Source: a virus. From it: 56,478 bases of DNA. The stretch is from positions 1 through 56,478 of IMG/VR virus record IMGVR_UViG_3300037487_000664; one strand, given 5' to 3'. Shown piece after piece: positions 1 through 56,478 of the stretch (within the stretch, counting starts at the first letter, position 1; each line of letters begins with the position of its first letter). The position numbers were made by a program, and so were the translations under genes. The notes beneath the pieces were generated by a model. It made no database searches. It was given only the letters and a program-made list of their open reading frames with translations, and was not told the origin of the DNA.

Positions 1-94
1 CGGGCAGCGTCTGCTCAAGGAGCAGGGACGCCGGGCAGCGCATCCAGCGGTGCGCGCCGGAGGGGCTCATCTTAGCATGATTGGCCTCAGACAT
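1..94 (-). CDS. DUF2800 family protein, 5' end only (cut by left edge)
   Basis: Only the first 31 codons are present; the gene runs off the left edge. The start ATG at 94 overlaps the last codons of the upstream gene in another frame. The N-terminus reads MSEANHAKMSPSGAHRWMRC, and the SPSGAHRWxxCPAS motif is the characteristic opening of DUF2800 phage proteins, a PD-(D/E)XK-like nuclease family usually encoded beside a DUF2815 single-strand DNA-binding protein and a family A DNA polymerase. Those partners are at the right edge of this window, which supports the call and suggests a circular map. Function in phage DNA metabolism is inferred from the family and context only. Confidence 0.8.
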   Translation of the reverse strand, partial: MSEANHAKMSPSGAHRWMRCPASLLLEQTLP

Positions 95-356
95 TGGTCG
101 CCCTCCCGTATCGGCCCGTCTTCGGGTCTCGGACAGAGGCCCCCGCCAGCGTGGCCTTCAACCTGTCGATCTCGCGCCGCTGCATTTCCGTCTGCAACAC
201 GAGAACGTCGCGCTTGACGGTCACCATCGCCAGCGCGGAGCGGGCGTCGGCCAGCCGTTCCTCAAGGTGGCGCGCTGCCGCCTGCTGCGCCTCCCGGTAG
301 GTCCGATGCTCGGCCAGCTCACGCTGCAGCATCTTTGCGTCTTTGAAGGGCCACAT
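87..356 (-). CDS. Small coiled-coil protein, unknown function (89 aa)
   Basis: I do not recognise a family. The protein opens MWPFKD and then has a long charged helical stretch (about residues 8-70, rich in E, R, A, L and Q) expected to form a coiled coil, followed by a basic tail. The ATG lies just after the stop of the upstream gene, with a GGAGGGCTGACG ribosome site. The 3' end overlaps the start of the DUF2800 gene, so it is part of the same early operon. It may be a small accessory protein of replication or recombination; this is inference from position only. Confidence 0.75.
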   Translation of the reverse strand: MWPFKDAKMLQRELAEHRTYREAQQAAARHLEERLADARSALAMVTVKRDVLVLQTEMQRREIDRLKATLAGASVRDPKTGRYGRATNV

Positions 357-358
357 CG

Positions 359-739
359 TCAGCCCTCCAGCGTCTTCTTGGCCATCGCCAGCACTTCGGG
401 ATAGCGGGAGGGGTCGATCTCCTGCGCGTTCCGGGTCGCGCCAAAGTGCTGCAGGATGGTGCCGACGGCCTCGCGGCCCACGCCGACCGACACCTGCAAG
501 ATCGCGGTGCGAACCTGCTCATAAGTGATCGCCTCGTCGGCCACCGGCTCAGGCACAACGGCCACCGGCTCAGGCACAACGGCCACGGGCTCAGGCTCAG
601 GCACAGCGGCCACAGGCACAGGCACAACGGCGACCGGCCTCGGAGACGCGGGCTTACTGGGCGACAGTTCAGCGGCAAGGGCAATGACGCGGCCCCGCAG
701 TTCGCCGATACTCTCAGCCGTAATCTTAATTTCATACAT
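359..739 (-). CDS. Small phage protein with VAVVPEP linker and C-terminal alpha-helical domain (126 aa)
   Basis: Residues 1-30 form a short domain (MYEIKITAESIGELRGRV). A low-complexity linker of repeated VAVVPEP/VPVAAVPEP units follows (about residues 36-68), encoded by a 21-bp tandem repeat at about 538-605. The C-terminal 55 residues (AITYEQVRTAILQ...GREAVGTILQHFGA...) resemble a small helical domain seen at the end of many phage recombination-associated and unknown proteins, where it reads roughly 'VR..L..L...G....V..LL..FGA.....L'. The ribosome site AGGAGACCTGACC belongs to the extended RBS family described in the findings. The repeat makes length variation between relatives likely. Confidence 0.8.
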   Translation of the reverse strand: MYEIKITAESIGELRGRVIALAAELSPSKPASPRPVAVVPVPVAAVPEPEPVAVVPEPVAVVPEPVADEAITYEQVRTAILQVSVGVGREAVGTILQHFGATRNAQEIDPSRYPEVLAMAKKTLEG

Positions 740-741
740 GG

Positions 742-1017
742 TCAGGTCTCCTGCTCTTTGATTTGCGCCGCCATAGCGACGACCTCCTGCTCAAGGTCCG
801 CGATGCGGCACTCAAGGTCTTCAATCTGCCCGTCGAGGTCTTCGACGCGATCTTGCAGTGTGTCCTCGCGGTAGGCCGACGACGCCGCCAACTCCACCAT
901 GTCCTCAAACCGCTCGATCAGCGCCACGACGAACTCGTCGGTGTAGGTCCGGGCCTCCTTGCCGTGGAGCAGCAGCTCCTCGTCGGACAGCATCCGGTAA
1001 TAATCTGGGCTTCTCAC
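742..1017 (-). CDS. Coiled-coil protein of unknown function (91 aa, GTG start)
   Basis: An upstream in-frame ATG at 1044 exists, but it precedes the ribosome site AGGAGACCTGAT, which is correctly spaced for the GTG at 1017, so I choose GTG (VRSPDYYRMLSDEELLLHG). The C-terminal half is a heptad-rich coiled coil (EDLDGQIEDLECRIADLEQE). No family recognised. It sits directly downstream of the primase-helicase gene and upstream of the linker protein at 359-739. Confidence 0.75.
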   Translation of the reverse strand: MRSPDYYRMLSDEELLLHGKEARTYTDEFVVALIERFEDMVELAASSAYREDTLQDRVEDLDGQIEDLECRIADLEQEVVAMAAQIKEQET

Positions 1018-1065
1018 ATCAGGTCTCCTTGTTGAAAATACCATGCACCCATTACGTTGAAGGGG

Positions 1066-3147
1066 TCAATCGGGAAAGAGCAGCTCTCCAAAAGAAACGT
1101 AGCCGTTCTCAAGGAGCAGGGGCGCGTTCAGCCCTTTGGCGAGGGACTTGATGGCGTTTAGAGTGTTCCGCCCGCGCTGGTCAGAGTGTCCCTCCTCCGG
1201 CCCCGGCACGCCTGCAGACACGCCGTCGATCAGCTCCTGCAGCGGCGCGCCCGTGAACCCAACACCCAGCGTCTGGATGTAGTCCATGACGGCCCGCTCC
1301 CAGCCGCCCATCTTGCGCACGCCCTTGGGCTCCTTCGGCGCGGCCACCGGCACCTCGGCCTCAGTCACGACCAGCGACGTAATCTCCTCGCCGTCACTGT
1401 CCAGACCGATGAGCACGCTCTCTAGTTTGAAGCCCCACGACAGGTCGTCGCGCCCGTCCTTCTGCTTGGTCACCTTCAACAGGCGCGCGTCACTGTCCTC
1501 GGGCCGGAACACCTCAATGGACGTGTCCGACGCAGCGTTTAAACCAGACCAGCCGCGTATGCCCTTGGCTTGGTCCTTGCCCGTGTGGGCGACCAACATG
1601 ATCACCGCGCCGGTGGCCTTGCGGATGGCGCGGGTGTGCTTCAGCGCCAGTCCCATGTCCTCGCCGCTGTTCTCGTTGGCCCCCGGCGTGGCCTGCGCCA
1701 GCGTGTCGATGATGATCAGGTCCGCGCCGCCTGCGTCAATGATTGCCTGCACCAACGCCGTCACATCGTCCTCGACCATGAGGTTGGGCGCGTCGTGGAT
1801 GACCCCCAGCGGGATGTCCTTGAGACTGACCCCGTGGTGCTGACTGTAGGCCCGCAGCCGCTGGGCGACGCCGCCGCCGCCCTCGGCGGCTATGTAAAGC
1901 ACCCTTTTACGTCGGACCTTCCGCTCGCGCCACGGCACGTCTCGGACGAGGGCCATGGCCATGTCCAGCACCATGAACGATTTGCCGGAGCCGCTGGCCC
2001 CGTAGACGACGATCAGGTCGGCCTGCTCGGGCAGGACGCCCTTGATCATAAACTCGACCGGCGGACGCTGTGAGAACTCGTCACCGGAGTAGACGTGAAA
2101 GCGGCCCGCCCAGTCAGTGGATGAGGCGAAGCGGTCGGGGTCGTGTTCTCGGCCCTGCGTCTCGGCCCGCGCTTCTTCAGCGGCGCGGTTGATCTGGTCA
2201 AAAGACCTTGGCTGTTCCCCCCGTTGCGCTCTGACGTCGGCGCTCATCTTCTTGACCGTCCGCATCGTGATGCGACGCCCGTTCGGGTCTCGCCGGTCGA
2301 AGCTGTCCCACTGCGCGCGCAGGCCGTCGGAGCCGGGGTACTGCGCCCCGCCGCTCGACCAGTCGTCCCACACGTCCAGACCCTCGGAGCCCAGCTCGTG
2401 GTGGAGGGCCATGCCGACCTGTATCCAGCCCTCGCGGCCCATGCCGGGGTCGAGGTCCGAGAGCAGGGCCTCGATGTCAGCCGCCCGCAGGCCGAGGGGC
2501 GGCTCGTAGTTGTCAAGGAAGTCGTCGGAACCGGTGGGCGCGGCGTGCGTCGGCCCAAAGCGCTGCTGCGAGAGGTTGATGACGCGCTCGTCAACCGGCG
2601 CGACGAAGTCCTCCAGCCCCAGAGCCTCGGTGTAGGGCAGGATGTTGCCCGTAAAGGTCACAAAACCTGAGCTACTGAACAATTCAAAACCGTAGTCGTT
2701 GTTGGCGTCCTTGTGGCTCTTGTGGTTGCCCAGCACGCCGCGAACGAAGGCCCGCACCCCGTTGCCGCTGGGGCTGTACTCGGCATAGGTCCGACTGACG
2801 ATGTCCTCGACCTCGGGAGGTAGTCTGCCGTCACTGTCTACGCAGTGGTCAAAGTCCAGCGCGGTGATGCCCCATTCGGGCATGAGCGCCAGCCCAACGC
2901 CGTCAAAGCCGAGGCGCGCTGCCGCGTCTCGCGCTGCCGCGAAGGTGGTCATCTTGGCCCGGTCCTCGGGCGCACCCTGCTTGCCATAGCGACGTTGGCC
3001 GGTGACGTAGTACGGCACCTTGCGGGCCTTGGCCTCGCCGGGGTGGTGTTCATTGCGCCAGCATAGCCAGCCCTGCAGCTCCCGCAGCTCTGAGGGGGCC
3101 TCGACGCGGCGGACGTGGGGCGAGATGGGGGACACGTTGCTGGCCAT
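1066..3147 (-). CDS. Bifunctional primase-helicase (AEP primase-polymerase, PriCT-like and RepA-type ATPase domains)
   Basis: A 693-residue replication protein. Residues 20-180 form an archaeo-eukaryotic-primase-like domain: the acidic metal site is LDFDHC (97-102), followed by YSPSGNGVRAF (124-134), which matches the SxSGxGxH-type motif of primase-polymerases. Residues 220-300 resemble a PriCT helical domain (EALLSDLDPGMGREGW). Residues 365-600 are a RecA-fold helicase/ATPase of RepA type: Walker A GASGSGKS (383-390) and Walker B LIIIDTLAQA with Asp481. It would prime and unwind DNA at the phage fork with the polymerase at 53622-55565. The start lies 8 bases after the stop of the regulator gene and lacks a clear ribosome site, so translational coupling is likely. 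No separate DnaB- or DnaG-type gene is visible. Confidence 0.9.
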   Translation of the reverse strand: MASNVSPISPHVRRVEAPSELRELQGWLCWRNEHHPGEAKARKVPYYVTGQRRYGKQGAPEDRAKMTTFAAARDAAARLGFDGVGLALMPEWGITALDFDHCVDSDGRLPPEVEDIVSRTYAEYSPSGNGVRAFVRGVLGNHKSHKDANNDYGFELFSSSGFVTFTGNILPYTEALGLEDFVAPVDERVINLSQQRFGPTHAAPTGSDDFLDNYEPPLGLRAADIEALLSDLDPGMGREGWIQVGMALHHELGSEGLDVWDDWSSGGAQYPGSDGLRAQWDSFDRRDPNGRRITMRTVKKMSADVRAQRGEQPRSFDQINRAAEEARAETQGREHDPDRFASSTDWAGRFHVYSGDEFSQRPPVEFMIKGVLPEQADLIVVYGASGSGKSFMVLDMAMALVRDVPWRERKVRRKRVLYIAAEGGGGVAQRLRAYSQHHGVSLKDIPLGVIHDAPNLMVEDDVTALVQAIIDAGGADLIIIDTLAQATPGANENSGEDMGLALKHTRAIRKATGAVIMLVAHTGKDQAKGIRGWSGLNAASDTSIEVFRPEDSDARLLKVTKQKDGRDDLSWGFKLESVLIGLDSDGEEITSLVVTEAEVPVAAPKEPKGVRKMGGWERAVMDYIQTLGVGFTGAPLQELIDGVSAGVPGPEEGHSDQRGRNTLNAIKSLAKGLNAPLLLENGYVSFGELLFPD

Positions 3148-3155
3148 GACCTAAG

Positions 3156-3377
3156 TCACGAAGTCAGGAGCGAGGCGATGTGCAGCAGCGAGGGCTCGAC
3201 CAGATCGCGGGCGGGGACGCCGTAGTGCAGCTCGATCTCCAGCGCCCGCTTGGCGGGGACATGGCCGCGCTTGTGCCAGCGGTTCACGACCTGATGGCTG
3301 ATATTTAGTTTACGGGCGAGGGCCGAGATGGACCCCGCCTGTTTAATGGCGAGGTCGATGCCGGACAGTTTGGTCAT
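3156..3377 (-). CDS. Cro/YdaS-like helix-turn-helix regulator (73 aa)
   Basis: The first 45 residues fit a YdaS/Cro-type helix-turn-helix: GIDLAIKQAGSISALARKLN, ISHQVVNRWHKRG, then VPAKRALEIELHYGVPA. In this family the second helix contacts operator DNA and the protein works as a small dimeric repressor. It is the only small Cro-type protein I can see, which makes it the first candidate to bind the CACC-N6-GGTG operators, although no sequence evidence links them. A near-operator (one mismatch, 3387-3400) lies in its own leader. The gene sits immediately before the primase-helicase. Confidence 0.85.
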   Translation of the reverse strand: MTKLSGIDLAIKQAGSISALARKLNISHQVVNRWHKRGHVPAKRALEIELHYGVPARDLVEPSLLHIASLLTS

Positions 3378-3386
3378 GTGGGGGTG

Positions 3387-3430
3387 CTCCTAATCGGGTG
3401 ACGGTAGTGCAACGGCGGGGGTGAAGTCAA
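3387..3430 (-). promoter_or_regulatory. Probable promoter of the Cro/YdaS-like gene with near-operator
   Basis: On the minus strand TTGACT (3430-3425) is followed after 18 bases by TACCGT (3406-3401). Between this and the start codon lies CACCCGATTAGGAG (3400-3387), one base away from the CACC-N6-GGTG palindrome found at seven other sites. This would fit autoregulation, but the -10 box is weak. Confidence 0.35.
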
Positions 3431-3448
3431 CGGCCTACCTCGCGTGGG

Positions 3449-4309
3449 TCATGCGCCCACCCAACGGCGTAAACCTTCGGCCTCAAGCCGCGCTTTCACT
3501 ATCCCCTCGTTGGTCGTTTCCGCATCGTACTGAGACGGCAGGACTGACACCGACAGGCCCGCCCAAGTACAACGGTGCTCGCCGCGTAGATGTGCCGTAA
3601 CGCGCGACACTTTCTTGCGTCGCCGCGCGTGCCGTCTCACAAGATGAACCAGAGCTTTTCTCCGCCCCTCGTTTGTAATTGACCGAGTCCGCAGCAAAAA
3701 ACGCACTGTGTCAGGGTAGGCGAATAGCCGGGCGGACAGGTTCTCTTCTTTGTCGGAGAGGACCGCGCTGTAGCAGTAGCGGGCGTTTAAAGCGATACTC
3801 ATCGTCACGCGTATGCGCTCGTCGTCTTCTGCGGGGTTGTTGCCAACGCGCCCGAAGACGGCACCGTTGTGTCCCTTCATAACGACAGCGCCTATGGCGT
3901 CGATCCATCGACCACCAATGAAACTACAAAGACGAGTTTCCATCTCCATCCACGTACCGTTCAGGATACCTGCGTGGGTGATGAGGACCATGTGTTTTGA
4001 GTGGAAGCGCGCCTGCCTCCGCTGTTTTGTGCTGGCAGTTCGGACCCAGTTGAACACCAGCAGGCCGGGTTGGATGTCGTCGCGACGAGTAGCTATTGCG
4101 AAGTTAAATTCCGTAAACAAGTCTGGTGGGATTTCTTCTGGTGCCCAGAACTCGTCAGCACCGTCCACCATCAGACCACCCAGTAGGGTGACTGGGGGTA
4201 TGAGAACACGGGCAGCGACGCCATGGGGACCCGCCGTCTTCGGGCGCGGGACCGCCATGATGGTTTCCAGATCATCGGCCACCAAGTCGTACTCAGATAT
4301 CCGGCTCAT
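3449..4309 (-). CDS. Conserved-looking phage protein, unknown function (286 aa)
   Basis: The open frame extends upstream to 4393, but the AAGGAG ribosome site stands 6 bases before the ATG at 4309 (MSRISEYDLVADDLETIM), so I use that start. The N-terminal two thirds look globular with mixed beta content (ARVLIPPVTLLGGLMVDG; GGRWIDAIGAVVMKG). The C-terminal third is strongly basic (RRKALVHLVRRHARRRKKVSR) followed by HLRGEHRCTWAGL. This C-terminal layout recurs in phage proteins of unknown function; nucleic-acid binding is an inference from charge. The start overlaps the end of the small zinc-ribbon gene. Confidence 0.75.
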   Translation of the reverse strand: MSRISEYDLVADDLETIMAVPRPKTAGPHGVAARVLIPPVTLLGGLMVDGADEFWAPEEIPPDLFTEFNFAIATRRDDIQPGLLVFNWVRTASTKQRRQARFHSKHMVLITHAGILNGTWMEMETRLCSFIGGRWIDAIGAVVMKGHNGAVFGRVGNNPAEDDERIRVTMSIALNARYCYSAVLSDKEENLSARLFAYPDTVRFLLRTRSITNEGRRKALVHLVRRHARRRKKVSRVTAHLRGEHRCTWAGLSVSVLPSQYDAETTNEGIVKARLEAEGLRRWVGA

Positions 4310-4445
4310 AGTCTGCTCCTTCAAAAACGGCCTCGGCACACTCCGTGCAGACCAACTCATCAAACACCTTGAGTAGGTCAGCGGAGACGTCATTTTGTGC
4401 TACGGGCACATGACACCGGGCGCATAGGTCTAGGAGGAGGCTCAT
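4293..4445 (-). CDS. 50-aa zinc-ribbon-like protein
   Basis: A short frame beginning MSLLLDLCARCHVPVAQNDV. It has two CxxC pairs, LCARC (residues 8-11) and VCTEC (residues 33-36), spaced as in a small zinc ribbon. The ATG at 4445 overlaps the stop of the preceding micro-frame (ATGA) and its own 3' end overlaps the next gene by 17 bases, so it sits in a run of coupled genes. No clear ribosome site of its own. Zn binding is inferred from the cysteines. Confidence 0.6.
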   Translation of the reverse strand: MSLLLDLCARCHVPVAQNDVSADLLKVFDELVCTECAEAVFEGADYEPDI

Positions 4446-4489
4446 TGGTCTACCCCGGGCTGGGTGTACCGGCGCTGCCGCTCGGTCAT
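4442..4489 (-). CDS. Possible 15-codon coupling micro-ORF
   Basis: The frame MTERQRRYTQPGVDQ starts one base after the stop of the DnaA-like gene and its stop overlaps the next start in an ATGA, bridging the two. It would carry terminating ribosomes across the 45-base gap, as the next gene has no obvious ribosome site. The peptide has no recognisable feature and could be chance. Confidence 0.25.
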   Translation of the reverse strand: MTERQRRYTQPGVDQ

Positions 4490-4490
4490 G

Positions 4491-4745
4491 TCAGGTCGTC
4501 CTCTCTAAGTGGCGTTTACACGCATGGATGATGGTGGCGTGGTCGCGTTTAAAAAACTGGCCGATCTGCTGCAGCGCGTAGCGGTGCCTGCCGTCGTCCT
4601 GCCGGACTTCCCGGCAGCGCCAGATGGCCTCCTGCCGAGCCCGCACGTCTTGCTTGTACCGGCTGCGGCCCATCAGGACGGAGACCGGCAGACGGTGCGC
4701 TGCGGCCACGTCGGCCACGATGGAGGCCATGCTGGGCGCGCTCAC
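4491..4745 (-). CDS. Stand-alone DnaA domain IV-like DNA-binding protein (84 aa)
   Basis: The protein matches only the C-terminal DNA-binding domain of DnaA. IVADVAAAHRLPVSVLMGRS fits the first helices, RARQEAIWRCREV the long basic helix, YALQQIGQFF the next, and KRDHATIIHACKR corresponds to the DnaA signature (GRDHTTVxHA), which inserts into the DnaA box. The AAA+ ATPase domain is absent; the length is that of domain IV alone, so this is not a truncated frame. It could bind DnaA boxes in host or phage DNA and compete with host DnaA, or mark the phage origin. GTG start with an AGAGGATAAG ribosome site; GTGA overlap with the upstream gene. Confidence 0.85.
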   Translation of the reverse strand: MSAPSMASIVADVAAAHRLPVSVLMGRSRYKQDVRARQEAIWRCREVRQDDGRHRYALQQIGQFFKRDHATIIHACKRHLERTT

Positions 4746-4948
4746 GGCTTATCCTCTGACTTCAAGATATGATCCACCATCGCCTGCCAACGCGGAAGCA
4801 TCTTGGCGTCGAACAGTTCGCGCGAAGATGCGCCGGATGCCTTCAGGCGCTTCCACTCGCCCGACGGTGTGGCGTGCATGGCGGACCATGCGGCTTTAAG
4901 CATGGCGGGGGTTGGGTCGCGAAAGCGGCGAAGATCAACCGGGTTCAT
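4742..4948 (-). CDS. Small protein of unknown function (68 aa)
   Basis: Begins MNPVDLRRFRDPTPAMLKAA and is predicted to be all-helical and amphipathic. No family recognised. A GTG one codon upstream is possible, but the ATG at 4948 overlaps the previous stop in a TGATG arrangement, and GAGGATAA lies at the right distance. Downstream it overlaps the DnaA-like gene by GTGA. The close coupling suggests it is produced in a fixed ratio with that protein. Confidence 0.7.
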   Translation of the reverse strand: MNPVDLRRFRDPTPAMLKAAWSAMHATPSGEWKRLKASGASSRELFDAKMLPRWQAMVDHILKSEDKP

Positions 4949-5124
4949 CACTTATCCTCACCGGCTGGCAGGGGAGCAATTTGCACTTTCTGCAAAGTGC
5001 TCGGCGGTGAGGCTGCGAGCATGGCGCGGTAGATCGTGGCGTACATGCTTTCCTCACCGGGGTCTTCGCGGGCGATGGCGCGCATCTCGTCGGCCTGCGC
5101 CTCGTCCAGTTCTTCGTTGGTCAT
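4948..5124 (-). CDS. Small acidic protein, unknown function (58 aa)
   Basis: The open frame extends upstream to 5259, but GGAG stands 9 bases before the ATG at 5124, which also overlaps the stop of the 30-aa gene in ATGA. The protein begins [20 protein letters not shown], is acidic and helical in its first half, and ends in a proline-containing tail. No family recognised. Confidence 0.65.
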   Translation of the reverse strand: MTNEELDEAQADEMRAIAREDPGEESMYATIYRAMLAASPPSTLQKVQIAPLPAGEDK

Positions 5125-5213
5125 GACGTGACACTCCATATGAAAGCGAGGATGGGTGCCCAGCAGAGCAGGGCTAGGCCGAAAGCTATCAATAATGCTG
5201 ATAGTCTGGTCAT
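5121..5213 (-). CDS. 30-aa single-span membrane peptide
   Basis: The frame starts at 5213 in an ATGA overlap with the pentapeptide-repeat gene and ends at 5121 in an ATGA overlap with the next gene. The peptide is [20 protein letters not shown] followed by [10 protein letters not shown]: one hydrophobic span of about 22 residues with one positive charge at the N-terminus. The exact overlaps at both ends argue that it is translated. It may be a small inner-membrane protein; no family is recognisable at this length. Confidence 0.5.
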
Positions 5214-5620
5214 TGGTCTGCCCCCGTCGCTTCGATGTGGGCCGCGCGCCACGTCTCAATGACCTCCCGTTGCCTAGCGATCTCGCGCAGGGCGCACTCG
5301 TAGTGCGTCGGCCCCCAAGACCAGCAGCTATCGGCGTGGGTGGTATTTTCAGCCGACCTGAGCAGGTCGGCCCCGCGCAGGTTGGCAGCGCGCAGGTCGG
5401 TCCCGCTCAGGTCGGCCCCGCTCAGGTCGGCCCAGCGCAGGTCGGCCCCGCGCAGGTTGGCCCCGAGCATGGCCGACCTGCTCAGGTCGGCCCCGCGTAG
5501 GTCGGCCCAGCACAGGTCGGCCATGCTCAGGTCGGCCCCGCGCAGGTCGGCCCCGCGCAGGTCGGCAGCGTCAACGGTATGCAGGACCGCGCCGGTATCT
5601 TTGTGTTTGATCTCAATCAT
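5210..5620 (-). CDS. Pentapeptide-repeat protein (136 aa)
   Basis: From about residue 19 there are some 14 consecutive A(D/N)LxX pentapeptides ([25 protein letters not shown] and so on), which fold as a right-handed quadrilateral beta-helix. A C-terminal tail ([20 protein letters not shown]) forms a helix. Some members of this fold mimic DNA and inhibit gyrase (QnrA, MfpA); that role here is only a possibility. The open frame extends to 5683, but AGGAGACCTGAAG is placed for the ATG at 5620 ([10 protein letters not shown]). It follows a likely promoter with a near-operator. The repeat DNA is itself repetitive (GGTCGGCCC units) and may vary in number. Confidence 0.9.
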
Positions 5621-5642
5621 GGTCTTCAGGTCTCCTTCAAGG

Positions 5643-5673
5643 CGCACCGTACTAGGTCGGTGCAGGTTGTCAA
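5643..5673 (-). promoter_or_regulatory. Probable promoter with overlapping dyad, upstream of pentapeptide gene
   Basis: On the minus strand TTGACA (5673-5668) is followed after 16 bases by TACGGT (5651-5646). A perfect dyad, GCACCG-N8-CGGTGC (5643-5662), covers the -10 region. Within it CACC-GTACTA-GGTC is one base away from the CACC-N6-GGTG palindrome. A repressor-controlled promoter for the coupled group 5620 to 3449 is the simplest reading. Confidence 0.4.
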
Positions 5674-5740
5674 CAATCGTCAAGTTTGACGAGGGCGGCG
5701 AAAATAACGAGCAGCAGCAGGGCGAAGATAGCCAAGGCCC

Positions 5741-6088
5741 CTACTCCTCCAGACTGCTGGCGAGCGCGTTGACGGGCTCCAGCAGGGCCTCAAGGCTGAC
5801 GTTGTAGTCACAGATGACGTCCCAGCCGCTGTTGCCGTAGACGAGGAAGACCCACGCGGTGTGGCCGTCCTTGCGGAGGTAGAGCCGGTCCTCGTCGGCC
5901 TCCATGATGTTGTCAGTCACCTCGGCCCGGTTGGTCGTCCACGGGTGCTGGCTGTCGCCGTCATCGACGCTCAGTTCGTAGCCCTCGGCCAGCGCGCGGT
6001 CGATCAGGGCGGTGACGATCCGGCGCTCGACCGCGATGCGGCGGCGGGTCTCGGGGTCGGTGATGTCGCTCAGGTTCTTGGGGTACAT
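5741..6088 (-). CDS. Phage protein of unknown function (115 aa)
   Basis: Begins MYPKNLSDITDPETRRRIAV. An N-terminal helix carries basic residues (RRRIAVERRIVTALIDRAL), then a beta-rich part (YELSVDDGDSQHP; DRLYLRKDGHTAWVFLVYGN) and a final helix. Proteins of this general layout recur in early regions of alpha- and betaproteobacterial phages without known function. The ribosome site is CGGAGACCTGAG, a member of the extended RBS family. A 38-bp repeat lies just upstream. Confidence 0.75.
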   Translation of the reverse strand: MYPKNLSDITDPETRRRIAVERRIVTALIDRALAEGYELSVDDGDSQHPWTTNRAEVTDNIMEADEDRLYLRKDGHTAWVFLVYGNSGWDVICDYNVSLEALLEPVNALASSLEE

Positions 6089-6097
6089 GGTCTCAGG

Positions 6098-6135
6098 TCT
6101 CCGTGGGACAGGGGGATCAGAACTCGTTCAGGCAG
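6098..6135. repeat. 38-bp direct repeat, copy A, with fossil 3' end of a duplicated gene
   Basis: Identical to 6421-6458. On the minus strand it contains codons for CLNEF and a stop, the C-terminus of the gene at 6440-6676, plus the following leader. Upstream residues (RLISQACLNEF) differ from the intact copy (FVSLICLNEF), so this is the decayed 3' end of a second copy of that gene. Confidence 0.8.
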
Positions 6136-6171
6136 GCCTGCGAGATGAGGCGATATTGCCCGGTGTCAAAC

Positions 6172-6411
6172 TTATTTTTGACGCTCCCGCCACAGGCAGT
6201 ACTGGGCGACCTTCGTGCCCAGCCAGTAGGCGAGGCCGAAGGGGAAGACCGCCAGCAGCAGGACGGGCCAGACCACGGCGAGCATCCACAGCGCGTCGCT
6301 GCCCTCGTCCACCATGTCTGCGCCCTGCAGGAAGGCGAGGCCCAACCCCCAGATCAGGATGCCCCCGAAGTAGGTGGCGGCGATCAGGGTGCCCCACTGG
6401 TCGTAGGTCAT
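6172..6411 (-). CDS. Small membrane protein with two transmembrane spans (79 aa)
   Basis: Two hydrophobic stretches, about residues 5-28 (WGTLIAATYFGGILIWGLGL) and 42-66 (LWMLAVVWPVLLLAVFPFGL), joined by an acidic loop, with a basic C-terminus (WRERQK). It is expected in the inner membrane. Location in the early block argues against a holin; function unknown. It lies between the two copies of the 38-bp repeat, so it may have entered together with a local duplication. Ribosome site GGAGAACC. Confidence 0.75.
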   Translation of the reverse strand: MTYDQWGTLIAATYFGGILIWGLGLAFLQGADMVDEGSDALWMLAVVWPVLLLAVFPFGLAYWLGTKVAQYCLWRERQK

Positions 6412-6420
6412 TGGCGTGGT

Positions 6421-6458
6421 TCTCCGTGGGACAGGGGGATCAGAACTCGTTCAGGCAG
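6421..6458. repeat. 38-bp direct repeat, copy B
   Basis: Identical to 6098-6135. This copy covers the true 3' end of the gene at 6440-6676 and the ribosome site of the membrane protein gene at 6172-6411. Confidence 0.85.
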
Positions 6459-6676
6459 ATCAGCGAGACGAAGTCGTTGAGGGCCGTGGTGATGCCGTCG
6501 CGCGTCGGGCGCACATCCCACGTGGAAATCTCGGGGAGGGCGCTCGACCCCCGGTCGCCGAACGGCTCGTGTTGAGCCAGCCGGTCGGCGACGTAGGCCT
6601 CGGCCATCTTCCGCGTCGCTCGGAACTCCCACGTCATGCCCCGCTGCAGCATGTCGGTGATCAGGTAGATTTTCAT
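6440..6676 (-). CDS. Small phage protein, unknown function (78 aa)
   Basis: Begins MKIYLITDMLQRGMTWEFRA with a beta strand, followed by a helix (KMAEAYVADRLAQHE) and a strand near the end (STWDVRPTRDG). No family recognised. Its last five codons are duplicated at 6121-6135, which shows that a tandem copy once existed. AAGGAACCC precedes the ATG. Confidence 0.7.
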   Translation of the reverse strand: MKIYLITDMLQRGMTWEFRATRKMAEAYVADRLAQHEPFGDRGSSALPEISTWDVRPTRDGITTALNDFVSLICLNEF

Positions 6677-6688
6677 GGCGTGGGTTCC

Positions 6689-6901
6689 TTACGGTGCGAT
6701 TTCAATGATCGAGACGACAAACATTGCGGCGAAGGCCAGAACGAACAGGGCGAGGCAGGCACCGCACAGGCCCACCGCTATCGCAACAGCCACGTTCTCG
6801 TAGCCGCTGCCGAACCCGCTGCGGTACTCCTTGATCGCGATGGCAATCCACAGGACGCCAAACAGAATGACAAGATACGACGTGGCGTCTTCGGGGGTCA
6901 T
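6689..6901 (-). CDS. Small two-span membrane protein (70 aa)
   Basis: The frame opens at 6961, but AGGAGACCTGAC is placed for the ATG at 6901 (MTPEDATSYLVILFGVLWIA). Hydrophobic segments at about residues 8-24 and 36-67 (VAVAIAVGLCGACLALFVLA) with a charged loop (KEYRSGFGSGYEN). Size and topology resemble a holin, but the early location and the separate lysis cassette at 33010-34337 make that unlikely. Transcribed from the operator-bearing promoter at 6952-6980. Confidence 0.75.
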   Translation of the reverse strand: MTPEDATSYLVILFGVLWIAIAIKEYRSGFGSGYENVAVAIAVGLCGACLALFVLAFAAMFVVSIIEIAP

Positions 6902-6951
6902 AGTCAGGTCTCCTAGGTGGCGGCGGGGGCGGTGCGCCCCGGCCTGTTGAT

Positions 6952-6980
6952 CTTCTAGCACTGCACCATTATGGGTGCAA
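6952..6980 (-). promoter_or_regulatory. Promoter with CACC-N6-GGTG operator, upstream of membrane protein gene
   Basis: On the minus strand TTGCAC (6980-6975), 17 bases, TAGAAG (6957-6952). The palindrome CACC-ATTATG-GGTG occupies 6964-6977, between the -35 and -10 boxes. The promoter at 50173-50201 has the same design and much of the same sequence (TTGCACC-N6-GGTGC-N-GTGCTA). Confidence 0.6.
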
Positions 6981-6985
6981 GGGGT

Positions 6986-7117
6986 TTATTTGCGGGGGCG
7001 ACAGGCGACGCAGTCGTACCAGCCGCGCGCATCTCTGGAGGCGGTTGACCCTTGTGGGAGCCAGCAGCCGCACCGACAGCGGATCAATGTCGGCGTGTGA
7101 AGGAGGGGCCGCTCCAT
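6986..7117 (-). CDS. 43-aa zinc-ribbon protein
   Basis: A longer open frame reaches 7306, but upstream residues are arginine-rich shadow sequence. The likely start is the ATG at 7117, which overlaps the stop of the previous small gene (TGATG). The protein MERPLLHTPTLIRCRCGCWL then continues to DCVAC near the C-terminus, giving a CxCxC...CxxC zinc-ribbon-like set of cysteines. Function unknown. Confidence 0.6.
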   Translation of the reverse strand: MERPLLHTPTLIRCRCGCWLPQGSTASRDARGWYDCVACRPRK

Positions 7118-7248
7118 CACGCGCCCTCGCTGCAGTGGTCGTCGGCCTCTTGGGCCTCGCCCTCGGCGCGGTCGGCGTCGGCCTCGACGTCGCCGTAAAA
7201 GTCGTCGGCGCAGGCATAGTTGGCCGGGTTGCGGTAACGGTAGGACAT
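7117..7248 (-). CDS. 43-aa acidic protein, unknown function
   Basis: Begins MSYRYRNPANYACADDFYGD and continues as a strongly acidic tail (EADADRAEGEAQEADD). GGAGCACC precedes the ATG. The stop overlaps the start of the zinc-ribbon gene by one base. An acidic tail in a small early protein may indicate DNA mimicry or a protein partner; neither can be shown here. Confidence 0.6.
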   Translation of the reverse strand: MSYRYRNPANYACADDFYGDVEADADRAEGEAQEADDHCSEGA

Positions 7249-7270
7249 GGTCGGTGCTCCTGTGAGGGGT

Positions 7271-7293
7271 GGCCGGGGCACGAGGCCCCGGCC
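7271..7293 (-). terminator. GC-rich intercistronic hairpin
   Basis: GGCCGGGGC and GCCCCGGCC (9-bp perfect stem, 5-base loop) lie between the stop of the 102-aa gene and the ribosome site of the next. There is no T run, so it may be an attenuator or an RNA-stability element rather than a full terminator. Confidence 0.45.
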
Positions 7294-7302
7294 CGGTGAG
7301 GG

Positions 7303-7611
7303 TCACGCCTTGCGGGCGCTGACCTTGACGGTGACGTAGGCCACGGTGGCCTTCTGGTGGCGGTTAAACCAGCGCCCGTCGACGCCCAGCTCGACCAGCT
7401 TGGCCTCCATGGCCTTGGGGTCGGGTGCCGAGCGGGCGGCGACCTCGGAGACGCTGGCGCGGTAGGCCGCGCCGTCATAGGCCCCGGCGCCCATCGCCTT
7501 GACCTCGTCGATCAGGAAAGCCTCGACGGCCTTGAGGTCGGCGATCTGCGCCTTGATGTCGCCCAGACGGTCGACGGGCGAGATGTTCGAGATGGTGGCG
7601 GCTATTGTCAT
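7303..7611 (-). CDS. Phage protein of unknown function (102 aa)
   Basis: Begins MTIAATISNISPVDRLGDIK. An N-terminal helical hairpin (IKAQIADLKAVEAFLIDEVK) is followed by a compact domain with ASVSEVAARSAPDP and a C-terminal strand (ATVAYVTVKVSARKA). This layout, ending in a V-x-V strand, is often seen in phage proteins of unknown function. Ribosome site GGAGACCTGAAC. First gene after the operator-bearing promoter at 7631-7683. Confidence 0.8.
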   Translation of the reverse strand: MTIAATISNISPVDRLGDIKAQIADLKAVEAFLIDEVKAMGAGAYDGAAYRASVSEVAARSAPDPKAMEAKLVELGVDGRWFNRHQKATVAYVTVKVSARKA

Positions 7612-7630
7612 GTTCAGGTCTCCAGTTTGC

Positions 7631-7683
7631 TGGGCCGTCCGGCCCCGATGTCTTCACCCTACAGGGTGCAGCATGGGGGTCAA
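7631..7683 (-). promoter_or_regulatory. Promoter cassette 1: TTGACC-16-TAGGGT, operator and leader hairpin
   Basis: On the minus strand TTGACC (7683-7678), 16 bases, TAGGGT (7661-7656). The palindrome CACC-CTACAG-GGTG (7655-7668) covers the -10 box. Just downstream the leader can form the hairpin GGGCC-GGAC-GGCCC (7632-7645). Same layout as the cassettes at 9288-9339 and 9822-9875. Confidence 0.7.
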
Positions 7684-7711
7684 CAACTATTTTGCTGCCC
7701 CCTGTATTATT

Positions 7712-7945
7712 TTACAGGTCGGTGGGCGGCAGGCGCTGGCGCAGGCGGATGGCGGGCGCGCACCAGTCGGCAAGCTGCCGCTCGACCTCAACCAGCTCGC
7801 TCATTTGAGCCGTCAGATCGTCCTCATACTCTCCCGCCTCCTCTGGCGCGGCGAGGCGGTCGATGGCGCGGGCGATGTGGCCCATGGCCTCCTCGACGTG
7901 CTCCAGCGCGGCGCGCATGTCGGAGCGGGTCAGGATCGTGGTCAT
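7712..7945 (-). CDS. Small helical protein, unknown function (77 aa)
   Basis: Begins MTTILTRSDMRAALEHVEEA. Almost entirely helical, with heptad-like spacing of L/I residues and an acidic middle (APEEAGEYEDDL), so probably a coiled coil or helical bundle. ATGA overlap with the upstream gene at 7942-7945. No family recognised. Confidence 0.7.
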   Translation of the reverse strand: MTTILTRSDMRAALEHVEEAMGHIARAIDRLAAPEEAGEYEDDLTAQMSELVEVERQLADWCAPAIRLRQRLPPTDL

Positions 7946-8154
7946 TGGGTCACCTCGTTAATTTCGAAGGCGTACAGCTCGTCGGCGGTCAGGGGCCGAT
8001 CTGTGCTGTAGACGCCGTAGCGGCGGGTGCTGATCGGCAGGTCGCTGTTGTTCGGCCTGAAGGCCGTCAAGGCGGGCTGCTCGACCCAAGCCCAGCCGAC
8101 CTTGGGGATGGTCCCGAGGCCCACCGGGCGCAGGCGGTTGTAGTAGCGGCTCAT
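7942..8154 (-). CDS. Small protein, unknown function (70 aa)
   Basis: Begins MSRYYNRLRPVGLGTIPKVG; aromatic- and proline-rich with little helix until the end (LTADELYAFEINEV). Its start overlaps the stop of the previous gene (TGATG) and its stop overlaps the next start (ATGA), so three genes, 8336 to 7712, are coupled. Confidence 0.7.
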   Translation of the reverse strand: MSRYYNRLRPVGLGTIPKVGWAWVEQPALTAFRPNNSDLPISTRRYGVYSTDRPLTADELYAFEINEVTQ

Positions 8155-8336
8155 CAGAGCGCCGCCATAGCGTCGTCGGCCATGATCAGGGCGCGCTCTT
8201 GCGCCGCCGCGATCTGGACGGCGTTGAGGCCGAGGGCGAAGTGGTCCGCCAAGAGGCTGGCGCTGTGGGCCTTCGCGTCGTCCGGCGCGGTCAGCGCGAG
8301 GAACAGGGCGTTGGTGAGGGCGTAGACGGGGGTCAT
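8154..8336 (-). CDS. Small helical protein, unknown function (60 aa)
   Basis: Begins MTPVYALTNALFLALTAPDD. The N-terminal 16 residues are hydrophobic, but the rest is an alanine-rich soluble helix (LNAVQIAAAQERALIMADDA), so it is probably a small helical protein rather than a membrane protein. GGAGACCACT precedes the ATG. First of three coupled genes. Confidence 0.65.
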   Translation of the reverse strand: MTPVYALTNALFLALTAPDDAKAHSASLLADHFALGLNAVQIAAAQERALIMADDAMAAL

Positions 8337-8358
8337 AGTGGTCTCCTGTGGGTGGTGG

Positions 8359-8382
8359 GCCGGGGGCGGGATTGCCCCCGGC
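8359..8382 (-). terminator. GC-rich intercistronic hairpin after ardC-like gene
   Basis: GCCGGGGGC and GCCCCCGGC, 9-bp perfect stem with a 6-base loop, in the gap between the ArdC-like gene and the following gene. No T run. The arms are identical to those of the hairpin at 10156-10176. Confidence 0.45.
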
Positions 8383-8392
8383 TCGTTGGTAG

Positions 8393-9259
8393 TTAGGCGG
8401 CCAGAGCCGCCTCCTCGACCTGCGAGGCGAGGATCAGGTCCGCCGCCTTCTGGGCCTTACCGGCGGCGGTGATGAGCGCCTTGGGGTCGGAGCGCAGGAC
8501 TTTGGCCCAGCCCTGCAGGTACGCGGCGTGGTCGTCGCGGGCGGGGTTGTCGAAGCCCAGAGCGCCGCAGACAAAGGCGGCGGTCAGCTCGGCGACCAGT
8601 TCCTCGAAGGCGTAGGCGGGGTCGCCAAAGAGCTTGCCCTTTGTGCGGTCCAGACGGCTCGCGGCACCGGTCCAGTGGGCGATCTCGTGGAAGGCCGTCG
8701 CGTAGTAGGCGTCGGACTGGTTGAACGCCTCCTTGTGGGGGAGGCAGATCACGTCGCTGCTGGGGATGTAGCAGGCGCGGTCACCGCCGTGCTTGATGAC
8801 GGCCCCCGTGGCCGCGATCAGGTCATCGGCGGCGATGTTCCGCTCGAACAGCGAGGGCTGGGCCAGAGGGTCGGCGGCCTTGTGCTCGACGCCCTCGGTC
8901 TGGTCGATGTTGAAGACGGTATAGGTCTTGGCCCAGACCAGCTTCTCGGCTTTGCCGGTGGCCTCATTCTTTTTGTCGGTGAATGACCAGAAGAACACGG
9001 CGGTGCCCTTCTCGCCCTTCTTGACGCCGCCACCGGCGGCCTTGGCCTGATTGAAGGTCAACCAGACGGGAGCGCTGTAGCCCTTGGCGTCCTGCAAGAG
9101 CGACAGCCAGAAGCTGTTCGCGCCGCGATATGTGCGGCCCGAGAGGTTGTGGGGGAGGGCCGAGGCGGCGGTCCAAGGCTTGTGCCAAGGGGCGACACCG
9201 GCCTCTATCTTGGTGGCGAGGGCGTCGGCGATCTGGGCGAAGAGTTCGTCGGTCTTCAT
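8393..9259 (-). CDS. ardC: ArdC-like antirestriction protein (zincin metallopeptidase domain)
   Basis: 288 residues from the ATG at 9259; the open frame reaches 9364, but AAGGACT is placed for 9259. Residues 1-125 match the ArdC N-terminal single-strand-DNA-binding domain (IEAGVAPWHKPW; LSGRTYRGANSFWL; KKGEKGTAVFFWSF). Residues 140-285 carry the zincin peptidase domain with HEIAHWTGAASRL (His191, Glu192, His195) and FEELVAELTAAF supplying the third ligand region. ArdC-type proteins protect incoming DNA from host restriction. Synthesis from promoter cassette 2 as an early gene fits that role. Confidence 0.88.
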   Translation of the reverse strand: MKTDELFAQIADALATKIEAGVAPWHKPWTAASALPHNLSGRTYRGANSFWLSLLQDAKGYSAPVWLTFNQAKAAGGGVKKGEKGTAVFFWSFTDKKNEATGKAEKLVWAKTYTVFNIDQTEGVEHKAADPLAQPSLFERNIAADDLIAATGAVIKHGGDRACYIPSSDVICLPHKEAFNQSDAYYATAFHEIAHWTGAASRLDRTKGKLFGDPAYAFEELVAELTAAFVCGALGFDNPARDDHAAYLQGWAKVLRSDPKALITAAGKAQKAADLILASQVEEAALAA

Positions 9260-9287
9260 GTTCTTAGTCCTTCCGGTCTGGTCTGCT

Positions 9288-9339
9288 GGGCCGTCCGGCC
9301 CCGATGTCTTCACCCTACAGGGTGTAGGGCAGGGGTCAA
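9288..9339 (-). promoter_or_regulatory. Promoter cassette 2 (ardC-like gene)
   Basis: On the minus strand TTGACC (9339-9334), 16 bases, TAGGGT (9317-9312); operator CACC-CTACAG-GGTG at 9311-9324; leader hairpin GGGGCC/GGCCC at about 9288-9302. The spacer is identical to that of cassette 3. Beyond the -35 box lies the inverted pair CAGTGCA / TGCACTG. Confidence 0.7.
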
Positions 9340-9374
9340 TGCACAAAATGCACTGCCCCTGCATTATTTTCGGG

Positions 9375-9581
9375 TCAGTCCTCTTCGGGCTCGTCCTCGG
9401 CCAGTTCGCCCCTCTCGGCCAGCTCGGCCAGATCGGCGGCGTGCAGGGCGGCGGTGCGGGCGTTGCGCTCGGCCTCGGTGGCCCGGCGCGCCACGCGCTG
9501 GGCGCGGTAGGCGGCGTCGGCCTCTTCGCGCTCTGCCTCTTCGCGGAGGCGCTGGGCCTCTGCCTCGAATAGCTCGTCCAT
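9375..9581 (-). CDS. Highly charged helical protein (68 aa)
   Basis: Begins MDELFEAEAQRLREEAEREE and continues as one long alternating acidic/basic helix (AYRAQRVARRATEAERNART), ending in an acidic tail (LAEDEPEED). Probably a single coiled-coil helix. No family recognised. Ribosome site GGAGACCGCT. Confidence 0.65.
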   Translation of the reverse strand: MDELFEAEAQRLREEAEREEADAAYRAQRVARRATEAERNARTAALHAADLAELAERGELAEDEPEED

Positions 9582-9605
9582 AGCGGTCTCCTGTACGTGA
9601 GGGGG

Positions 9606-9794
9606 TTAGGCGGCTTTCGCCAGCAAGCCGTCGTAAACGTCGCTCATCATTGTGTGCCACGCCTGCATTTTGGCGATCAGCGCGAAGTGGTCAGCCTGCG
9701 GCAAGCGGCGCGCTGTGATGCTCTCGCCCCATGCGCGGGCTTCGGCGTTGATGCGGCTGATGTCCTGCTTGTACGCTGCGAGGCTGTAGGTCAT
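9606..9794 (-). CDS. Small protein, unknown function (62 aa)
   Basis: Begins MTYSLAAYKQDISRINAEAR; helical, neutral, with a tryptophan-containing middle (RAWGESITARRL) and WHTMMSDVYDGLLAKAA at the end. No family recognised. The gene has its own promoter cassette (9822-9875) with leader hairpin and an AAGGACT ribosome site. Confidence 0.65.
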   Translation of the reverse strand: MTYSLAAYKQDISRINAEARAWGESITARRLPQADHFALIAKMQAWHTMMSDVYDGLLAKAA

Positions 9795-9821
9795 GTGGTC
9801 TAGTCCTTCCGGTCTGGGTGG

Positions 9822-9875
9822 CGGGGCCGTCCGGCCCCGATGTCTTCACCCTACAGGGTGTAGGGCAGGGGTCAA
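9822..9875 (-). promoter_or_regulatory. Promoter cassette 3 (62-aa gene)
   Basis: On the minus strand TTGACC (9875-9870), 16 bases, TAGGGT (9853-9848); operator CACC-CTACAG-GGTG at 9847-9860; leader hairpin CGGGGCCG-GA-CGGCCCCG at 9822-9839 (8-bp arms). Confidence 0.7.
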
Positions 9876-9902
9876 GCACAAAATGCATTGACCCCTGCAT
9901 TA

Positions 9903-10133
9903 TTAATTAGCCATCGGGCGGTACAGCCGCCCGACCTGCGCCAGATCGAACAGGCGCGAGGAGGCGTTGTCCCAAGAGGTCTGGTTGGCGCAGCCCGGGA
10001 CGCACTCGGCGGCGTTGTCGCTGGCGATCAGGGCGAGGGCCTCGATCACCTCGGCAAAGGAGGCGTGGGGGTTGGCCCCCATCGCGCGGCGCAGGTCGTC
10101 AGACAGGCGCTGGAGGGCTACGGCTTCGATCAT
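9903..10133 (-). CDS. Small protein, unknown function (76 aa)
   Basis: Begins MIEAVALQRLSDDLRRAMGA. Predicted helical, with two cysteines (ECVPGCANQ). No family recognised. Ribosome site AGGAGACCTGAC, an exact member of the extended RBS family; a GC-rich hairpin separates it from the upstream gene. Confidence 0.65.
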   Translation of the reverse strand: MIEAVALQRLSDDLRRAMGANPHASFAEVIEALALIASDNAAECVPGCANQTSWDNASSRLFDLAQVGRLYRPMAN

Positions 10134-10155
10134 GTCAGGTCTCCTTGGGTGAGGG

Positions 10156-10176
10156 GCCGGGGGCGCTGCCCCCGGC
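10156..10176 (-). terminator. GC-rich intercistronic hairpin
   Basis: GCCGGGGGC-GCT-GCCCCCGGC, a perfect 9-bp stem with a 3-base loop between two early genes. The arms are identical to the hairpin at 8359-8382; no T run follows. Confidence 0.45.
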
Positions 10177-10185
10177 AGTTGGTGA

Positions 10186-10416
10186 CTAGCGGGCGGCGAC
10201 GATGGCGAGGCGGGCGGCCTGCACTCCGGCGACGTAGGCGGCGTCGATGGCCGCCTTCTCGGCGGCGTAGGACGCCTCGACGGCGGCGAGCAGCACGTCG
10301 TGGCGGCGAGAGGCGGCAGTGCGGGCGAGGTCGTTGGCCTGCGCCAGCATTAGCTCTTGGGCGACCAGCTCGACCTGCTCGGCTTGGGTGAGGGTGCTGA
10401 TGTAAGAGGTGGTCAT
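10186..10416 (-). CDS. Alanine-rich helical protein, unknown function (76 aa)
   Basis: Begins MTTSYISTLTQAEQVELVAQ and is almost wholly helical and alanine-rich (VEASYAAEKAAIDAAYVAGV). First gene of the leftward early arm, served by promoter cassette 4 at 10440-10495. No family recognised. As the promoter-proximal early gene it may act in host takeover; that is inference from position. Confidence 0.65.
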   Translation of the reverse strand: MTTSYISTLTQAEQVELVAQELMLAQANDLARTAASRRHDVLLAAVEASYAAEKAAIDAAYVAGVQAARLAIVAAR

Positions 10417-10439
10417 GTCAGTCTCTCCGGTCTGTGTGG

Positions 10440-10495
10440 CGGGGCCGTCCGGCCCCGATGTCCATAGCTATAGAGGCGGGTTTTAAGGACGTCAA
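10440..10495 (-). promoter_or_regulatory. Promoter cassette 4 (leftward early promoter), no CACC operator
   Basis: On the minus strand TTGACG (10495-10490), 17 bases, TATAGC (10472-10467), followed by the leader hairpin CGGGGCCG-GA-CGGCCCCG (10440-10457). The CACC-N6-GGTG palindrome is missing, and a different dyad (CTATAGCTATGG) covers the -10. The best -10 of the set, so possibly the first, unrepressed early promoter. Confidence 0.65.
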
Positions 10496-10506
10496 CAGCC
10501 TTTATG

Positions 10507-10728
10507 CAAAAAAATGCAAAGGTATCCAAGGGGTGGATACCAACGGCTGGGCCACCAAAAGGATGGTTGCTTTGGTTCTGGTCTTTGGTTATGACGGCAG
10601 GGCGGTGGATACCATAGACCACCAAACCAACGACCCCCGTACCACTTTAGTGGTGGGGGGTTGGTTTTGGTTATGGTATCCTACAGCCGTTTGGTTTTTG
10701 GTTATGGTTTTTTGGGAAGGACACCCTC
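10507..10728. other. Divergent intergenic region: long hairpin and iterated motifs (candidate origin or switch)
   Basis: Between the leftward and rightward arms there is no gene. The sequence has four copies of GGATACC/GGTATCC (10521, 10535, 10607, 10675), in inverted pairs, and three direct copies of TTTGGTTATG (about 10584, 10665 and 10699). From 10607 to 10681 the strand can fold on itself: GGATACCATA pairs with TATGGTATCC, ACCAAACCAA with TTGGTTTTGGT, CCCCC with GGGGG and ACCACT with AGTGGT around a 2-base loop. Iterons plus a hairpin at a divergent junction suggest a replication origin or a transcription switch. Confidence 0.6.
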
Positions 10729-11301
10729 GTGCCTAGAGTTACGGACAATCCGGGTGCAGCTTGGAACGAGCAGCGACAGAAGTGGTTTGCGAGGATCACC
10801 GTGGAGGGGGTCAGGAAGCACCTCGGATACTTTGACAGCGCGGAAGCCGCGAGCGAGGCGTACATTGAGGCGAGGGGCGAGAAGGCTCGGACGCGGGTCG
10901 CCCTGCCCCCGGCGCGAGTTCCGGTGGTCCGGTCCCGCAGCTCTGGCCCGATCCCGCCCGAGATGATGGCGGCTCTGTTCTCACCGTCGTTCCTGTCGTG
11001 CTGGGTCGACGACTACGGACAGGACGAGGCCTTCCGGGAGGTGGCGGAGATCGTGGCCGAGGTCAGCCGCTCCGAGGGGGTGTCGTCGTGGGTCGCCTCG
11101 GAGGTCGTCGCTGCGGACCCGTTTGACATGATGACGTTGGAGCTCCTGCCGGTCGAGACCTTCCGGGAGCGGGTCCGGCTGCTGCGTCGGCTGGGGCTGG
11201 AGGACCGGCTGGACGAGGTCATGGCCCGAGTGTTCAAGCTGAACGACAACACGACGTTTGAGATGGCGGCGGCGGAGGTGGCCTTCGGCGATCTGGTATG
11301 A
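10729..11301 (+). CDS. AP2-like DNA-binding domain protein (190 aa)
   Basis: Residues 8-45 match the AP2/ERF-like three-stranded DNA-binding fold found in phage homing and regulatory proteins: AAWNEQRQKWFARITV, VRKHLGYFDSAEAASEAY, IEARGEKA. The rest (residues 60-190) is a helical domain with no recognised family (FREVAEIVAEVSRSEGVSSW; RVRLLRRLGLEDRL). No HNH nuclease motif is present, so it is more likely a DNA-binding regulator than a nuclease. GTG start with GGAAGGA 7 bases upstream. It is the first gene of the rightward arm and adjoins the iterated motifs at 10507-10728, which it might bind. Confidence 0.7.
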   Translation: MPRVTDNPGAAWNEQRQKWFARITVEGVRKHLGYFDSAEAASEAYIEARGEKARTRVALPPARVPVVRSRSSGPIPPEMMAALFSPSFLSCWVDDYGQDEAFREVAEIVAEVSRSEGVSSWVASEVVAADPFDMMTLELLPVETFRERVRLLRRLGLEDRLDEVMARVFKLNDNTTFEMAAAEVAFGDLV

Positions 11302-11326
11302 TGTGCAAAAAATTACAAGATAGGGA

Positions 11327-11382
11327 TTGACCCTCGGAACGGCGGTCTCTAAGGGTACGGACATCGGGGCCGGACGGCCCCG
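11327..11382 (+). promoter_or_regulatory. Promoter cassette 5 (rightward), with leader hairpin
   Basis: TTGACC (11327-11332), 17 bases, TAAGGG (11350-11355), then the leader hairpin CGGGGCCG-GA-CGGCCCCG (11365-11382) and the ribosome site CCGGAAGGACT. It is the same leader as cassette 4 in the opposite orientation, without the CACC-N6-GGTG palindrome. Confidence 0.65.
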
Positions 11383-11408
11383 CCACACAGACCGGAAGGA
11401 CTGCCGCC

Positions 11409-11711
11409 ATGACCACCGACTGGGACGACCTCACAGAAGACCAAAAGGACGCGATCAACGAGGCGGCCTACGCTAACTGCGCCGACCGTCTGCGCCGCGC
11501 CGATGCCGCGTTCCCCGGCTGCGAGCTTGAGGACATCCGCCGCTACTGCGCGGAGATCATCGCCGCCGACATCGCCGAGAACAACCGCATCATTCGCCGC
11601 GCCGCCCGTTCGCGCGCCACCAAGAGCGACACGGCGTGGGCCGCGTCGGCCAAGGTGCGCAACGCGGACTTGGACTACGAAGCTCACTTCATCTGGGAAG
11701 CGGAGTTCTAG
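11409..11711 (+). CDS. Small protein, unknown function (100 aa)
   Basis: Begins MTTDWDDLTEDQKDAINEAA; acidic helical N-terminus and a basic stretch (RIIRRAARSRATKSDT), ending in YEAHFIWEAEF. No family recognised. It is isolated between promoter cassette 5 and a hairpin terminator, so it probably forms a single-gene transcript, transcribed early in spite of its orientation. Confidence 0.7.
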   Translation: MTTDWDDLTEDQKDAINEAAYANCADRLRRADAAFPGCELEDIRRYCAEIIAADIAENNRIIRRAARSRATKSDTAWAASAKVRNADLDYEAHFIWEAEF

Positions 11712-11735
11712 CCCCAGACCACGATGCCCCACAGA

Positions 11736-11760
11736 GCCCCTAGGCTGCCCGCCTAGGGGC
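11736..11760 (+). terminator. Hairpin terminator-like element
   Basis: GCCCCTAGG (11736-11744) and CCTAGGGGC (11752-11760) form a perfect 9-bp stem with a 7-base loop, followed by CTCTTGGCGTTTGG, which is only moderately T-rich. It ends the single-gene unit at 11409-11711. Confidence 0.55.
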
Positions 11761-11763
11761 CTC

Positions 11764-11793
11764 TTGGCGTTTGGCGTACCTCTGAGGTATCCT
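11764..11793 (+). promoter_or_regulatory. Possible promoter of the terminase small subunit gene
   Basis: TTGGCG (11764-11769), 18 bases, TATCCT (11788-11793). The perfect dyad TACCTC-T-GAGGTA overlaps the -10 box, and GGTATCC (11786-11792) repeats the motif that occurs four times in the 10507-10728 region. Box quality is modest. Confidence 0.3.
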
Positions 11794-11846
11794 GCCCTCC
11801 AGTGAGGCGTGCGGCGGATCGCGCGCGGTTGGCGGGAGCACGGGGC

Positions 11847-12371
11847 ATGGACATGGCGCAGGGTGAGCTGGAGCCGGAGGCCAAGCGTGGGCTTGGCGGG
11901 CGGCCCAGCACGTACAACCCCGAGATGGCGGAGCTGATCTGCGAGCTGGTGGCGGTGTCCGATGTCGGCCTGCACCACGTGCTGGCGGCGCGCGACGACC
12001 TCCCGGCGGAGAGCACGATCTACAAATGGCTGCGCCGCGAGCCGTCGTTCGCGGAGCAATATGCTCACGCGCGAGAACGCCAAGGCTTGAGGCAGGGCGA
12101 CAAGGCCGTCGAGGAGGCGCTGCTGGCCACCGACCCGGCGCTGGGCCGCCTGAAGTACGACGCGCGCCGGTGGCAGGCCAGCAAGCTGGCGGCCAAGGTC
12201 TACGGCGACACGGCCTCCATGCGCCTGCTTAATGCCACAGGCGACGGTGACGCACGCATCGAGGTGGTGACCCTTGCGGGCGAGCTGGCCGACCTGATCA
12301 ACATCACGCCCCGCGACGTGCTGGAAGTACTGCCCTCGCCCACGCAGGGGCCGAGCGGCACCGAGGGGTAG
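11847..12371 (+). CDS. terS: Terminase small subunit
   Basis: About 174 residues. The core LGGRPSTYNPEMAELICELV, then AESTIYKWLRREPSFAEQYA and HARERQG matches Sf6-type small terminases: an N-terminal helix-turn-helix DNA-recognition domain followed by helices that build the ring. The C-terminal part (TLAGELADLINITPRDVLEV) would contact the large subunit. The frame extends to a GTG at 11802, but GGGAG is 9 bases before the ATG at 11847. The function is to recognise the packaging site; the phased repeats just downstream (12438-12534) are the obvious candidate site. Confidence 0.85.
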   Translation: MDMAQGELEPEAKRGLGGRPSTYNPEMAELICELVAVSDVGLHHVLAARDDLPAESTIYKWLRREPSFAEQYAHARERQGLRQGDKAVEEALLATDPALGRLKYDARRWQASKLAAKVYGDTASMRLLNATGDGDARIEVVTLAGELADLINITPRDVLEVLPSPTQGPSGTEG

Positions 12372-12377
12372 GCCTTT

Positions 12378-12427
12378 GCCCCGCGCCTTGGCAACGCCAA
12401 GCAGCGCCTAGCTGCGCGCATCGGGGC
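12378..12427 (+). other. Three-way-junction-like structured element after terS
   Basis: Outer arms GCCCCG (12378-12383) and CGGGGC (12422-12427) enclose two complete hairpins: CTTGGC-AAC-GCCAAG (12387-12401) and GCAGC-GCCTA-GCTGC (12401-12415). The two inner hairpins abut. This could be a structured RNA in the terminase transcript or a DNA feature of the packaging site. No gene is present. Confidence 0.5.
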
Positions 12428-12437
12428 CTTGCCTTGC

Positions 12438-12534
12438 GTTGCTCAACGTCTACTTGGACGTTGCTTGGCGTCTGCTTGGGCAGGGCGCACGTTGCTTTGC
12501 GGTTGCTTGGACGTTGCTTGAGGGCGACTTGAGG
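12438..12534 (+). repeat. Degenerate 11-bp phased repeats, GTTGCTTGG type (candidate packaging site)
   Basis: GTTGCT begins at 12438, 12460, 12491, 12502 and 12513; spacings are 22, 31, 11 and 11. Related units fill the gaps: CTACTTGGA near 12450, CTGCTTGGG at 12472, GCGACTTGAGG at 12524. The spacing is near one helical turn, so a protein ring or oligomer could bind one DNA face. The location between terS and terL favours a TerS-binding (cos or pac) site. Confidence 0.55.
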
Positions 12535-12603
12535 GGCACCCTACCCCCAGCGCTGGCAGCGCGCTGTAACTGTGGCATGCCCATACACTAAATTTTTGCA
12601 GTT

Positions 12604-12632
12604 TTGCCCTTTAGGATGCACCGCGCAGGGTG
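12604..12632 (+). promoter_or_regulatory. Promoter with CACC-N6-GGTG operator upstream of terL
   Basis: TTGCCC (12604-12609), 16 bases, CAGGGT (12626-12631); the operator CACC-GCGCAG-GGTG (12619-12632) covers the -10 exactly as in promoter cassettes 1-3. It would place packaging and head genes under the same regulator as the early cassettes. The boxes are weaker than those of the early promoters. The remaining sequence to 12735 shows nothing else I can name. Confidence 0.5.
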
Positions 12633-12735
12633 CAGGGCTGACGCGCGTCGGCTTAATCGCCTATTTGCACTTCCCAGCAAACGGCTCTACACCACGCCGT
12701 CGAAATTGACGCCGAGCCTACGGTGACTGTTGCAC

Positions 12736-14211
12736 GTGACACTGACCCACGACGACCTGCTCAGACTGCCGCCACACCAGTTGCGCTACCTCATCTGGCG
12801 CAAGAAGTGGCTCAACACGGCGCGTGACAAGCAGTTGCCGCCCGCCACGTCGTGGACCGAGCTGGGCGTGCTCGCCGGGCGTGGCTTCGGCAAGACCCTC
12901 ATGGGCGCGCAGTGGATTACGGACTTGGCGTACTGCGACGCCGCCAAGCACCCGTATGGCGTCATCGCGCCGACGCTGAACGACGTGAGGCATACGTGCT
13001 TCGAGGGACCGGCGGGGATACTGTCCGTCGTCCCTCCCGAGCTGATCTACGATTACAACAAGACCAACCTGATCATTACGCTCGTCGATCAGCGCAACCC
13101 GACCAAGGCGGGGGCGATCATTCGCGGGTTCAGCGCCGAGGAGCCGGAGCGCCTGCGGGGTCCACAGGTCGCGGCGTGGTGGATGGACGAGTTGGCCGCA
13201 TGGAACCGCGACGAAGACACCTTCGACATGGCCATGATGGGCCTGCGGCTGGGCCAGCACCCGAAGGTGATGTGGACGACGACGCCCAAGCCCAAGGACT
13301 TGGTGCGCAAGTTGGTCAACCCCAAGGAGGGGCGTCTGATCGTCAAGGGCTCCACCTACGAGAACAAGGCCCACCTGCCCGCGTCGTTCTTTGACCAGCT
13401 CAAGCAGTACGAGGGGACGCAGTTAGGGCGTCAGGAGCTGGAGGGGGAGCTGATTGACAGCGAGGAGGGCGGGATTATTGCGCGAAACTGGTTCAAGCTG
13501 TGGCCGAGCGCCAAGGCCCTGCCGTCCTTCGACTGGATTATCATGTCGCTGGACACGGCCTTCACCGAAAAGACCCTGAACAAGCGGACATTTGACGCGG
13601 ACAGCTCCGCCTGCACGGTCTGGGGCGTATTCTGGCACGACGACAAGCGGCAGGTGCTGCTGCTGGACTGTTGGGCGGAGCAATATGGCCTGCCGGACCT
13701 AATGAAGCGGGTCAAGAAGGAGCTGACCGTCGCGTATGGTGACGATCAGGACAATGCGCTCATAAAACCCATGATCGGCTCGGCCAAAATGGCGGCGAGT
13801 GGCCGAAAACCGGACATTTTGCTGATTGAGGACAAGGGCAGCGGCATTTCGCTGCGGCAGATGCTGGATCGCGAGGGGATCACGGCCTACGCCTACAATC
13901 CGGGCCGGGCGGACAAGCTGACGCGGCTGCATATGGTGTCGCACATCTTTGCGCGGGGTCAGGTGTGGCTGCCAGAGAGCGAGAAAAACGCCGGGAAGCC
14001 AAAAACGTGGATCGAGCCGGTGCTGGCGCAGCTTTGTTCGTTCACGGGGAGCGGGTCCATCCGGCATGACGACTACGTGGACAGCACCACGCAGGCCATG
14101 CGGCTGATGATGGACAAGAACTTGTTGCATAATACGCCGATGCCAAAACGAGGGGCGCAGGAGGACGAGCGCGAAGAGCGACGGCCCCGCGTTAATCCCT
14201 ATGCGGCGTGA
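12736..14211 (+). CDS. terL: Terminase large subunit (ATPase and nuclease)
   Basis: 491 residues. Packaging ATPase domain: Walker A AGRGFGKT (about residues 47-54), Walker B VAAWWMDE (145-152). RNase H-like nuclease domain: first aspartate in IIMSLDTAF (273), then ILLIEDKGSG and the C-terminal HDDYVDSTTQAMRL. This is the usual order for a terminase that pumps and cuts DNA at the portal. A TTG at 12730 is also in frame, but GGTGA is properly spaced for the GTG at 12736. No small gene separates it from the portal. Confidence 0.92.
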   Translation: MTLTHDDLLRLPPHQLRYLIWRKKWLNTARDKQLPPATSWTELGVLAGRGFGKTLMGAQWITDLAYCDAAKHPYGVIAPTLNDVRHTCFEGPAGILSVVPPELIYDYNKTNLIITLVDQRNPTKAGAIIRGFSAEEPERLRGPQVAAWWMDELAAWNRDEDTFDMAMMGLRLGQHPKVMWTTTPKPKDLVRKLVNPKEGRLIVKGSTYENKAHLPASFFDQLKQYEGTQLGRQELEGELIDSEEGGIIARNWFKLWPSAKALPSFDWIIMSLDTAFTEKTLNKRTFDADSSACTVWGVFWHDDKRQVLLLDCWAEQYGLPDLMKRVKKELTVAYGDDQDNALIKPMIGSAKMAASGRKPDILLIEDKGSGISLRQMLDREGITAYAYNPGRADKLTRLHMVSHIFARGQVWLPESEKNAGKPKTWIEPVLAQLCSFTGSGSIRHDDYVDSTTQAMRLMMDKNLLHNTPMPKRGAQEDEREERRPRVNPYAA

Positions 14212-14277
14212 ATTTGCCCGTTTACACGACGAGTGTTAGAACTTGTACCCCGCCTTGCTCCGTAGGATGCGCGCCTG

Positions 14278-16989
14278 ATGGAAGACGAAGAGCTGCCCGA
14301 AGGCGAATACGTCGAAATGGACGACGAAGAGACGCCGGATGTCATCGACACTGAAGACGGCGGCGCGATAGTCACGCTGGACGACGACGAGCGCGCCTCA
14401 GACAGCGAGTTTCTGGCTAATCTTGCCGAGACGCTGCCCGAGAGCGACTTAAAAGCGCTGGCGTCGACCTATCTGGACCTGATTGGCCGCGACCGCGAGG
14501 CGCGCAAGAAGCGCGACGAGCAGTACGAGGAGGGCATCCGTCGGACGGGGCTAGGGGACGACGCGCCGGGCGGCGCGCAGTTCCAAGGCGCGTCGCGGGT
14601 CGTGCATCCGATGCTGACGGAAGTCTGCGTGGACTTCTCGTCTCGGGCGATCAAGGAGCTGTTCCCGGCAGACGGGCCGGTCAAGAGCAAGATCGTCGGA
14701 GAGCTGACGAAAGAGCGCGCCGCCAAGGCGATGCGCAAGACCGACTACATGAACTGGCAGCTCACGACCCAGTCGCAGGAGTTCCGCTCCGAGCTGGAGC
14801 AGTTGCTGACGCAGGTGCCGCTGGGCGGCGCGCAATACATGAAGGTGACGTGGAACGAGAGCCGCAATCGGCCCAACTTCCTGTTCGTGGCGATAGACGA
14901 CATCTACCTGCCGTATGCGGCGACCAATTTCTACACCGCGCAACGCAAGACCCACGTCCAGTACCTGACGGCGCTGGACTATGCCGAGCGCGTCGCCAGC
15001 GGCATGTACCGCGACGTGGACCTGACGTCGCCGGGCGAGGCACCAGAGGGGTCGAGCGCCGAGCAGGCGAACAACAAGATCGAGGGGCGCGACAGCACGT
15101 CCTACAATGAGGACGGCCTGCGGACAGTGTTCGAGATTTACGCTACGGCGGAGGTCGAGGACGACGTCGGGGCCGCGCCGTACATCATCACGGTGGACAA
15201 GTCGTCCTCGCAGGTGCTGGCGATCTATCGGAACTGGGACGAGGACGACGAGAGCCGCGAAGAGCTACAGTGGCTGGTAGAGTTCCCGTTTGTGCCGTGG
15301 CGCGGCGCGTATCCCATCGGCATTATCCACATGTTGGGCGGCATCTCTGCCGCCGCGACCGGGTCACTGCGGGCGTTGCTGGACGCGGCGCATATCTCTA
15401 ACTCGCAGACCATGCTCAAGCTGAAAGGCGGCTCTCGCGGCGGGCAGTCGCTGGATATCCAGCCGACGCAGGTAATGGAGATCGAGGGCGGTCTGAATGT
15501 CGACGACATCCGCAAGATCGCCATGCCGCTGCCGTTCAATCAGCCGTCGGCGGTGTTGTTCCAGTTGCTAGGGTTCTTGGTCGACGCCGGTAAGGGCGTC
15601 GTCCGCACGACCATGGACAGCATGTCGGACGGGAACCAGAACGTACCCGTCGGCACGACACTGGCCAAGATCGAGCAGGGCATGGTGGTGTTCTCTGCCA
15701 TCCACGCCCGACTGCACGCCGCCATGGGCCGGATGCTGCGCATCCTGCACCGCCTGAACGGCATGTATCTGGACGACGAGGACGTCGAGGCCGAGATCGG
15801 GACCGAGATTGCGTCCCGCAAAGACTTTGACGGGCCGATGGACGTCGTGCCGGTCTCCGACCCGAACATCTTCAGTGAGGCGCAGCGCTTTGCGCAGGTG
15901 CAGGCCGTGGCGCAACGGGCGTCGTTGCTGCCGCAACTGTACGACCTGCGAAAGGTCGAAGAGCGCATCTTGGCCACCTTGAAAATTCCTGATCCAACGT
16001 CGCTGCTTCAACCGGCTATGACGCCGGTTGAAGAGGACGCCGTGCAGGAGAACGTCAAGGCGGTCATGGGGCGCGCCGTGTTGGCGTTCCCGAAGCAGGA
16101 CCACATCGCGCACCTGAAGACGCACTTGGCGTTCATGTTGTCGCCCGCCTTGGGCATGAGCCAGCTACTGGCCCCCACGACGCTGCCCGTTCTGTTGACG
16201 CATCTCAAGGAGCACATCGCCTTCTGGTACGCCGAAGAGGTCTACAAGACGACGAACGAGGCGGCGGACGGCAGGCTGGACGAGCAGCTACGCGAGACCA
16301 AGACCGACGAAGAGAAGCAGGCTCTGGATCGGGTCTCGGCGGAGGCGTCTCTGAACGTCGTCCTGATGGCAGACACGGCGCTGGCGTCGCTGCCGCCGGT
16401 TATCAAGCAGATCATCGAGATGGTGCAGCAACTGACGCCGCCGCCTCCGATGGACCCCGCCGCACAGGCCGCCATGGCCGACATCCAGATGCGGGGGCAG
16501 GTCGAGCAGCAGAAGGCGCAGCTCGCCACGCAGCGCCTGCAACTGGAGGCGCAGACGGGGCAGGCCGACGCGCAAATCCGCGCGCAGACGGCGTCTCAGG
16601 CGGCGCAACTCGACGCGCAGCGCCTACAGCTCCAGATGCAGACCGAGCAGGCCAAGCTGCAGATGCAGCAGGTCGATAGTCAGACCAAGGCCCAGCTAGA
16701 GCAGGCCAAGCTGCAACTGCAGCAGACGCAGTACCAGACCTCGGCGCAACAGGCGCAGGTCGCGCAGGCGACGTCGGCGCAGACGGAGCAGGCCAAGCTG
16801 CAGATGGAGCAGCTCAAGGTGCAGGCGGACGCCGAGGCCGCGCGTCTTGCGCAGCAGGCGGAGATGATGCGGACGCTGGCCGATCTTCAGGCCCGCGTCG
16901 CCATGAACAACGCCGACAACCAGACGGCCAAGGAGTTGGCGCTCATGGAATTGCAAAACGCCAACGTCTCTACGGATACCAACCCCTAA
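14278..16989 (+). CDS. Portal protein, long form with glutamine-rich C-terminal coiled coil
   Basis: 903 residues. After an acidic N-terminus (MEDEELPEGEYVEMDDEE), residues 55-620 look like the portal core of podoviruses: DREARKKRDEQYEEGIRRTG, SRVVHPMLTEVCVDFSSRAI, EFPFVPWRGAYPIGIIHMLG, PVGTTLAKIEQGMVVFSAIH. From about 720 to 890 there is a long Q/A-rich coiled coil (QVEQQKAQLATQRLQLEAQT and further), consistent with an extended portal barrel reaching into the capsid. The position immediately after terL is standard. It forms the dodecameric DNA gate. Confidence 0.88.
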   Translation: MEDEELPEGEYVEMDDEETPDVIDTEDGGAIVTLDDDERASDSEFLANLAETLPESDLKALASTYLDLIGRDREARKKRDEQYEEGIRRTGLGDDAPGGAQFQGASRVVHPMLTEVCVDFSSRAIKELFPADGPVKSKIVGELTKERAAKAMRKTDYMNWQLTTQSQEFRSELEQLLTQVPLGGAQYMKVTWNESRNRPNFLFVAIDDIYLPYAATNFYTAQRKTHVQYLTALDYAERVASGMYRDVDLTSPGEAPEGSSAEQANNKIEGRDSTSYNEDGLRTVFEIYATAEVEDDVGAAPYIITVDKSSSQVLAIYRNWDEDDESREELQWLVEFPFVPWRGAYPIGIIHMLGGISAAATGSLRALLDAAHISNSQTMLKLKGGSRGGQSLDIQPTQVMEIEGGLNVDDIRKIAMPLPFNQPSAVLFQLLGFLVDAGKGVVRTTMDSMSDGNQNVPVGTTLAKIEQGMVVFSAIHARLHAAMGRMLRILHRLNGMYLDDEDVEAEIGTEIASRKDFDGPMDVVPVSDPNIFSEAQRFAQVQAVAQRASLLPQLYDLRKVEERILATLKIPDPTSLLQPAMTPVEEDAVQENVKAVMGRAVLAFPKQDHIAHLKTHLAFMLSPALGMSQLLAPTTLPVLLTHLKEHIAFWYAEEVYKTTNEAADGRLDEQLRETKTDEEKQALDRVSAEASLNVVLMADTALASLPPVIKQIIEMVQQLTPPPPMDPAAQAAMADIQMRGQVEQQKAQLATQRLQLEAQTGQADAQIRAQTASQAAQLDAQRLQLQMQTEQAKLQMQQVDSQTKAQLEQAKLQLQQTQYQTSAQQAQVAQATSAQTEQAKLQMEQLKVQADAEAARLAQQAEMMRTLADLQARVAMNNADNQTAKELALMELQNANVSTDTNP

Positions 16990-17001
16990 AGGAGAACGAT
17001 T

Positions 17002-17148
17002 ATGCACGGAAAGACCAAACTGCCCCCGCAAGCCGTACCGCTGCACCACCAGATGGCGTCGCCCGCTACGTATGAGGCCACGCGCAAGATGCTGATGTCT
17101 AGCAACATGTCGTCACTGGGCAAACGTGGTTCCAAAGCCTGCGCATGA
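17002..17148 (+). CDS. 48-aa protein between portal and chaperonin genes
   Basis: Preceded by an excellent ribosome site (AAAGGAGAACG). The protein begins MHGKTKLPPQAVPLHHQMAS and is basic and methionine-rich (KMLMSSNMSSLGKRG). Its stop overlaps the next ATG (ATGA). No family recognised. Position in the head operon suggests a minor head or assembly factor. Confidence 0.65.
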   Translation: MHGKTKLPPQAVPLHHQMASPATYEATRKMLMSSNMSSLGKRGSKACA

Positions 17149-17339
17149 CGATTGATCAAATCTTGCGGCTGCTGGAGGAGGCGCAGGCCTCTCTTGCAAA
17201 AAATGCGCTCCAGCAGCCCCAAGACCGCGATGCCTTCGAGTATGGCCGCACTGTCGGGATGTACGCGGGGCTGGAGCACGCCAAAGACGTCATCGTAAAC
17301 ATGGTGGCTGACAGGGAGCGGAAAGAATACGACTTCTGA
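17145..17339 (+). CDS. Small helical protein, unknown function (64 aa)
   Basis: Begins MTIDQILRLLEEAQASLAKN; one amphipathic helix, then GRTVGMYAGLEHAKDVIVNM. Coupled by ATGA to the 48-aa gene. The pattern GRxxGxxxGLEHAxDxI is also seen in small phage proteins near head genes, but their function is unknown to me. Confidence 0.7.
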   Translation: MTIDQILRLLEEAQASLAKNALQQPQDRDAFEYGRTVGMYAGLEHAKDVIVNMVADRERKEYDF

Positions 17340-17348
17340 GGAGCACAA

Positions 17349-17774
17349 ATGAACGAGTTTGCTAACAACGTAACCTTTAAATACGAGAGTTTGGACGAGG
17401 CGTTCCCCTCGTGCGATCCGGGGGTCATGCCCTTCGGCTCGCGCATTTTGATCCAGCTCAAGACGCCCAAGAAAGTGACCAAGGGCGGCATCCTGCTCAC
17501 GGACGACGTCCGCGAGACGGAGAAGTACAACACCCAAGTCGCCAAGGTGGTCGCCGTCGGGGAGCTAGCCTTTAAGAACCGCAACACCATGACCTCGTGG
17601 CCGGAAGGCTCGTGGGCCGTGGAGGGCGACTACGTGCGCGTACCGAAATACGGCGGGGATCGCTGGACCGTCTTGGCGGATACCGGCGACGAAGCCCTTT
17701 TCGTAATTTTCAATGATCTCGACCTAGTGGGCAAGGTGACCGGCGATCCGCTGGCCATCAAAGCCTTCCTATAA
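17349..17774 (+). CDS. GroES-like co-chaperonin
   Basis: 141 residues. PFGSRILIQLKTPKKVTKGG then ILLTDDVRETEKYNTQVAKV matches the GroES beta-barrel and mobile loop (G-G-I-L-L/I-pattern), followed by VVAVGELA, GDYVRVPKYGGDRW and the closing FVIFNDLDLVGKV. Phage co-chaperonins such as T4 gp31 and related GroES-like proteins modify host GroEL for capsid folding. Lying between portal and scaffold, it probably assists folding of the major capsid protein. Longer than host GroES (about 95 aa) because of an N-terminal extension of some 25 residues and a short insert. Confidence 0.82.
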   Translation: MNEFANNVTFKYESLDEAFPSCDPGVMPFGSRILIQLKTPKKVTKGGILLTDDVRETEKYNTQVAKVVAVGELAFKNRNTMTSWPEGSWAVEGDYVRVPKYGGDRWTVLADTGDEALFVIFNDLDLVGKVTGDPLAIKAFL

Positions 17775-17792
17775 GGCTGAAAGGAGCCGGTC

Positions 17793-18722
17793 ATGGCAGC
17801 AGACACACTTTCTGAGACGGACGACGACGAACTCATCATCGTAGAAACGGATACAATCCCGCCCCCGGAGCAGATCAATGCTGAAGATGATACTGATGTC
17901 GACGACAGCGCTGACGCGGATGACGAGGATGAACGCCTCGTCTCCGGCGATGAAGAGGACGAAGACGACGGCAACCCAAACCGCAAAAAGCGGATCAAGC
18001 GCCGACAGGTCGTAAAGCAGGCCAAAGAGAAGACGCTGCAGGAACTGCAGTTCCTGCGCCAGCTGAACGAGGACATGGCGCGGCGTCTTGCGGCGGTCGA
18101 GGGCAACGCCCTTAGCTACAACAATGCCCAGCTTGACCAGCGTCTGTCTGACACCCAGCGTGAGGTGCAACAAGCCGAGACCATCATTGCCCGCGCCGTT
18201 GAGGCGGGGAACGGTGACGACGTCGCCGTCGCCATGCGGATGCGCGACGAGGCCATGGCTCGGGAGGCGCAGCTCTATTCTGCCAAGACGCAGATTGAGC
18301 AGGCGCGCACTCAACCCGCGCCCGTGGACCCCCGCGTCACGTCCCTCGGCCAGCAGTGGATGGAGGCCAACCCTTGGTACGACCCTCGCGGGTCAAACGA
18401 GGACAGCGCCGTCACTAACGCCATCGACACCCGGCTGGTGGCGGAGGGTTACAACCCCGCCTCAGTAGCGTACTGGGAGGAGCTTACTCGGCGCGTCTCG
18501 GCCCGCATCAACACGGACGATACGCCGCCATCAAGAGATCGGAAACGGGCTCCGCCCATGGGAACTTCTCGCGAACATGTGCCCCCAAGCACTAAAAAAG
18601 CAGTGTTCGTGACACCCGATAGAAAACAGGCTATGATCGAAGCTGGTGTTTGGGATGATCCGGTTCGCCGGGCTCAAATGCTTAAGGCGTATCAAGCCTA
18701 CGACCGTAACCCGCCGCGCTGA
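17793..18722 (+). CDS. Scaffolding-like head assembly protein (309 aa)
   Basis: The first 60 residues are very acidic (DDTDVDDSADADDEDERLVS), followed by a basic patch (RKKRIKRRQVVKQ) and a long coiled coil (about residues 75-170: LQELQFLRQLNEDMARRLAA and onward). The C-terminal third contains WMEANPWYDPRG, as often seen in scaffolds, and a basic tail (RKQAMIEAGVWDDPVRRAQM). Charge, coiled coil and position two genes upstream of the capsid gene support a scaffold that directs procapsid assembly and leaves before packaging. Confidence 0.75.
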   Translation: MAADTLSETDDDELIIVETDTIPPPEQINAEDDTDVDDSADADDEDERLVSGDEEDEDDGNPNRKKRIKRRQVVKQAKEKTLQELQFLRQLNEDMARRLAAVEGNALSYNNAQLDQRLSDTQREVQQAETIIARAVEAGNGDDVAVAMRMRDEAMAREAQLYSAKTQIEQARTQPAPVDPRVTSLGQQWMEANPWYDPRGSNEDSAVTNAIDTRLVAEGYNPASVAYWEELTRRVSARINTDDTPPSRDRKRAPPMGTSREHVPPSTKKAVFVTPDRKQAMIEAGVWDDPVRRAQMLKAYQAYDRNPPR

Positions 18723-18736
18723 AAGGAGTGCAGCTT

Positions 18737-19273
18737 ATGGACATGGACGAACGTCTTAAAAAGGAACTGGGTGCCGGTCGAGGCTCCCGTGCGATGAGTG
18801 ACCGCGCTGTCACGGAACGCCGGGATATAAGCGATGACGATAGGCTGCAGATGTTCCAACAAGCCTTGTTTAACGACGCACTACCCGATCTGCCAAATCT
18901 ACCCGGCTATCACTTATGTTGGTTGACGACGACGAACACGCGAGACCCCATCCACCGTCGGATGCAGCTTGGCTACGAACCTGTAAAACCGGAAGAAGTT
19001 CCGGGCATGCAGTACGCCACGCTGAAAACGGGTGAATGGAGCGGGTTTATTGCCGTCAATGAGATGCTCGCGTTTAAGCTGCCCATGAGCCTCTATCAGC
19101 GGTTCATGCAGGAGGCTCACCACGATGCACCCCTCCGCGAGGAGCAATCTCTCGCAGATCAGTCAGATGCTATTCGTGAGCAACTGATGCGATCAGGAAG
19201 CAATGTGACCGAGGGCGATGGACTGTCGGAACTGCGTCAATCCAACCCCGCGCGTGGCGTCTTCACGGACTAG
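18737..19273 (+). CDS. Conserved-looking head-region protein, unknown function (178 aa)
   Basis: AAAGGAGTG stands 8 bases before the ATG at 18737 (a GTG at 18728 is in frame but lies inside the ribosome site). Recognisable blocks: LPGYHLCWLTTTNTRDPIHR, MQLGYEPVKPEEVPGM, GFIAVNEMLAFKLPMSLYQR. Such a protein commonly precedes the capsid gene in this type of phage. No enzyme motif is visible; a head assembly or minor capsid role is inferred. Confidence 0.75.
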   Translation: MDMDERLKKELGAGRGSRAMSDRAVTERRDISDDDRLQMFQQALFNDALPDLPNLPGYHLCWLTTTNTRDPIHRRMQLGYEPVKPEEVPGMQYATLKTGEWSGFIAVNEMLAFKLPMSLYQRFMQEAHHDAPLREEQSLADQSDAIREQLMRSGSNVTEGDGLSELRQSNPARGVFTD

Positions 19274-19304
19274 CGCGCATCCTTTAGCTTTTCGAGGTGA
19301 GACA

Positions 19305-19859
19305 ATGTCTGCGTCTTCAGCCCCGTTCGGCCTGCGTCCCGACTACAGCCCAAGCGGTGTGGTGCGCCCTACCGCCTACACCTGCCTTACGGGATACGCG
19401 TCGAACATTTTCCAGAACCAGCCGGTCAAGATCGGCACCAACGGCACGCTTGAGGCTGCCGCTGTCGGCAATCGGTTTATCGGCACCTTCCAAGGCGTCG
19501 AGTTCACCGATACCGATGGTCGTCGTCGGGTGTCCAACAAGTGGACGGCGTCTACGTCGGCTACGGACATCGTGGCCTACGCCACGCTGGACCCCTCTAT
19601 CGTTTACGAAATCCAAGCAGATGCTACCTTGGCCGTGACCGATATTGGTTCGCAGTATGACTTCACGACCATCACTGCCGGAAACTCCACCACGGGCCTT
19701 AGCGCCATGATGTTGGGTGTCTCCACCACCGCCGCAAATGCCAGTATGCGCCTGATCGGGCTCACCCCCGGTCCAGATAACGCTTTTGGCGATGCATTCC
19801 CAATCGTTCAGGTCCAGATCAGCGAACACCAAAATGTCGCCGATGTGGCCGGTTACTAG
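19305..19859 (+). CDS. Probable head decoration or minor capsid protein (184 aa)
   Basis: The upstream extension to 19218 is rejected: GAGGTGAG precedes the ATG at 19305 (MSASSAPFGLRPDYSPSGVV). The body is beta-rich: QNQPVKIGTNGTLEAAAVGN, RFIGTFQGVEFTDTDGRRRV, SNKWTASTSATDIVAYATLD. The composition and place directly before the capsid gene fit a capsid-stabilising (cement) protein; the family cannot be named from sequence alone. Confidence 0.7.
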   Translation: MSASSAPFGLRPDYSPSGVVRPTAYTCLTGYASNIFQNQPVKIGTNGTLEAAAVGNRFIGTFQGVEFTDTDGRRRVSNKWTASTSATDIVAYATLDPSIVYEIQADATLAVTDIGSQYDFTTITAGNSTTGLSAMMLGVSTTAANASMRLIGLTPGPDNAFGDAFPIVQVQISEHQNVADVAGY

Positions 19860-19873
19860 GGAGGGTTTGAACC

Positions 19874-20788
19874 ATGGCTTCTCCTATGCGTTCAACGGAC
19901 TTCAGGTCCATTGTCGAACCGATCTTGAACGAAGAGTTCAACGGTATCTATGACCAGCGTGCAGACGAGTGGTCGCAGGTCTTCAAAGAGTTCACGGGTA
20001 TCCCGCGCAACTACCACGAAGAGCCTGTGCTGTTCGGCTTCGGCGCTGCTCCCGAGCTGCCCGACGGCATGCCCGTCACCTACAACTCAGGTGGCGTGCT
20101 GTTCATCCAGCGTTACATCTACCGCGTCTACGGTCTGGCTTTCGCCCTGACCAAAGTGCTGGTGGAAGACGGCGATCACATTCGGATTGGTCAGACCTAT
20201 TCGCGTCACCTCGCCCAGTCGCTGATTGAGACCAAGGAAACCCTTGGTGCCAACGTCATCAATCGCGCGTTCAACTCCGCCTATCCGGGCGGCGACGGCG
20301 TGCAACTGGTGGTCAGTACGCACCCGGTTGTCAGTGGTACGCAGTCCAACGTGCTGGCTACCGCCGCCAACCTCTCGCAGACCTCGCTTGAGCAACTGCT
20401 CATTCAGGTCCGCAATGCGGCGGACAACAACGGCAAGCGCATCCGCCTGACCCCGAAGAAGTTGGTTCTGGGTCCGTCAAATGTGTTCCAAGGTGAAGTG
20501 CTGCTCAAGTCCGTCCTGCGGGCTGGCACGGCAAATAACGATATTAATCCTGTAAATTCAATGGGATTGCTCGGAGATGGCCAAGCCAACCTGTCGCGTA
20601 TCACCTCGACCACCGCTTGGTGGATACAGACTGATGCGCCAGAGGGCCTCAAGCTCGCCAAGCGTCGTGGGCTTGAAAAGTCCATGGAAGGCGATTTTGA
20701 GACGGACAGCATGCGTTACAAGGCCACCGAGCGTTATGCGTTCGGCTGGACCGACTGGCGCAGCCTTTACGGCACCCCCGGTATCTAA
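19874..20788 (+). CDS. Major capsid protein
   Basis: 304 residues, starting MASPMRSTDFRSIVEPILNE. EFNGIYDQRADEWSQVFKEF and the repeated pattern GLAFALTKVLVEDGDHIRIG, YSRHLAQSLIETKETLGANV, INRAFNSAYPGGDGVQLVVS with HP fit the N-arm, E-loop and P-domain of HK97-fold capsid proteins of the same phage group. The closing part (RYAFGWTDWRSLYGTPGI) is also typical. It follows scaffold and decoration genes, and a strong hairpin lies right after it. Confidence 0.85.
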   Translation: MASPMRSTDFRSIVEPILNEEFNGIYDQRADEWSQVFKEFTGIPRNYHEEPVLFGFGAAPELPDGMPVTYNSGGVLFIQRYIYRVYGLAFALTKVLVEDGDHIRIGQTYSRHLAQSLIETKETLGANVINRAFNSAYPGGDGVQLVVSTHPVVSGTQSNVLATAANLSQTSLEQLLIQVRNAADNNGKRIRLTPKKLVLGPSNVFQGEVLLKSVLRAGTANNDINPVNSMGLLGDGQANLSRITSTTAWWIQTDAPEGLKLAKRRGLEKSMEGDFETDSMRYKATERYAFGWTDWRSLYGTPGI

Positions 20789-20791
20789 CGT

Positions 20792-20816
20792 GGTTGGGGG
20801 CATTATGCCCCCAACC
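20792..20816 (+). terminator. Strong hairpin after the capsid gene
   Basis: GGTTGGGGGC-ATTAT-GCCCCCAACC, a perfect 10-bp stem. It is followed by CTCTCTTGAAAGG rather than a T run, so it may act as a partial terminator or as protection for the capsid mRNA 3' end, giving more capsid than downstream product. Confidence 0.55.
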
Positions 20817-20839
20817 CTCTCTTGAAAGGGGAACCTCAA

Positions 20840-21292
20840 ATGGCACAAACCACTTGGAGCGGCCCACTAGCCTCCGGCGACAAGAACGCCGGGGTTACGG
20901 GAGGCCCAAATATCGGTCAGGCAATTCTCTCGCAGACCGTGCTGCTTACGTTCGATGCCACGCTTGTTCAGAACGCCACCGTATATCTGCCGCTTAGTTC
21001 GCAGATTACCGACATTCTGGTCGACGTGCTCACGGCGTATAACAGCGCCACTAGCGCCACACTTTCGGTTGGAACGTCTACGGGCGCGACGACCTACATG
21101 AGCGGCGTCAACGTCAAGGTGGCGGGTCGAATTGCTCCCACACTAACAGCGGCCCAACTGCTGGCTATGGCCAACATTGGTACGACAAGCGTATCGGGTA
21201 CTGCCGTGGCAACCGTAACCTCCGTCGGTACACCGACTGCGGGCTCGGTTCGGGTAACTTTCCGCTACGTTCAGACCACTTCTCAAGACTAA
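20840..21292 (+). CDS. Beta-rich structural protein (150 aa)
   Basis: The ATG at 20840 is preceded by AAAGGGGAACC; the upstream TTG is rejected. The sequence MAQTTWSGPLASGDKNAGVT, then GGPNIGQAILSQTVLL and long T/V/S-rich strands, ends in VRVTFRYVQTTSQD. The WSGPLASGDK opening recurs in phages of this type among head-neck proteins. Probably a head decoration or neck component. Confidence 0.7.
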   Translation: MAQTTWSGPLASGDKNAGVTGGPNIGQAILSQTVLLTFDATLVQNATVYLPLSSQITDILVDVLTAYNSATSATLSVGTSTGATTYMSGVNVKVAGRIAPTLTAAQLLAMANIGTTSVSGTAVATVTSVGTPTAGSVRVTFRYVQTTSQD

Positions 21293-21298
21293 TGTTAT

Positions 21299-21322
21299 GG
21301 GGACGGTCTTCGGATCGTCCCC
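21299..21322 (+). terminator. Hairpin with a C(TTCG)G tetraloop
   Basis: GGGGACGGTC-TTCG-GATCGTCCCC: a 10-bp stem with one G-T wobble closed by an exceptionally stable cUUCGg loop in RNA, placed between two structural genes. Followed by CACTTTCAGAGG. Probably a transcript stabiliser or attenuator. Confidence 0.5.
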
Positions 21323-21340
21323 ACTTTCAGAGGAAGTATC

Positions 21341-21745
21341 ATGGCCGACGCAGTTGCTTCTCAAACGCTTTTTGATGGCGAGCGTTTGGCCATCATGAAG
21401 TTCACCAATATTTCTGATGGCACGGGTGAAACCAAAGTCAGCAAAGTAACGCCATCCAGCCTAACGGCTAACAGCCGTGGCAAGGCGTGCTCCGCTGTCA
21501 CCATTACAAAAATCTGGGTTACCACGCACGGCATGCAGGTGCTGCTGTACTGGGACGCCACCACCGACGTGCTGATAATGGCAATACCGCAAAACACCAA
21601 TCAGACTTTAGATTATCGCGATATAAGCGGGCTGTGGAATAACGGCGGGGCCGGTGTCACGGGTATCATTCAGTTTTCAACTGCCGACGCCAGCGCAGGC
21701 GACAGCTACACCGTGACCCTTGAGATGGTTAAGACCTACGCCTGA
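21341..21745 (+). CDS. Structural-region protein, unknown function (134 aa)
   Basis: Begins MADAVASQTLFDGERLAIMK. Beta-strand-rich, with RGKACSAVTITKIWVTTHGM, QVLLYWDATTDVLIMAIPQN and ending YTVTLEMVKTYA. It looks like a small jelly-roll-type virion protein. Ribosome site AGAGGAAG. It follows a stable hairpin, which may set its expression level. Confidence 0.7.
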   Translation: MADAVASQTLFDGERLAIMKFTNISDGTGETKVSKVTPSSLTANSRGKACSAVTITKIWVTTHGMQVLLYWDATTDVLIMAIPQNTNQTLDYRDISGLWNNGGAGVTGIIQFSTADASAGDSYTVTLEMVKTYA

Positions 21746-21770
21746 GACCGTTAAGTTAGGAGACACGTAA

Positions 21771-22193
21771 GTGGCTGACGTAAAAATCTCGGGGATGACG
21801 CCGGGAACTGCGCTGACAGGCGCAGAGCTTTTTGAAAGCGTCCAGACCGCCGCCACGGTGTCGCTAACTGCGCCTCAAATCAAGGCGTACAGCAACCAGT
21901 CCGGCTACACGTACAACGTCCCCATTACCGGTTTCAGCCTGACCATCGGCGCAGCCATTCAAGTGTTGGTGCTAAACCCGGCGGGCGTTTTGGCCACCGG
22001 AACGGTCATCCTTCCCGTTGCGCCGCTGGACGGCGATCAAGTGCGTATCAGCACCACGCAGACCATCACGACCCTCACCCTTACGCCTAGCGGCACGCAG
22101 ACCATTGCCAACGCCGTGACCACGCTGGCGGGCAACGGCTTTGTCGCGTACCTGTACTCGACGGCGCAGAACAAGTGGTTCCGGGTGGGCTGA
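21771..22193 (+). CDS. Structural-region protein, unknown function (140 aa)
   Basis: GTG start with TTAGGAGACACG upstream. MADVKISGMTPGTALTGAEL followed by FESVQTAATVSLTAPQIKAY looks like the short N-terminal virion-attachment module that begins many phage fibre proteins (KISxMT/LPxGxxLTGxE). The remainder is a beta-rich domain (TTLTLTPSGTQTIANAVTTL) ending in YSTAQNKWFRVG. A head fibre or decoration role is possible. Confidence 0.7.
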   Translation: MADVKISGMTPGTALTGAELFESVQTAATVSLTAPQIKAYSNQSGYTYNVPITGFSLTIGAAIQVLVLNPAGVLATGTVILPVAPLDGDQVRISTTQTITTLTLTPSGTQTIANAVTTLAGNGFVAYLYSTAQNKWFRVG

Positions 22194-22861
22194 TGTTGGG
22201 CTTCTCGCTATCCAGCAGGATTAAAGACGCCGCCGAGCAGCTCTCTGAGGCGACCGCTCCGTTTGCCCCTCCGGCAGGCGCACCGCCCATGGGCGGAGCC
22301 CCTCCAATGGGTATGCCGCCGATGGGTATGCCGCCGATGGGTATGCCGCCGATGGGCGGACCCCCAATGGGTATGCCCCCTCCAATGGGTATGCCGCGCC
22401 CGCCCGGATTGCCGCCGGGTATGCCCCCGCCGGGCATGCCGCGCTCGCCGACCATGCCGCCGCAAGGCCCGGCCCCCTCGCCCCTGCAGGGTCTGCCCTC
22501 GTTCAAGTCGCCGCCACTGGCGGCGTTCTTGCAGGGGCCGAAAGGCCAACTCGCGCAAACCTCAAAGCCCGTCGGCTTTGCCCGAGGCGGGCTCGCCATG
22601 GCCAAGGGCGGCGCGTGGACGCGCAAGGAAGGCCAGAACCCCGAAGGCGGTTTAAACGCCAAGGGCCGTGCGTCATTGAAGGCGCAGGGCCAAAACATAA
22701 AGCCGCCCGTGACGGCCAAGCAGGCGGCGAAGTCGCCAACTTCGGCTGCGCGTCGCAAGAGCTTTTGTGCTAGATCAGCAGGTCAAGCAGCAATGTTCCC
22801 TGATGCTGCGCGCGATCCCAATAGCCGTCTTAACAAGGCAAGGCGCAAATGGGAGTGCTGA
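22193..22861 (+). CDS. DUF6321-like virion-region protein with proline-methionine repeats; C-terminus apparently exchanged
   Basis: 222 residues from the ATG at 22193, overlapping the previous stop (TGATG). After MLGFSLSSRIKDAAEQ, residues 25-85 are MPPMG repeats encoded by a tandem 15-bp unit. The C-terminal domain (WTRKEGQNPEGGLNAKGRAS; RRKSFCARSAGQ; SRLNKARRKWEC) fits DUF6321-type phage proteins. The final RKWEC codons overlap the start of the HNH gene. A second version of the same C-terminus (RPTRKALSLRKWECR) lies just after the HNH gene, so this gene has probably been split and repaired by the insertion. Confidence 0.75.
   Translation: MLGFSLSSRIKDAAEQLSEATAPFAPPAGAPPMGGAPPMGMPPMGMPPMGMPPMGGPPMGMPPPMGMPRPPGLPPGMPPPGMPRSPTMPPQGPAPSPLQGLPSFKSPPLAAFLQGPKGQLAQTSKPVGFARGGLAMAKGGAWTRKEGQNPEGGLNAKGRASLKAQGQNIKPPVTAKQAAKSPTSAARRKSFCARSAGQAAMFPDAARDPNSRLNKARRKWEC
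22843..22858 (+). repeat. 16-bp direct repeat flanking the HNH insertion, left copy
   Basis: GCGCAAATGGGAGTGC, identical to 23327-23342. It codes for (R)KWEC of the DUF6321-like protein and also contains the ATG of the HNH gene. Confidence 0.9.
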
Positions 22862-23283
22862 CCTTTTGCTGCCGTAAGTGCAAAACAGAAAAACTGCTTG
22901 ATGCAGAGAATTTCCCTCCGCACAAACATACGACATCGGGGTTTGATAGCTGGTGTCGCCCGTGTCGCCGCGCTTACCGTAAAAAATACCGCAAGTTGGC
23001 GGGCGTGCGACCTGATCAGGAACACCTTGTAGAGGTCGCTCGAAAAAGCGTTGCGTGCGTAATTTGTGGTGACACTTACGGGCTAGTAGTTGATCACGAT
23101 CACCGAACGGGTCGTGTGCGCGGCGCGCTTTGCCTACGATGCAATATGGGTTTAGGGCATTTCAGAGATGACCCAGAGCTGTTAGAATTAGCGGCATTGT
23201 ATATCCGGGGTGAGTGCGCTTGCGGAGAGTGCGTTCCGATTTGGGGAGGTCGCCCCGATGAAGCGGCGTATATAAGTCAATGA
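22849..23283 (+). CDS. HNH endonuclease, recombination endonuclease VII type (probable homing nuclease)
   Basis: 144 residues. An N-terminal zinc finger is made by CRKC (8-11) and CRPC (36-39). The endonuclease VII core has CVIC (70-73), the catalytic VDHDHRTGRVRGALC (81-95) and CLRCNMGLGHFRDDP (95-109). Such genes are often free-standing homing endonucleases. Its ATG lies inside the last codons of the DUF6321-like gene, and its stop overlaps the start of the displaced C-terminus. Expected to nick or cut HNH-free relatives near the RKWEC codons and so spread itself. Confidence 0.88.
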   Translation: MGVLTFCCRKCKTEKLLDAENFPPHKHTTSGFDSWCRPCRRAYRKKYRKLAGVRPDQEHLVEVARKSVACVICGDTYGLVVDHDHRTGRVRGALCLRCNMGLGHFRDDPELLELAALYIRGECACGECVPIWGGRPDEAAYISQ

Positions 23284-23348
23284 TGCAGGACGAAAAGGGC
23301 CGTCCAACTCGCAAAGCCCTCTCTTTGCGCAAATGGGAGTGCAGGTAA
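23280..23348 (+). pseudogene. Displaced original C-terminus of the DUF6321-like gene
   Basis: The 22 codons read MMQDEKGRPTRKALSLRKWE and end CR. DEKGxPTRKALxLRKWxC is itself a normal DUF6321-type C-terminus, but here it has no gene body: the body is upstream of the HNH gene with a different ending. It overlaps the HNH stop (ATGA). GGGAG within its RKWEC codons also serves as ribosome site region for the next gene (23350), which may explain why it is kept. Confidence 0.75.
23327..23342 (+). repeat. 16-bp direct repeat flanking the HNH insertion, right copy
   Basis: GCGCAAATGGGAGTGC, identical to 22843-22858; the unit between the copies is 484 bp. Confidence 0.9.
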
Positions 23349-23349
23349 C

Positions 23350-25179
23350 ATGGACGGGTTCAAGAACACCACGAAGACCCAGTACTCCATGGGCGGCTAC
23401 GCGACAGGCGGATCGGCCAAGTTCGGCAAGGTCATGCGCGAGTTCAAAGCAGGCACGCTGCACAGCGGCTCGAAGAAAGGCCCCGCAGTAACCAACCCCA
23501 AGCAAGCCTTTGCCATCGCGGCGTCGGAGGCGCGCAAGGCCCCGATGAAGAAGCAGGCGGGTGGCCCCGTTGCCAACAAGACGGGCACCCGGACTGATCC
23601 CGAATACGGCGACTTTGTGGCGGCTGGCGCTGCCAAGCCCTCCGCCATGGCGGTTAAGAAGCCCGCTCCGATGGCCAAGAAGGCCGTTCCGGTGGCGTCG
23701 CGCACGCCGATGGTCCCCGCAAAGAAGCCGATGCCCCGCGCCATGTTTGGCGATGAAGCCGCCGCTGCAATGGACCGCTCTGGCAAGGCGGGCATGACCG
23801 CCGCCGAAAAGCGCGAAGGCTACAACATGGGCGGCTCTGCCATGCGCATGGCTGAAGGCGATTACGGCTATAAAAAAGGTGGCCGTACCAAAGGCCCCAA
23901 AGTCATGGCGGAGAAAACGGTCGCTACCAAGCGCACGGCGACGCCAACCATGAACGCGCAAGAGATGCGCACCATGGAGCGCTATCAAACCGCCATGGCC
24001 TCGCGGCCTAACCGTCAACCTATTGTGGCCGAAGGCAAGCGCACTGCCGCAGCCCTCACGCCAATCCTCCGCCGCGCTATGGCCGCTGCGCCTCCCGCCA
24101 TGAATGAGGGTGCCCTCCCAATGACCCCTCCCGCCATGAAGAAGGGTGGGAAAGCCCGATTTCAAGTAATGCGTAAGGCCGAGGGCGGTGCCGTTACCCT
24201 GTCGTTCACGCCTCCGAGCGCCCCTCCCGCCGGGCAGCGTTGGATACAACGCGACGACGGGCAACTGCTGCTTGTCAGCACCGACCCCAACGCCACTTAC
24301 GTTGGGCGCTCCGGCACTGTCAAAAAGGTCAGCGACCTGTCTGTCTACCAAGGCGGTGAGGCGGGTAGGCCTGCGGCTAACTTTGTAGCTAACACCGCCC
24401 CCGACGTGCTTGCCAACCTGCGTCGTGTAGGTGGCCTAGATGCCAGCTACGATGTTCCCGATGCCGGGGAGATCGGCAACCGTCAAAACGCCAAGCTCTC
24501 CTTTACCCCTCCCGGCGTCGCCCCCGCCGGGCAGCGTTACGTGCAGCGCGACGACGGGGCTCTTGTGCTTGTCAGCACCGCCCCCAACGCCACTTACACT
24601 GGGCGCTCGGGCACTGTTAAAAATGTTAGCGACCTGTCCATTTACCAAGGCGGTAACGCTTACATCCCGGCTGCTAACTTTGCGGCTAACAGCGCGCCCG
24701 AGGTTATTGCTAACTTGCAGCGGGTCGGCGGCCTTCCTGACGCGTATAAAGCGCCTGCGGCGGGGACGCTCGCGCCTCCCCCACCGAGACCTATGCCCCC
24801 CGCAACGAGGTCTGTGCCACCCCCCGGATCAAAAACTACGCTTCCTACAAGCAGCGTTGCCGGTGGGCAAATGGGTTCCGTGTCGAACCCCGCTTTCCAA
24901 AGCACGGGGAACGTCGACCCCCGCAATTTGGCCGAGACTTACCGCGCCAGCGTGCCGGGCTACAGCTACGGCGAAGACCCCGCTGGCGAGAGGCAGTTCT
25001 TCAGATACGCCGTGGCTCCCGGCGCTCCGCCGCCCTACAAGACAGGCGGCGCGGTCTCCGTGCCCAAGACGGCCCTCGCCGCTCGCACCGCGCAGAAGCA
25101 CACCGCTGCCATGGCCTCGCGGCCCAACCGCAAACCCGTGGTCGGCGGGGATATGCGCAAGGGTGGCACGTCCCGCTAG
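23350..25179 (+). CDS. DUF6496-like protein with internal duplicated domain (609 aa)
   Basis: The N-terminus MDGFKNTTKTQYSMGGYATG and KVMREFKAGTLHSGSKKGPA with NPKQAFAIAASEARK matches DUF6496-type phage proteins. Residues 60-220 are a low-complexity A/K/P/M region. Two tandem copies of a domain of about 95 residues follow (residues about 281-375 and 381-475), each with LSFTPPxxxPAGQRxxQRDD, STxPNATYxGRSGTVKxVSD and LANLxRVGGL. Two copies of MASRPNRxPxV flank the region. The domain may be an interaction module of a virion or ejection protein; this is inference. Confidence 0.7.
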   Translation: MDGFKNTTKTQYSMGGYATGGSAKFGKVMREFKAGTLHSGSKKGPAVTNPKQAFAIAASEARKAPMKKQAGGPVANKTGTRTDPEYGDFVAAGAAKPSAMAVKKPAPMAKKAVPVASRTPMVPAKKPMPRAMFGDEAAAAMDRSGKAGMTAAEKREGYNMGGSAMRMAEGDYGYKKGGRTKGPKVMAEKTVATKRTATPTMNAQEMRTMERYQTAMASRPNRQPIVAEGKRTAAALTPILRRAMAAAPPAMNEGALPMTPPAMKKGGKARFQVMRKAEGGAVTLSFTPPSAPPAGQRWIQRDDGQLLLVSTDPNATYVGRSGTVKKVSDLSVYQGGEAGRPAANFVANTAPDVLANLRRVGGLDASYDVPDAGEIGNRQNAKLSFTPPGVAPAGQRYVQRDDGALVLVSTAPNATYTGRSGTVKNVSDLSIYQGGNAYIPAANFAANSAPEVIANLQRVGGLPDAYKAPAAGTLAPPPPRPMPPATRSVPPPGSKTTLPTSSVAGGQMGSVSNPAFQSTGNVDPRNLAETYRASVPGYSYGEDPAGERQFFRYAVAPGAPPPYKTGGAVSVPKTALAARTAQKHTAAMASRPNRKPVVGGDMRKGGTSR

Positions 25180-25192
25180 TCTGAGCTATAAT
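25164..25192 (+). promoter_or_regulatory. Possible promoter within the late region
   Basis: TGGCAC (25164-25169), 17 bases, TATAAT (25187-25192), in the 3' end of the DUF6496-like gene and the gap before the connector gene. The perfect -10 is unusual for this G+C-rich late region, so an internal promoter is plausible. Confidence 0.3.
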
Positions 25193-25253
25193 GCGACAAA
25201 GACAGGTCCGCTCCAGCTAGTGGGCTGCTGACTAATCCCAGCGGGCAGGTCTA

Positions 25254-26240
25254 ATGGCTTATTCTAACACCGTTTCGCAGACCGTCTTCAACACCCGTAG
25301 GGTGATTGATAACGCTGTTCGACGTTGTAAACTGACGTCTCAACAAATTACGGCTGAATACGTCAGCATTGCCAACGACGCGCTTTACCTGCTGCTATCT
25401 GATCTGGCCAATCAGGGCGTGCCCCTGTGGTGCATCGAAAAGCTGATTATGCCGCTGTACGACGGGGTGGGCACGGTGGCTCTGCCCGCCCGCATCGTGG
25501 ACGTGCTTAACTCCAACCTGCGCTATCTGCAGGAGGTCACCGGCACAAATACCGACACCTCCACGTCTCGGACAGTGGCTTTCGGGGATGCCGTGTTCGT
25601 CTCTACGGTGGGCATCCGGTGGTCGGCGGCTTCGGTTCCGATCATCTTTGAGCGGTCTGATGACAACATAACGTACACGACCATCCAGACCGAGACGCCC
25701 AGTGCCGTGAGCGGAGAGTGGACGTGGTACGATCTGGATAGCAGCGTCGCGGCAGAATACTTTCGCGTCAGTGCCAGCTCCGGCACGCTCGGCTTTTCCC
25801 AGATATATCTAGGCAATACGCCCACGGAAATCCCGCTGGCGCGTTTAAACAGGGACGACTACACCAATCTGCCCAACAAGGCGTTTCAGTCCAACAGGCC
25901 CCTGCAGTTCTGGTTTGACCGATCCCTGACGCAGCCGGTTATGAACCTGTGGCCCGTGCCAAACGCGGCGGCGACAGAGTACCAACTTACGCTGTGGTGC
26001 CACCGCTACATCATGGATGTCGGCACCCTTACGCAAGAGATCGAGGTTCCGCAGCGCTGGTACGAGGCTATCGTAGCGCTGCTGGCTGCTAAACTGGCGT
26101 TAGAGCTGGTGGAGGCCGATCCGCAGCTCATTCCTCTGCTTGACGGAAAAGCCGCTCAGGCGTTGGCGACGGCGCAGGCGGAAGAGCGCGACAACAGCCC
26201 GATCATGTGGTCGCCAAACATCAGTATGTATACAAGGTAA
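25254..26240 (+). CDS. Head-tail connector / packaged DNA stabilisation-like protein (328 aa)
   Basis: Begins MAYSNTVSQTVFNTRRVIDN. The N-terminal helices (NDALYLLLSDLANQGVPLWC) and the C-terminal helical region (EVPQRWYEAIVALLAAKLAL; ELVEADPQL) enclose a beta-sandwich insert of about 110 residues (VFVSTVGIRWSAASVPIIFE). The terminal helices with WPVPNAAATEYQLTLWCHR match the gp4/gp6-type adaptor proteins that sit under the portal. A second, shorter adaptor-like gene is at 34586-35239. Confidence 0.65.
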   Translation: MAYSNTVSQTVFNTRRVIDNAVRRCKLTSQQITAEYVSIANDALYLLLSDLANQGVPLWCIEKLIMPLYDGVGTVALPARIVDVLNSNLRYLQEVTGTNTDTSTSRTVAFGDAVFVSTVGIRWSAASVPIIFERSDDNITYTTIQTETPSAVSGEWTWYDLDSSVAAEYFRVSASSGTLGFSQIYLGNTPTEIPLARLNRDDYTNLPNKAFQSNRPLQFWFDRSLTQPVMNLWPVPNAAATEYQLTLWCHRYIMDVGTLTQEIEVPQRWYEAIVALLAAKLALELVEADPQLIPLLDGKAAQALATAQAEERDNSPIMWSPNISMYTR

Positions 26241-26542
26241 TGGGCGTCTACCTAAACACTCTCGGGCGCGCGACCCTAGGCATCGGCATCTGCGGGCGCT
26301 GCAGCCGTAAGTTCTCGCTTGACGATCTGTGGTCCGATCCCAACTCGCCGGGCCTTCGCGTGTGCGCGGTTGATCGGGACGATTTTGACCCCTACCGGTT
26401 ACCGGCCCGTCAACCCGAGACCCTCGCCCTGCGCTACCCCCGGCCAGATACGCCGATTGGGACCGACCCGGCGGGTCTGCCCACTGAAGATGACAACTAT
26501 TTCCTGATTACCGAAGACGGAGAGGATTACCTCCTGCCATGA
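26240..26542 (+). CDS. Small structural-region protein with CxxC motif (100 aa)
   Basis: The ATG overlaps the previous stop (TAATG). MGVYLNTLGRATLGIGICGR with CGRCSRKFSLDDLWSDPNSP has a CxxC and a later Cys. The tail is acidic (TEDDNYFLITEDGEDYLLP). The design (CGRCxxKFxxxDLxxDxNxPGLxVC) is frequent beside connector genes in this phage type; metal binding is inferred. Confidence 0.7.
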   Translation: MGVYLNTLGRATLGIGICGRCSRKFSLDDLWSDPNSPGLRVCAVDRDDFDPYRLPARQPETLALRYPRPDTPIGTDPAGLPTEDDNYFLITEDGEDYLLP

Positions 26543-27630
26543 GCGTTCCGTCAAATCTTGTACCCACCCGCATTACGCAGCTTCCCGAGTACATGGGCAC
26601 CAGCGACTTGGGGTACGTGCCCTACGTCCTGAGCGGCGTCACGTACAAGGTCTCCCTAAATGCCATTCTCGCTGCGGGTTATGTTCCGACGACCCGCACC
26701 GTCACGGCGGGTGCCGGACTAACGGGCGGCGGCGCGCTATCCAGCGACATTACCCTGTCGGCGAGTTTCTCGGCTACCAATCCCGCCGCCGGGAACACCA
26801 CGGCGTCTCCCGGCTCGGCCTCGACGCTTGCCCGCAGCGATCACGTACACCCGGCGGTTAACTTAGCATCCGCCACACAAACTCAAGGTGTGCTCCCCTT
26901 GAGTAGCGGTGGCACCAACGGCGCGCTGACGGCGGTCGCTGGGGCCATTGTCTACTCTTCCGGGAGCGCGATGGCGTTCAGCGCTGTAGGCACCATCGGG
27001 GAAGTGCTTACGTCCAACGGGGCAGGCACGCCGACTTGGGCGGTGCCCGCCGCTGGCGGAGTAACCAGCGTCGCCGCCAGCGGCGGCACGACGGGGATGA
27101 CGTTCAGTGGCAGTCCCATTACGACCTCGGGCACCTTGACGTTGGCGGGGACGCTTGTCGTAGCCAACGGCGGCACAGGCGCAACGACCCTTGCGGCCAA
27201 CAATGTCCTGCTGGGCAACGGCACAGGCGCACTTCAGGTCGTGGCCCCCGGCACTTCGGGGAACGTCCTCACCTCGGATGGCACGACGTGGGCCTCGACG
27301 ACCCCTACTGCTGGCGGCGTAACCAGCGTCGCCGCCAGTGGTGGCACGACGGGTATGACGTTCAGTGGCAGCCCGATTACGACCTCGGGCACGTTGACCT
27401 TGGCGGGGACGCTTGTCGTAGCCAACGGCGGCACGGGCGCAACGACCCTCACGGCGAACAACGTCTTGTTGGGCAACGGCACGAGCGCACTGCAGGTCGT
27501 GGCCCCCAGCACCTCGGGAAATGTGCTAACGTCCAACGGAACAACGTGGGCCTCGACGACCCCCGCCGCCATCCCTACAGTACCTGCTGGTGCCAGTATC
27601 TACACAGCTAACAACTTTGGAGGCTTCTGA
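26539..27630 (+). CDS. Tail-fibre-like protein with a duplicated 86-residue module (363 aa)
   Basis: The N-terminal attachment-like segment (RITQLPEYMGTSDLGYVPYV) is followed by glycine/threonine-rich repeats typical of fibres (TVTAGAGLTGGGALSSDITL; LARSDHVHPAV, a classic fibre motif). Residues 173-258 and 259-344 are a near-perfect tandem duplication (258 bp, 27055-27312 and 27313-27570), each with GGVTSVAASGGTTGMTFSGS and VANGGTGATTL. ATGA overlap with the previous gene. Probably part of host recognition. Confidence 0.8.
   Translation: MSVPSNLVPTRITQLPEYMGTSDLGYVPYVLSGVTYKVSLNAILAAGYVPTTRTVTAGAGLTGGGALSSDITLSASFSATNPAAGNTTASPGSASTLARSDHVHPAVNLASATQTQGVLPLSSGGTNGALTAVAGAIVYSSGSAMAFSAVGTIGEVLTSNGAGTPTWAVPAAGGVTSVAASGGTTGMTFSGSPITTSGTLTLAGTLVVANGGTGATTLAANNVLLGNGTGALQVVAPGTSGNVLTSDGTTWASTTPTAGGVTSVAASGGTTGMTFSGSPITTSGTLTLAGTLVVANGGTGATTLTANNVLLGNGTSALQVVAPSTSGNVLTSNGTTWASTTPAAIPTVPAGASIYTANNFGGF
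27055..27570 (+). repeat. Tandem 258-bp repeat (two copies) inside the fibre gene
   Basis: Two head-to-tail copies with period 258 bp (86 codons) and few differences. Copy number could change by recombination, altering fibre length. Confidence 0.85.
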
Positions 27631-28076
27631 TGCCCGTTACATCCACCCCGATCTTCGCGCAGACGCCATATGCTAAGTCGCTGACGCTGGCCGCGCAGAC
27701 TGCGTGTACCACTCGCGCTCCAACCGCTACGGCAAGTTTGGCGGGGGCTAACATCACGGCCTTCGTGCCCGTCTCGACCAACGGACTGCGGATTGACAGT
27801 ATCCAAGTCAACAACTGCGGCACTGGCATCTCGACCGCCAACGCTGCCCAGCTTGTTGACATCTGGATGTGGGACGGCACGACGGCGTTTCTGATTGCTG
27901 AAATCCCGGTTCTTGCCACGACGCCCAGCACGACCGCTGCGGCGTTCAACACGACCTTCACCTTCCCGCAGCCGCTGAACCTGCCTGCTGCGTTTGCTCT
28001 GTATGCCAGCACAACGGTTACGACCACGGCGGCTGGTACGGCGCTGCAAGTGACGGCCTACGGCGGGGCTTACTAA
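27630..28076 (+). CDS. Beta-rich structural-region protein (148 aa)
   Basis: Begins MPVTSTPIFAQTPYAKSLTL; ATG overlaps the fibre stop (TGATG). Alternating strands with NGLRIDSIQVNNCGTGISTA, QLVDIWMWDGTTAFLIAEIP and FPQPLNLPAAFALYASTTVT fit a small jelly-roll virion protein. No family recognised. Confidence 0.7.
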   Translation: MPVTSTPIFAQTPYAKSLTLAAQTACTTRAPTATASLAGANITAFVPVSTNGLRIDSIQVNNCGTGISTANAAQLVDIWMWDGTTAFLIAEIPVLATTPSTTAAAFNTTFTFPQPLNLPAAFALYASTTVTTTAAGTALQVTAYGGAY

Positions 28077-28531
28077 TGACAACGGCGACGGCGGCTTTTG
28101 ATTATCACACGATTGCCAGCCCCAGCCTTGTTGGGGCTACGCTAAGAAATGCCGTTGAGCCGACTACGGTGACCACTGTGGCGGCGACCGGGACCATCAT
28201 CTACGAAATTAACAACCAGTCGGTGGTGTACTCGACGGCCAGTGCCACGGCCAACTGGACCCTGAACATCGTCTATTCCAAGGCGATGCCGCTCAATGCG
28301 TACTTGGCTATCGGCCAGAGCGTGACGGTTGCCAACATGGTGACGCAGGGCGCGACGGCCTACTACAACAACGTGTTGCAAATTGACGGTGTGACGGTTA
28401 CGCCAAAATACCAAGGTGGGACGGCCTACGCCGCAGGTAATGCCAGCAGCATCGACGTTTACACCTACACGGTAACCAAGACGGCAGATCGGACGTACAC
28501 GGTCTTCACGTCGCAGACAAAGTTTGCTTGA
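28076..28531 (+). CDS. Structural protein sharing a domain with the large fibre at 35240-37174 (151 aa)
   Basis: TAATG overlap with the preceding gene. Residues 25-150 are clearly homologous to the C-terminal 135 residues of the 644-aa fibre protein: shared blocks include ATGTIxYxIxxQSVxY, SANWTxN, FLVTQGATAYYN-like and GNASxIDVYTYTVxKTA. Thus this gene is a free-standing copy of a fibre C-terminal domain. It may form a tip or collar piece, or be a source for domain exchange. Confidence 0.75.
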   Translation: MTTATAAFDYHTIASPSLVGATLRNAVEPTTVTTVAATGTIIYEINNQSVVYSTASATANWTLNIVYSKAMPLNAYLAIGQSVTVANMVTQGATAYYNNVLQIDGVTVTPKYQGGTAYAAGNASSIDVYTYTVTKTADRTYTVFTSQTKFA

Positions 28532-28536
28532 GCCGC

Positions 28537-30297
28537 ATGGAACTGCACTTTCTCGCTGGATTGCCCCGCTCGGGGTCCACCCTACTTGCCGCCATTCTCA
28601 ACCAGAACCCGGCGGCAAAGGTCAGTTCCACCAGCGAGTTAGTCAATATCCTCGATGTCTTAGCCAACCTCTGGGCGAAGGCACACACCCTCAGCATCCG
28701 TGACCCAGAGCGCACCCGGCTGATTGAGGTCATGCGCGGCGTCATCAATGCCGAGTACAAAGACGCTCCGGCAGTCGCCATCGACAAGAGCCGGGAATGG
28801 CCGCGACCGGACATCATGCAGTCTATGCCCCTAGTGCTGGGCCGTCCCATGAAGATCATCGCCACGGTGCGAGACGTGCCGGATTGCGCCGCCTCGTTTG
28901 CACGCATTGCCAAGCCGGAAGACCTGAACTCGTTCCTAGTGGACAGCAGCTTCATTCAGCACCTGCAAGGCTCGTATGTCAGCCTGCAAAACGGCTATAC
29001 GGCGTACCCAGAGGCGTTCCTGTTCGTGGAGTACGAAGACCTTCTGGCCGACCCGCAGGCGCAGCTTGATCGTGTTCACGCCTTTCTAGACCTGCCGCCC
29101 TTTGCCTACGATTTCGAGAACATCGACGGCAGCACGGTGGCGGAAGACGACGCGGCATTGTGGAACGCACCGGGTCTACATGACGTGCAGCCCAAGCTCG
29201 AACGGCAACATAACCAGAGCGCCCGCGACGTGCTGGGTAAGCGTTATGCCCAGTTTGCACAGCCTGCGTTCTGGCGTGCCGATCCCGGTCAGCCAGAGAT
29301 ACACACCCTCGACCTACAACTGGCAGCGTCTCGGGTGGGCAACTTCGCCGAAGCGTGGCAGCTCTCGGAGCAGCTTGCGGCGGAAGAGCCTGAGAACGAC
29401 CGTGCCGCCTATAACCGAGGCTGGTACTTGCTGCGGCAGGGCAAGCTGCAACAGGGCTTCGCACTGCTGGATCGGGGACGCAAAGAAGGCGTATTTGGTA
29501 ATCGTAACCCCGGCACGCCGCAACCGCTGTGGGATGGCAAGTCTCAGGGCACCGTGCTGCTGTACCTCGAAGGCGGTCTAGGCGACCAAATCCACCAAGT
29601 TCGCTACGCCAAGAACATCGCGGCGCGGGGCTGCAAGGTCGTCGTCGCCTGCTCGGATGCGCTGGTGTTTATGCTCAATCAGGTCAAGGGCTTGTCGGCC
29701 ATCGTGACCCATGACTCGGTTCTGGGGGTCTACCATGACTTCTGGACACCGGGGATGAGCGCGCTCGTGCCGCTGGGCTACGAGTACAGGAACGTGTGCG
29801 GCAGCGCGTACATCCCCAAGCCCTTTGTCGAGCGTGGTCCGCGCAAAAAGATCGGCCTGCGCTGGTCCGGTAATCCTAGGTTCGAGCATGAGCAGCACCG
29901 CGTGTTTCCGCCGGAGCTTATGTTCGAGGCCGTGAAGGGCGTGGACGCTGATTTCATATGCCTCCAGCGCGACAATGACATGGAGGTCTGCCCCGACTGG
30001 GTGCGTCAAGTGCCGCTTGACGACTGGCTTAAGACACAAGAAGCCGTTGCCTCCTGTGATCTGGTGATCACCTCTTGCACGTCGGTGTCGCACTTGGCTG
30101 CCGCAATGGGTATTGAGACGTGGGTCGCCCAGCCGATCATGCCGTACTACCTGTACGCAAGGCCGGGAGACAAGACTGCATTTTATGATACAATGCGGCT
30201 ATATAGGCAGGAGGTCTTCGCTGACTGGATTGCCCCGTTCGAAGCTATGCGTCGTGATTTGAAGCAAGAGGAAGTTTCCCATGCCAATGTGGGTTAA
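28537..30297 (+). CDS. Sulfotransferase-TPR-glycosyltransferase fusion protein
   Basis: 586 residues from the ATG at 28537 (a TTG at 28528 is in frame). The N-terminal 250 residues are a PAPS-dependent sulfotransferase: FLAGLPRSGSTLLAAILNQN has the 5'-phosphosulfate loop, and IIATVRDVPDCAASFARI the 3'-phosphate motif. A TPR-like helical stretch follows (FAEAWQLSEQLAAEEPENDR; AAYNRGWYLLRQGKLQQGFA). The last 230 residues look like a GT9/GT41-type glycosyltransferase (GGLGDQIHQVRYAKNIAARG; KKIGLRWSGNPRFEHEQHRV; SCTSVSHLAAAMGIETWVAQ). Could modify surface glycans of host or virion. It sits in the late operon between fibre genes. Confidence 0.82.
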   Translation: MELHFLAGLPRSGSTLLAAILNQNPAAKVSSTSELVNILDVLANLWAKAHTLSIRDPERTRLIEVMRGVINAEYKDAPAVAIDKSREWPRPDIMQSMPLVLGRPMKIIATVRDVPDCAASFARIAKPEDLNSFLVDSSFIQHLQGSYVSLQNGYTAYPEAFLFVEYEDLLADPQAQLDRVHAFLDLPPFAYDFENIDGSTVAEDDAALWNAPGLHDVQPKLERQHNQSARDVLGKRYAQFAQPAFWRADPGQPEIHTLDLQLAASRVGNFAEAWQLSEQLAAEEPENDRAAYNRGWYLLRQGKLQQGFALLDRGRKEGVFGNRNPGTPQPLWDGKSQGTVLLYLEGGLGDQIHQVRYAKNIAARGCKVVVACSDALVFMLNQVKGLSAIVTHDSVLGVYHDFWTPGMSALVPLGYEYRNVCGSAYIPKPFVERGPRKKIGLRWSGNPRFEHEQHRVFPPELMFEAVKGVDADFICLQRDNDMEVCPDWVRQVPLDDWLKTQEAVASCDLVITSCTSVSHLAAAMGIETWVAQPIMPYYLYARPGDKTAFYDTMRLYRQEVFADWIAPFEAMRRDLKQEEVSHANVG

Positions 30298-30652
30298 GGT
30301 TTCTAACGATGTCGTCGTTCAGTGCTGGGACACGCCGCCCCCTACCGGTGAAGACGGCTGGCGCGACGCCATTGAGGTTCGCCCTGCCGTTACGCAATAT
30401 CGCGAGGTCTACGGCCAGCACTATTTCGACCTGACGAAAACGCCCGTCGAGATCGTCTGGCCGGTCGAGGCCGTCTCGGTTGAGGACCGCAAAGCCAGTA
30501 TGCTGTCTCACGCCGAGTTCTTGTCCAAGAAGGGCGAACCCGGCACCAACGAGGCGGACTTCGATCCGGTTGCGGCACAGGCACTCTATCTTACCCGCGT
30601 CGCCGCCATCGAAGCCGCAGAGACGCACGACGACCTAGACGCAGTCCCGTAA
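30281..30652 (+). CDS. Small tail-region protein (123 aa)
   Basis: Begins MPMWVKVSNDVVVQCWDTPP. Beta-rich N-terminus, helical C-terminus (AAQALYLTRVAAIEAAETHD) ending DDLDAVP. Its 3' end, with the last codons DLDAVP and the following TAAG-ATGCCC, is repeated at about 31845-31873 in front of the second RCC1 gene. The layout resembles tail fibre assembly or fibre-associated proteins. It overlaps the sulfotransferase fusion by 17 bases. Confidence 0.65.
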   Translation: MPMWVKVSNDVVVQCWDTPPPTGEDGWRDAIEVRPAVTQYREVYGQHYFDLTKTPVEIVWPVEAVSVEDRKASMLSHAEFLSKKGEPGTNEADFDPVAAQALYLTRVAAIEAAETHDDLDAVP

Positions 30653-30653
30653 G

Positions 30654-31799
30654 ATGCCCGCGCTCAGCAGACGGGGCGTAGCGTCGGCCAGAGGCTTTGG
30701 GCTGTTCCGTGCCGCTGCTGCTGGACCACCTCCCGTCCCCGGACCCGGTCTGTGGACGTGGGGAAACAACGGCGGTGGTCAACTCGGCATCGGCAATACA
30801 ACTCAATACTCGTCGCCCAAGCATGTTGGCGCACTGACGACGTGGGCTACGGTGTCGGCAGGCTCATCTTCTGGACTTGCCATTAAGACCGACGGCACGC
30901 TCTGGTCGTGGGGGTACAACGCTTTTGGTCAACTTGGTCTTGGCGATGTCACCAACCGTTCGTCGCCCGTGCAGGTTGGCGCACTGACCGCGTGGTCTAA
31001 GGTGACGGCGGGGTCAAATTTTGGAGTAGCTATCAAAACCGATGGCACGCTGTGGTCGTGGGGAAGCAATGCCTACGGAAAACTTGGTCTCGGCAATACG
31101 ACCTCCTACTCATCACCCAAGCAAGTTGGCGCACTGACAAATTGGGCTACAGTGGAAGACACGGGTGGTGCTGTGTTAGCCGTCAAGACGGACGGCACAC
31201 TGTGGTCGTGGGGGCAGGGCGCTTACGGCAAACTCGGCCTCGGCAACACGACTACTTATTCATCACCCAAACAAATTGGCGCACTGACGACGTGGTCTAC
31301 GGTGTCGGGCGGAAATTTCCACGCACTAGCCGTCAAGACGAATGGCACTCTCTGGTCGTGGGGAGCAAACTTCTCGGGCTCGTGCGGCCTCGGCAACACC
31401 ACGCAATACTCCTCGCCCGTGCAAGTTGGCGCACTGACAGCGTGGTCTAAGGTGTCTGGAGGAAACGCTTACGCCTCGTTTGCCATCAAGACAGACGGCA
31501 CAATGTGGGCGTGGGGGCAGGGCAGCTACGGCAGGCTTGGCCTCGGCAACACGACCGACTACTCCTCACCCAAGCAGATTGGCGCACTGACGACGTGGTC
31601 TAAGATAGTGGGAAGCGGATACAAATTTGGGTTAGCTATCAAGACCGATGGCACGTTGTGGTCGTGGGGAAAGAACACTCAAGGCCAGCTTGGCCTCGGT
31701 AACCTGACCAGTTATAGTTCGCCAAAGCAGGTCGGCGCGCTGACCACGTGGTCTGTGGCGTCGGGGGGCGACTTCTTTTCGCTAGGCATCTACACGTAA
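30654..31799 (+). CDS. RCC1-repeat beta-propeller protein, copy 1 (381 aa)
   Basis: After a short leader (MPALSRRGVASARGFGLFRA) there are seven consecutive RCC1-type repeats of about 51 residues: W(S/T)WGxNxxGQLGLGNxTxYSSP(K/V)QVGALTTWxxVxxGxxxxLAIKTDGTL. Seven repeats make one complete seven-bladed propeller. Variation is concentrated just after WSWG and in the stretch before xLAIKT; the framework is nearly constant, as in repeat proteins used for binding. Being among the fibre genes, it is probably a virion adhesin or a fibre cap. Confidence 0.85.
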   Translation: MPALSRRGVASARGFGLFRAAAAGPPPVPGPGLWTWGNNGGGQLGIGNTTQYSSPKHVGALTTWATVSAGSSSGLAIKTDGTLWSWGYNAFGQLGLGDVTNRSSPVQVGALTAWSKVTAGSNFGVAIKTDGTLWSWGSNAYGKLGLGNTTSYSSPKQVGALTNWATVEDTGGAVLAVKTDGTLWSWGQGAYGKLGLGNTTTYSSPKQIGALTTWSTVSGGNFHALAVKTNGTLWSWGANFSGSCGLGNTTQYSSPVQVGALTAWSKVSGGNAYASFAIKTDGTMWAWGQGSYGRLGLGNTTDYSSPKQIGALTTWSKIVGSGYKFGLAIKTDGTLWSWGKNTQGQLGLGNLTSYSSPKQVGALTTWSVASGGDFFSLGIYT

Positions 31800-31809
31800 G
31801 GGCTGCTCC

Positions 31810-31866
31810 ATGATCACCGCCACCCAAGCTGTAGCGGCCCACCGCAACCTAGACGCGGTGCCGTAA
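31810..31866 (+). pseudogene. Remnant of a duplicated 123-aa gene 3' end
   Basis: A frame of 18 codons (MITATQAVAAHRNLDAVP) ending in the same DLDAVP-stop-G-ATGCCC sequence as the gene at 30281-30652. It marks a tandem duplication whose unit was the 3' end of that gene plus the RCC1 gene. Translation is possible but not needed. Confidence 0.55.
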
Positions 31867-31867
31867 G

Positions 31868-33001
31868 ATGCCCACGATTTTCACCAGAGGCGCAGCGTCT
31901 GCCAGAGGCTTTGGGCTGTTTGGTGCGGCGGCTGGCGGGCCTGCGTTGTGGTCGTGGGGATATGGCAACGCTGGCAGACTTGGCCTCGGCAACGTAACCA
32001 ACTACTCATCACCTAAGCAAGTGGGCACTCTGGTAACGTGGTCTAAATTGCCAACGGGAGCGGGTGGAGCGCCTAATGCGTTTGCTATCAAGACAGACGG
32101 CACGCTCTGGGCGTGGGGAAACAACGCCGCTGGTCAGCTTGGCCTTGGCAATGTAACCTCTTACTCCTCGCCCAAGCAAGTCGGCGCATTGACAACGTGG
32201 GCTACGGTAACGGCGTCACGGTACTGTACATTCGCTATCAAAACGGACGGCACCCTCTGGTCGTGGGGAGGGAGCAACTTTGGCCAACTTGGCCTTGGCA
32301 ATGTAACCTCTTACTCCTCACCCAAACAAATCGGTGCACTGACAACATGGTCTAAGGTGGCAGGGGGAAGCACCCACGCGGTTGCCCTCAAAACAAACGG
32401 CACGCTGTGGTCGTGGGGGCGAAATCAAGCTGGTCAGCTTGGCCTTAGCAACACGACCTATTACTCCTCACCCAAGCAAGTCGGCGCACTGACAACGTGG
32501 TCTACCTTAGGGGATGGATATAGACAGGCTTCGTCAGCCATTAAGACGGACGGCACCATGTGGTCATGGGGATCAAACCAACGCGGACAGCTTGGCCTTG
32601 GAAACACGACCGATTATTCTTCCCCCAAGCAGATCGGCGCACTGACGACGTGGTCTAAGGTGACGGCGGGGCGTATATTTGGATTAGCTATTAAAACAGA
32701 TGGTACGTTATGGTCGTGGGGATACAATTATCGCGGCCAACTTGGTCTTGGTAACATAACTGACTACTCCTCACCCAAACAGGTCGGCGCTTTGACAACG
32801 TGGTCTAAGGTGTCGGGGGGTTTTCAAAGTACGGTAGCCATCAAGACGGATGGCACGCTTTGGGCGTGGGGAAACAACTACGCTGGCGCACTCGGCCTCG
32901 GCAACACGACCAGCTACTCCTCACCCATGCAAGTTGGCGCACTGACAACGTGGTCTGCGGCGGTAGCGGGTACAGCTTTTATGGTAGCCATTACAACCTA
33001 A
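31868..33001 (+). CDS. RCC1-repeat beta-propeller protein, copy 2 (377 aa)
   Basis: A tandem paralogue of copy 1, with the same leader pattern (MPTIFTRGAASARGFGLFGA) and again seven blades (WSWGYGNAGRLGLGNVTNYS at the first, WAWGNNYAGALGLGNTTSYS at the last). Loops after WSWG differ between all blades and between the paralogues. The DNA has long identities between blades, so unequal recombination could change blade order. Two complete propellers suggest a heteromeric or alternative receptor-binding protein. Confidence 0.85.
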   Translation: MPTIFTRGAASARGFGLFGAAAGGPALWSWGYGNAGRLGLGNVTNYSSPKQVGTLVTWSKLPTGAGGAPNAFAIKTDGTLWAWGNNAAGQLGLGNVTSYSSPKQVGALTTWATVTASRYCTFAIKTDGTLWSWGGSNFGQLGLGNVTSYSSPKQIGALTTWSKVAGGSTHAVALKTNGTLWSWGRNQAGQLGLSNTTYYSSPKQVGALTTWSTLGDGYRQASSAIKTDGTMWSWGSNQRGQLGLGNTTDYSSPKQIGALTTWSKVTAGRIFGLAIKTDGTLWSWGYNYRGQLGLGNITDYSSPKQVGALTTWSKVSGGFQSTVAIKTDGTLWAWGNNYAGALGLGNTTSYSSPMQVGALTTWSAAVAGTAFMVAITT

Positions 33002-33009
33002 GTGACCCC

Positions 33010-33183
33010 ATGACCACAGCAAACGAAGTCGGCAGTAAGCTATCCACGCACGAGGCGGTGTGTGCCGAACGCTACGCCAGCATTAACGCTCGCCTCAGAC
33101 GGTTGGAGAGTATTCTGCTGGCTGCGGCTGGGTCCATCATCGTCGCGCTGGGGGCTATAGCGTGGCAGGTGGCGCAGTCATGA
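33010..33183 (+). CDS. XhlA/holin-like small membrane protein (57 aa)
   Basis: The correct start is the ATG at 33010 (MTTANEVGSKLSTHEAVCAE). A soluble helix (RYASINARLRRLESILLAA) leads into one C-terminal membrane span (AAGSIIVALGAIAWQVAQS). This topology is that of XhlA-type holin accessory proteins and small holins. It overlaps the endolysin start by ATGA, typical of a lysis cassette. Confidence 0.65.
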   Translation: MTTANEVGSKLSTHEAVCAERYASINARLRRLESILLAAAGSIIVALGAIAWQVAQS

Positions 33184-33599
33184 GCCGGAAGATTGAAGAC
33201 CTGCATTCGACCCTACAGGCCAAGTGCCGTGCGCATATGGCGGCGTGTGAGGAGGCGGGCATTTCTTTGATCATCACCTCGACCTACCGCAGTCCCGAAG
33301 AGCAGGCTGTGCTGTACGCCCAAGGCCGCACGACCCCCGGCAAGGTCGTCACCAAGGCTAGGCCGGGTAAGTCGATGCACAACTACCGTCTCGCTTACGA
33401 TGTCGTGCCACTTCGCAACGGTAAGCCCGTTTGGGGTACGACGGGCGAAGATGCTACACTCTGGCAGAAGGTGGGCGCTCTAGGCGTGGCGCAGGGGCTT
33501 GAATGGGCGGGCAACTGGCGCACTATGAGGGAGTACCCACACTTCCAATGGACGGGCGGCTTGACGCTGGCAGAACTACAGGCGGGTAAAACACCATGA
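33180..33599 (+). CDS. Endolysin, M15 (VanY-like) peptidase
   Basis: 139 residues from the ATG at 33180. The zinc site of M15_4 L-alanyl-D-glutamate peptidases is present: SMHNYRLAYDVV with His67 and Asp74, and EYPHFQW with His121; ITSTYRSPEEQAVLYAQGR precedes it. The enzyme cleaves the stem peptide of peptidoglycan. It has no signal sequence, so it depends on a holin. Coupled to the XhlA-like gene in front and the secreted protein behind. Confidence 0.9.
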   Translation: MSRKIEDLHSTLQAKCRAHMAACEEAGISLIITSTYRSPEEQAVLYAQGRTTPGKVVTKARPGKSMHNYRLAYDVVPLRNGKPVWGTTGEDATLWQKVGALGVAQGLEWAGNWRTMREYPHFQWTGGLTLAELQAGKTP

Positions 33600-34165
33600 A
33601 CCGTATCTCCATCCTTGCCGCTCTCGCGGTTTCCGTGTCGGCTCCGGCCCCGGCTCACGCCAGCAGCTACCAAATCTGCCATCAGGACTTCGCACTCTGC
33701 GCCGCCTCACCGGCTACGCTGACAGGCAAGATGATCACCGTGAACGTCCAAAGCGGCGGCACGGCTAGGTACGCTGAAGCGGTTGCGGTCTGTCCTGTCC
33801 TGCGTGGCCCAGCCATTGCCGATGTGGCCGGTGGCAACATGAAGGGCTCCTGCGATCAACCCGGCCCCAATCAAGTCTGGAGCCTCTACCAGTACCGGGA
33901 TAAGTTTCCGCAGGCCCCTAACTGGTCACGCAATGACAAGGCCGTCATCCGCACGTTTGTCACCAGCCCCGGCAACGGCCTAAGCAACATGTTCAGCTTC
34001 GCCTGCACCCTTGAGCCGAAGCGTGTAAACGGTGTCCGCCTCGCCAAGTGCTATGGCCCCGTGCATGAGAACGTCGCCGGAGGCCCAGTGCCTGCCGGTA
34101 CAAAAGTTGTAACCCAAGCCCCTGTCGGCGTAACCTATCCGGTGGGTGGTCCTATTCCCCAATAA
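33596..34165 (+). CDS. Secreted protein of the lysis cassette, unknown function (189 aa)
   Basis: The N-terminus MNRISILAALAVSVSAPAPA-HA has a clear Sec signal peptide with AxA cleavage after about residue 22. The mature part has six cysteines (YQICHQDFALCAAS; AVCPVL; GSCDQPG; FACTLEPK; AKCYGP), pointing to disulfides in the periplasm. It overlaps the endolysin gene by ATGA. A spanin-like or periplasmic lysis role is inferred; no transmembrane span or lipobox is seen. Confidence 0.7.
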   Translation: MNRISILAALAVSVSAPAPAHASSYQICHQDFALCAASPATLTGKMITVNVQSGGTARYAEAVAVCPVLRGPAIADVAGGNMKGSCDQPGPNQVWSLYQYRDKFPQAPNWSRNDKAVIRTFVTSPGNGLSNMFSFACTLEPKRVNGVRLAKCYGPVHENVAGGPVPAGTKVVTQAPVGVTYPVGGPIPQ

Positions 34166-34175
34166 GGAGACGACT

Positions 34176-34337
34176 ATGTTTGGTATTTTACGCGGTAAGA
34201 AGACCTACGTTGTGGCGGCTATGTCGATCCTCGGCGCAGGCGCAAGTTATACTACGGGTGACGCTACTGCCATGCAGGCAGTGCAACTGGCTGTCACGGC
34301 GCTTCTGGGTGCGACCCTGCGCAGCGGTATGAGGTAA
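34176..34337 (+). CDS. Holin-like membrane protein (53 aa)
   Basis: AAGGAGACG precedes the ATG at 34176. MFGILRGKKTYVVAAMSILG then a second hydrophobic stretch (MQAVQLAVTALLGATLRSGM) separated by a short polar turn (TTGDATA). Two spans, with a basic N-terminus, form the usual small phage holin type (M-F-x-x-L-K/R-G-K-K-T-Y). It would form the membrane lesion that releases the M15 endolysin. Confidence 0.75.
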   Translation: MFGILRGKKTYVVAAMSILGAGASYTTGDATAMQAVQLAVTALLGATLRSGMR

Positions 34338-34346
34338 CAACGCGCT

Positions 34347-34466
34347 ATGGCCGAGAACGAAAAATCGTCCCGCACAGACGAGGGCAAGCGGGAGGGCACC
34401 GCTCGCGGAGAACAGTTCGTTCGCCAGCCCTCCTTCGTCGTTAAGAAAACCGCCCAGTTTCGTTGA
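34347..34466 (+). CDS. 39-aa highly charged peptide, low confidence
   Basis: The frame MAENEKSSRTDEGKREGTAR continues GEQFVRQPSFVVKKTAQFR. It begins 9 bases after the holin stop, with GAGGT 12 bases before the ATG. No family. The following 119 bases (34467-34585) hold no gene; I see only weak promoter-like TTGACG boxes. Confidence 0.4.
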   Translation: MAENEKSSRTDEGKREGTARGEQFVRQPSFVVKKTAQFR

Positions 34467-34585
34467 GTGCGCGTTGACGGCCCTAGCAGGTGACACCCTG
34501 CGTTAATTGCGCTACAAAATCGCGTTTGACGGTCGAGGCTTAGACCAGAGCTGCGGCGTCCAAATAGCCCTCTAAAAGGTGCTGT

Positions 34586-35239
34586 ATGGCCACCACTACG
34601 ACTTTTACAACGCTGAAAGACGACGTGCAGCGCTACTTGGAGCGCGGCGATAGCTTTGCGGCAGACCCCGTGTTCTTTGAGCAGCTCCCGCGCCTCATTA
34701 ATTTGGCCGAGCGCCGCATCGCGCGCGAGCTTAAAATCCAAGGCTTTATCAACGTCGTCACCGGCACCATGGCGGCGGGGCAGTCGGTCTACCCGAAGCC
34801 GGATCGCTGGCGCGATACCGTCAGTTTCAACATCGGTACGGGTGCCACCAACGACACTCGCACCTTCCTGTTCATCCGCGACTACGAGTACATGCGCACG
34901 TACTGGCCGGACGCTACGCAAGAAGAGCAGCCGGTGTTCTACGGGGACTACAACTACGGAAACTGGTTGGTCGTGCCGACGCCGGACGACGCCTACCCCT
35001 TCGAAGTGCTGTTCTACGAGCTGCCCGTCCTACTGGACGAGGAGAACCAGACGAACTGGCTCACCGAGTACGCGCCGCAGATACTGCTGTACGCCACGCT
35101 GCTGGAGGCCACCCCATTTCTCAAGAACGACGAGCGCATCCCGGTGTGGCAGCAGATGTATGACCGCGCGGCAGCTATGCTGAACGGCGAAGACCTCGCC
35201 AAAATTCTTGACCGCTCCGCCGTTCGTAAGGAGGCATAG
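34586..35239 (+). CDS. Adaptor (gp10/gp26-like) head-tail connector protein (217 aa)
   Basis: Begins MATTTTFTTLKDDVQRYLER. Helical N-terminus with QLPRLINLAERRIARELKI, a beta insert (YNYGNWLVVPTPDDAYPFEV; LFYELPVLLDEENQTNWLTE) and C-terminal helices (QILLYATLLEATPFLKNDER; WQQMYDRAAAMLNGED). This matches the short adaptor proteins that join portal to tail in podoviruses. Distinct from the 328-aa protein at 25254, which has a similar helical frame. Confidence 0.75.
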   Translation: MATTTTFTTLKDDVQRYLERGDSFAADPVFFEQLPRLINLAERRIARELKIQGFINVVTGTMAAGQSVYPKPDRWRDTVSFNIGTGATNDTRTFLFIRDYEYMRTYWPDATQEEQPVFYGDYNYGNWLVVPTPDDAYPFEVLFYELPVLLDEENQTNWLTEYAPQILLYATLLEATPFLKNDERIPVWQQMYDRAAAMLNGEDLAKILDRSAVRKEA

Positions 35240-37174
35240 ATGCCTAATTCCTACACTCAGGTTTTTGGCGGAAACACCATCTACCCGTCCGACGTCTCGT
35301 ATCTCGCGCTTACGCTGACCGCCAACATCACGCTGGAGTGGCCCCTTGAGGCCAGCACGGGCAACAATGTCGTCGCCCGCATCCTCGATGTTACCTCCAA
35401 CGGCGCGTTTTCTATCAGCATGCCGAACGCCACGCAGACGGGCGTCGGCCAGACCATCCTGTTTAATAACGTCGCGGCCACCACCTTCACGGTGAAGAGC
35501 TACACCGGCACCACGCTCATCAGCATCCCCAGCGGCACGCAGTGGGAGCTGTATCTGACAGATAACACCACCACGACGGGAACGTGGCGCGCGTTCCAAT
35601 TCGGAGCCGCTACGACAAGCGCGCAAGCCGCCGCGCTGGCCGGATACGGTCTCGTAGCGCAGGGCGCTACGTTGGCGCAGTCGGAACCGGTCACGGTGTT
35701 CAACACCAGCTACACGTTTGGCGCGGCAGACCGGGCGGGCGCGTATGTGTGGGACGGGGGCTTGGGTGCGGTCACGCTGCCTGCCGCGTCGACGGCGGGC
35801 AATAACTGGTTCGTCTCCCTGCGCAACGACGGCACGGGAAACCTGACCCTCACCGCCGCAGGCAGCGACCTGATCAACGGCGCGGCCACCCTCGTCCTGC
35901 GCCCCGCCGACAGTGCCACCGTGGTCACCGACGGCGTCTCATTCTGGACAATCGGACTGGGACAAGACCCGGTATTTGCCTTCGACTACACGTCGATCAG
36001 CATAACCAGCCAAACGTCGCCGTACACGCTCAGCGGCGCAGAACTCAACCGCATCGCGTACCAGTTTGTCGGCGTCCTCACCGCCAACATGATCGTCTAC
36101 GTGCCTGCGACAACGCAGCAGTACTGGGTTGCAAACGACACGACCGGCGGCTCCTTCACGCTGAGCGTCGCGACCTCTACGCAGGCCGCGCCGCTCACCG
36201 TCACGCGGGGGTCGCGCGGCATCTACTACTGCGACGGGACGAGCGTCCTCAAGGCCGACACCGCCTCCATCGCCGTGCCCATCTCCATCTCTGATGGCGG
36301 CACTGGGTCTACGACCGCGTCAGGGGCACGTGTAAACCTCGGCGGCACATCCGTAGGCATCGCGGTCTTCACGGCGGCGAGTGCGGCGGCGGCGCGTACT
36401 GCCATCGGCGGTGCTGCTGACGGTGCCAATAGTGACATCACCTCTTTGACGGGTCTGACGACGGCGTTGTCTGTGGCGCAGGGCGGCAGTGGTCAGTCCT
36501 CCTTCACGAACGGCCAACTGTTAATCGGCAACACCACCGGCAACACGCTCACCAAAACGTCTCTGACGGCAGGCAGCGGCATAACAATCACGCCCGGCGC
36601 TGGTTCTATTACCATTGCGGCTCCGGGGTCTGGCGGTACGGTTACGAGCATCACGGCGGGCACCGGCCTGACGGGCGGCGCGATCACCACCTCCGGCACC
36701 ATCGCGCTGGACTACACTGCGGCCAGCCCGTGGACGGGCAAGCAGACGTTTACCGGCTCGACCAGCGTCTTGGCGGCTAAATTCGTCAACGCCCTAGAGA
36801 CGGCCACGATCAGTGCCATAGCGGCGACGGGCACCATCAACTACGACATCACAACCCAGAGCGTCCTCTACTACACGACCAACGCCTCGGCTAACTGGAC
36901 GACGAACCTGCGCGCCTCCTCCGGCACGACGCTGAACACGGCGATGGCGACGGGTGAGAGTATCACGGCGGCCTTCCTCGTTACCCAAGGGGCTACCGCG
37001 TACTACAACAGCGCCGTGCAGGTGGACGGCACAACGGTCGGTGTCACGATAAAGTGGCAGAGCGCGGTGCCTACGGCGGGCAATGCCTCCGGTATCGACG
37101 TCTACACCTACACCGTCATTAAAACCGCAGCCTCCACGTTCACCGTCCTCGCCTCTGTCACCCCCTTCGTGTAA
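35240..37174 (+). CDS. Large tail fibre-like protein (644 aa)
   Basis: Begins MPNSYTQVFGGNTIYPSDVS, an N-terminal domain repeatedly found in fibres of such phages. Beta-rich repeats follow (VTLPAASTAGNNWFVSLRND; TAAGSDLINGAATLVLRPAD), then ISDGGTGSTTASGARVNLGG, the typical collagen-like/fibre linker, and VAQGGSGQSSFTNGQLLIGN. The C-terminal 135 residues are shared with the 151-aa protein at 28076-28531. Immediately follows the adaptor gene without a gap. Confidence 0.8.
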   Translation: MPNSYTQVFGGNTIYPSDVSYLALTLTANITLEWPLEASTGNNVVARILDVTSNGAFSISMPNATQTGVGQTILFNNVAATTFTVKSYTGTTLISIPSGTQWELYLTDNTTTTGTWRAFQFGAATTSAQAAALAGYGLVAQGATLAQSEPVTVFNTSYTFGAADRAGAYVWDGGLGAVTLPAASTAGNNWFVSLRNDGTGNLTLTAAGSDLINGAATLVLRPADSATVVTDGVSFWTIGLGQDPVFAFDYTSISITSQTSPYTLSGAELNRIAYQFVGVLTANMIVYVPATTQQYWVANDTTGGSFTLSVATSTQAAPLTVTRGSRGIYYCDGTSVLKADTASIAVPISISDGGTGSTTASGARVNLGGTSVGIAVFTAASAAAARTAIGGAADGANSDITSLTGLTTALSVAQGGSGQSSFTNGQLLIGNTTGNTLTKTSLTAGSGITITPGAGSITIAAPGSGGTVTSITAGTGLTGGAITTSGTIALDYTAASPWTGKQTFTGSTSVLAAKFVNALETATISAIAATGTINYDITTQSVLYYTTNASANWTTNLRASSGTTLNTAMATGESITAAFLVTQGATAYYNSAVQVDGTTVGVTIKWQSAVPTAGNASGIDVYTYTVIKTAASTFTVLASVTPFV

Positions 37175-38796
37175 TGGCCTCCAAACTTATCCAGATAAAG
37201 TCGGAACCGGGTATCAAGCGCGACGGTACGCGCCTCGAGGGGACGGGCTATACCGATGGGCAGTGGGTCCGCTGGCAACGGGGCTTGCCGCGCAAGATCG
37301 GCGGCTATCGCTCCATTAACAAGTATCTTCAGGGCCTCGTGCGCGAGCTTAATGCGTACACGCAGGACAACCTGACCTACGTCCACGCCGGGTCATCCAG
37401 CTTGGTCGAGCGCTTCTACATAGACAACACGAACAACACGAGCATCATCGTCGACCGCACGCCTGCCGGGCTCACTGTTGACGACGGCAACATGTGGCAG
37501 TTCGACGTGGCCACCCTGCTGTCCGGCGGCATCCCATCGCCCCTCCTTATTGCGCAGGTCGCGCCCAATCTGGACTGCATCTGCAACAGCACCGGCGGGG
37601 AGCTGTACTACGGGGACTTGTTCGCCACGACGCCGCTGGTGCCCATAGCGCTGCCGACCGGCGGCAGTGCCACTGGCGGCATTGTAGCCGTCCAGCCATA
37701 CACCTTCTTCTACGGAGACAACGGGTACATCGCGTTCTCCGTGGCGGGCGACCCTACGGACTTTGTTGGCGCGGGCTCGGGCTCTGTAAACGCCGCCTCG
37801 CAGAAAGTCGTGCGGGGCTATGCGGTGCGCGGCGGCGCGGGGAACTCCCCCTCCGCGCTGTTCTGGACGGCGGATGCGCTGATCCGCGCCACCTTTGTCG
37901 GCGGCGCAGAAGTGTTCCAGTTCGACACCATATCGGCTCAAACCTCCATCCTCGGCGCGAACACGGTCATTGAGTACGACGGCGTGTTCTATTGGTGCGG
38001 CGTGGACCGCTTCCTGATGTTCAACGGCGTCGTTCGCGAAGTGCCTAACCTGTTCAATTTAAACTTCTTCTTTGACAATCTTAACTACTCCTGCCGCCAA
38101 AAGGTGTTTGTCCTAAAGGTTCCCAAGTACGGGGAAATCTGGTGGTGCTTCCCGAAGGGGTCTGCGACCGAGCCTGATCACGCCGTGATATACAACGTGC
38201 GCGAAAACTCGTGGTACGACACCGCACTGGCCAACGGGGGCCGCTCTGCGGCCCAGTTCCCTACGGTGTTCCGCCGCCCCCTGATGACGGGCTCGGTGCC
38301 GTCCATAACCGCCACCTCCTACCGCATAACGGAGGCGGATGACGCGCGGATCACCGAGGAGGGCAACCTTCGCGTGACGGAGGACAGCAACGTCTCCCGG
38401 TACAAGCTGTGGGTCCACGAGATCGGTATGGACGAGGTAGACGGCCAAGCCGTGCAGCCTATCCAGTCGTATTTTGAGACGGGCGACATCGCGCTGCCGC
38501 TCTTGGACGGCACAAACCGGTCTCTGCAGGTGGTGATGGTCGAGCCGGATTTTGTGCAGACCGGCGACATGACCCTGCAAATCCAAGGGAACGCGAACGC
38601 CCGCGCCGACACGGTAAGCGGGGACGCGGTGACCTTTGCGGACACCGCGTCAACGGCCACAGAACAGGTGCTCTATTTCAAAACGCAGCGCAGGCAGTTG
38701 CGCTTCCGGTTCGAGAGCAATGTCGTCGGGGGCAACTACGAGATGGGCCACATTTTTGCGCACGTCCAGCCCGGCGACGGGACGACCCTCGGATGA
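37174..38796 (+). CDS. P22 gp10-like stabilisation / tail hub protein (540 aa)
   Basis: Begins MASKLIQIKSEPGIKRDGTR and continues YTDGQWVRWQRGLPRKIGGY. Repeated blades (TTPLVPIALPTGGSATGGIV; QPYTFFYGDNGYIAFSVAGD; VIEYDGVFYWCGVDRFLMFN; GEIWWCFPKGSATEPDHAVI) fit a beta-propeller hub, as in packaged-DNA stabilisation proteins. The C-terminus ends with a sheet (RRQLRFRFESNVVGGNYEMG). Start overlaps the fibre stop (TAATG). Confidence 0.75.
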   Translation: MASKLIQIKSEPGIKRDGTRLEGTGYTDGQWVRWQRGLPRKIGGYRSINKYLQGLVRELNAYTQDNLTYVHAGSSSLVERFYIDNTNNTSIIVDRTPAGLTVDDGNMWQFDVATLLSGGIPSPLLIAQVAPNLDCICNSTGGELYYGDLFATTPLVPIALPTGGSATGGIVAVQPYTFFYGDNGYIAFSVAGDPTDFVGAGSGSVNAASQKVVRGYAVRGGAGNSPSALFWTADALIRATFVGGAEVFQFDTISAQTSILGANTVIEYDGVFYWCGVDRFLMFNGVVREVPNLFNLNFFFDNLNYSCRQKVFVLKVPKYGEIWWCFPKGSATEPDHAVIYNVRENSWYDTALANGGRSAAQFPTVFRRPLMTGSVPSITATSYRITEADDARITEEGNLRVTEDSNVSRYKLWVHEIGMDEVDGQAVQPIQSYFETGDIALPLLDGTNRSLQVVMVEPDFVQTGDMTLQIQGNANARADTVSGDAVTFADTASTATEQVLYFKTQRRQLRFRFESNVVGGNYEMGHIFAHVQPGDGTTLG

Positions 38797-39023
38797 TCAA
38801 CCCAGTCAATATGACCTTACGCGATTGGGCAGATAGCGTTATATTAGCTATCGGTGATGCTCGGTCCTTCGGGAAACTGATGGACGAAGAGCGTTGGCAA
38901 GACTGGGCCATGAGTTTCGTTCGCACGACGAACTTTACGCAACAGCTTGTACCCGATCCATACCAGTTCTCTGATTGGCGCGAGTGGGCACAGCGGGCGT
39001 ACCCGATGCTAGAGGCAGGCTAA
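38793..39023 (+). CDS. Small protein between hub and internal proteins (76 aa)
   Basis: ATGA overlap with the hub gene. MINPVNMTLRDWADSVILAI followed by WQDWAMSFVRTTNFTQQLVP and FSDWREWAQRAYPMLEAG; tryptophan-rich and helical. No family recognised; a minor tail or ejection factor by position. Confidence 0.7.
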   Translation: MINPVNMTLRDWADSVILAIGDARSFGKLMDEERWQDWAMSFVRTTNFTQQLVPDPYQFSDWREWAQRAYPMLEAG

Positions 39024-39024
39024 C

Positions 39025-41949
39025 ATGGACGGCTTTTCAGTAGGGGACATCCAACTCCCCGCCGACTTCGACCAGCGGATCGCGGCGCAACTTGCGGCGC
39101 AGGGCTACAACTTTGCTGTCCAGCCTTCCGCTCCGGCCACTGCGGCAACTGCCGCTCCGAACTTCGCTGTTCAACAGGCCGAGACCGTCGCGCCTGCCAT
39201 TTCCAACTTGACGCTGATCCCCGCAAAGCCGCCGACGCCGCCGCAGCCGATCTACGTCGGTTTTCCAGACACGCCAGACTTCGCTGTTCAGCAGGGCTCG
39301 CCGTTTGGCGCAACCGCCGGATTACCGAATTTTTCTGTTCCGTCTAATCCCCCGTCTTTTGATCCCAATGTCATGGCCGTAGATGACTTTATACCGAGGG
39401 GACCGCCACGCACGTCTACGGCTTCGCCTGCCGACCTCTTCAACGTCAACAAGACGGGCATGGTCGACGAGCGGGGCATGGGTGAAAACCTACCCACCTT
39501 TGCCGTGGCTGGCGCGACGGGCACGGCAGCGCCAACAGACCTAACCGTGGCTAATGCGACGGGCACTGCAGCGCCGACAGGCACGGCAGCGCCGACGGGC
39601 ACGGCAGCGCCGACAAACCTGACTGTGGCTGGCGCAACGGGGGCCGTGCCCCTCGGTCCCGGCGTCACCCTCAATCCGCAGGGCCTGACGACCCCGGAAG
39701 TGCCGACGATCACGGCGACACCGGCAGCGGCGTTTGATTACAGCAAGTTGTCCACAGGCGAGCCGCAGCTCGTGGCCGCTGGTGCGTCGTACAAGAACAA
39801 CGCCACCGGGCAGATGGTCCCGGCGGGCACAGATCACTACGTCACCTACACCAACGACGGCGACTTTGCGGGCACGGTCATGGTCGCCCCCGGCCAGAAA
39901 ATCCGCATGATCGACCGGGCTAACAACAACAGCGTGGTGTTTGAAGGCACCGGGCCGGAGGGTGCCAAGCAGGCCGTGGCCCTTGCCAACGCCGTGTCGG
40001 CGGACAAAGGCCGCAAGGCCGCGTGGGCCATCGAAGCGGACCAGACGAATAACGGCGACTGGAAGATACAGGCATACGAGCGGTACGACCCAAAGAAGCC
40101 CAACTTAATCGGTGGAATATTCACTTACGCCTTTCCCAAATTAGCCGACATCGTGCTGCCGATCCTCGGGGCCATGATAGGTGGTCCGTTAGGTGCCGCT
40201 GCCGGATCGGCTGTCTCCAGCGTCGCTCAGGGCCGCAGTCTCGAAGCGACGGCGCTGCGTGCCGGGCTGGCCGGGGCCACATCCTTCGGCGCGGATAAAC
40301 TCGCCCCGTTCGTGACTCAGGCAATTGCGAATGTCGCCGGACCTGCCGTAACAAACACTCTTACTAATGTCGCCACTGACGCTGTCGTAAACACCGCCGT
40401 GAACACCGGCGTGAAGGCCGCTGTCGACGTTGCTGCTGGTAGCGTTTCAGAAATAGTGGTTACCGCCGCCGCCAAGAGCATCGTGGGCCAACTTATCGCA
40501 CAAGGTGCGTCGCAAGCGGTTATCAACACTGCCGTCAATCAAATTGCGCAAAACATAAAAGCCGGTCGCCCCCCGACTGAGGGTGTGGAGACATCGCCGC
40601 CGCCGGGGGCCGACACCTTTTCGGGCAGCAGCGGCACCCCCAGCCTTGCAGGCGGTACGGGTCCCAACCTTGTTTCGGAAGAACTAATTGTAACGGCGAC
40701 GAAGGACGCGGCCAACAAAGTATCGTTTGCCGATCTCGTCCTGAAATATGGCGAAGATATCGCAAAAGTGGCTTTCAACGCAGCGGCGAGCGCAATACTC
40801 CCCTCGGACAAACCGCCCACTACGGAGCCGCCATTAAAGCCCGGCGAGGTACGGCTACAAGAACTTGCACTTGAACGAACGGCAACCGAGGGCGCGGCGC
40901 GCGGCCTTAATGTCGACCAATTAGTTGCCTTGGGTATCCCTGCGGCGATGGCTTTTGCCGCAGTACGCGGGGTTACTGGGACGGAGGCTTTACAGAGTGT
41001 AAACCCCGTTTCTACCACCAACGTCGCGGCCAACCCGCCCCCCGGAAACGTCACGGGCCTCACGCCGACAAACGTCGTTGGACCGCCTCAAGGCTTGCTC
41101 GCCGCCATTACTGGGGGCACGCTCCCGGCTTGGATTGCGGCTAACCCCCTCCTCGCCGCGCAACTTGGACTGGTGGCGGCGGGCGCGGTGTCCAGTCTGG
41201 TTGGTGGCGGTGGCGGCGGTGGCTCCGGCGGCGCGGGTGGGACTAGCTCCCTCCAGCAACAACGCGCCAACCTGTCGCCTATTTTCAGGGCTCAACTCGG
41301 CGCACCCCGTGGCCTGTTCAGCGTCTTGGGATCAACACCCACGCTCCCCAACTCGCGTCCGGGCAACAACTTCAGCGTAACGCCCTCTGGCGGGACCACC
41401 CCCACAACCGCAACCCTCCCCACAACCACGGCCACCCCTACGACCACGGCCACTCCCACGACTGCTGGCGTTCCCAGCACGCCCTCCCTCTCCGCCTACC
41501 TAGCCCTGTATCCCGACGTGGCTGCCGCTGCGGCAAAAGACCCTAACGGCTACGGCGACGCCGACGGCGACGGCACCATAACGGCCAGAGACTTTGCCCT
41601 CGGCCACTATCTTAGGTACGGCGTTAAAGAGGGCCGCAAGATGGGGGCCAAGGCCGGTGGCGCAGTCCACGGCTACGCCACCGGCTCCTCCCCTAGGCGC
41701 GAGTTTGCGGTTCAGGGCAGAGGCACAGGCCGCAGCGACAGCATCCCCGCCGTCCTAAGCGACGGCGAGTACGTCATGGACGCGGAGACAGTGGCGCTGC
41801 TGGGTGACGGCTCAAGCAAGGCTGGGGCCGCGAAACTTGATAAGTTCCGTGTTAGTGTGCGCAAGCACAAGGGCCGCGACTTGGCGCGGGGCAAGTTCAG
41901 CGTTAACGCTAAATCACCAGAAGCCTACTTGTCTGGAGGACGTACTTAA
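39025..41949 (+). CDS. Large virion protein with FAVQQ and GTAAPT repeats and EF-hand-like loop (974 aa)
   Basis: The N-terminal 250 residues carry spaced (N/D)FAVQQ-type motifs and ATGTAAPTxLTVA repeats. Residues 360-560 have glycine-zipper hydrophobic helices (LPILGAMIGGPLGAAAGSAV) that could insert in a membrane. Near the C-terminus are LALYPDVAAAAAKDPNGYGD and a calcium-loop-like DADGDGTITARDF, then HYLRYGVKEGRK. The final 70 residues (SDSIPAVLSDGEYVMDAETV; KLDKFRVSVRKHKGRDL) form a module common to many podovirus tail/ejection proteins. Possibly processed and ejected with the DNA. Confidence 0.7.
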   Translation: MDGFSVGDIQLPADFDQRIAAQLAAQGYNFAVQPSAPATAATAAPNFAVQQAETVAPAISNLTLIPAKPPTPPQPIYVGFPDTPDFAVQQGSPFGATAGLPNFSVPSNPPSFDPNVMAVDDFIPRGPPRTSTASPADLFNVNKTGMVDERGMGENLPTFAVAGATGTAAPTDLTVANATGTAAPTGTAAPTGTAAPTNLTVAGATGAVPLGPGVTLNPQGLTTPEVPTITATPAAAFDYSKLSTGEPQLVAAGASYKNNATGQMVPAGTDHYVTYTNDGDFAGTVMVAPGQKIRMIDRANNNSVVFEGTGPEGAKQAVALANAVSADKGRKAAWAIEADQTNNGDWKIQAYERYDPKKPNLIGGIFTYAFPKLADIVLPILGAMIGGPLGAAAGSAVSSVAQGRSLEATALRAGLAGATSFGADKLAPFVTQAIANVAGPAVTNTLTNVATDAVVNTAVNTGVKAAVDVAAGSVSEIVVTAAAKSIVGQLIAQGASQAVINTAVNQIAQNIKAGRPPTEGVETSPPPGADTFSGSSGTPSLAGGTGPNLVSEELIVTATKDAANKVSFADLVLKYGEDIAKVAFNAAASAILPSDKPPTTEPPLKPGEVRLQELALERTATEGAARGLNVDQLVALGIPAAMAFAAVRGVTGTEALQSVNPVSTTNVAANPPPGNVTGLTPTNVVGPPQGLLAAITGGTLPAWIAANPLLAAQLGLVAAGAVSSLVGGGGGGGSGGAGGTSSLQQQRANLSPIFRAQLGAPRGLFSVLGSTPTLPNSRPGNNFSVTPSGGTTPTTATLPTTTATPTTTATPTTAGVPSTPSLSAYLALYPDVAAAAAKDPNGYGDADGDGTITARDFALGHYLRYGVKEGRKMGAKAGGAVHGYATGSSPRREFAVQGRGTGRSDSIPAVLSDGEYVMDAETVALLGDGSSKAGAAKLDKFRVSVRKHKGRDLARGKFSVNAKSPEAYLSGGRT

Positions 41950-42926
41950 TGGCCGATTTTTTTAGCAGCCCCACGCCGAGCACGCAGAACGTCTACTCGA
42001 CGTCAGAAACCGTCCTGCCGGATTGGTACACCAACTATGCGATGGACATTCTGTCCAATCAGCAGGCGATCTCCAATCAGCCCTACACGCAGTACAACCA
42101 GCCGCGTATCGCCAGCTTCGCACCGCAGCAGCAGCAAGCCTTCCAGCAGGCGGGCCAAGCGGCCACGAGTTACCAGCCGGGCCTCCAGCAGGCGATGCAG
42201 ACCACGCAGGCCACCGACCCCTATCTCGGCCTCTACGCCGCGCAGCCCTACATGGGCGCGTCGGCGCAGACCTCTGCCTCGCAGGTCGGTCAGTACATGA
42301 ACCCCTACACCGAGCAGGTCGTGAACCGCGTCGGTGAGTTGGGCGCGCGGACCCTGCGCGAGCAACTCCTGCCGCAGATCAGCGACCAGTTCGTCAGGGC
42401 GGGCGGCTACGGCGGATCGCGGCAGGCGGAGGCCATTGGCCGGTCATTGCGCGACGTGGCCGAGAGCACGCAGGCCAAGCAGGCCGAACTGCTGGCGGGC
42501 GGCTACAACAGCTCTCTGGGCGCGGCGGAAAACGACCTGACGCGCCTCGGCACCCTTGGCCAGAACATCGCCTCCGGCTACAGCACGGCGGGACAGCAGC
42601 AACTGGTCCAAGGCGCTCAGCAGGCGAACCTTGCGGGGCTGGCGCAGTCGATGGGCATCACTGGCGCAGGCGCTCTTCAGGCGGCGGGCGCGCAACAGCA
42701 GAACCAAGCCCAGAAGAACCTCGACCTGCAATATCAGGACTTCCTGCGGCAGCAGGCGTACCCGCAAATGCAGAACAACGCGCTTCAGGGCGCGCTGGCG
42801 GGCGTCCAGCCTGCGGTGCCGACAGCTAAAATCTCGGAGGGTACGCAGCCTACTACCGACTTCGCGCCTTCTGCGGGTGGTACGACGGCGCAAGTTCTCG
42901 CCGCCCTTGCCAAGTTGTTTGGGTAA
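41949..42926 (+). CDS. Glutamine-rich internal virion protein-like (325 aa)
   Basis: TAATG overlap with the previous gene. Q/A-rich helical protein: FAPQQQQAFQQAGQAATSYQ; QVGQYMNPYTEQVVNRVGEL; SDQFVRAGGYGGSRQAEAIG; LQYQDFLRQQAYPQMQNNAL. The MNPYTxxVV... GGYGGSRQ pattern recurs in phage proteins next to ejection proteins. Predicted to be an internal or tail-lumen protein. Confidence 0.75.
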   Translation: MADFFSSPTPSTQNVYSTSETVLPDWYTNYAMDILSNQQAISNQPYTQYNQPRIASFAPQQQQAFQQAGQAATSYQPGLQQAMQTTQATDPYLGLYAAQPYMGASAQTSASQVGQYMNPYTEQVVNRVGELGARTLREQLLPQISDQFVRAGGYGGSRQAEAIGRSLRDVAESTQAKQAELLAGGYNSSLGAAENDLTRLGTLGQNIASGYSTAGQQQLVQGAQQANLAGLAQSMGITGAGALQAAGAQQQNQAQKNLDLQYQDFLRQQAYPQMQNNALQGALAGVQPAVPTAKISEGTQPTTDFAPSAGGTTAQVLAALAKLFG

Positions 42927-42937
42927 GAGATACGCAC

Positions 42938-44359
42938 ATGGCTATTGGCAACAAGATCACAGGCGCACTGACCAGCCTCTTTGGTGGCAACGAGGAAGAG
43001 GACACCCTCCCCGCTGCCCCGCTGAGTGTTAAGCCCACCTCTCCGAGCACCACGCCGGAAGGCGTGGTTGACTACGGGCAGATGAAGCTGCTGCTGCAGC
43101 AGCAGATCGAGCGCCTGCGCAACGAGCGTCCCAACCGGGCGGACGAGTTCCTCGCCTTCGCCTCGGGCTTGGGGCGTCCCACCAAGACGGGGAGCTTCGG
43201 CGAGAGCCTCGGCTACGCCAACGAGGCGCTCGCTAAACAAAGCGCCGAGAGCGCCAAAGCCCGTGCGGCGCGGCAGGAGATGATGCTGAAGTATGGCATC
43301 GACCTAGCCACCCTCGGCGTCGAGGAGCAGAAGAACATTCTTGCCGTGAAAGCGAAGTCGGCGGCGGAGCTCGCTAAGTACGGGCAACCTATCGAAAGAA
43401 GTATCAATACCCGCGTGAACAGCGCCGGGCAAACCATCGTCACTTACCTAACGACCGACGGCTACAGCGTAACCTACAACATGCAAAACCCGTTGCAGAC
43501 CACGGTGGCTAAATCACCGCTGACACCGGGCCGTCCCTCACCGTCCCCCCTTCCAACGAGCGGCGAGTTGCCAGCTACGCAAGCAGTTACGCCGCCACTT
43601 ACGCAACCGAGTGCGGCGGCGAAACCGACGTTCCTCGGAATGGATCGCAAAAAGCACCCCGTCGGCGAGACTTACGAAGGGCCGGACGGGTACATCTACC
43701 GAATGGCAGAAGGTGGCGAAGAGAATAAAATATCTCAGCAACCGTCAGAAGCCTTCAACGCGCGTCAGGGCAGAACCACGGCACAGATTGCCGTCGCAAC
43801 CGCAACCGAAAAGCCGACCACAGCCGAACGCAGTGATTTTCTTGACTACAAAAAATCGACGCGCGGCCTTGGGGAGGGTCTTGCCTCTATGAACAGGGCA
43901 CTTGCTGCCAACGCCCTCTCGTTCGAGGGAACCTTTGCCAGTCTGGCGTCGGGAGCCGCGCGTTTGACGGGCCTGAACAAAGAGGAACTCGCGGCGACAT
44001 CCGTGCTTAGAACGGCGCTGGGAGAAGCCGCGCTCGGTGCCCTCAAGGCTACGTTCCCGGGCGCTATCAGCAACGATGAGCGCAAGGCTCTAGACGAACT
44101 CTATGCGCGGGCCAGAACCGCCACCCGCGATGAGCGTATCGCCATAATAGGCGAGATACAGCAATGGATGACTAATAAACTCGCTGAGAGTAATGATGTC
44201 GTACAATCTTACCAGCAACAGTACCCGGCGTTTTTTGATACAAAATACATCGACGCGATTACACAGGCTCGCATAGCGATTAACCGCGACAAAAAGCCGC
44301 GCGAGGCAGTCATTCAGCGTTTAAAAGAACTCGGTTACACTATTCCGGGGGATCTATAA
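42938..44359 (+). CDS. Virion-region protein with coiled coil (473 aa)
   Basis: Begins MAIGNKITGALTSLFGGNEE. An N-terminal coiled coil (GQMKLLLQQQIERLRNERPN) with FLAFASGLGRPTKTGSFGES, a middle part that includes TEGVVDYG-like and MAEGGEENKISQ sequences, and a C-terminal helical domain (KLAESNDVVQSYQQQYPAFF; AVIQRLKELGYTIPGDL). Similar blocks occur in internal virion proteins next to muralytic ones. Function not assigned. Confidence 0.7.
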   Translation: MAIGNKITGALTSLFGGNEEEDTLPAAPLSVKPTSPSTTPEGVVDYGQMKLLLQQQIERLRNERPNRADEFLAFASGLGRPTKTGSFGESLGYANEALAKQSAESAKARAARQEMMLKYGIDLATLGVEEQKNILAVKAKSAAELAKYGQPIERSINTRVNSAGQTIVTYLTTDGYSVTYNMQNPLQTTVAKSPLTPGRPSPSPLPTSGELPATQAVTPPLTQPSAAAKPTFLGMDRKKHPVGETYEGPDGYIYRMAEGGEENKISQQPSEAFNARQGRTTAQIAVATATEKPTTAERSDFLDYKKSTRGLGEGLASMNRALAANALSFEGTFASLASGAARLTGLNKEELAATSVLRTALGEAALGALKATFPGAISNDERKALDELYARARTATRDERIAIIGEIQQWMTNKLAESNDVVQSYQQQYPAFFDTKYIDAITQARIAINRDKKPREAVIQRLKELGYTIPGDL

Positions 44360-47300
44360 ATGGCTGGGCTGTTTGACGACATCGAACCTGTCGGGGGCGC
44401 TACACCCAAGGCCGCTACACCCAAGACCCCTACGCTCAAGACCCCTACGCTCAAGACCCCTATACCCGCGTCTAAGACAGGCACGGAGTGGAAAGGCGTC
44501 CCGTACCGCCTACCGCCAAAACCGAACGCGCCTCGCGCAAAACCTGCTCCACAGCCGCAATACGAGACCAACCCGCTCGGCATTGCCGCACGCGGCGCGA
44601 TGCGTGCGGTGCTCCCCACCCTTGTCGGCGTCGGCACGGGTGCCGCAACAGGGGTTGCTCTTGGACTGCCGACTGGTCCGGGCGCATTAATTAGCGGTCT
44701 GGGCGGCGCTGTCGTTGGCGGCGTAGCCGCGTACAAGGCGCAACAGAAGTTTTTGAAAGAGCATCCTGACGCCGCGCGTTTCATGGGGCAGTCGCCAGAG
44801 CAACTGGCCGCCGACCTCGCCGCGAATAAGAACGTCGCGTTGGCGAGCGAGTATGCCCCCGGCTTTTTGACCGGACGCCCGTTCACGAGCGGCGCTCCGT
44901 TAAAAGTGGGAGCCAACCTTGTACAACGCGGGCTGGCCTCTGCGCCGGGCCAGAACGTCTTATCGGGAACTATCGGCGGCGGATTTGAAACTGGCCGCGA
45001 GCTGGTCATGGGCGAAAAACTTGATCCTTACGCCATCGCTATTGCAGCCGGAGCCGGTGCCTCTCAAGGGCGCGGGTGGGGAGGGACAAACTTCGGTGCT
45101 TTCAGTATCCCCGAGGTTAAAGTGGATACTGCGCTGGAGCGCCTACTCCGACAAAAAGCGCCCTACCGGCGTACACAAGCGCCGCCCTCCCCGGATGCGG
45201 ACGTACTTCGGGCTGCGGGGATTGCGCCCACTCCGCTAGACATCTTGCCGGAGACACAACAACAGGGCGTGCGCGAGGCAGCCGTCGCAACTCCGGAAAG
45301 CCGCGACTTAGCAATTAAATACTCTGTCGACGTTCCCGGCGTGCTGCCCAAGGAGGGCGCTTCGATAGCGGAACAGCTCACGCCGGGAGACACCCGAACC
45401 CGCCTCCAAGTCGAGGAGGCCGTGGCCGCCGAACGTGCCGCTGCGCAGCAGGACGTATACGGCGCACCCGTTCGCCCCGGCGAAGCTACCGGTGACTTTG
45501 CCCGGCAGGCGACGCAAGCGCGCGAAGCGGACAGGCTTAAATTAGACGAAACTTTCGACACCGCTCGCGCAAAAGGCAACATCGATCTTGAAGTTCTAGA
45601 CCCCAACGACCCCAACAGCGGTTGGAGTGACCCGACGGACGCGCAGATAAAAGAGTTTGGCATAACAGAGCCCAGCGTCATCAACCTTCGGACTTCCGAG
45701 GTCCGCGCCACTAAGGACGCGGGGCCGTTGGGCGTCGCGGAAATTGCCGCGTCTATGCGTGAGGGGACTGGCAGTATCGCCAGATCGCGCCCGGCTGACG
45801 TTTCGGGAACGCTTAACGTCATCGACGCGGTGGCGAACAAACCGTACCCGACGGGTGAAGATTTTCTGGGTTGGAGAAAAGACCTCACTGACCTTTCGGA
45901 CAACTACCGGGGGCAACCCGAAGGCAACGCCGCGCGAAAGGCCCGTAATGCTCTCGACGCCCAGATCGACGCGCTTGACGCCGCAGGTCGGTTCCTTGGC
46001 GACCCTGAGTTCGTCAAGGCGTGGCGCGCGGGGTGGACCGCACGACGGGCCTTTGGCACGAAGTGGGAGGGGGGCAGCATCATGGAGACGGTCACTGAAC
46101 CCCGCTACGTGGACGGAAAGTGGACGACGGCGGTGGACCCGGAAGTCGCCGCCAACGCGATTGCCGGAACCGGCCAACAAAAAGGTAAGATCATCTCGAA
46201 CCTGAATACGGTTCGCGATTACGTCGGCGAGGGCAACCCGATGTGGGGCAGCATCCGCCGCGAGCTTTTGCAAAGGCAGATGGGGTTCAACCCCGACGAT
46301 CCGAACAACGTCAAAAAGTTGACGGACTGGGCGCGGAAGAACCCGGACGTGGCCGACATCTTAATGACCCCTGCGGATCGAGTAGACGTCAGTATTGCCG
46401 AAAGCACACTCACCGGGGCTACGGGTCGAGAAGGTGCGCTAAAACTCGGCAAGGGGCTGCTTTCTAAGGATACCGCGTTGGTGGACGTAACCGACGCCGT
46501 CAGCGGCATGTCGAGGGCGCAGTTGCGCGACGCTCGCGTGGCGGCTCGCCAAGCACTACGCGGTGCTTTCGACACGCCACAAGCCAGCGCCGACATCCTG
46601 TCGCGGGTAAACACCTCCTTCGACGTGCAAGACAAACTGCGGGCGCTGTTTGGCAACGAGGCGGATGAGCTGATCCGCACGGCGGGTGCCCTCGTGCGGC
46701 GCTACAAGCTGGCCGAGAGCATGATGCCGTCGGTGCCAAAGAACGAGGTGGCCGCTGTTGACGCGGCGGCGCAGGCTGCGGGCGTTGCTACGCGAGGCAC
46801 GCCGATAGGGATGGGGACGGCGGTAGCGCAGTGGCTCGCTAGAACGTATAAAGGTATCTCGGGCGAGCAAGCCGAAAGCCTCGTTCGAGACGCCCTCGAT
46901 CCCACTAAGACGGACGCCGTCGAGGCTTTCCTTCGTCAGCGGTACGGCGAGAACGCGGCGGCGTCGATTTTTGGCCGCATACGGTCGGGGATGCAGCAAG
47001 TCGAACCCGGCATGCGCGTCATCCGTCGTGGTGTCGTCCCCCTTGCCGGGCCTGACGTCTCCGTACCCGAAAAAGACGAAGAACAAAAAGCCCCCGCGCC
47101 TGAAAAAGCCAAACCTGCTTCCGAGCCCGTCAAAGGCATGTTCGACGACCTCGTGCCGTCGTCTGAGACGCCGACGGAAGGCGGTAACCAGACCCTGTCG
47201 CTCGGGGAGAGAAACAACAACCTCGGAAACCTAAAGGCAGTCGCCTACTACCGAGGCAGCAAGCCGGTGCTGAGCAAGTTCACCATAAATCAGCCCGGAT

Positions 47301-47566
47301 ACCAAGGATACGACGACCGGGGCTTTGCGATATTTGACACCGTGGAGAACGGCACTGCCGCGCAGGAGCGCCTGTTGGCGCGCAACTACAACGGCAAGAC
47401 GATTAGCCAGATCGTCCAGAGGTACACTAAAGGTGACCCGGAGAACACTCAGCGGGCGTACATGAAGTACCTCGCTGGCCAGTTGGGCTTGGGGGTCAAC
47501 GACATCCCGCGTGACATCGCTGCGCTCGCAGCGGCCATGCGTCGCTTCGAGACCGGAGGCACCTGA
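44360..47566 (+). CDS. Internal virion protein with C-terminal muralytic domain (1068 aa)
   Basis: The N-terminus (MAGLFDDIEPVGG) is followed by tandem TPKTPTLKTP repeats. Residues 80-125 are a glycine-rich hydrophobic segment (TGAATGVALGLPTGPGALIS; GGAVVGGVAAYKAQ) able to span a membrane. The middle 700 residues are helical. The last 120 residues (LGERNNNLGNLKAVAYY; DRGFAIFDTVENGTAAQERL; TISQIVQRYTKGDPENTQRA) match the NNxGNL-type peptidoglycan-degrading domain of virion proteins. It would cut the cell wall during DNA ejection. Confidence 0.78.
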   Translation: MAGLFDDIEPVGGATPKAATPKTPTLKTPTLKTPIPASKTGTEWKGVPYRLPPKPNAPRAKPAPQPQYETNPLGIAARGAMRAVLPTLVGVGTGAATGVALGLPTGPGALISGLGGAVVGGVAAYKAQQKFLKEHPDAARFMGQSPEQLAADLAANKNVALASEYAPGFLTGRPFTSGAPLKVGANLVQRGLASAPGQNVLSGTIGGGFETGRELVMGEKLDPYAIAIAAGAGASQGRGWGGTNFGAFSIPEVKVDTALERLLRQKAPYRRTQAPPSPDADVLRAAGIAPTPLDILPETQQQGVREAAVATPESRDLAIKYSVDVPGVLPKEGASIAEQLTPGDTRTRLQVEEAVAAERAAAQQDVYGAPVRPGEATGDFARQATQAREADRLKLDETFDTARAKGNIDLEVLDPNDPNSGWSDPTDAQIKEFGITEPSVINLRTSEVRATKDAGPLGVAEIAASMREGTGSIARSRPADVSGTLNVIDAVANKPYPTGEDFLGWRKDLTDLSDNYRGQPEGNAARKARNALDAQIDALDAAGRFLGDPEFVKAWRAGWTARRAFGTKWEGGSIMETVTEPRYVDGKWTTAVDPEVAANAIAGTGQQKGKIISNLNTVRDYVGEGNPMWGSIRRELLQRQMGFNPDDPNNVKKLTDWARKNPDVADILMTPADRVDVSIAESTLTGATGREGALKLGKGLLSKDTALVDVTDAVSGMSRAQLRDARVAARQALRGAFDTPQASADILSRVNTSFDVQDKLRALFGNEADELIRTAGALVRRYKLAESMMPSVPKNEVAAVDAAAQAAGVATRGTPIGMGTAVAQWLARTYKGISGEQAESLVRDALDPTKTDAVEAFLRQRYGENAAASIFGRIRSGMQQVEPGMRVIRRGVVPLAGPDVSVPEKDEEQKAPAPEKAKPASEPVKGMFDDLVPSSETPTEGGNQTLSLGERNNNLGNLKAVAYYRGSKPVLSKFTINQPGYQGYDDRGFAIFDTVENGTAAQERLLARNYNGKTISQIVQRYTKGDPENTQRAYMKYLAGQLGLGVNDIPRDIAALAAAMRRFETGGT

Positions 47567-49842
47567 TGGCTGAGCCGAGCACCGTCAAAAAACGAGCCGC
47601 CCTAAAAGCCTACAAGCCCTCTCTGCGCGAACGTGCGCAGATCGGCATGGAGGGCCTCTACACCCGCGCTACGGGCCGCGAGCCGGGTTACGCGCCCCGC
47701 CGCTTTATGGGGAAGGCCAGCGAGCTGCTGGACTTCATCCCCGGCGTCGGGGACGTGATCGGCGTCGATGAGACCAAGCGCGCCTTAGACCGCAGGCGGT
47801 ATCTTGAAGCCGGTCTGCTGGGAGCTGGCACGATGCTGGGCGTCGTCCCTGTTGTTGGCGACGTGGCGGGTAAGGTGCTCAAGGGAGCAGCCAAGCCCGC
47901 CCAGCAAGCGGTTGAGAAGCTGGCGGCAAAGTACGGCGTTGAAGTGCCCAAAGCACCCAAAGCACCCAAAGTGCCCAAAGCGCAGACGGGCATCCTCGCT
48001 ACGCCCAATCTCCGCGAAATGGATACGGCGTCCGCCATTAAGGCCGCGCGCAGCGAACCGCACTTGATCCTTGGCAACGATGGTTACGTTGGCGCTCCGG
48101 CTGGTGTCAGCACGCCCGAACAGGTCGGGGCGCTGCGCCAGAACTTTGATGCGGATGTCGCTAGAGGTGCTGGTGGTGCGGACTGGTACGAGCGCGCACG
48201 CGATTTTAACAAGGAGATTGCCGGGTCAAATCCAGCACGGCGCACTCTTGCTGCGCGTGAGCAGGCACTGTGGTCGGCGCAAGCCAACCCCGACACCAAC
48301 TTCAATTTTTCGCTTCAAGGGCACAACGCCTACGAGGCGGGCAAGCCCCTTACCAAGGTGCGCACGGGACAACAGGCGCGCACGTACACCGCTGCGCGCG
48401 ACGCGGACGTGCCCATCCCCTTGGGCAAGAAAACGGGCGTGTACGGCACCCACCTTGATCCGGGTGTACCTCCCGCCACAACGGGCACGAACGACATCTG
48501 GCACGCACGCGGTCTGGGTTACACCGGCGCAGACGGCAAGGCGTTCTCGCGGGCGCTGACGGCCCAAGAACACCGCTACATGGATTACGAGACGCTTCTG
48601 GCCGTAGAACGCGCCAACGCCGCGAAACTTGGCGGGCGCGAGAACTGGACGGCTGCCGAGATACAAGCCGCGCCTTGGGTAGCGGGTAAAGGCAAGCAGC
48701 TTGCGACCAAGCGTTTTGCAAAACAAAACATGCTGGGGCACAACGGCGGCCCGCCCATGGGTCTCAGCGACGAACAACTGCAATGGGGCTTGGACGAGGC
48801 GGGCAAGACCTACCCGGACTACGCGAATAAATATACCGCCTTTGGTACATACGAAGCCACGCCCGGAGCCGTTACGGGCCACCTCCCTGACCTCGTAAAG
48901 TCAGACATCCCTACCCGAGAAGCCTATGCTGCAGACCCCCGCTCGTCGTGGACGGACGAAGAGGGCCGAGACATCCTTCACGACGCTCTCGGTATGTATC
49001 AGCGCCCAAGCATAGGAGCGCAAGGTGTGTTTGAGCCAACGGGCGGCGGCCCCATAGAGTTTAACCCCGCAGGCGTTTCGCGTCCTCTGGTGGGCCTAAA
49101 ACCCGTTGATGGTGAGCACTTCGTGGACCCCGCCTCCCGCGCTTTAATGTCGTCGGCGGAAGCCTTGCGCGCAGGAATGGGCGCGCAAGAGGCAGGCGCT
49201 TGGCACAAGCCCATACCTAACACCAAGGCGGGCGCGATGGGCTCGGTGTTTACGCCTTTGTCTGGCAAGCGCACGCCGGAAGAACTTATGGGTTTGCGCG
49301 ATCTCGGCGCTAAGTACGGCATTGGCGATGTTGTAGATACCGGCCAAGGCGTGACAATGACCAACTTCTACCCGGGTCCGCCTTCGGGCGCGGCAACCGG
49401 GAAGGCGTTGAAAAAAGGTTTAACAACAAAACTAAGAGACCTATTGCCCGGCAGCGAACCTAAACGTGTGAAGGTAGACAGTGATTACATCGACTTTGCG
49501 GATGAGTGGAAAGCCCCTTCGGGATCGGGTTCCGTGACGGGAAAAATGCTTGAGTACCTCACGTCGCCGGAAGCGCCGGGGGCTTTGGCTAAACTGGACA
49601 CGCCTGAAATACGCAACGCCGCAAAAGCAATGATGGAACGCGATTACGAACTGGCCGCGCGCACTGGACAAGCCGTGCGTGAAGATGTTCAGAACCTGCG
49701 CCGCATCATTGCCGAGCGGGGTGTTGCAGCGTTAAAAGCCGCTCTTGATAACAAAGAGTTTCTGCCCGCACTGCTTATGGCTGTTGGAGCGGGGGGTCTA
49801 GGAGCGTCTCAGTTTTCGCTTTCCCCGAAAACGGGCGAGTAA
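47566..49842 (+). CDS. Large internal virion-like protein (758 aa)
   Basis: TGATG overlap with the previous gene. The N-terminus is basic (STVKKRAALKAYKPSLRERA), followed by two hydrophobic glycine-rich segments (SELLDFIPGVGDVIGVDE; AGLLGAGTMLGVVPVVGDVA) and a KAPKAPKVPKA linker. The remaining 550 residues look globular and mostly helical with GHNGGPPMGLSDEQLQWGLD and PSGSGSVTGKMLEYLTSPEA. I do not recognise an enzyme family. Position and membrane segments suggest a late ejection protein. The 3' end overlaps an antisense small gene. Confidence 0.7.
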   Translation: MAEPSTVKKRAALKAYKPSLRERAQIGMEGLYTRATGREPGYAPRRFMGKASELLDFIPGVGDVIGVDETKRALDRRRYLEAGLLGAGTMLGVVPVVGDVAGKVLKGAAKPAQQAVEKLAAKYGVEVPKAPKAPKVPKAQTGILATPNLREMDTASAIKAARSEPHLILGNDGYVGAPAGVSTPEQVGALRQNFDADVARGAGGADWYERARDFNKEIAGSNPARRTLAAREQALWSAQANPDTNFNFSLQGHNAYEAGKPLTKVRTGQQARTYTAARDADVPIPLGKKTGVYGTHLDPGVPPATTGTNDIWHARGLGYTGADGKAFSRALTAQEHRYMDYETLLAVERANAAKLGGRENWTAAEIQAAPWVAGKGKQLATKRFAKQNMLGHNGGPPMGLSDEQLQWGLDEAGKTYPDYANKYTAFGTYEATPGAVTGHLPDLVKSDIPTREAYAADPRSSWTDEEGRDILHDALGMYQRPSIGAQGVFEPTGGGPIEFNPAGVSRPLVGLKPVDGEHFVDPASRALMSSAEALRAGMGAQEAGAWHKPIPNTKAGAMGSVFTPLSGKRTPEELMGLRDLGAKYGIGDVVDTGQGVTMTNFYPGPPSGAATGKALKKGLTTKLRDLLPGSEPKRVKVDSDYIDFADEWKAPSGSGSVTGKMLEYLTSPEAPGALAKLDTPEIRNAAKAMMERDYELAARTGQAVREDVQNLRRIIAERGVAALKAALDNKEFLPALLMAVGAGGLGASQFSLSPKTGE

Positions 49843-49945
49843 AGGCCACTACGCCAGCCATCTGCCGGTACAACTCATGTTCTTCGGCGGCGGTGTAAGG
49901 CGGCTCATGGTAAGGGCTGCCGTAGTCGTCGTACTTACGTACCAT
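49775..49945 (-). CDS. 56-aa protein, antisense to the end of the late operon
   Basis: Starts MVRKYDDYGSPYHEPPYTAA and contains EEHELYRQMAGVVAFTRP, a pattern seen in short phage proteins of unknown function. AAAGGAGACTTGACGAC is a good ribosome site related to the extended RBS family. Its last 22 codons overlap the 3' end of the 758-aa gene on the opposite strand. It has its own operator-bearing promoter (49978-50006). Confidence 0.7.
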   Translation of the reverse strand: MVRKYDDYGSPYHEPPYTAAEEHELYRQMAGVVAFTRPFSGKAKTETLLDPPLQQP

Positions 49946-49976
49946 GTCGTCAAGTCTCCTTTGTTGTTACGGATTT

Positions 49977-50006
49977 CACCCTAATAGGTGAAGGCTTTCG
50001 TGTCTA
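49977..50006 (-). promoter_or_regulatory. Promoter with CACC-N6-GGTG operator for the 56-aa antisense gene
   Basis: On the minus strand TAGACA (50006-50001), 17 bases, TAGGGT (49983-49978). The operator CACC-CTAATA-GGTG (49977-49990), part of the longer palindrome TTCACC-N6-GGTGAA, covers the -10 as in promoter cassettes 1-3. No leader hairpin here. Confidence 0.6.
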
Positions 50007-50028
50007 GCCCTTTTCGCTATCGGCATAG

Positions 50029-50154
50029 TCTTGCGCCAGCGCCGCCATCGACCTCGCTCAGCTCAAGTCCACCATGAACCGTGGCACCTTCGACCCCAAC
50101 GATCCGAACCTGAGCAAGGCGCGCGGTGGCCTCGTCGAGAAGTACGGCGCATAA
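50029..50154 (+). pseudogene. 3' remnant of a virion protein gene
   Basis: After an in-frame stop, 41 codons read AAIDLAQLKSTMNRGTFDPN then DPNLSKARGGLVEKYGA and stop. The RGTFDPNDPNLxKARGG ending is typical of long virion proteins, but no body and no ribosome site are present, so this is a decayed end of a lost or replaced gene. The ATG at 50074 could give a 26-aa peptide, which I consider unlikely. Confidence 0.55.
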
Positions 50155-50172
50155 ACAGGCTCAATTTAGCAC

Positions 50173-50201
50173 TTGCACCTTGTTGGGTGCTGTGCTATAA
50201 A
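50173..50201 (+). promoter_or_regulatory. Strong promoter with CACC-N6-GGTG operator
   Basis: TTGCAC (50173-50178), 17 bases, TATAAA (50196-50201). The operator CACC-TTGTTG-GGTG (50176-50189) lies over the -35 and spacer. The best-matching promoter in the window; it drives the isolated gene at 50257-50472. Confidence 0.72.
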
Positions 50202-50256
50202 GGGTTGTTCCCGGCAATCGCGCCGAGAACAGCTCTTTGAAAAAGTGAGACCTGAA

Positions 50257-50472
50257 ATGCGCTACCTCCCTTATCCCGAGGCCGTTAAAACGACGGTTGG
50301 AAACAAGGTTAGCTGGAATGCCTACGCCGACCGCGAGACGGCTGAGCTTGCCGCCCAAACCGCAGAACACAACGCTCGGATTGCTGCAAGCGAAGGCTAT
50401 GACTTTGGGTATTGCTGCCCCGGCGATATTACCGTGACCAAAGACGGCTTGTTTGAAGTCTGTCTGCCGTAA
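50257..50472 (+). CDS. Small protein, unknown function, single-gene unit (71 aa)
   Basis: The frame opens at 50173, inside the promoter; the true start is the ATG at 50257 (MRYLPYPEAVKTTVGNKVSW), preceded by TGAGACCTGAA, a near match to the extended RBS. The body has a helix (DRETAELAAQTAEHNARIAA) and ends YCCPGDITVTKDGLFEVCLP. No family recognised. A strong promoter with operator in front and a strong terminator behind make it an independent, regulated early-type gene on the late strand. Confidence 0.75.
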   Translation: MRYLPYPEAVKTTVGNKVSWNAYADRETAELAAQTAEHNARIAASEGYDFGYCCPGDITVTKDGLFEVCLP

Positions 50473-50480
50473 GCGTACCA

Positions 50481-50510
50481 CCCCCGGCCTAACCGCCGGG
50501 GGTTTTCTTT
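50481..50510. terminator. Strong intrinsic terminator at the convergent junction
   Basis: CCCCCGGC (50481-50488), loop CTAACC, GCCGGGGG (50495-50502) followed by TTTTCTTT. Functional for plus-strand transcripts; the same stem may also stop leftward transcripts of the minus-strand block ending at 50513, although the A/T balance on that side is weaker. Confidence 0.88.
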
Positions 50511-50512
50511 GC

Positions 50513-50758
50513 CTATTTCGAGGCTAACTTCCAGTCGTCCCCGTCGTCGCCACCGCAATCCAGATAATAGTCCCGCTCCCTGCCGGGGACGTTAGTGTCG
50601 CAATGAGAGACGCGGTGGCCCTCGCCCCACCCGTGGACGTGCTCCTCGCCGCAGTGGGGGCAGTCGATCAGTGCTTGATCGCCCTCTCTGCGAGCTACAA
50701 CCGTCGGCCACCTACGCTTATCCGGCGCAACCATTGCGTTGCTTACTTCTTTGGTCAT
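50513..50758 (-). CDS. Small zinc-finger protein (81 aa)
   Basis: Begins MTKEVSNAMVAPDKRRWPTV. It carries CPHCGEEHVHGWGEGHRVSH-C, a CxxC...H...H...C arrangement commonly seen in small phage proteins beside replication genes. The ending is acidic (YYLDCGGDDGDDWKLASK). Zn binding is inferred; the role is unknown. ATGA overlap with the helicase gene. Confidence 0.75.
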   Translation of the reverse strand: MTKEVSNAMVAPDKRRWPTVVARREGDQALIDCPHCGEEHVHGWGEGHRVSHCDTNVPGRERDYYLDCGGDDGDDWKLASK

Positions 50759-52119
50759 TTCTTTCTCCGTTTCAGGTTCTCAAGCAGGATGTCCTGCACC
50801 GATCTCTTGGTCTTGAGCCGCTCTAGGATCATGGCGTCTACGGTGTCGCGCGCCACGATGTGATGCAGGAAGACGGGCCGGTCGAGCCCGGCCTGCTTCT
50901 GCCGCATTGGGCCGACGCGCTCGATGATCTGCATGTGCTCTTCGAGGTTCCAGTTGACGCTGAAGAAGCACAGGATGTTGCCGCCCTGCGCGAGGTTGAT
51001 GCCATGCCCAGCCGACGCAGGTTGCGCCAGCAGGATCGGTATCTTGCCCGCGTTCCAGTCGTGGATCGTCTGCGGCTTGGCGTCGAGCACGCGGGCCTTG
51101 GGGAACGCCTCCTGCAGCCGAACGAGGTCGCTCTTGAAGTGGTAGGCGACCAGCACCGGTGCGCCGTTGGCCTCCTCAATCACGCTCTCCAGCGCCTCGA
51201 TCTTGGCCTTGTGGACCTCGCGCCAGTTGTGGTTGTCATCGACGTAGGCCGCGCCGTTGGCCAACTGCAGCAGCTTCATGGTCTTGACCGCCGCATTGAC
51301 GGCCTCGACCCCGAACTCCTCGATCTCGGCGAACATCTCCTTCTCCATCTCGTCGTAGATGGCGCGGGCGTCGCGGGGCAGGTCGATCTGGATGTTGTTG
51401 ACGATGGGCGCGTCCACCGGCAGGCCGGTGACCGTCAGGCACACGTCGCGCAGCCTGCCCTCGATCTCCTGCTGCGCCAGCCTGTTGGGCTGCAGGCTGT
51501 AGCCGTCCCAGCCCTTGGTGAACCAGCGCGCCTCGAAGGCCCCGAACGTGTGGCCCAGCCGCTGGCCCTTGTCGAGGAACCACGTCTGGCCCCAGAGGTC
51601 GTTTAAACCATTCGGCGACGGCGTGCCGGTCAGGCCGATGAACCGGCTGACGTCGGTGTGCGCCACGCGCGACAGGGCCTTGGCGCGGGTCGAGCCTTTG
51701 CGCAGGCGGAAGCTCTTCAAGCGCGTAAACTCGTCGGCGACGACCGTCTTGAACGGCCAGTTGTCGAGGTGCTCGCTGACCAGCCACTGGAGCTGCTCGT
51801 AGTTGGCCGTGTACACGTCGGCGGGGACGCGCAGGGCGCGCTCGCGCTCCTTGACGTTGCCGGTGACGACGCTGACCCGCAGGTGCCGCAGGTTGGCCCA
51901 CTTGGCCACCTCGTCCGGCCACGTCGTGCGCGCCACCCGCAGCGGGGCCAGCACCAGCACGGGGAAGACGTCCTCGACCTGAGACAGGTGATCGAGCGCC
52001 AGCAGGGTCGAGGCGGTCTTGCCCGTCCCCATGCCCGCCCAGACCGCGCACCGGGGCGTGTCCTGAATGAACTTGATGATGTCGAGCTGGTAGGCGTGGG
52101 GTTTAAACATCTCGGTCAT
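50755..52119 (-). CDS. SNF2-type DEAD-like helicase (454 aa)
   Basis: Helicase motifs in order: Q-like HAYQLDIIKF (8-17), motif I WAGMGTGKTAS (27-37), motif II VVADEFTRL (127-135), motif III LTGTPSPNG (163-171), then motifs V/VI ILLAQPASAGHGINLAQGGN and MQIIERVGPMRQKQ. This is the compact SNF2-like helicase often carried by phages next to a family A polymerase and a VRR-NUC nuclease. It probably remodels replication or recombination intermediates. ATGA overlap with the GcrA-like gene upstream. Confidence 0.88.
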   Translation of the reverse strand: MTEMFKPHAYQLDIIKFIQDTPRCAVWAGMGTGKTASTLLALDHLSQVEDVFPVLVLAPLRVARTTWPDEVAKWANLRHLRVSVVTGNVKERERALRVPADVYTANYEQLQWLVSEHLDNWPFKTVVADEFTRLKSFRLRKGSTRAKALSRVAHTDVSRFIGLTGTPSPNGLNDLWGQTWFLDKGQRLGHTFGAFEARWFTKGWDGYSLQPNRLAQQEIEGRLRDVCLTVTGLPVDAPIVNNIQIDLPRDARAIYDEMEKEMFAEIEEFGVEAVNAAVKTMKLLQLANGAAYVDDNHNWREVHKAKIEALESVIEEANGAPVLVAYHFKSDLVRLQEAFPKARVLDAKPQTIHDWNAGKIPILLAQPASAGHGINLAQGGNILCFFSVNWNLEEHMQIIERVGPMRQKQAGLDRPVFLHHIVARDTVDAMILERLKTKRSVQDILLENLKRRKK

Positions 52120-52565
52120 TCGACCCGCCGCCTTCGCGACCCGAAAGACGGCGCGGATACGTGCATGACGTTGTGGTGCGTCTCACAGTACAACTTCTCA
52201 GGCATAACCGGCAGACAACAGGAGCAGGTTACGCCCCCGGCTGTCAGAGGAAAGGCGCACTCGCCAAAGACGCGGGTCTCCCACGGGCGCGGCGTACTGC
52301 CCTTCAGCACGCGCTCCTCGGCCACCTGACGCACGGGCGGGGGCGGGCGACGCGGCACGAGCGGCGGAGGCGCAGGCGGCACGGGCGCGCGCATGCCCTT
52401 CGCAATGACGCTGCGTTGCAGGCCCTGCCGATGCATCATGTTGAGGACGGCGGAGCGGCTCCTGCCAACCAACTTACCGATCTCGGTAGGGCTGGTGCCC
52501 GCCTTCCACATAGCCTTGGCCTTCTGCATCATCTCGGCGGGCCAGCCATTCTCACGCCGTCGCAT
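52116..52565 (-). CDS. GcrA-like protein (149 aa)
   Basis: The N-terminal 50 residues match the GcrA DNA-binding domain: WPAEMMQKAKAMWKAGTSPT then EIGKLVGRSRSAVLNMMHRQ-GL (GcrA: W..E....L..LW..G.S...IA..LG..TRNAVIGK.HRLGL). A P/R-rich linker follows (VPPAPPPLVPRRPPPPVR), and the C-terminal domain has GECAFPLTAGG, CSCC and YCETHH, resembling the GcrA sigma70-binding end (C.WP... YC..H). GcrA recruits sigma70 RNA polymerase to CcrM-methylated promoters in Alphaproteobacteria. A phage homologue may redirect or mimic that. N-terminus sure, C-terminus probable. Confidence 0.8.
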   Translation of the reverse strand: MRRRENGWPAEMMQKAKAMWKAGTSPTEIGKLVGRSRSAVLNMMHRQGLQRSVIAKGMRAPVPPAPPPLVPRRPPPPVRQVAEERVLKGSTPRPWETRVFGECAFPLTAGGVTCSCCLPVMPEKLYCETHHNVMHVSAPSFGSRRRRVE

Positions 52566-52567
52566 GG

Positions 52568-52753
52568 TTACGCCGCCAGTGTGCGGAGCGTGCAGGAGGC
52601 CTGCTCCAGCTCTTGGGTCAGGCGCGCCACCTGCGTCAACATGTCCGCCGTCGTGTACGGGCCGTTGAAGATGGTACTCAGGGCCTGCGCGCGCGCCTTC
52701 ACCGTGTCGGCGGCGCGGTACATCTCGACAGAGGGTCTCCGATATTCAATCAT
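52568..52753 (-). CDS. Small protein, unknown function (61 aa)
   Basis: Begins MIEYRRPSVEMYRAADTVKA. Two helices (AQALSTIFNGPYTTADMLTQ; ARLTQELEQASCTLRTLAA). No family recognised. It starts inside the last codons of the upstream gene and ends 2 bases before the GcrA-like gene, so the two are probably translated together. Confidence 0.65.
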   Translation of the reverse strand: MIEYRRPSVEMYRAADTVKARAQALSTIFNGPYTTADMLTQVARLTQELEQASCTLRTLAA

Positions 52754-52964
52754 TGTTTTTCTTCTTTGCGTTTTGGAGGGCTTTGATGGCGAGCAGCATG
52801 TCTAGGCACTGATTTCCGAGCTTGGGGTTCCGTTCCCCGGCTCGCAGTCCTAGCGTCAACTCCTCCGCCATCAAGTCCAAGGCCAACACGGCGTCCTCTT
52901 CAGACAGGAGCAGCCAGCCCAACACGATCTTGTCCATGTGCGGATCGTAGGTCGCGACGGTCAT
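52746..52964 (-). CDS. Small helical protein, unknown function (72 aa)
   Basis: Begins MTVATYDPHMDKIVLGWLLL. Mostly helical and acidic in the middle (SEEDAVLALDLMAEELTLGL), with a basic end (KALQNAKKKNND). No family recognised. Overlaps the following small gene by 8 bases. Confidence 0.65.
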   Translation of the reverse strand: MTVATYDPHMDKIVLGWLLLSEEDAVLALDLMAEELTLGLRAGERNPKLGNQCLDMLLAIKALQNAKKKNND

Positions 52965-52986
52965 GCTGCACCCCCTTGGTTGACGA

Positions 52987-53286
52987 TTACTGTACGCACC
53001 CCACGGGTTGCGTCAACATGAAAACAAGCTCGTCGGCGTCTTCTTTTGACCAGATGACCGCGACCATAAAACCAGCAGCGGCCAAGCGCTCCAGCTCCCG
53101 CGTCTGCAGGGTACTCAGCCGCCCATTGGGGGCCTTGATCTCGACAAAGGCGAAGAACGGCCCCGTCCACCAGATCAGGCAATCGGGCGCACCCCGGCGA
53201 CCGGTCCACTCCATCTTGCGGAATTGCCCACCCAGCGCCTCGACGCGCTTCTTCAGGTAGGCTTGGATTTCACCTTCAGGTGTCAC
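52987..53286 (-). CDS. VRR-NUC domain nuclease (99 aa)
   Basis: Complete stand-alone VRR-NUC fold of the PD-(D/E)XK type: TPEGEIQAYLKKRVEALGGQ, then RRGAPDCLIWW with the catalytic Asp35, FVEIKAPNGRLS with Glu-x-Lys (48-50) and TLQTRELERL with the conserved Gln. This family includes FAN1's nuclease domain and many phage proteins beside SNF2 helicases. Probably cleaves branched or flap DNA with the helicase encoded downstream. Confidence 0.9.
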   Translation of the reverse strand: MTPEGEIQAYLKKRVEALGGQFRKMEWTGRRGAPDCLIWWTGPFFAFVEIKAPNGRLSTLQTRELERLAAAGFMVAVIWSKEDADELVFMLTQPVGCVQ

Positions 53287-53287
53287 C

Positions 53288-53650
53288 TTACTTTCCGAAA
53301 CGCTTTTTGTTTTGATAGTCTGTTTCGGACATGACGCTCACAAAGGTCTTACCTTCGTGTTGGACTAGCGCGATCACTCGGTCGTATTCCAAGCCCTGTT
53401 CAGCCTCGAAATGCAAAACGACAGAAGTACTCCCCCGAGACAGATCGCCCCGCATATCTGCGTTGGTCAGCGTTGAACCGTCGGCGTTCACGCGCACGCA
53501 GGTTCCTTTGTCCGGCGTGTGGTTAAACATCTCAAGATATGAAAAGTGAGTATCGTTATCCAAAGAGTAATCGTATCCGTTGGAAAAATCGTGGTGGTAC
53601 TCGTTAATAAGTTTCATCAGCTCAGCCTTTTCTGTAGCGTTTGGTTTCAA
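53288..53650 (-). CDS. Protein of unknown function, A/T-richer than neighbours (120 aa)
   Basis: Begins MKPNATEKAELMKLINEYHH. Contains DFSNGYDYSLDNDTHFSYLE and a beta-rich second half (GSTSVVLHFEAEQGLEYDRV; GKTFVSVMSETDYQNKKRFG). No family recognised. Its base composition looks clearly less G+C-rich than the polymerase gene, which suggests recent arrival. It overlaps the polymerase 3' end by 29 bases. Confidence 0.7.
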   Translation of the reverse strand: MKPNATEKAELMKLINEYHHDFSNGYDYSLDNDTHFSYLEMFNHTPDKGTCVRVNADGSTLTNADMRGDLSRGSTSVVLHFEAEQGLEYDRVIALVQHEGKTFVSVMSETDYQNKKRFGK

Positions 53651-55565
53651 AGCCTGCCGCCGCGAGGGGCAGGCCCACGGCCCACTGTGGACCGGTAGAC
53701 ATCAGCTTGGCCAGACCCTCGTGCGTGTACTCGGGGCTGTCTGGCGTCTCGCACAGCAGTTCGTCGTGGACGTGCAGGACGATGGGGTAGCCCGCCGCCT
53801 CGGCGTGGCGCATGCCGCAGGTCAGGATGTCCCGCGCAGCGGCCTGCGTCGCGTTCTCGACCAACTTGCCGCCGTAGGTGTCCAACCGGGTCCACTTGCG
53901 GGTGTACTGGTCAGTGCCCTCGTAGGACAGCTTGCCTGCGTCGTCGATGGCGGCGTTGGGGTAGCAGAGGTAGCGGCTCGACGGCAGGCCCACCCGCAGC
54001 CACGTCCCGTCGACGCGGAAGACCAGCTTGCCCGCCGTGTACGCCTTGCCCGGCGTCGCGAGCGCAAGGCGCGCGGCCTCCTCCGTCAACTTCCAGAAGG
54101 TTTTCGTAGCGGAGTGCGCCTTGCGCCACGCCTCTACCAGCTCCTTGACGCGCCAATCGGGCAGCTCGATGCCGTAGAGCCCGGCCATCTTGGCAAATGC
54201 GCCGCTCCCGCCCTGATAGCCCAGCGCCAGCTCCATGACCTTGCCGATCTGGCGCTCGTCCGGGGTCACGTCCTCGGGCTTCTTGCTGAAGGAGCGGGCA
54301 TAGGCCAGCTTGTAGAGGTCGGGGCCGATGCCCCGGTCGAAGTCGGCGAAGGCGTCCAGCTTCCACTGCTCGCCCGCCAAGAACGCCAGCATGCGCCCCT
54401 CGATGTTGGACAGATCGGCAATGACCAGCTTCTTGCCGGGGGCCGCTACGAGACAGCCGCGCACGGCGGACGTGCAGAGTTCCACGACGTTGTCGAACAG
54501 CATGTCCTCAACGTCCGCCTTCATGGCGGCAATGCCCACCTCGATCTCGGCGTGCTTCATCGTCGGGCGCGGCAGGTTCTGGGGCTGGAATAAGCGCCCG
54601 CCCCAGCGGCCCGTCCTACTGGCACCGCAGAACTGCAGGGTGCCCCGGAGGCGTCCGTCACTTGACGCTGCGTTAGAAAGAGTGCGGTACTTAGCTGGGC
54701 TCGTCGCCGACGCCTGCGCCCGGTTCTCCAGCAGTGCGCGGATGTCGGAGGTTAGATCGTCCCGCAGTAGCAGCTTGTCGATTGTGCCTCCCCGAAGGTC
54801 ATCAGTCTCAAGCCCAAGTTGCCGCAGGTGGTCGAGGGTCTTGCCGCGCTGGCTGGTGTTGGTCACGGCCCCACCCGTCAGCGCGGCAGCTTCCTGCGCG
54901 AGGCGTTTAGACGCCCTCTGCGCGGCGCGCTGCGCCACCTCGGCCAGTTCGCGGTCGACGGCGATGCCCCGGTCGTTGATCGTCTGGTCGAGCCGCCACA
55001 TCTCCAGCTCTCGGCCCCGGTAGTTCCAGATAGGCAGGCGGCTGTAGACCTCGCGCATGGCCTCCACGTCGAGGCGCGCATATTCAATAAAATCCTGCCA
55101 CACCTCGGGATGAGTTTCGGTGGTGGCGCGGGCCAGTGTCCGGTTCCGGCCCAGAGGCTTTGTAAACAGGTGGATGAGCTTCTTGCCGTCCTTGTCCTTA
55201 GCCTTGTCAAACGGCACCTCTAGCACGTCGCAAAGCGCGCCCAGCGCGGCAGGCAGGCTGTGCGCCAGCGCCTGCACCATCGTGTCGTGAACCTTCTCCA
55301 CGGGCGCGTTTACACCCTGCCAGCGCAAGACCGTCCGGTCGAAGGCGCTGTTGTGGATGACGATCTTGTCGGCGGCGTCGATGGCCGTCTGCAGCCGGAC
55401 TAGGTAGGCCGCTCGGTTGCCGTCGGTGCAGTCCCACACCTCGACCGGCGCGTCGTCCACGGCCTGCGCAATCAGCAGCACCTCGGCCCGCTCGGCGTAG
55501 GCGTGCGTGCCGTGCGCAATAGGCACGGCACAGTACGTTTCGAGGTCGAGGAAGAGGGTGGTCAC
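53622..55565 (-). CDS. Family A DNA polymerase with 3'-5' exonuclease domain
   Basis: 647 residues. Exonuclease: Exo I FLDLETY (5-11), Exo II HNSAFDR (71-77), Exo III EYARLDVEAM (161-170). Polymerase: SRTGRWGGR (316-324), motif A IADLSNIEGR with Asp384, motif B region RQIGKVMELALGYQGG (438-453), motif C HVHDELL (598-604). The motif A form DLSNIEGR in place of DYSQIELR marks the phage-type polymerase subgroup, distinct from host PolI. No 5' nuclease domain. It is the replicative polymerase; ATGA overlap with the HTH gene in front. Confidence 0.93.
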   Translation of the reverse strand: MTTLFLDLETYCAVPIAHGTHAYAERAEVLLIAQAVDDAPVEVWDCTDGNRAAYLVRLQTAIDAADKIVIHNSAFDRTVLRWQGVNAPVEKVHDTMVQALAHSLPAALGALCDVLEVPFDKAKDKDGKKLIHLFTKPLGRNRTLARATTETHPEVWQDFIEYARLDVEAMREVYSRLPIWNYRGRELEMWRLDQTINDRGIAVDRELAEVAQRAAQRASKRLAQEAAALTGGAVTNTSQRGKTLDHLRQLGLETDDLRGGTIDKLLLRDDLTSDIRALLENRAQASATSPAKYRTLSNAASSDGRLRGTLQFCGASRTGRWGGRLFQPQNLPRPTMKHAEIEVGIAAMKADVEDMLFDNVVELCTSAVRGCLVAAPGKKLVIADLSNIEGRMLAFLAGEQWKLDAFADFDRGIGPDLYKLAYARSFSKKPEDVTPDERQIGKVMELALGYQGGSGAFAKMAGLYGIELPDWRVKELVEAWRKAHSATKTFWKLTEEAARLALATPGKAYTAGKLVFRVDGTWLRVGLPSSRYLCYPNAAIDDAGKLSYEGTDQYTRKWTRLDTYGGKLVENATQAAARDILTCGMRHAEAAGYPIVLHVHDELLCETPDSPEYTHEGLAKLMSTGPQWAVGLPLAAAGFETKRYRKG

Positions 55566-55837
55566 CCCCGCGTGCCGTAGAGGGCTTCGCTGACGCGCCC
55601 GATGTTGACGCCGAACTCGCGCGCAACCTCCATCTGGGGGGCCTTGGGGTGCGCGGCGCAGTATGCGCGGATCGCCTCCGCCCTCTCTGGCGTCAGGGCT
55701 AGAGCGCGCACGGGAGACTTGCGCCCATTGTACCGGCGAAAGGTGGCGTCGGCCAAGAAGTTAAGCTCGGGGCAATCCAGCTCGACGGCAAGTTCGCGCA
55801 TACGCGCCCGGATAGCGGGGATCGTGAGATCGTGCAT
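55562..55837 (-). CDS. Small helix-turn-helix protein (91 aa)
   Basis: Begins MHDLTIPAIRARMRELAVEL. The C-terminal half LTPERAEAIRAYCAAHPKAP followed by QMEVAREFGVNIGRVSEAL is a helix-turn-helix of the type that precedes replication genes in phages (a WxRAEF/VxxGRVSE pattern). Probably regulates the replication operon. AAGGACA ribosome site; the hairpin at 55861-55897 lies between this gene and the GapR-like gene. Confidence 0.75.
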   Translation of the reverse strand: MHDLTIPAIRARMRELAVELDCPELNFLADATFRRYNGRKSPVRALALTPERAEAIRAYCAAHPKAPQMEVAREFGVNIGRVSEALYGTRG

Positions 55838-55860
55838 AACAATGTCCTTGAGGTTGCGTC

Positions 55861-55897
55861 GCCCCCCGCCCGGAGACCTGACTTCTAAGCGGGGGGC
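55861..55897 (-). promoter_or_regulatory. Intercistronic hairpin with loop complementary to the shared extended RBS
   Basis: GCCCCCCGC and GCGGGGGGC form a 9-bp GC stem with a 19-base loop. In the minus-strand transcript the loop contains UCAGGUCUCC (55881-55872), the exact complement of GGAGACCTGA, which is the ribosome site of seven genes in this window. It could bind those leaders in trans. It may equally be a simple attenuator whose loop matches by descent from an inverted RBS. Confidence 0.45.
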
Positions 55898-55908
55898 GCG
55901 CGGGCTAC

Positions 55909-56175
55909 CTAGACGAGGTCTAGACAGCCCATGGCGGCAGCGTATAGCTCCAACATCGCCTTGTCCTCCAGCAACTTGGTCCGGTCCTTCTTACGAAGGG
56001 AGACCAGTTTGCGAAGAGACTTGGTGTCGAAACCGCTGCCTTTGGCCTCCGCGTACACCTCATTGATGTACTCGGCGGCGACGGCCTTCTCGTCCTCCAG
56101 CGTCTCAACCCGCTCGATAATCGAGCGGAGCTGGTCGCTGGCGACGGGCGGGCCGTTGTGGCCAACGTCCGGCAT
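55909..56175 (-). CDS. GapR-like (DUF2312) nucleoid-associated protein (88 aa)
   Basis: Close match in layout to GapR/DUF2312: SDQLRSIIERVETLEDEKAV then AAEYINEVYAEAKGSGFDTK and SLRKLVSLRKKDRTKLLEDK, ending AMLELYAAAMG. In Alphaproteobacteria GapR is a tetramer that clamps overtwisted DNA ahead of forks and stimulates topoisomerases. Encoded here between the single-strand-binding protein and polymerase, it probably supports phage replication or competes with host GapR. The ATG overlaps the previous stop (TGATG). Confidence 0.9.
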   Translation of the reverse strand: MPDVGHNGPPVASDQLRSIIERVETLEDEKAVAAEYINEVYAEAKGSGFDTKSLRKLVSLRKKDRTKLLEDKAMLELYAAAMGCLDLV

Positions 56176-56478
56176 CAGACGAAGTCGTCTTCGAGGGCGG
56201 AAGGAGCCCCGAAGTCGTCCGCCGACGCGGCAGCGCCGCCACCGAAGCTCTCACCGTGACCGGCAAAGCGAACGCCCCGCAGACCGCAGTTGATGCGCCG
56301 ACCCCACTTGTTGTCTTGCGCGTAGAACTCGATAGCCGCGTCCACATACGCGCCGCTGTAGATCAGACCGTCTGCCTCGGTGACGGGGCGGTTGGCAAGA
56401 TCGAAGGCGGTCGGCTTGGTCTTGGCCGAGCGGCTGGAGATGTGAAACGTCCCCTCGAACCCGTCGTAGGGCTCGCCG
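56175..56478 (-). CDS. DUF2815 single-strand DNA-binding protein, 3' part only (cut by right edge)
   Basis: The last 100 codons are present. GEPYDGFEGTFHISSRSAKT, then LIYSGAYVDAAIEFYAQDNK, WGRRINCGLRGVRFAGHGES-FGGG matches the Enc34-type DUF2815 OB-fold single-strand binding proteins (IYSGxYVxAxIxxxAxDNxxGxRINxxLRGVxF). The acidic tail EDDFV resembles the functional tails of phage SSBs. About 60-80 N-terminal residues lie beyond the edge. It heads the visible replication operon. Confidence 0.88.
   Translation of the reverse strand, partial: GEPYDGFEGTFHISSRSAKTKPTAFDLANRPVTEADGLIYSGAYVDAAIEFYAQDNKWGRRINCGLRGVRFAGHGESFGGGAAASADDFGAPSALEDDFV

What the first reader, a model, noticed from the sequence alone, without database searches (positions are those of the whole stretch)
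55861..55897. Hairpin loop that is an exact antisense to the extended ribosome site of seven phage genes
GGAGACCTGA precedes the starts at 739, 1017, 5620, 6088, 6901, 7611 and 10133 (9 of 10 bases also at 50257). Conservation runs six bases beyond what 16S rRNA needs. In the replication-operon transcript a 9-bp GC stem displays UCAGGUCUCC, the full 10-base complement, in its loop. That geometry resembles a loop-first antisense RNA. It could shut down early translation once replication genes are transcribed. No such RNA is known to me in phages.
Basis: partly seen in the sequence, partly recalled or inferred. Interest (0 to 1): 0.66.

Follow-up and report, generated by a model that had tools for sequence, protein, structure and literature searches.

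The report
Phage hairpin antisense to repeated start-sites
This phage carries one RNA hairpin whose exposed loop is an exact mirror of a start-signal repeated in front of at least seven of its genes; relatives keep the pair, and an unrelated group of mycobacteriophages has the same arrangement, so it is probably a small RNA switch that controls a whole set of phage genes at once.

Summary
Seven - strand genes start with GGAGACCTGA at the ribosome site. The only other exact copy in 56 kb is its complement, in the 15-nt loop of a 12-bp hairpin between gapR and DNA polymerase (about 1e-4 by chance). All four independent relatives with the hairpin keep the loop (one with 9 of 10 bases) while the stem changes with compensation. 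Those with enough sequence also carry 2-10 exact GGAGACCTGA starts on the same strand. Sister phages without that RBS family have the hairpin with another loop. The RBS family resembles the unexplained Start-Associated Sequences (SAS) of cluster K mycobacteriophages. In subcluster K1 the single 'opposite-orientation' SAS, reported in 2011 without explanation, also sits in a strong hairpin loop, in the gap where late transcription starts. Best reading: a phage antisense hairpin that pairs with the RBSs of a gene set, probably repressing them. Against a strict rule: other cluster K phages and Microbacterium cluster EF have SAS without such a hairpin. No expression data exist for the window phage; repression and timing are inferred.

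The parts
55860..55898 (-). Anti-SAS hairpin. RNA CGCCCCCCGC UU [AGAAGUCAGGUCUCC] GG GCGGGGGGCG; arms 55889-55898 and 55860-55869, inner U.G pairs 55887-55888 with 55870-55871
   Evidence: conserved in 4 independent relatives
55872..55886 (-). Loop AGAAGUCAGGUCUCC; 3' 11 nt GUCAGGUCUCC complementary to GGAGACCUGAC
742..751 (-). SAS-type RBS GGAGACCTGA, start ATG 739
1019..1028 (-). SAS-type RBS, start GTG 1017
5626..5635 (-). SAS-type RBS, start ATG 5620
6093..6102 (-). SAS-type RBS, start ATG 6088
6904..6913 (-). SAS-type RBS, start ATG 6901
7614..7623 (-). SAS-type RBS, start ATG 7611
10135..10144 (-). SAS-type RBS, start ATG 10133
49950..49959 (-). Variant SAS GGAGACTTGA, start ATG 49945; pairing with the loop kept through a G.U pair
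50246..50255 (+). Near copy TGAGACCTGA before + strand start 50257 (first base lost)
55909..56175 (-). gapR-like gene, immediately upstream of the hairpin in the transcript
   Evidence: PF10073, E 8e-27
55562..55837 (-). 91-aa gene downstream of the hairpin (phrog_23243, unknown function)
53622..55565 (-). Family A DNA polymerase
   Evidence: PF00476
359..739 (-). SAS-led gene (126 aa, unknown)
742..1017 (-). SAS-led gene (91 aa, unknown)
5210..5620 (-). SAS-led gene (136 aa; matches annotated pentapeptide-repeat genes)
5741..6088 (-). SAS-led gene (115 aa, phrog_4158, unknown)
6689..6901 (-). SAS-led gene (70 aa, no family)
7303..7611 (-). SAS-led gene (102 aa, no family)
9903..10133 (-). SAS-led gene (76 aa, no family)
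6963..6978 (-). ESAS-like palindrome GCACCC-N4-TGGTGC upstream of the SAS at 6904
7654..7669 (-). ESAS-like palindrome upstream of the SAS at 7614
49976..49991 (-). ESAS-like palindrome upstream of the variant SAS at 49950

Best explanation
The 39-nt hairpin is a conserved phage-encoded antisense RNA element. Transcribed on the same strand as the early/replication genes, it displays GUCAGGUCUCC in a 15-nt loop on a GC-clamped stem. That loop pairs over 10-12 bp with GGAGACCUGA(C), the start-associated RBS shared by seven or eight - strand genes, covering the Shine-Dalgarno bases and so competing with the ribosome. The likely outcome is coordinated repression of this gene set once enough hairpin RNA has accumulated from the gapR-pol transcript, freed by cleavage or 3'-end processing since no U-tract or own promoter is evident. 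Shown: the sequence match, its improbability, RNA-level conservation of stem and loop, co-occurrence with the RBS family. Inferred: that the RNA is made as or processed to a short species, that it pairs in trans, that the effect is repression, and the timing.
For: (1) Exact 10-mer complement in a strong hairpin loop, about 1e-4 by chance in all comparable window hairpins. (2) Same place (after gapR, before pol) in G001, G003, G004/G006 and G005, with the loop AGAAGUCAGGUCUCC invariant in all but G003, which has UUUCAGGUCUCG (9 of 10). (3) Stem changes compensate: 6 of 12 pairs changed on both sides, 0 of 500 shuffles as high for any measure (only 4 distinct sequences). Inner U.G pairs of the window and G003 are pairs only in the strand that is co-directional with the SAS genes; on the other strand they would be A.C. 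(4) The same genomes carry the RBS family on the same strand: 10 exact in G004, 4 in G003, 2 in partial G005. (5) Relatives with gapR-hairpin-pol but no such RBS family have other loops. (6) All eight RBSs tested pair with the loop at -18.5 to -23.2 kcal/mol, other starts at -2.1 to -15.5. (7) Some single-substitution start sites keep pairing through G.U (C7T twice, A5G; plus C6T before a GTG start); weak on its own. (8) Independent parallel in K1 mycobacteriophages: 109 records match the 34-nt hairpin core, loop CCUCCUAUCC against SAS GGGATAGGAG, stem pairs kept in 97% of cells over 9 distinct sequences, in the 92-93 gap where late transcription of Adephagia initiates (PMC11373665).
Against: No transcript data for the window phage or its relatives. 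SAS families persist without an anti-SAS hairpin in TM4, ZoeJ, Pixie, Kratio, Unicorn and AnnaSerena; SirPhilip keeps the K1 stem and 9 SAS copies but has another loop. So the hairpin is not what conserves SAS in general. No U-tract or dedicated promoter gives an obvious short RNA. The window hairpin lies in the same early strand as its targets rather than in a late transcript. K1 covariation is modest (2 double-change pairs). The window-family sample is five contigs, mostly one clade. Up to half of the SAS TGA triplets could also end an upstream frame, which may explain part of the conservation of the last three bases.
Confidence: 0.62

Rival explanations
1. The loop and the RBS family do interact, but positively or as a sink: pairing protects SAS mRNAs or delivers them to a factor, or the many SAS leaders titrate the hairpin RNA and so control its other role (for example processing of the gapR-pol transcript in cis).
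For: The same conservation and co-occurrence would follow. The hairpin is co-transcribed with the gapR and pol genes. The direction of the effect is not shown by sequence.
Against: Pairing covers the Shine-Dalgarno bases themselves, which in well-studied phage and plasmid antisense RNAs means repression (general knowledge; c4 RNA in PMC12197685).
Confidence: 0.16
2. Ordinary gapR-end terminator or processing hairpin whose loop came to match the RBS family by chance or by drift.
For: Relatives outside the SAS clade have a hairpin with a T-rich tail at this place, which looks like an intrinsic terminator.
Against: Loop conserved over a changed stem in divergent lineages, no T-run in the SAS clade, chance about 1e-4, and the second independent case in K1.
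Confidence: 0.09
3. The motif acts as a DNA or protein site: a protein recognises GGAGACCTGA (as DNA, or as RNA at the starts) and the hairpin copy is a further site, for example at a replication origin.
For: SAS in cluster K has been suspected of binding a host or phage RNA or protein (PMC3203893). The hairpin lies in the replication region.
Against: Copies are fixed in orientation and distance to the start codon. The one opposite copy is always in a hairpin loop and never at a start. G.U pairs that are A.C on the other strand point to RNA. An RNA-binding protein for the sense motif would not read the complement.
Confidence: 0.07
4. SAS is conserved only as a specialised translation signal, as it must be in phages without the hairpin, and the hairpin is a later, minor add-on with little regulatory weight.
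For: SAS without hairpin in K2, K3, K5, K6 and EF.
Against: In the window family every contig holding both regions has both, and the loop is the best conserved part of the element.
Confidence: 0.06

Closest known systems
Start-Associated Sequences (SAS) with extended SAS (ESAS), cluster K mycobacteriophages (Pope 2011, PMC3203893) and Microbacterium cluster EF (PMC7302621)
   Same: Repeated, over-conserved RBS with an SD core plus bases that do not pair with 16S rRNA, a few nt before starts of non-structural genes, one orientation, rare in bacterial genomes; palindromes overlapping likely promoters just upstream of part of them. In K1 also a single opposite copy, here shown to lie in a hairpin loop.
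   Different: Unrelated sequence (GGAGACCTGA against GGGATAGGAGCCC), different phage family; the ligand of SAS has never been identified and no anti-SAS hairpin is described in the papers read.
c4 antisense RNA of phages P1/P7 (PMC12197685)
   Same: Phage antisense RNA with complementary stretches likely in loops that covers a ribosome binding site.
   Different: c4 targets one message (ant); here one loop matches seven or more genes through a shared RBS.
P22 sar and lambda OOP antisense RNAs (cited in PMC12197685; mechanism from general knowledge)
   Same: Phage-encoded antisense RNAs that repress a phage gene.
   Different: Encoded opposite their single target with long complementarity; this one is encoded elsewhere with a 10-12 nt match to a family.
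Trans-acting sRNAs with anti-SD loops in alphaproteobacteria (general knowledge; not tested)
   Same: A short unpaired loop pairs with RBS regions of many mRNAs.
   Different: Those match generic SD sequences; this loop matches bases beyond the SD that only the phage's own gene set carries.

Membership tests
Start-Associated Sequence (as defined for cluster K) | Asymmetric motif in many copies at ribosome sites, a few nt before starts, one orientation | tested here: met
   7 exact copies, ORF starts a few nt downstream; 10 in G004
Start-Associated Sequence (as defined for cluster K) | Consensus GGGATAGGAGCCC | tested here: not met
   GGAGACCTGA instead; analogous, not homologous
Start-Associated Sequence (as defined for cluster K) | Conservation beyond 16S pairing and rarity in bacterial genomes | tested here: met
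   45 exact against 7 one-mismatch start sites in the contigs examined; 24 sites in 76 alphaproteobacterial genomes
Start-Associated Sequence (as defined for cluster K) | ESAS: inverted repeat overlapping a promoter upstream of part of the copies | tested here: inconclusive
   Palindrome 30-67 nt upstream of 9 of 27 copies in four genomes; promoter activity untested
RBS-targeting antisense RNA | Loop complementary to RBS of target, stable stem | tested here: met
RBS-targeting antisense RNA | Compensatory evolution of stem with conserved loop | tested here: met
   four distinct sequences; for K1, weaker
RBS-targeting antisense RNA | Compensatory change between loop and target | tested here: inconclusive
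   No lineage with a changed SAS and a matching changed loop was found; Ekdilam loop diverges while its SAS does not; G003 loop lost one end base
RBS-targeting antisense RNA | Transcribed as an RNA and represses the target | not testable with these tools
   Needs RNA-seq and reporters; K1 hairpin lies where late transcription starts
Rho-independent terminator | GC hairpin followed by a run of T | tested here: not met
   Tail is ACGCAACCTCAAGG in the window; T-rich tails only outside the SAS clade
Any Rfam family | Match to a curated RNA model | tested here: not met
   No hit in the window, none near the hairpin at E below 1; only sub-threshold hits outside the K1 hairpin

The most novel reading that the evidence does not exclude
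Unrelated phages have independently evolved the same regulatory unit: a start-associated RBS sequence that tags a regulon and one trans-acting hairpin RNA whose loop is the exact antisense of the tag, so a single short RNA switches off the translation of a whole early gene set. This would supply the unknown ligand of the SAS in K1 mycobacteriophages.
Probability: 0.45. Interest if true: 0.88.

Novelty: new variant of a known kind. Interest (0 to 1): 0.74.

Why it matters
Start-associated sequences have been an open puzzle since 2011: a 2024 study of Adephagia and a 2025 survey of 188 cluster K phages still call their role undefined. An antisense hairpin gives a concrete, testable ligand in K1, where the host, phage engineering and RNA-seq exist. 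It would show that a phage can control a regulon post-transcriptionally with one RNA loop and a shared RBS tag, and it offers a search rule (repeated RBS plus one antisense copy in a hairpin loop) for other phages.

Tried and rejected
Chance match: rejected and the relatives. Common host RBS: rejected. Copies spread by recent duplication: flanks share nothing beyond the motif. Coding hits L076 and L077 with the loop motif: chance, no hairpin. A loop/RBS switch in the sister group L363/L429 (loop UCCUUCUCC): no clear enrichment of GGAGAAGGA over control. Loop GUUGGAAGUCA of the L090 group as antisense to an RBS: no matching starts. Ekdilam loop as a compensating change: its SAS is unchanged. 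SirPhilip replacement loop against a new repeated target: none found. ZoeJ opposite SAS as an antisense copy: it is the RBS of the divergent gene 40. Other SAS-like families among the loci in hand (L013 GGAGAACCGA, AnnaSerena): no antisense hairpin. Unbiased scan of 427 loci for repeated RBS 10-mers with an antisense copy in a hairpin loop: besides the known loci only one likely chance hit, in TM4 (the scan's strict stem rule misses the K1 cases). Rfam: nothing. The 39-nt window hairpin has no match among named phages.

Full report
OBSERVATION. All stated coordinates hold. GGAGACCTGA is exact at seven - strand starts and the only other exact copy is on the + strand at 55872-55881. Read as - strand RNA this is the loop AGAAGUCAGGUCUCC of a hairpin with 10 perfect pairs and 2 U.G pairs. 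With one mismatch allowed the window has 13 matches against 3.1 expected. The exact motif inside any of the 12 comparable hairpin loops has an expectation of about 1e-4. The motif before an ATG occurs 24 times in 76 alphaproteobacterial genomes, most of which have none, so it is not borrowed host usage.

SETTING. The hairpin lies between a gapR-like gene and a 91-aa gene followed by DNA polymerase A, all on the - strand. By synteny with Caulobacter phage RW the window is a circular permutation: the - strand block at 1-12 kb runs on into the block at 56.5-50.5 kb. SAS genes and hairpin are therefore parts of one co-directional early region, with the hairpin towards its distal side.

RELATIVES. 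Scans of IMG/VR with the polymerase and with the hairpin pattern gave four further independent contigs with the element: G001 (91% polymerase), G003 (69%), G004 (= G006, 60%) and G005. The element is always after gapR and before pol. The loop is identical in G001, G004, G005 and 9 of 10 in G003, whose stem is different. In the stem 6 of 12 pairs show changes on both sides, which no shuffle reached for any measure; the sample is only four distinct sequences. The inner U.G pairs of the window and G003 exist only in the strand co-directional with the SAS genes, which argues for RNA of that polarity. The same contigs hold the RBS family on the same strand: 10 exact plus 2 near copies in G004, 4 plus 1 in G003, 2 in the 26-kb G005 contig; G001 lacks the early region. 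G010 (7 copies) and G021 (10 copies) were found by their RBSs, but their contigs show no antisense copy; they appear to end before the gapR-pol junction.

CONTROLS IN THE FAMILY. Some 80 polymerase relatives at about 60% identity often have a hairpin at the same place, but with other loops (GUUGGAAGUCA, UUGGAAG, GUUGGGUC) and often a T-rich tail. They lack the GGAGACCTGA family. A closer sister group (L363, L364, L395, L429, L467) has the hairpin with loop UCCUUCUCC, no GGAGACCTGA family and no clear enrichment of its complement at starts. Loop and RBS family therefore go together. The polymerase tree puts window, G001, G003 and G004 in one clade with moderate support; G005, a partial polymerase, falls elsewhere, so co-occurrence is not many independent events.

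PAIRING. The loop pairs with each of eight RBSs at -18.5 to -23.2 kcal/mol, against -2.1 to -15.5 for other starts. Of seven single-substitution start sites counted, three keep pairing through a G.U pair and a further one, C6T before a GTG start in G004, lies outside that filter; G005 A3C is probably not an RBS. This is suggestive only. RBS copies are slightly more open than other SD sites (0.48 against 0.42).

INDEPENDENT PARALLEL. The RBS family looks like the Start-Associated Sequences of cluster K mycobacteriophages. [quoted passage not shown] I find that this single copy lies in a strong hairpin loop in all four: GCGCGG [CCUCCUAUCC] CCGCGC inside a longer stem, z -5.9 for Angelica. It is conserved in 109 records at core level. 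The loop is invariant in the ten K1-type genomes aligned, apart from one inserted C in LilPharaoh, while the outer stem varies with G.U and compensating changes; 97% of cells pair, though only two pairs show double changes. In Adephagia the core is at 58,673-58,706, between genes 92 and 93, where RNA-seq places the start of late transcription (PMC11373665). There, a hairpin made when late transcription starts would meet the SAS of the early genes. The papers read do not mention the hairpin; the 2019 ZoeJ paper could not be read.

LIMITS OF THE PARALLEL. TM4, ZoeJ, Pixie, Kratio, Unicorn and Microbacterium AnnaSerena have SAS without such a hairpin. Ekdilam has a degraded loop with 16 intact SAS cores. 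SirPhilip and KiSi keep the place but not the loop. SAS therefore does not need an antisense hairpin. Either SAS has its own role in translation and the hairpin exploits it, or the ligand differs between groups.

MECHANISM. Most likely a loop-first antisense RNA that occupies the RBS of a tagged gene set and blocks initiation. Steps shown: match, conservation, strand, co-occurrence. Steps inferred: release of a short RNA from the gapR-pol transcript, trans pairing, repression, timing. In the window the hairpin is in the early strand, so the switch would separate the first early genes from replication; in K1 it would separate early from late.

NOVELTY. Phage antisense RNAs that block one RBS are known (c4, sar, OOP). 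SAS are known without a ligand. One loop that matches a whole RBS-tagged gene set is, to my knowledge and in the papers searched, not described; I file it as a new variant of a known kind.

Noticed in passing
window 6963-6978, 7654-7669, 12618-12633, 49976-49991, 50175-50190 (-); G004 55848, 58469, 59285, 61369; G003 26839; G005 20530: A 16-bp palindrome GCACC-N6-GGTGC lies 30-67 nt upstream of 9 of 27 SAS copies, often after a TTGAC-like box: probably a repeated promoter-operator, the counterpart of the mycobacteriophage ESAS.
   Followed up: partly
L117, L120, L122, L124, L125 and others, between gapR and pol: In many polymerase relatives gapR is followed by a terminator-like hairpin and then a second large inverted structure (TTCTGGCGGACCGCGCC ... 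GGCGCGGTCCACCAGAA) with a conserved GTTGCTGATAAC or GTTGTTGGTAAC inside, next to the following start; no Rfam match. Possible attenuator or origin.
   Followed up: partly
L363, L364, L395, L429, L467, just before pol: Same hairpin position with a 9-nt loop UCCUUCUCC, an anti-SD-like sequence, but no matching repeated RBS.
   Followed up: partly
L417 (SirPhilip) about 20035; L423 (KiSi) about 390: K1-type stem kept at the same place but the anti-SAS loop replaced or lost; SirPhilip still has 9 SAS copies.
   Followed up: partly
L013, L136, L430: Other SAS-like repeated RBSs (GGAGAACCGA, AGGAGACAC, GGAGAACGA) without an antisense hairpin found.
   Followed up: no
L223 about 2180-3080: An unrelated short contig uses GGAGACCTGAC(C)ATG at three starts and at one divergent start; too short to show a hairpin.
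   Followed up: no
window ends: The window is a circular permutation of its phage genome: the early - strand region is split across both ends.
   Followed up: partly
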